11,987 bases of DNA, from contig CAMCHA010000027.1 of assembly GCA_945874515.1 (NCBI GenBank), forward strand, positions 1 to 11,987. The letters are read 5' to 3'. Below the pieces are notes generated by a model that saw only the letters and a program-made list of their open reading frames with translations, did not search any database and was not told the origin of the DNA. The position numbers were made by a program, and so were the translations under genes. Positions 1 through 11,987 of this stretch are shown one piece after another (within the stretch, counting starts at the first letter, position 1; each line of letters begins with the position of its first letter). The stretch comes from Asaia bogorensis (lineage in GTDB: Bacteria > Pseudomonadota > Alphaproteobacteria > Acetobacterales > Acetobacteraceae).

Positions 1-173
1 GTGAATTCCGGCACATCGCGCAAATGGGTGATCTTGAGGCCCGTCTTGCGTATCGCCTCCACATGTTCGGGCCAGGGATCAATGAAGGTCACATCCTCCC
101 CCGCCTGGACCATATGCGCGCCGGCGTATCCGCCAACCGCACCCGCACCGAAAATCGCTATTCTTTGCTTCAT
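1..173 (-). CDS. Ketopantoate reductase family protein (N-terminal part, cut by window edge)
   Basis: Only the first 57 codons are inside the window; the gene continues past base 1. The visible protein starts MKQRIAIFGAGAVGGYAG, the dinucleotide-binding loop typical of the ApbA/PanE (2-dehydropantoate 2-reductase) family, GxGAxGxxxG at residues 9-18, followed by the expected beta-alpha-beta Rossmann pattern with an acidic residue (FID, near residue 32). Family members reduce ketopantoate with NADPH for pantothenate synthesis, but many paralogues act on other 2-oxoacids, so no gene symbol is given. The ATG at 173 is preceded by GGGGAA about 8 bases upstream. It lies 64 bases downstream of the Gfo/Idh/MocA gene on the same strand, and the two are probably co-transcribed. 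The catalytic Lys and the C-terminal domain lie outside the window, so substrate and integrity cannot be judged. Confidence 0.8.
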   Translation of the reverse strand, partial: MKQRIAIFGAGAVGGYAGAHMVQAGEDVTFIDPWPEHVEAIRKTGLKITHLRDVPEF

Positions 174-196
174 CGCGTTTCCCCACTTCAAGCAGG

Positions 197-220
197 CGCG
201 ATGCTCCGCCCGGAATCGCG
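197..220 (-). repeat. Stem-loop in the gap between the Gfo/Idh gene and the ketopantoate reductase gene
   Basis: CGCGAT (197-202) pairs perfectly with ATCGCG (215-220). Inside the 12-base spacer, TCC and GGA can pair further around a GCCC loop, leaving a two-base bulge. It sits in the 64-base gap between two minus-strand genes. No T-run follows on the minus strand, so it does not look like an intrinsic terminator. It could set relative mRNA levels of the two genes by processing or protection; that role is inference. Confidence 0.4.
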
Positions 221-237
221 TGTCGGCAAGAGGGGGG

Positions 238-1194
238 TCAGACTTGCGCCCGAATAGCGTCCTCGGTGGCGAGTGCCCATTTCAAAGCACGCCGCCCGGC
301 AGCGCCATCCACCACCACCGGGCCGCGCCCCTGACAGGCAGCGACAAAAGCCCCCTGTTCGGCTTCCAGACTGTCATGATCCGTCCAGGTGGCGCGATCC
401 ACGCCATGGCCAGGCATGGTCTCGACCGGCTCCGCCCCACCGCGCCGCAGCACGGCCAGCGAGCGCGCCAAGAAATCCACCGCCATCTCACCCTCGGTCC
501 CCAATACGCGGAGCCGCCTTTCCATGGCGAGCGAGACTCGGGAAGCCGTGATGGAAGCCGCCCGCCCGCCGGAAAAGCGCAGCCGCGCCACGGCGAAATC
601 GGGATGGTCGGATGCTATGGCCGCCCCCACTGCATCCACCGCCTCCGGCTCGCCGCCCGCCAATTCCATGACCAAGTCCAGATCATGGATCATCAGGTCC
701 AGCACCACGGAGACATCCAGGCTGCGCGGGCGGAAGGGCGCGGCCCGCACCGCTTCAAAAGACAGTGCCCGCCCGCCGGAAGGGGTCGCCATCACGGTCC
801 GAAAGGCGGCCGAGAAGCGTTCAATATGGCCCACTTGCAGCACCCGGCCCTGCTGGGCCGCGAGCGCAATCAGCTTATCCGCCTGATCCAAGCTCGCCGC
901 GATGGGCTTTTCGACGAAGACATGCCGCCCCGCCGCCAGCGCCTGTTCGGCCAAAGCATAGTGAAAGCGCGTAGGCGCGGCGATAATCACCGCATCGGCC
1001 GTTGCGATCACGGCGTCCGGCGAAAGCGCCGGGGCGCCGACCTCCCCGGCTATCTGCGCCGCCCTACCGGGCGAAGCATCATGCAGGCCAATCAGGTGAA
1101 TTGCTGGGTTGGCGGCGGCCTTGAGCGCATGGAATCGGCCAAAATGGCCAACACCCAAAATGCCAAGGCGAAGCGGGGCGGGGTTCACATTCAT
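238..1194 (-). CDS. Gfo/Idh/MocA family NAD(P)-dependent oxidoreductase
   Basis: A 318-residue protein, normal for this family. The N-terminal Rossmann domain carries GVGHFG (residues 14-19), and the family signature EKPIA is at residues 95-99, whose Lys is the usual catalytic/cofactor residue. Next comes GHIERF (122-127) and, in the C-terminal substrate domain, LDLMIHDLDLV, whose His is in the usual catalytic position. Members oxidise or reduce sugars, inositols and nucleotide sugars using NAD(P). The GHxERF plus MIHDLD combination is common among nucleotide-sugar 3-dehydrogenases such as the GnnA/WlbA type, but this is only a hint and the substrate is unknown. The ATG at 1194 gives a start eight residues before the Rossmann beta strand; the ribosome site is weak. 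The gene diverges from secDF and precedes the ketopantoate-reductase-like gene on its own strand. Confidence 0.88.
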   Translation of the reverse strand: MNVNPAPLRLGILGVGHFGRFHALKAAANPAIHLIGLHDASPGRAAQIAGEVGAPALSPDAVIATADAVIIAAPTRFHYALAEQALAAGRHVFVEKPIAASLDQADKLIALAAQQGRVLQVGHIERFSAAFRTVMATPSGGRALSFEAVRAAPFRPRSLDVSVVLDLMIHDLDLVMELAGGEPEAVDAVGAAIASDHPDFAVARLRFSGGRAASITASRVSLAMERRLRVLGTEGEMAVDFLARSLAVLRRGGAEPVETMPGHGVDRATWTDHDSLEAEQGAFVAACQGRGPVVVDGAAGRRALKWALATEDAIRAQV

Positions 1195-1228
1195 GCTTAG
1201 AATCTACACCTAACCGGGGCGGGCTTGC

Positions 1229-1274
1229 ATCCCCTGAGGTGCGTCGCCATTGTCCGCCCGCTCAACCAGGGGAT
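1229..1274 (+). promoter_or_regulatory. Inverted repeat in the secDF leader covering its presumed ribosome binding site
   Basis: ATCCCCTG (1229-1236) and CAGGGGAT (1267-1274) are perfect 8-base inverted repeats separated by 30 bases. The right arm contains AGGGGA (1268-1273), the only plausible Shine-Dalgarno sequence for the secDF ATG at 1286. If transcription starts upstream of 1229, the leader could fold and hide the ribosome site. Alternatively the arms are a DNA operator in the divergent promoter region shared with the Gfo/Idh gene. The repeat is seen directly; both roles are inference. Confidence 0.4.
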
Positions 1275-1285
1275 TCCACCCGTCC

Positions 1286-3856
1286 ATGCTTCATTTCGCG
1301 CGCTGGAAACAGGCTGTCATTCTGGGCGTTTGTCTGCTCGGAGTGCTTCTGTGCCTGCCGAACCTCATGCCGCGTTCGGCCTTTCCATCCTGGATGGAGC
1401 CACGCCAGATCAGCCTGGGGCTGGATTTACGCGGCGGGTCCTATCTGCTTTTGGAAGTGGATTTGAACACCGTTGTGCGGGAAAGGCTTGAATCCGCGGT
1501 GGATGGCGTGCGCGGCAAGCTCCGCACCGCCAATATCCGCTATGTGAATTTGGCCGCGGATGGGCCAAACCGTCGCATGGGTTTCCGTGTGCTGGACCCG
1601 GCGCAGGTCAGCGCCGCGGCTGCGGCTTTGCGAGAATTGGCCGAACCCGTGACTCTGCCCACCGGCCAGAGTTTGCCGGATATTGAGGTCACGACCGCCC
1701 CTGATGGCACTGTCACAGCCACACTCAGCGAAGCGGGGCTCCGCGCCAAAGCCACCGCGGCCGTTGAACAATCCATTGAAATCATCCGCCGCCGTGTGGA
1801 TGAAACCGGCGTCGCCGAGGCACTGATCGCGCGCCAGGGGCAGTCGCGCATTCTGGTGACCCTGCCAGGCGTGGAAGACCCCAATCGCATCAAAGATTTG
1901 CTGGGCCGCACCGCGCGCATGACGTTCCATTTGGTGGATGAAGGCGCCAATCTGGCCGGCAGCCCGCCGCCAGGTGTCATGTTCCTGCCCAGCGAACGCG
2001 CCGGAGAACGTGTGGCCGTGCGCCGCAATGTCGCGGTGGATGGCAAGAACCTCACTAATGCCCGCGCCGGGCAGGATTCGCGGACCGGCGAATGGGTGGT
2101 GAATTTCACCTTTGATGGCACCGGCACCAGGCGCTTTGCCGAAATCACCCGCGCCAATGTGGGCCGCCCCTTCGCCATTGTGCTGGATGAAAAGGTCATC
2201 AGCGCGCCCGTGATCCGGGAACCCATTACCGGCGGCCAGGGGCAGATCAGCGGTTCCTTTACCGTGCGCACAGCGAATGACCTTTCCGTCTTGCTGCGCG
2301 CCGGCGCCCTGCCGGCACCGCTCACGATTGTGGAAGAACGCACGGTGGGCCCGGAATTGGGCGCGGATGCCGTGCGCGCGGGCATGATCTCGCTCGCGGT
2401 CGGCACGCTTTTCGTGTTCCTTTATATGGGCTTTGCCTATGGGGTCTTGGGCTGGTTTGCGAATATCGCGCTGGCCTTCAACATCATTCTGCTGATGGCG
2501 GGGCTTTCGGTGTTGGAGGCAACGCTGACGCTGCCCGGCATCGCCGGGATTGTGCTGACGCTTGGCACCGCGCTTGATGCGAATATCCTCATCAATGAAC
2601 GCATCCGTGAGGAAGTGAAGAACGGGCGAACGCCGATAAATGCGTTGGAGGCGGGCTACACCAAGGCGTCCGGCACCATTCTCGATTCAAACGTCACGAA
2701 CCTTATTGCCATGGCCTGTTTGTATGGCTTTGGATCGGGCCCGGTGAAGGGTTTTGCCGTCACGGTTGCCATCGGTACCATTGTGCAGATGTGGACGGCT
2801 ACCGTCCTGACGCGGCTTTTCGCTTCCTGGTGGTATCGCCGGACGCGGCCCAAGGAATTGCCGGTATTCCAACGCCCTGGGCTTTCGTTGTGGGAACGCC
2901 TGCGCCGCCCGCTTTTTCGTATTTTCCCGGATGGCACGCGCATTCCCTTCATGCGGGGTGCCAAGACGGGGCTCATCATCTCGGCGGTGCTTTCAACGCT
3001 TTCGGTAGCCATTGCCTTCCACCCAGGGCTGGAGAAAGGGATTGATTTCAAGGGCGGTGTGGAGATGGAAATCCGTACCCCCGGCCCGGGCGATATCAGC
3101 GTGTTGCGTGGCGCGGTTAGCGGGCTTGGGCTTGGCGATGCAACGCTGTTGCAATTTGGCGATCCTGCGACCTTCGCGCTGCGCCTACCCGCGCAAGGCG
3201 ATGAAGGCGGCGTGCAAAGGGCCGTCACCGCCGTGCGCGAGGCTTTTGAAAAAGCCGCGCCCGGTACGCGCATCCTGCGCGTGGAAGCGGTTGGCAATCG
3301 CATTTCGAATGAGCTGTTCCTGGGCGGGCTAATGGCGTTGGGCCTGAGCTTCCTCGCCATGCTGCTATATATCTGGATCAGGTTTGAATGGCAGTTCGGC
3401 ATCGCCGCCATCACCACGCTGATCCTGGATGCGACAAAAACCATCGGCTTCATGGTGCTGTTCGGCATTGAGTTTAATCTGACCACCGTCGCCGCGATCC
3501 TGACCGTCATTGGCTTTTCGGCGAATGACAAGGTGGTGGTTTTTGACCGCATGCGGGAGAATTTGCGCAAGTTCAAAGCCATGCCGCTTGAGCAATTGGT
3601 TGATCTTTCCATCAATGAGACGATGAACCGCTCACTCGGCACTTCCATGACCTTGCTGCTGTCTGCGCTGCCCCTCGCCCTTTTCGGTGGCGATACGCTT
3701 TCAGGCTTTGCCTGGGTGATGGTTGTCGGCATTTTGATTTCCGCCGCGTCTTCAGTGTTTATTGCGGCACCGATTGTATTGTTCACCGGGCGCAATCGGC
3801 TGCGCATGCCGGACGCCGCCCCACCGGGGAGAGTTGAGGGCGCTGCGGCAAGCTAG
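1286..3856 (+). CDS. secDF: Protein translocase subunit SecDF (SecD-SecF fusion)
   Basis: One 856-residue chain joins SecD and SecF, the membrane proteins that use the proton gradient to pull exported proteins across the inner membrane after SecYEG/SecA. The SecD half has a first membrane segment at about residues 8-27, the LGLDLRGGS motif (44-52), a large periplasmic P1 region, RAGALPAPL near 338-347, and five further membrane segments. It carries TALDANILINERIREE, with the conserved transmembrane Asp at about 431. The SecF half starts near residue 555, with GIDFKGGV (585-592), a smaller periplasmic domain and GFSANDKVVVFDRMREN, with its Asp at about 748. Both proton-path Asp residues are therefore present; SecF usually has T where this one has K after the Asp. 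The ATG at 1286 is chosen over an in-frame TTG at 1250 because the family begins MLHF-RWK and AGGGGA lies 12 bases upstream. No yajC is beside it, unlike the usual yajC-secD-secF order. Fused SecDF of about 850 residues is known in rhizobia and some other bacteria. Confidence 0.96.
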   Translation: MLHFARWKQAVILGVCLLGVLLCLPNLMPRSAFPSWMEPRQISLGLDLRGGSYLLLEVDLNTVVRERLESAVDGVRGKLRTANIRYVNLAADGPNRRMGFRVLDPAQVSAAAAALRELAEPVTLPTGQSLPDIEVTTAPDGTVTATLSEAGLRAKATAAVEQSIEIIRRRVDETGVAEALIARQGQSRILVTLPGVEDPNRIKDLLGRTARMTFHLVDEGANLAGSPPPGVMFLPSERAGERVAVRRNVAVDGKNLTNARAGQDSRTGEWVVNFTFDGTGTRRFAEITRANVGRPFAIVLDEKVISAPVIREPITGGQGQISGSFTVRTANDLSVLLRAGALPAPLTIVEERTVGPELGADAVRAGMISLAVGTLFVFLYMGFAYGVLGWFANIALAFNIILLMAGLSVLEATLTLPGIAGIVLTLGTALDANILINERIREEVKNGRTPINALEAGYTKASGTILDSNVTNLIAMACLYGFGSGPVKGFAVTVAIGTIVQMWTATVLTRLFASWWYRRTRPKELPVFQRPGLSLWERLRRPLFRIFPDGTRIPFMRGAKTGLIISAVLSTLSVAIAFHPGLEKGIDFKGGVEMEIRTPGPGDISVLRGAVSGLGLGDATLLQFGDPATFALRLPAQGDEGGVQRAVTAVREAFEKAAPGTRILRVEAVGNRISNELFLGGLMALGLSFLAMLLYIWIRFEWQFGIAAITTLILDATKTIGFMVLFGIEFNLTTVAAILTVIGFSANDKVVVFDRMRENLRKFKAMPLEQLVDLSINETMNRSLGTSMTLLLSALPLALFGGDTLSGFAWVMVVGILISAASSVFIAAPIVLFTGRNRLRMPDAAPPGRVEGAAAS

Positions 3857-3885
3857 AACCTGCCCGGGCCGGGCAGGGCAGGTTT
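3857..3885 (+). terminator. Intrinsic terminator of secDF
   Basis: AACCTGCCC (3857-3865) and GGGCAGGTT (3876-3884) form a perfect 9-bp stem around a 10-base loop, followed by one more T, so the 3' side reads GGTTT. The hairpin begins on the base after the secDF stop codon. The T-run is short, so termination may be partial, with some read-through into the EAL-domain gene 65 bases downstream. Confidence 0.6.
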
Positions 3886-3949
3886 CCTCTGGCCGAAATG
3901 CTGTTAAGCTACCGATTACAGGATTGCCGACGGCAGGAGAAATAGGCGC

Positions 3950-4807
3950 GTGGCGCAGCGCGGGAAAAGCGGGCTTGGAGGCGAGGGGCGAGGTAGCAAG
4001 CTTGCCCCTCAGCCGCGCGCGAAAAACCTGCCGGATCAGGAACAGGAATTGCGCGCTGCCCTTTCCGGGCGCCTCCTGCTGCTCCGCTACCAGCCCATCA
4101 TCCGCTTGCGCAATGGTCATACCGCCGCTTTAGAAGGTCTGGTGCGCTGGCCTCGGCAGGAAGCGCTATTGCAAGCAGGTGCCTTTGTGCCCTTGGCGGA
4201 AAAGCTTGGCTTGGCGCTTGATCTGACCCATGCGGTGCTGGAACGCGTCGCGCATGACTGGCAAAGAACGCCCTCACCCAAGGGCGGGCTTGCGGTGAAT
4301 ATACCGCTCAGTGTCCTCATGCTGCCGGAAATGCCCGCACGGCTTGCTGCGACACTGCGCCAGCATGGCAAAAGGCGAGGCCCGCTGTTGCTGGAGCTCA
4401 CGGAAACCGAGGCAATCCGCGACCCATCGCGCCTGCGCCAAGTGATGTTGCGCTTACAGCGCCTTGGCATTCCGGTGCTACTTGATGATGTGACGCTGGG
4501 CGATCAGCGCTGGCGGCTTGCAGGCCTGCCCTTTGCTGGCATCAAGCTCGACCGCAGCCTGGTTGAGGCGCTGCCGCGCCAGATGCGCGCGCGGCATTTC
4601 CTGCGGCGCATCCTAAGCGATTCCCACGTTAAGGGCCGCTACGTGATTGCGGAGGGCGTTTCAAACCCTTTGCTCCGCCGCACCACGCGGGGCCTAGGCG
4701 TGGATTTCGCGCAAGGCTTCCTGCTCGGCCAACCGGAACCGCCGCAGCAGAACCGCGGCGGCCAGACGCGCCTCAGCCCTGCCAGGCGCGGCGGTAAAGC
4801 GCCATGA
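3950..4807 (+). CDS. EAL-domain protein (c-di-GMP phosphodiesterase-like, partly degenerate)
   Basis: A 285-residue soluble protein that is almost only an EAL domain, after a basic, Gly-rich N-terminal stretch of about 28 residues. EAL domains hydrolyse cyclic di-GMP to pGpG. Visible family positions are YQPI (47-50), EGL in place of EAL (62-64), N117 in AVNIP, E149 in LELTE, D179-D180, K199 in IKLDRS, E235 in AEGV and Q255 in AQGFLLG. The metal- and substrate-binding residues are thus mostly kept. However, loop 6 reads DDVTLG instead of DDFGTG, and the Glu after AEGV is replaced by Ser. Loop 6 matters for activity and dimerisation, so the protein may be weakly active or a c-di-GMP sensor. 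The GTG start is supported by AGGAGA nine bases upstream (3935-3940). There is no GGDEF, PAS or response-regulator domain and no membrane segment. Its last 35 bases overlap the end of the convergent alcohol dehydrogenase gene. Confidence 0.85.
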   Translation: MAQRGKSGLGGEGRGSKLAPQPRAKNLPDQEQELRAALSGRLLLLRYQPIIRLRNGHTAALEGLVRWPRQEALLQAGAFVPLAEKLGLALDLTHAVLERVAHDWQRTPSPKGGLAVNIPLSVLMLPEMPARLAATLRQHGKRRGPLLLELTETEAIRDPSRLRQVMLRLQRLGIPVLLDDVTLGDQRWRLAGLPFAGIKLDRSLVEALPRQMRARHFLRRILSDSHVKGRYVIAEGVSNPLLRRTTRGLGVDFAQGFLLGQPEPPQQNRGGQTRLSPARRGGKAP

Positions 4808-5942
4808 TCGCCTCAGCATCCGGCACCGCCGGGTTATTGGCCGGGCTGCCAGAACCCAAGGCCTGCGCCGCCATGGTGGGCAGCAGCCCGCTCCATTTCG
4901 CCGCATCAATGCCGTAAGCCGCAGGTGTGGGCACCGCCAATTCGCGGTTGAGCGCGGAAAGCTCCTCAAGCAACTTCGCACCGGCGCTTTGGTCACCCTC
5001 ATCCCGGCCAGCCACGCCAATGGCGCGCGCAGCCTCGGCGTAGCGCGGCAAAGCAGCATTGAGCGAATAGGCCGTGACCGCCGGCAGCAGCATGGCGTTG
5101 GAAAGCCCATGCGGCACGTGAAAATGCGCCCCGATCGGGCGGGACATGCCATGCACCAGCGCGACCGAGCTATTGCTGAAGGCAAGCCCCGCGAGGGTCG
5201 CGCCCTTCATCATCGCTTCCCGCGCCGCTGCATTCTTCGGATCGTGATAGACCGCGCGCAGATTGGGCCCGATCAGGCGCATGGCGCGCAAAGCATACTC
5301 ATCCGATTCCGGATTGGCACGGCGGGACACCAGGGCTTCCAGCGCATGGGTCAGGCTATCAATGCCGGTATCGGCAGTGGTGCGCGGCGGGACGCTGAAG
5401 GTCAGTTCGTAATCCACAATCGCGGCCAAGGGCAGCGCACCCAGCCCCGCGATCAGCATCTTCTCATCGGTTTCGGTATCGGTGATGACCGTGAAGCGCG
5501 TGGCTTCACTGCCCGTGCCGGCGGTGGTTGGGATGCAAATCACCGGCAGCGCGGCCCTATTCGCCTGCGCCGGCACCTTGAAGTCGCGCATCTTGGCACC
5601 CGCTGGGGCTGCGGCCAGGATGGTCATGGCCTTGGCGGTATCCATGGGGCTGCCGCCGCCAAAGCCAATCAGGCAATCATAATCGCCGGCCTGCATGGCA
5701 GTGACACCGGTGGCGATCACGGTATCGGTCGGGTCCGGCACGGTATCGCTGAAAATGCCGTAGGCGATGCCGCCCGCCTTCAAGGGTGCGAGCAGCTTTT
5801 CGACCGTGCCGGAAGACACCATCCAGGGATCGGTCACCACCAGCGGGCGCGACAGGCCCAATTGCGCCAGCACCGCCGCCGCCTGGCCGATAGACCCTCC
5901 GCCCATCATCAATAGGCGGGGTGAGACGAAGGAGGTGATCAC
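4773..5942 (-). CDS. Iron-containing (group III) alcohol dehydrogenase
   Basis: A 389-residue NAD(P)-dependent dehydrogenase of the Fe-ADH family. The N-terminal nucleotide domain has GGGSPMD (residues 95-101) and IPTTAGTGSEAT (137-148). The C-terminal domain carries the metal ligands D195 and H199 in DTGIDSLTHALEAL, H264 in VHGMS and H278 in HVPHG, so all four ligands are present. Members interconvert alcohols and aldehydes or act on 4-hydroxybutyrate, lactaldehyde or maleylacetate; this one cannot be assigned further. The GTG start at 5942 overlaps the stop of the upstream dehydrogenase gene by four bases (GTGA) and is preceded by AAGGGGG six bases away, indicating translational coupling. 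It is the last gene of a four-gene minus-strand set and overlaps the convergent EAL gene by 35 bases, leaving no room for a terminator between them. Confidence 0.93.
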   Translation of the reverse strand: MITSFVSPRLLMMGGGSIGQAAAVLAQLGLSRPLVVTDPWMVSSGTVEKLLAPLKAGGIAYGIFSDTVPDPTDTVIATGVTAMQAGDYDCLIGFGGGSPMDTAKAMTILAAAPAGAKMRDFKVPAQANRAALPVICIPTTAGTGSEATRFTVITDTETDEKMLIAGLGALPLAAIVDYELTFSVPPRTTADTGIDSLTHALEALVSRRANPESDEYALRAMRLIGPNLRAVYHDPKNAAAREAMMKGATLAGLAFSNSSVALVHGMSRPIGAHFHVPHGLSNAMLLPAVTAYSLNAALPRYAEAARAIGVAGRDEGDQSAGAKLLEELSALNRELAVPTPAAYGIDAAKWSGLLPTMAAQALGSGSPANNPAVPDAEAIMALYRRAWQG

Positions 5943-6826
5943 TTCACGCCCCCTTCGCGGATCATATTGATGATGCCGGAGAAGTCCTTATCCCCACCGC
6001 CGCGTTCCAGATATTGCCGGAACAGCGCCAGCGCATGCGCGCCGATGGGGGAAGCCGTGCCGGTTTGCTCCACCGCTTCCTGCGCCAGGCCCAAATCCTT
6101 TGCCATCAGCGCCGCAGCGAAGCCCGGCTTGTAATCCCGATTGGCGGGGCTGGCCGGCACCGGCCCCGGCACCGGGCAATAGCTGGAAAGCGCCCAGGAG
6201 TTGCTGGTGGATTTGGAGCAGACATCAAACAGCGCCTGATGCGAAAGCCCCAATTTTTCTGCAAGAACAAAGGCTTCCGAGGTGACAATCATGCTCGCCG
6301 CCAGCATCATGTTATTGCAAAGCTTGACACCCTGCCCCGCGCCGGCGGCGCCGCAATGGATGATGTTGCGCCCCATCTGCTTCAGGATGGGCTCGGCGCG
6401 CGCGAAATGCTCTGGCGTGCCGCCCACCATGAAGGTGAGCGTGCCGGCCTCGGCCCCCATTGTCCCGCCAGAGACCGGCGCATCCACAAAGGCGCGGCCC
6501 GATTTTTCGGCGACATCGCGCGCGGTGGCGACATCAATGGTTGAACAGTCAATCAGCAGCGCATCAGGCGCAGTTGCTGCCGCCATGGCGCCCGCGCCAA
6601 GCCAGGCATCGCGCACATGCTGGCCCGCCGGCAGCATGGTAATGACATATTCCGCCCCGCGCGCCGCTTCCGCCGCATTGGCCGCCGCCTTGGCGCCATT
6701 CGGAGTGACGGACGCAATAGCTGCGGGCACCAGGTCAAAAACCGTGACCTCATGCCCAGCCTTCAGCAGGTTGCGCACCATATGCGCGCCCATATTCCCA
6801 AGACCAACAAAGCCGATGCGTGCCAT
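5939..6826 (-). CDS. mmsB: 3-hydroxyisobutyrate dehydrogenase family protein
   Basis: A 295-residue beta-hydroxyacid dehydrogenase. It has the NAD-binding GFVGLGNMG (residues 5-13), the substrate-binding DAPVSGG (115-121, S119), and the catalytic Lys K168 with N172 in GVKLCNNMML. The C-terminal helical domain includes a YCPVPGPVP segment followed by MAKDLGLA (241-248), a combination typical of true 3-hydroxyisobutyrate dehydrogenases, which oxidise 3-hydroxyisobutyrate to methylmalonate semialdehyde in valine breakdown. Tartronate semialdehyde reductases and related enzymes share the core motifs, so the exact substrate is probable, not proven. The ATG at 6826 is preferred to a TTG nine codons upstream: AGGAA lies at a good distance before it and MARIGFVGLGNMG is the normal family beginning. 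The gene starts 23 bases after the thioesterase gene and overlaps the alcohol dehydrogenase start by four bases. Confidence 0.9.
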   Translation of the reverse strand: MARIGFVGLGNMGAHMVRNLLKAGHEVTVFDLVPAAIASVTPNGAKAAANAAEAARGAEYVITMLPAGQHVRDAWLGAGAMAAATAPDALLIDCSTIDVATARDVAEKSGRAFVDAPVSGGTMGAEAGTLTFMVGGTPEHFARAEPILKQMGRNIIHCGAAGAGQGVKLCNNMMLAASMIVTSEAFVLAEKLGLSHQALFDVCSKSTSNSWALSSYCPVPGPVPASPANRDYKPGFAAALMAKDLGLAQEAVEQTGTASPIGAHALALFRQYLERGGGDKDFSGIINMIREGGVK

Positions 6827-6849
6827 GGCTCGCTTCCTTTCCTGCAAAT

Positions 6850-7299
6850 TCAACGGGTTTGGGGTTTGAGTGAAAGCCGCTTGGCGCTTTCACCGGAACG
6901 GCGGGCGGCAAGCCGCGCCAGAATATCTTGCGGCCAGGGCGCGACGCGCCGCTTGGTCAGGTCAATGCTGAGGTAAAGCACCTCATTCTCTGCGACCTGC
7001 CAACCTTCTTTCGCATGGAACATCAAATGCCGGCAAAGCAGGCGCTTATCGTCAAAATCCAGCACCAGGCTTTCGCAGGCGAGCGGCGCGCCTTCGCGCA
7101 CTTCGCGGATATAGGCCTGCCAGGATTCAGCCGCGAAAGTGCCCATGCCGCGCGCGCGATATGCGGGACCGAAGCCAAGGTCGAGCCACTGCACATCGCA
7201 GGCCATATCGAAGACAACAAGGTAATAGGCCAGATTCATATGGCCGTAGTGATCCACCCATTGGGGTTTCACCTCGGTCAGGATCGGGCGTTCGGTCAT
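6850..7299 (-). CDS. Hot-dog fold acyl-CoA thioesterase
   Basis: A 149-residue protein of the 4-hydroxybenzoyl-CoA-thioesterase-like hot-dog family, with WVDHYGHMNLAYYL near residues 14-27, in which D16, H20 and N22 occupy the usual active-site region. The rest (ESWQAYIREVREGAPL, then LDFDDKRLLCRHLMFH) matches the fold's central strands. Sequences of this type also occur as the thioesterase partner or C-terminal domain of carnitine dehydrogenases (betainyl-CoA thioesterase), so a role in hydrolysing a short-chain CoA ester is likely; the substrate is not known. The ATG at 7299 has only a poor ribosome site. It lies 40 bases after the RraA-like gene, and a strong hairpin fills much of that gap. 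It belongs to the four-gene catabolic set. Confidence 0.8.
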   Translation of the reverse strand: MTERPILTEVKPQWVDHYGHMNLAYYLVVFDMACDVQWLDLGFGPAYRARGMGTFAAESWQAYIREVREGAPLACESLVLDFDDKRLLCRHLMFHAKEGWQVAENEVLYLSIDLTKRRVAPWPQDILARLAARRSGESAKRLSLKPQTR

Positions 7300-7312
7300 G
7301 CGCGGTGAAGAT

Positions 7313-7332
7313 GGGGGCGGTTGCCCGCCCCC
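7313..7332 (-). repeat. Perfect stem-loop with GCAA tetraloop between two operon genes
   Basis: On the minus strand GGGGGCGG, GCAA, CCGCCCCC form an 8-bp all-GC stem closed by a GNRA-type tetraloop. It lies in the 40-base gap between the RraA-like gene and the thioesterase gene, ending about 13 bases before the thioesterase ATG. The bases that follow (ATCTTC) are not a T-run, so it is not a classic terminator. It may stabilise the upstream message, lower expression of the downstream genes, or hinder initiation at the thioesterase gene; these roles are inference. Confidence 0.6.
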
Positions 7333-7339
7333 GTCCCAA

Positions 7340-8047
7340 TCAATGGATGTCTTCGGATTTCGCCAAGGCTTCGCGCAGCTTCGCGATATTGAAGCCAGGG
7401 GCGCGGGCCATATCCAGGATCACCGCTTCCTTGCGCGCGCCAAGATCAATGGCGGCGGGGATTTTGGTCACCACATCATGCGGGATCACCACCGCGCCGT
7501 GATGGTCAGCATGGATCACATCATCATGTGACACCTGCATGCCGTGGATGGTGACTTCACACTTCAGCGCGACGATATGCACATAGGAATGGGAAGGATT
7601 GACCACGCCGGCAATGCCCTGAAAGCCGGGCGCGAACATCTCAAGGTCGCGCACCGAACCATTGGTCACCACGCCAAGCGCGCCCAGGCCCTTATGCACG
7701 GCGCTATTCACCTCACCCCAAAAGGCACCAACGCCGGGGGTGTCATCCAAATCCTGCAAGCAGACAATCGTCGGCAGGGAGGCATCGGCGACATATTCAT
7801 ACCAGCCGATCCGCATGGCCTTATCGGCTTCCTTGCTGCGGCCCGAGGGGAAAGCCGCGCGCTGCGTGCCGGTGCGCGCCAGGCCGCAAATTGGCGGCAG
7901 CTTGCGATCCACGGCGACCATGGGGCGCACGGTGAAGCCGTAATTGCGCCGATGGGGTGCGACCACTTCCAGCGCATTACAGATGGTGGGCGTATCCCAG
8001 GCGCGCAGCGCTTCAAGATCGGCGGCGGTAAAGGGGTATTTGCTCAT
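7340..8047 (-). CDS. RraA-family aldolase/decarboxylase-like protein
   Basis: A 235-residue protein of the RraA/HMG-aldolase family. These enzymes cleave 4-hydroxy-4-methyl-2-oxoglutarate or 4-carboxy-4-hydroxy-2-oxoadipate to pyruvate, or decarboxylate oxaloacetate, using a divalent metal; E. coli RraA itself inhibits RNase E. The family core is visible: GAFWGEVNSAVHKGLGALG (residues 107-125), TNGSVRD (128-134) with the conserved Arg-Asp, and IHADHHGAVVIP (178-189). The position before Gly in the second motif is Asn where many members have Asp. Length and context favour a metabolic enzyme over an RNase regulator. The ATG at 8047 has GGAGG nine bases upstream, a strong ribosome site. It is the first gene of the minus-strand catabolic set, and its promoter would lie in the divergent gap towards the Fic gene. 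Confidence 0.85.
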   Translation of the reverse strand: MSKYPFTAADLEALRAWDTPTICNALEVVAPHRRNYGFTVRPMVAVDRKLPPICGLARTGTQRAAFPSGRSKEADKAMRIGWYEYVADASLPTIVCLQDLDDTPGVGAFWGEVNSAVHKGLGALGVVTNGSVRDLEMFAPGFQGIAGVVNPSHSYVHIVALKCEVTIHGMQVSHDDVIHADHHGAVVIPHDVVTKIPAAIDLGARKEAVILDMARAPGFNIAKLREALAKSEDIH

Positions 8048-8070
8048 GTGTCTGTTTCCTCCAGGGGCGC

Positions 8071-8099
8071 AGCATCGGGCGGACGGGGCTTTCGGTCAA
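8071..8099 (-). promoter_or_regulatory. Candidate promoter of the four-gene catabolic operon
   Basis: On the minus strand TTGACC (8099-8094) is followed after 17 bases by GATGCT (8076-8071). The -35 box is close to consensus and the -10 box is poor. The start of transcription would be near 8065, giving a leader of about 18 bases that includes the GGAGG ribosome site of the RraA-like gene. This is a motif match only. Confidence 0.3.
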
Positions 8100-8193
8100 A
8101 CCCCTCTATTTCATGCGGACCGCCAAGCGGACAAAGGATCCCAGATATTTTGGTATCGCCACAAAAATTATGCGTGCTAGACTGGACTTCATC

Positions 8194-9426
8194 ATGAAGA
8201 CCCATCCGGACAGAAAAGCGGACGAGAAAGCACCCTCTGATCGGGAAGAAGCCATCAGCATGATGGAGCCCATGGTGGTTTCTGATACTTCTCGGCACCG
8301 ATCCGAGCTCGCTGACTTAGCGGTAGAATTGGCGTCAGAATCCTCGGCCTTCAAGAGTAGTCTGCCACAAGGCGTGCTTGCAGCCCTGGCCGAACTCGTG
8401 CGCGCCATGAACTGCTACTACAGCAACCTCATTGAAGGGCATGACACCCATCCGACCGATATTGAACGCGCGCTTAAGAATGATTTCAGTACGGATGCGC
8501 GGAAGCGGGACCTGCAGCTTGAAGCGAAAGCCCATATCACTGTCCAGAGATGGATTGACGAAGGCGGCTTGACCGGGCGCGCAACCACAGCGGAAAACTT
8601 GAAGGAAATCCATCGCAGATTCTGCGAATTGTTGCCCACGGATATGCTCTGGGTCTCTGATCCCGCCACGGGCGAGAAGCATCCTCTGACGCCCGGAGCG
8701 TTTCGCCAAAGGGATGTCCGCGTGGGCGCGCATGTGGCCATCAGCCCCGGTGCCATCCCACGGTTTCTAGCGCGCTTCGAAAATGCCTACGCCAAACCGG
8801 GCAAGGTGGATGCCATCCTGTCTGCCGCATCGGCGCATCACCGGTTGCTCTGGATTCATCCCTTTCTGGACGGCAATGGCCGCGTAGCGCGGTTGATGAC
8901 CCATGCCATGTTATTGGAGGCGCTCGACACGGGGGCGGTATGGTCGGTGGCGCGCGGGTTTGCGCGCGCCGAGACGCGCTACAAGGCGTGCCTCGCAGCC
9001 TGCGATCTAGGCCGACGCAATGACCTGGACGGGCGCGGGGCGCTGAGCGAGGAGGAACTTGCCGCATTCACCCGTTTCTTTCTGGAAACCTGCCTCGATC
9101 AGGTGCGTTTCATGCGCCAATTGGTGGAGCCAAACAGGTTACGCGCACGCATTCTGCTCTGGGCGGAGGAGGAGATCAGGACAGGTACGCTACCTGCCAA
9201 GGCGGGCAGCATTCTAGAGGCCGTCTTGTATCGAGGCGAACTTCCCCGCGCTGATGCCCCCATGATTGTCGGTGCGACCGATCGTCACGCAAGGCGCATA
9301 ACATCCGCTTTGCTCAAGGCGGGGGTCCTTTCCGCAGACAACGACCGGGCAGCGCTGCGCTTGGCCTTCCCGGCGCGCCTGGCGTCACGTTGGATGCCAG
9401 GCTTGTTCCCCGAGGATGCGCGCTAG
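8194..9426 (+). CDS. Fic family protein AMP-transferase, class II self-inhibited type
   Basis: From the ATG at 8194 the protein has 410 residues. The active-site signature HPFLDGNGRVAR (222-233) matches the Fic consensus HPFx(D/E)GN(G)RxxR exactly, so AMP (or other nucleotide) transfer from ATP to target hydroxyls is expected, with H222 catalytic. Upstream, SNLIEG (77-82) matches the inhibitory helix (S/T)xxxE(G/N), which places the protein in class II, where the inhibitory helix is in the same chain before the Fic core. After the core, DLDGRGALS is typical of the family, and the C-terminal 60 residues resemble a winged helix. The start is uncertain: in-frame ATGs exist at 8113, 8170, 8194 and 8260. 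None of the first three has a clear ribosome site, while GGGAAG precedes 8260. No separate antitoxin gene is beside it. It diverges from the RraA-like operon and converges with the Bug gene. Confidence 0.9.
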   Translation: MKTHPDRKADEKAPSDREEAISMMEPMVVSDTSRHRSELADLAVELASESSAFKSSLPQGVLAALAELVRAMNCYYSNLIEGHDTHPTDIERALKNDFSTDARKRDLQLEAKAHITVQRWIDEGGLTGRATTAENLKEIHRRFCELLPTDMLWVSDPATGEKHPLTPGAFRQRDVRVGAHVAISPGAIPRFLARFENAYAKPGKVDAILSAASAHHRLLWIHPFLDGNGRVARLMTHAMLLEALDTGAVWSVARGFARAETRYKACLAACDLGRRNDLDGRGALSEEELAAFTRFFLETCLDQVRFMRQLVEPNRLRARILLWAEEEIRTGTLPAKAGSILEAVLYRGELPRADAPMIVGATDRHARRITSALLKAGVLSADNDRAALRLAFPARLASRWMPGLFPEDAR

Positions 9427-9436
9427 ATTTCAGGCT

Positions 9437-10426
9437 TCAATCCGCCTGCACATTCCCCTGCCGCACAACATCAAACCAACGCTTGCGCTCGCTTGCGACC
9501 AGGGCGGCGTAGTCAGCGGGCGGGCCGCCGCGCGGGGTGGTGCCTCGGGCGGCCAATTGCTGGCGGACCGCGGGGTCATTCAGCGCGGCCTGCGCTACTT
9601 CCGCCATGCGCGCCACAACCGCATCTGACGCCGATTTATGCGCGTGCAGGCCGAACCAAGCCTCAGCCTCAAACCCCACCAGGTTGAACTCAGCGCCCAA
9701 TTCCGACACCGCCGGCACATTTGGCAGATCGGGCAGGCGTTCGCGGGACGTCACGGCCAGGGCCACAACATTGCCGTTCTGGATTTGCGGCAAGGCGGTG
9801 GGCAGATTGTCTATCAGGCTATCCACCTCTCCGCCGATCACCGCGGTCATGGCGGGGCCGGCGCCGCGATAGGGCACATGCTGTACGCGCACCCCGGCAA
9901 GCTGATTTATCAACTCCCCGGTCAAATGGGTGGAGGTGCCATTGCCGGCGGAAGCGAAATTGCGCTCCCCAGGCTTCGCTTTGGCATCGCGCAAAAAGGC
10001 GCGCAGGTCGGCCCCCGGCACGCGGCGCGGATTGGCGACCCAGACATTGGGCACGGTCACCACCAGCGTCACGGCGCGGAAATCCGCTTCCGGATCATAG
10101 GCAAGGTTGCGGAACAGCGCCGGGCCAATGGCGTGGGAGGCGATTTGGCTCAGGAACAGCGCATGATCATCCGCTTCGCGCGCAAAGCGCCCGGCGGCGA
10201 GCGTGCTGCCGGCGCCGGGCTGGTTTTCGACCACCACATTGCGCCCGAACCTTTCGCGCATGGCGGCGGCCACCAGCCGCGCGACCACATCCGTGGTGCC
10301 CCCTGGCGGGAAGGGGCAAACCAGGCGCAAATCCTTGTTCGGCCAGGCAGTCTGGGCACGCAGCGCGGGGGCAGCGAGCAGCCCGGCAGCGGCGGTGATG
10401 GTGGTGCGGCGTGTGATGAATGTCAT
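9437..10426 (-). CDS. Bug/TctC family tripartite tricarboxylate transporter substrate-binding protein
   Basis: A 329-residue periplasmic binding protein. Residues 1-24 form a secretion signal with a twin-arginine-like start (TRRTTI), a hydrophobic core (AAAGLLAAPAL) and a likely cut after ALRA. The mature protein has the family motifs PFPPGGTTDVVAR (38-50), VVVENQPGAGSTLAAG (64-79) and YDPEADF (110-116). Bug proteins bind carboxylates, amino acids or other small acids and deliver them to TctAB-type membrane proteins, but most, like this one, have no tctAB beside them. The ATG at 10426 is chosen because AAGGAGG (10436-10442 on the opposite strand) lies nine bases upstream and the signal peptide starts there; a longer reading to 10585 would run through the neighbouring acetyltransferase gene. 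It lies 46 bases downstream of the acetyltransferase gene and converges on the Fic gene with a 10-base gap. It might import the substrate of the nearby catabolic operon; that is a guess. Confidence 0.93.
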   Translation of the reverse strand: MTFITRRTTITAAAGLLAAPALRAQTAWPNKDLRLVCPFPPGGTTDVVARLVAAAMRERFGRNVVVENQPGAGSTLAAGRFAREADDHALFLSQIASHAIGPALFRNLAYDPEADFRAVTLVVTVPNVWVANPRRVPGADLRAFLRDAKAKPGERNFASAGNGTSTHLTGELINQLAGVRVQHVPYRGAGPAMTAVIGGEVDSLIDNLPTALPQIQNGNVVALAVTSRERLPDLPNVPAVSELGAEFNLVGFEAEAWFGLHAHKSASDAVVARMAEVAQAALNDPAVRQQLAARGTTPRGGPPADYAALVASERKRWFDVVRQGNVQAD

Positions 10427-10444
10427 GAGGTGTAGCCTCCTTCC

Positions 10445-10455
10445 CGGTTTAACCG
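10445..10455. repeat. Short palindrome upstream of the Bug gene
   Basis: CGGTT (10445-10449), T, AACCG (10451-10455) is a perfect palindrome with a single central base. It lies in the 46-base gap between the acetyltransferase gene and the Bug gene, directly upstream of the latter's AAGGAGG ribosome site. It could be an operator or a chance palindrome. Confidence 0.25.
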
Positions 10456-10472
10456 AAGCTCTGGTAAAGCGC

Positions 10473-10934
10473 CTATCGCAACGCCTTCCAGAGATGTAAC
10501 TGCCCGCGATTTTGATCCGGCTCGTAGCCATGTTCTCTATAGAACCGATACGCTGTCCTGGTACTCTCAAAAAAAATAGACGCACATCCCCAATTTTTGG
10601 CCGTATCCTCCAGAGAGAAAAGAATGGATTTGCTAACCCCAGAAAAGCGATATTTTGGATCAGCGTAAAGGAGGAACAGCTCTCCTTTACGGCTGATCAT
10701 CCCAACGCCAGCCAGAACGCCGTCAATCACCCCAACCAGTAGCTTCGACCGACATGAATGAAGCCATGCCTTCCATGATTCGACAGTCTTGTTGGTAATC
10801 CACTCTTGAATAGCGAGTTCGTCATTCCCGTGATCTTCGAAACACAGTTCCAGTATAGAGCGCCGTATAATACAGACACCTCCTTGGCCGTCGCTTTCGA
10901 TAGCTTGGCGAACCTGGATTTGGGGCTTCGACAC
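10473..10934 (-). CDS. GNAT family N-acetyltransferase (probably horizontally acquired)
   Basis: From the GTG at 10934 the protein has 153 residues, a normal length for a single GNAT domain, which transfers acetyl from acetyl-CoA to an amine. The first strand reads IQVRQAIESD. The acetyl-CoA-binding region is YADPKYRFSGVSKSILFSLEDTA, where the usual R/Q-x-x-G-x-G/A loop appears as RFSGVS, so it is divergent. The C-terminal AYRFYREHGYEP is the typical last motif. The substrate is unknown. GTG is preferred because GGAGAGGCAAGG lies just upstream and the domain starts there; TTG codons at 10994 and 10982 would add up to 20 residues. The gene and its upstream region are clearly richer in A and T than the neighbours (about 42% GC in the 60 bases from 10561) and use rarer codons, suggesting recent transfer. 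A GATAAT -10-like box lies at 11015-11010 on its strand, without a good -35. Confidence 0.75.
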   Translation of the reverse strand: MSKPQIQVRQAIESDGQGGVCIIRRSILELCFEDHGNDELAIQEWITNKTVESWKAWLHSCRSKLLVGVIDGVLAGVGMISRKGELFLLYADPKYRFSGVSKSILFSLEDTAKNWGCASIFFESTRTAYRFYREHGYEPDQNRGQLHLWKALR

Positions 10935-11086
10935 TATCCTTGCCTCTCCGATTCGGCGCCAAATTGCGCGGTCACCCTGCAAACCGATTTTCAAACACCG
11001 TTAAAAACAATTATCTTACACTACCCGGCCGAGAACACTTAATCTTAGCGCTAGTGGTGGTGTAGGGCCACGCAAACACTCATGTT

Positions 11087-11116
11087 TTGGGAGTATCGTT
11101 TCGTCGAGACTATTTA
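11087..11116 (+). promoter_or_regulatory. Candidate promoter of the nitrile-hydratase-like gene
   Basis: TTGGGA (11087-11092) and TATTTA (11111-11116) are separated by 18 bases, in an AT-rich stretch upstream of the gene starting at 11215. Transcription would start near 11123, leaving a leader of about 92 bases. Each box is only a partial match. The surrounding 280-base gap, between the acetyltransferase GTG and this gene, also holds the 8-base palindrome TAGCGCTA (11046-11053) and the two inverted repeats listed separately; no small gene is evident in it. Confidence 0.3.
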
Positions 11117-11139
11117 TTTTCTTTCCTAATGTCTCAGAC
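11103..11139. repeat. Imperfect inverted repeat around the candidate -10 box
   Basis: GTCGAGAC (11103-11110) and GTCTCAGAC (11131-11139) form an inverted repeat with one extra base in the right arm, separated by 20 AT-rich bases that contain the candidate -10 box TATTTA. The right arm is itself a palindrome (GTCT C AGAC). The position fits an operator for a dimeric regulator of the downstream gene. Confidence 0.3.
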
Positions 11140-11148
11140 GTTGCTTTG

Positions 11149-11164
11149 ATGCTCCCCAAAGCAT
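11149..11164. repeat. Short inverted repeat in the leader of the nitrile-hydratase-like gene
   Basis: ATGCT (11149-11153), six bases CCCCAA, AGCAT (11160-11164) form a small dyad about 50 bases before the start codon. It is too short to be strong in RNA; it could be part of an operator. Confidence 0.2.
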
Positions 11165-11214
11165 GTTGCCTGAATTGCTGCCCCTGGCAAGATGCGCCGT
11201 ATGGAGCACCCCGC

Positions 11215-11987
11215 ATGACTAAAAAACCCGACAACCTTCCGACCCATGATGTCGCCGGCCGCTTCGCCGCGCCGATAGACCAAAGCGCGCATGAACCCGC
11301 GCATTGGGAGAAGGAGGCTGACGCGATCCGCCTGCTGCTGGCCGACAAGAAGCGCAATATCTTCACCACCGATGAAAGCCGGCGCGTGCAGGAAGCGCTG
11401 GATGCGGAAACCTATTGGAAGCTGCCCTATTATGAGCGCTGGATTCACGGCTTTTCCAGCTTGCTCAAGGAAAAGGGCGTGTTGCAGGAAGCGGATTTGC
11501 TCACCGAGGAAGCGCGGCTGCGCGCCGCTGGCGAAGACAAGGTGGAAGACGCGCCCGGCGGGCATCACCACCACCATCATGATCACGACCACGAACATGA
11601 TCATGATGACCATCCCTATCAGGAAGATGATGATGCTGGGGTTGCCGTGCTATCCCCCCTGGAATTGCGCGGGCGGGCGGTGCGCAATCTGCTGATCGCA
11701 CGCGGCATTCTGACCGCGGCTGAAATCCGCGCCCAGATTGAGGCGATGGATAGCCGGGGTGAGCATCTCGGCGCGCGGGTTGTCGTGCGCGCCTGGACCG
11801 ATCCCGGCTTTGCCGCGCGGCTTGCTACCGATGCCGGCGCGGCGGTGGAAGAATTGGGCCTTTCGCGTGGGGAGACAGTGCTGACGGCGCTATTCAATAC
11901 GCAAGATGTGCATAATCTGGTCGTCTGCACGCTTTGTTCCTGTTATCCGCGTAGCGTCTTGGGCCGCCCGCCCACCTGGTATAAAAG
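11215..11987 (+). CDS. Nitrile hydratase-family fusion: beta-subunit N-terminal domain, His-rich linker, cobalt-type alpha subunit (3' end outside window)
   Basis: The 257 visible residues show three parts. Residues 9-105 resemble the N-terminal domain of the nitrile hydratase beta subunit: a THDVAGR-APID start, FTTDESRR (50-57), then YWKLPYYERWIHGF and LLKEKGVL. Residues 117-133 are a linker of 11 His and 6 Asp/Glu. Residues 146-257 are an alpha subunit: LELRGRAVRNLLIARG, GARVVVRAWTDPGFAARL (186-203), NTQDVHNLVVCTLCSC (228-243) and YPRSVLGRPPTWYK. CTLCSC is the cobalt-type metal claw, whose first and third-listed Cys are normally oxidised; the iron type has CSLCSC. The family hydrates nitriles to amides, or in thiocyanate hydrolase (whose gamma subunit is alpha-like) hydrolyses thiocyanate. 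About 90 more residues of alpha are expected beyond the window. The beta C-terminal half is absent from the visible part and may be encoded next door, as in thiocyanate hydrolase, where beta is split. The ATG at 11215 has GGAG eight bases upstream. Family assignment is firm; substrate is not. Confidence 0.88.
   Translation, partial: MTKKPDNLPTHDVAGRFAAPIDQSAHEPAHWEKEADAIRLLLADKKRNIFTTDESRRVQEALDAETYWKLPYYERWIHGFSSLLKEKGVLQEADLLTEEARLRAAGEDKVEDAPGGHHHHHHDHDHEHDHDDHPYQEDDDAGVAVLSPLELRGRAVRNLLIARGILTAAEIRAQIEAMDSRGEHLGARVVVRAWTDPGFAARLATDAGAAVEELGLSRGETVLTALFNTQDVHNLVVCTLCSCYPRSVLGRPPTWYK
11563..11613 (+). repeat. His/Asp-rich low-complexity codon tract in the nitrile-hydratase-like gene
   Basis: Seventeen codons made of CAT/CAC and GAT/GAC, with one GAA, encode six consecutive His followed by alternating His and acidic residues. 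Both synonymous codons are mixed throughout, so the tract looks selected at protein level more than the result of a recent simple-repeat expansion. His/Asp tracts of this type occur in metal-handling proteins such as HypB, UreE and CobW relatives and bind Co, Ni or Zn. Confidence 0.85.

Follow-up and report, generated by a model that had tools for sequence, protein, structure and literature searches.

A betaN-alpha nitrile hydratase fusion with a histidine-rich linker in Alphaproteobacteria, and its probable reliance on a betaC subunit encoded elsewhere

How might a nitrile hydratase that carries half of a beta subunit and has no recognisable activator gene acquire its metal and become active? 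The question is raised by a gene at the edge of the window, by which we mean the whole stretch of 11,987 nucleotides analysed here (contig CAMCHA010000027.1 of Asaia bogorensis assembly GCA_945874515.1). The gene is open on the forward strand from an ATG at 11215 and is cut at 11987, where the contig (G000:C27) and the window both end with the frame still open. The assembly comprises 2.59 Mb in 404 contigs and is 79% complete. The 257 encoded residues contain a betaN domain (PF21006, NHase_beta_N, residues 11-109, E 2.6e-18), also placed by PDB alignment (11245..11541, forward strand). It is followed in the same frame by the N-terminal part of an alpha domain (PF02979, NHase_alpha, residues 149-257, profile positions 3-113 of 184, E 6.4e-38; 11659..11985, forward strand). 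An earlier note, made from the letters of the window, had proposed this order, and the profiles bear it out. The cobalt-type claw motif CTLCSC stands, as the note had it, at residues 238-243 (11926..11943, forward strand). At E 0.001, Pfam returned nothing for the window fusion beyond these two domains. The full-length relative at locus L006 matches PF02979 at E 1.5e-76 and scores 244.1 bits against TIGR01323, slightly below the cut-off of 249.85. The betaC model PF02211 was absent from the window fusion and from the four full fusions scanned, in which PF21006 is the sole beta domain.

The two domains are separated by a histidine- and aspartate-rich linker. Its core, HHHHHHDHDHEHDHDDH (residues 117-133, or 11563..11613 on the forward strand), has 11 His and 6 Asp/Glu in 17 residues. 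In 20000 shuffles of the window protein a count of 11 His per 17 residues was never reached. A counterpart of this stretch was present in 23 of 23 rows compared. The composition first reported for the linker, 11 His and 6 acidic residues, holds for this core and fails for the 40-residue interdomain stretch, which has 11 His and 13 acidic residues.

A gene that runs into a contig end in an incomplete assembly could be an assembly artefact or a decaying pseudogene, and the earlier note had named proof of an artefact among the outcomes that would refute it. A scan of a species-genome collection with six peptide patterns yielded at least 11 loci. Four of these (L011-L014) are non-fusions, and at least seven (L004-L010), in named genomes, have the same join and domain order, with 63-95% identity to the window fusion and lengths of 324-337 aa. 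Pfam found betaN and alpha domains, and no betaC, in the two examined (L006 and L009). Isolates carrying the fusion include Falsiroseomonas bella CQN31 and Elioraea tepidiphila DSM 17972, where it lies well within contigs of 95 kb and 1.78 Mb. The fusion protein matches 228 of the 397 genomes of the family. The best 20 by score match across both domains in one open frame (those of G342 and of the window's genome being cut by contig ends), giving at least 20 genomes with the fusion; among the matches listed, those ranking below the best 20 genomes are to alpha alone. On plasmids, 178 records match, and in each of the 15 listed the match is split in two, with no fused frame. In a tree of alpha domains, those of 19 fusions group as a single clade (support 100/97), as do the betaN domains of the same 19 fusions (100/99), and dN/dS among five genomes is 0.15-0.26. 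The trees omit the fusion of G342, which is contig-cut and also lacks a linker count, as well as the fusions at L004, L005, L007 and L010; the very long branch TRI_G312a was left out of the later alpha and betaN trees. We conclude that the fusion is genuine and regard artefact or decay as extremely unlikely.

Within the fusion clade, the g46 and g98 sequences each cohere, and those of g1 and g96 do not; vertical descent throughout the clade therefore does not follow from the tree. Two g96 fusions (FUS_G106 and FUS_G163) group with the g1 fusions, while the separate three-gene alpha subunits of the same genomes group with g96 rows, at modest support. This placement reflects either transfer or poor resolution.

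The fusion has counterparts of active-site residues. In a PDB alignment counted by hand, its Arg56 (in DESR) and Tyr72 fall on betaArg56 and betaTyr72, respectively, of Rhodococcus nitrile hydratase, and the betaArg56 equivalent and the C-x-L-C-S-C claw are invariant across a 24-row fusion alignment. The equivalent of betaArg141, by the same hand count, falls in betaC, the SH3 barrel. Both arginines contact the modified cysteines. An AlphaFold2 model of the L006 protein, built with 13 rows, has a mean pLDDT of 80 and a pTM of 0.74, with residues 113-143 below 50. Foldseek matched nitrile hydratase alpha chains from E 5e-18 and beta chains at E about 0.02.

Several other identities were considered and rejected. 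The betaN domain is not an activator domain: the window protein matches the beta model TIGR03888 (58 bits) and not the activator model TIGR03889 (E 0.001), and in whole genomes the fusions score at most 20.4 bits against the TIGR03889 cut-off of 46. A thiocyanate hydrolase gamma subunit does not fit either, as the three full fusions scanned reach 184-209 of the 291 bits of TIGR03887. We also considered an NHLP/TOMM leader of a ribosomally synthesised peptide (RiPP). Two of three full fusions (L009 and L224, at 51.4 and 51.8 bits) barely exceed the 50.9-bit cut-off of TIGR03793, the separate three-gene alpha of the window's genome scores 62.5 bits, and the other leader models remain below cut-off. 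A full alpha domain with its claw plus a betaN domain makes such a leader unlikely.

Profiles were run on whole genomes for betaC (PF02211; 42 genomes, of which 20 have the fusion and 22 do not), for betaN (PF21006) and for the activator (TIGR03889). The last of these, TIGR03889, exceeded its cut-off in none of the 20 family fusion genomes, as against all seven canonical controls, in line with the earlier suspicion that an activator gene is missing. It also stayed below cut-off in the three non-fusion genomes with a three-gene locus that were tested (G115, G171 and G324). The earlier note had suggested that the linker could gather cobalt and hand it to the claw in place of the activator. Some observations are in keeping with that idea: the His/Asp linker is present in 24 of 24 fusion rows, with 5-13 His in the densest 25 residues, and a comparable stretch of 2-17 His is reported for opisthokont fusions and relatives (PMC3323583). 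Yet His-rich N-terminal tails also occur on unfused alpha subunits (for example G312, G333, G049 and G121), including some beside activator genes (G343, G385, G009, G010 and G011). The three-gene alphas of g1 and g96 begin at or near the core, and those of G115, G171 and G324 begin at the core, with neither a His tail nor an activator. Just 5 His in the densest 25 residues are found in the fusion of G208 and in one fusion of a second clade (B2, below). The alpha subunit of Pseudomonas putida nitrile hydratase (3qxe) itself has a His-rich N-terminal tail, SHTHDHHHDGYQAPP, and that enzyme is reported to require its activator P14K, a requirement that fusing beta to alpha does not remove (PMC4709657). 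Moreover, in a characterised three-subunit enzyme the betaN subunit is described as doing the activator's work (PMC7329996). The claim that the linker replaces the activator thus finds no support, and we consider it very unlikely. We favour the reading that the linker is an inherited alpha tail, probably an accessory local metal buffer rather than an activator.

The other half of the beta subunit, betaC, is encoded in trans. Exactly one betaC was found in each of the 20 family fusion genomes, never at the fusion locus. Nineteen of the 20 have two betaN copies, one fused and one in a three-gene locus; G056 has one, and no third betaN-like match was found in any of the 20. The partner locus, with the order betaN-betaC-alpha, is present in the window's genome and in 18 of the 19 other fusion genomes, the exception being G056 (phmmer, fetched loci). 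In the window's genome it lies on contig C164, where betaN, betaC and alpha each have a gene of their own, in this order, and no activator accompanies them. The fusion itself is not of this three-subunit type, as it has betaN and alpha in one chain and lacks betaC. The three-gene locus was also found in every one of the five sampled genomes of the window's genus that lack the fusion (G115, G171, G324, G358 and G371). The split of beta thus need not stem from the fusion, in agreement with an earlier suggestion that it came first. In another, partly overlapping set of 12 genomes, eight of them with fusions, one betaC was found in seven of the eight. The metagenome-assembled G002 had none; a contig other than that of the fusion carries its three-gene alpha match, and neither betaN nor betaC was matched there. 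The three-gene alphas of g46 and g98 are far apart in the tree from those of g1 and g96, so that the betaC supplied to the fusion would come from two backgrounds remote from each other.

G056, a single contig that is 98% complete, provides a natural deletion. Apart from its fusion, which has a CMLCSC claw, no alpha and no betaN was found in it. The flanks of its former three-gene site are colinear with the three-gene locus of the congener G136 at 81-82% DNA identity, and the site retains betaC only, as an open frame with 80% DNA identity to that of G136. A decayed alpha piece beside it covers the last 50 residues at 38% identity. A 96-base DNA match (72%) before betaC reaches the betaN start, and no tblastn match to betaN better than E 1 was found at the site. 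The betaArg141 equivalent is present in the surviving betaC. Pairwise dN/dS for this gene, in a genus represented by three genomes and including time before the loss, is 0.175 and 0.205 from G056 to two congeners, as against 0.067 between the congeners; for the fusion in the same trio the values are 0.175 and 0.202 (G056 to congeners) and 0.186. The betaC of G056 is thus under constraint with some acceleration, and relaxation to some degree is possible. We read the gene as one that would have been retained for the sake of the fusion. Together, the single betaC per genome and this deletion favour a betaC that binds the betaN-alpha unit, as far as sequence comparison can tell.

These data also bear on whether betaC is needed at all. 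The fusion might act without it, or on another small substrate, with betaC incidental. In its favour, the 20 family fusion loci are all devoid of a betaC match, and the alpha subunit ToyJ alone is reported to be active (cited in PMC7329996). On the other side, betaC is present in all 20 family fusion genomes and is the sole survivor at the G056 three-gene site, and preparations of AnhDA, the betaN-alpha complex of Streptomyces canus without betaC (AnhE), are reported to have 0.21-1.97% of the activity of AnhDEA (PMC7329996). We consider this alternative unlikely.

Alternatively, the fusion may not be an enzyme but a covalent counterpart of the S. canus complex AnhD2A, loaded with cobalt that it would pass directly to the three-gene nitrile hydratase and so mature it. 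In S. canus, holo-AnhDA is described as activating apo-AnhDEA to 54% (PMC7329996), direct alpha-to-alpha cobalt transfer is reported with fused P. putida subunits (PMC4709657), and 19 of 20 family fusion genomes do have a three-gene locus to mature. Against this, the locus occurs without the fusion in all five sampled non-fusion genomes of the genus, G056 keeps fusion and betaC though the three-gene alpha and betaN are gone, and a tethered alpha would not be swappable as a free alpha is. A role as donor therefore seems quite improbable.

A second set of fusions was detected in another alphaproteobacterial family: among the matches listed for 385 genomes of the class, G432 and G563 have two fusions each and G660 has one. 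These clade B proteins carry CTLCSC or CSLCSC claws and 5-7 His in the densest 25 residues. Each of the three genomes has one betaC, on a contig other than that of the fusion; with completeness of 86% for G432, 95% for G563 and 63% for G660, the single betaC of G432 and G660 is weaker evidence. The tree separates clade B from the first fusion clade, but an AU test leaves a single clade standing (p 0.107), and we do not claim independent origins. The fusions with CSLCSC, clade B2, lie at L222 (2071-3156), L225 (4952-6013) and L227 (3762-4883), and G432 and G563 also carry a CTLCSC fusion. CSLCSC is the Fe-type motif. With claws of CSLCSC and CMLCSC, cobalt is not certain in clade B2 or in G056.

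An unfused betaN-alpha pair was observed in G615 (L229, 5006-5992), where betaN ends in a TAG stop and a His-tailed alpha follows in frame, its ATG separated by 12 bases from the final codon of betaN. No betaC match was found within the 11 kb fetched around this pair, and the one betaC of G615 belongs to a three-gene locus that lies on a different contig. The pair has the gene content of the fusion before any joining.

The gene neighbourhood offers some indication of function. A divergent TctC-type solute receptor (PF03401; 9437..10585, reverse strand, in the window) adjoins the fusion in 17 of 20 loci, and in the other three the contig starts less than 200 bases from the fusion. An amidase match starts at the fusion end in 5 of 20 loci (G056, G136, G187, G208 and G300, of g46 and g98) and lies within about 4 kb in G163, G214, G278, G342 and G384. 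An isochorismatase-fold hydrolase gene follows directly in six of seven g96 loci (not G163), mostly on the opposite strand. These neighbours fit, without proving, a route from nitrile to amide to acid. In the window, a gene for a GNAT acetyltransferase (10476-10994, reverse strand) lies between the receptor and the fusion. GC content is 0.48-0.50 in the region 10500-11250, against about 0.65 before it, and the gap between receptor and fusion is much shorter in other fusion loci, so that this stretch looks like an insertion. Elsewhere, the window encodes SecD and SecF domains in a single chain of 868 aa (1250-3853, forward strand) and a Fic/DOC-family protein (8113-9423, forward strand) adjoining RraA-like and 4HBT genes.

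Given these analyses, we think it rather probable that the product of the gene is the large chain of a second cobalt-type nitrile hydratase that works without an activator, with betaC acting in trans and the tethered betaN as chaperone. The fusion would have arisen when the middle gene, betaC, was lost from a three-subunit betaN-betaC-alpha system whose alpha was His-tailed; with that gene gone, betaN would be joined to alpha through alpha's His tail. The betaN domain is predicted to supply betaArg56 and Tyr72 to the active site and, by analogy with free AnhD of S. canus, may serve as a permanent cobalt and subunit-swapping chaperone. The inherited tail would form a flexible linker and probably buffer metal locally. 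An SH3-like betaC with betaArg141 would come from the single betaC gene elsewhere, a step that we infer from gene counts and from the natural deletion in G056. The substrate is presumably a nitrile, and the amide product would pass to the amidase encoded by the next gene in some genomes. More tentatively, one betaC may serve two or three alpha units per cell, with the fused isoforms maturing themselves by means of the betaN chaperone and the His buffer; such a combinatorial system would have arisen at least once, perhaps twice, in Alphaproteobacteria. To our knowledge, it would be unusual in the nitrile hydratase family for isoenzymes encoded at distant loci to share a subunit.

How cobalt reaches the claw, and why only some nitrile hydratases need an activator, is unsettled on our reading of the papers. 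The natural betaN-alpha fusions separate factors that are usually confounded, namely the chaperone role of betaN, the His tail and betaC, and would offer a compact two-chain enzyme in which to test each. In G056, where the fusion is accompanied by betaC alone, such a minimal system already exists. Acrylamide and nicotinamide are produced with nitrile hydratases, and an activator-free two-chain form could therefore be practically useful.

Among known systems, the S. canus enzyme is like the partner locus, as its beta is split, its gene order anhD-anhE-anhA corresponds to betaN-betaC-alpha and no activator gene is described; AnhD is characterised as a metal and self-subunit-swapping chaperone in the complex AnhD2A (PMC7329996). 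The fusion genomes differ in having a second copy that lacks betaC and has betaN joined to alpha by a His-rich linker. If the fusion is a covalent AnhD-A, a need for betaC is predicted. Fusions of Monosiga brevicollis and other eukaryotes also place a beta part before alpha in one chain with a His-rich stretch between (PMC2603476, PMC3323583), with 2-17 His in the five listed (PMC3323583). Both subunits are said to seem complete in Monosiga (PMC2603476), whereas only betaN is present here. Thiocyanate hydrolase of Thiobacillus thioparus (2dd4) likewise has beta in two chains, and both fused domains match its chains, but it has no fusion and the sequences here reach as little as 184 of the 291 bits of TIGR03887. 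The canonical cobalt-type enzyme of P. putida (3qxe) shares the alpha fold, the claw and the His-rich alpha tail; unlike the fusion, it has a full beta, separate subunits and a reported requirement for P14K (PMC4709657). Its engineered fusion shares the beta-alpha order but has a full beta and a Pro-Gly linker, and is reported still to need P14K (PMC4709657). A 2012 search of prokaryotes for fusions reported no real one (PMC3323583), and in the open-licence literature, judged by titles, abstract openings and passages, we recognised no bacterial betaN-alpha fusion. The three-gene type and the betaN chaperone, by contrast, are known.
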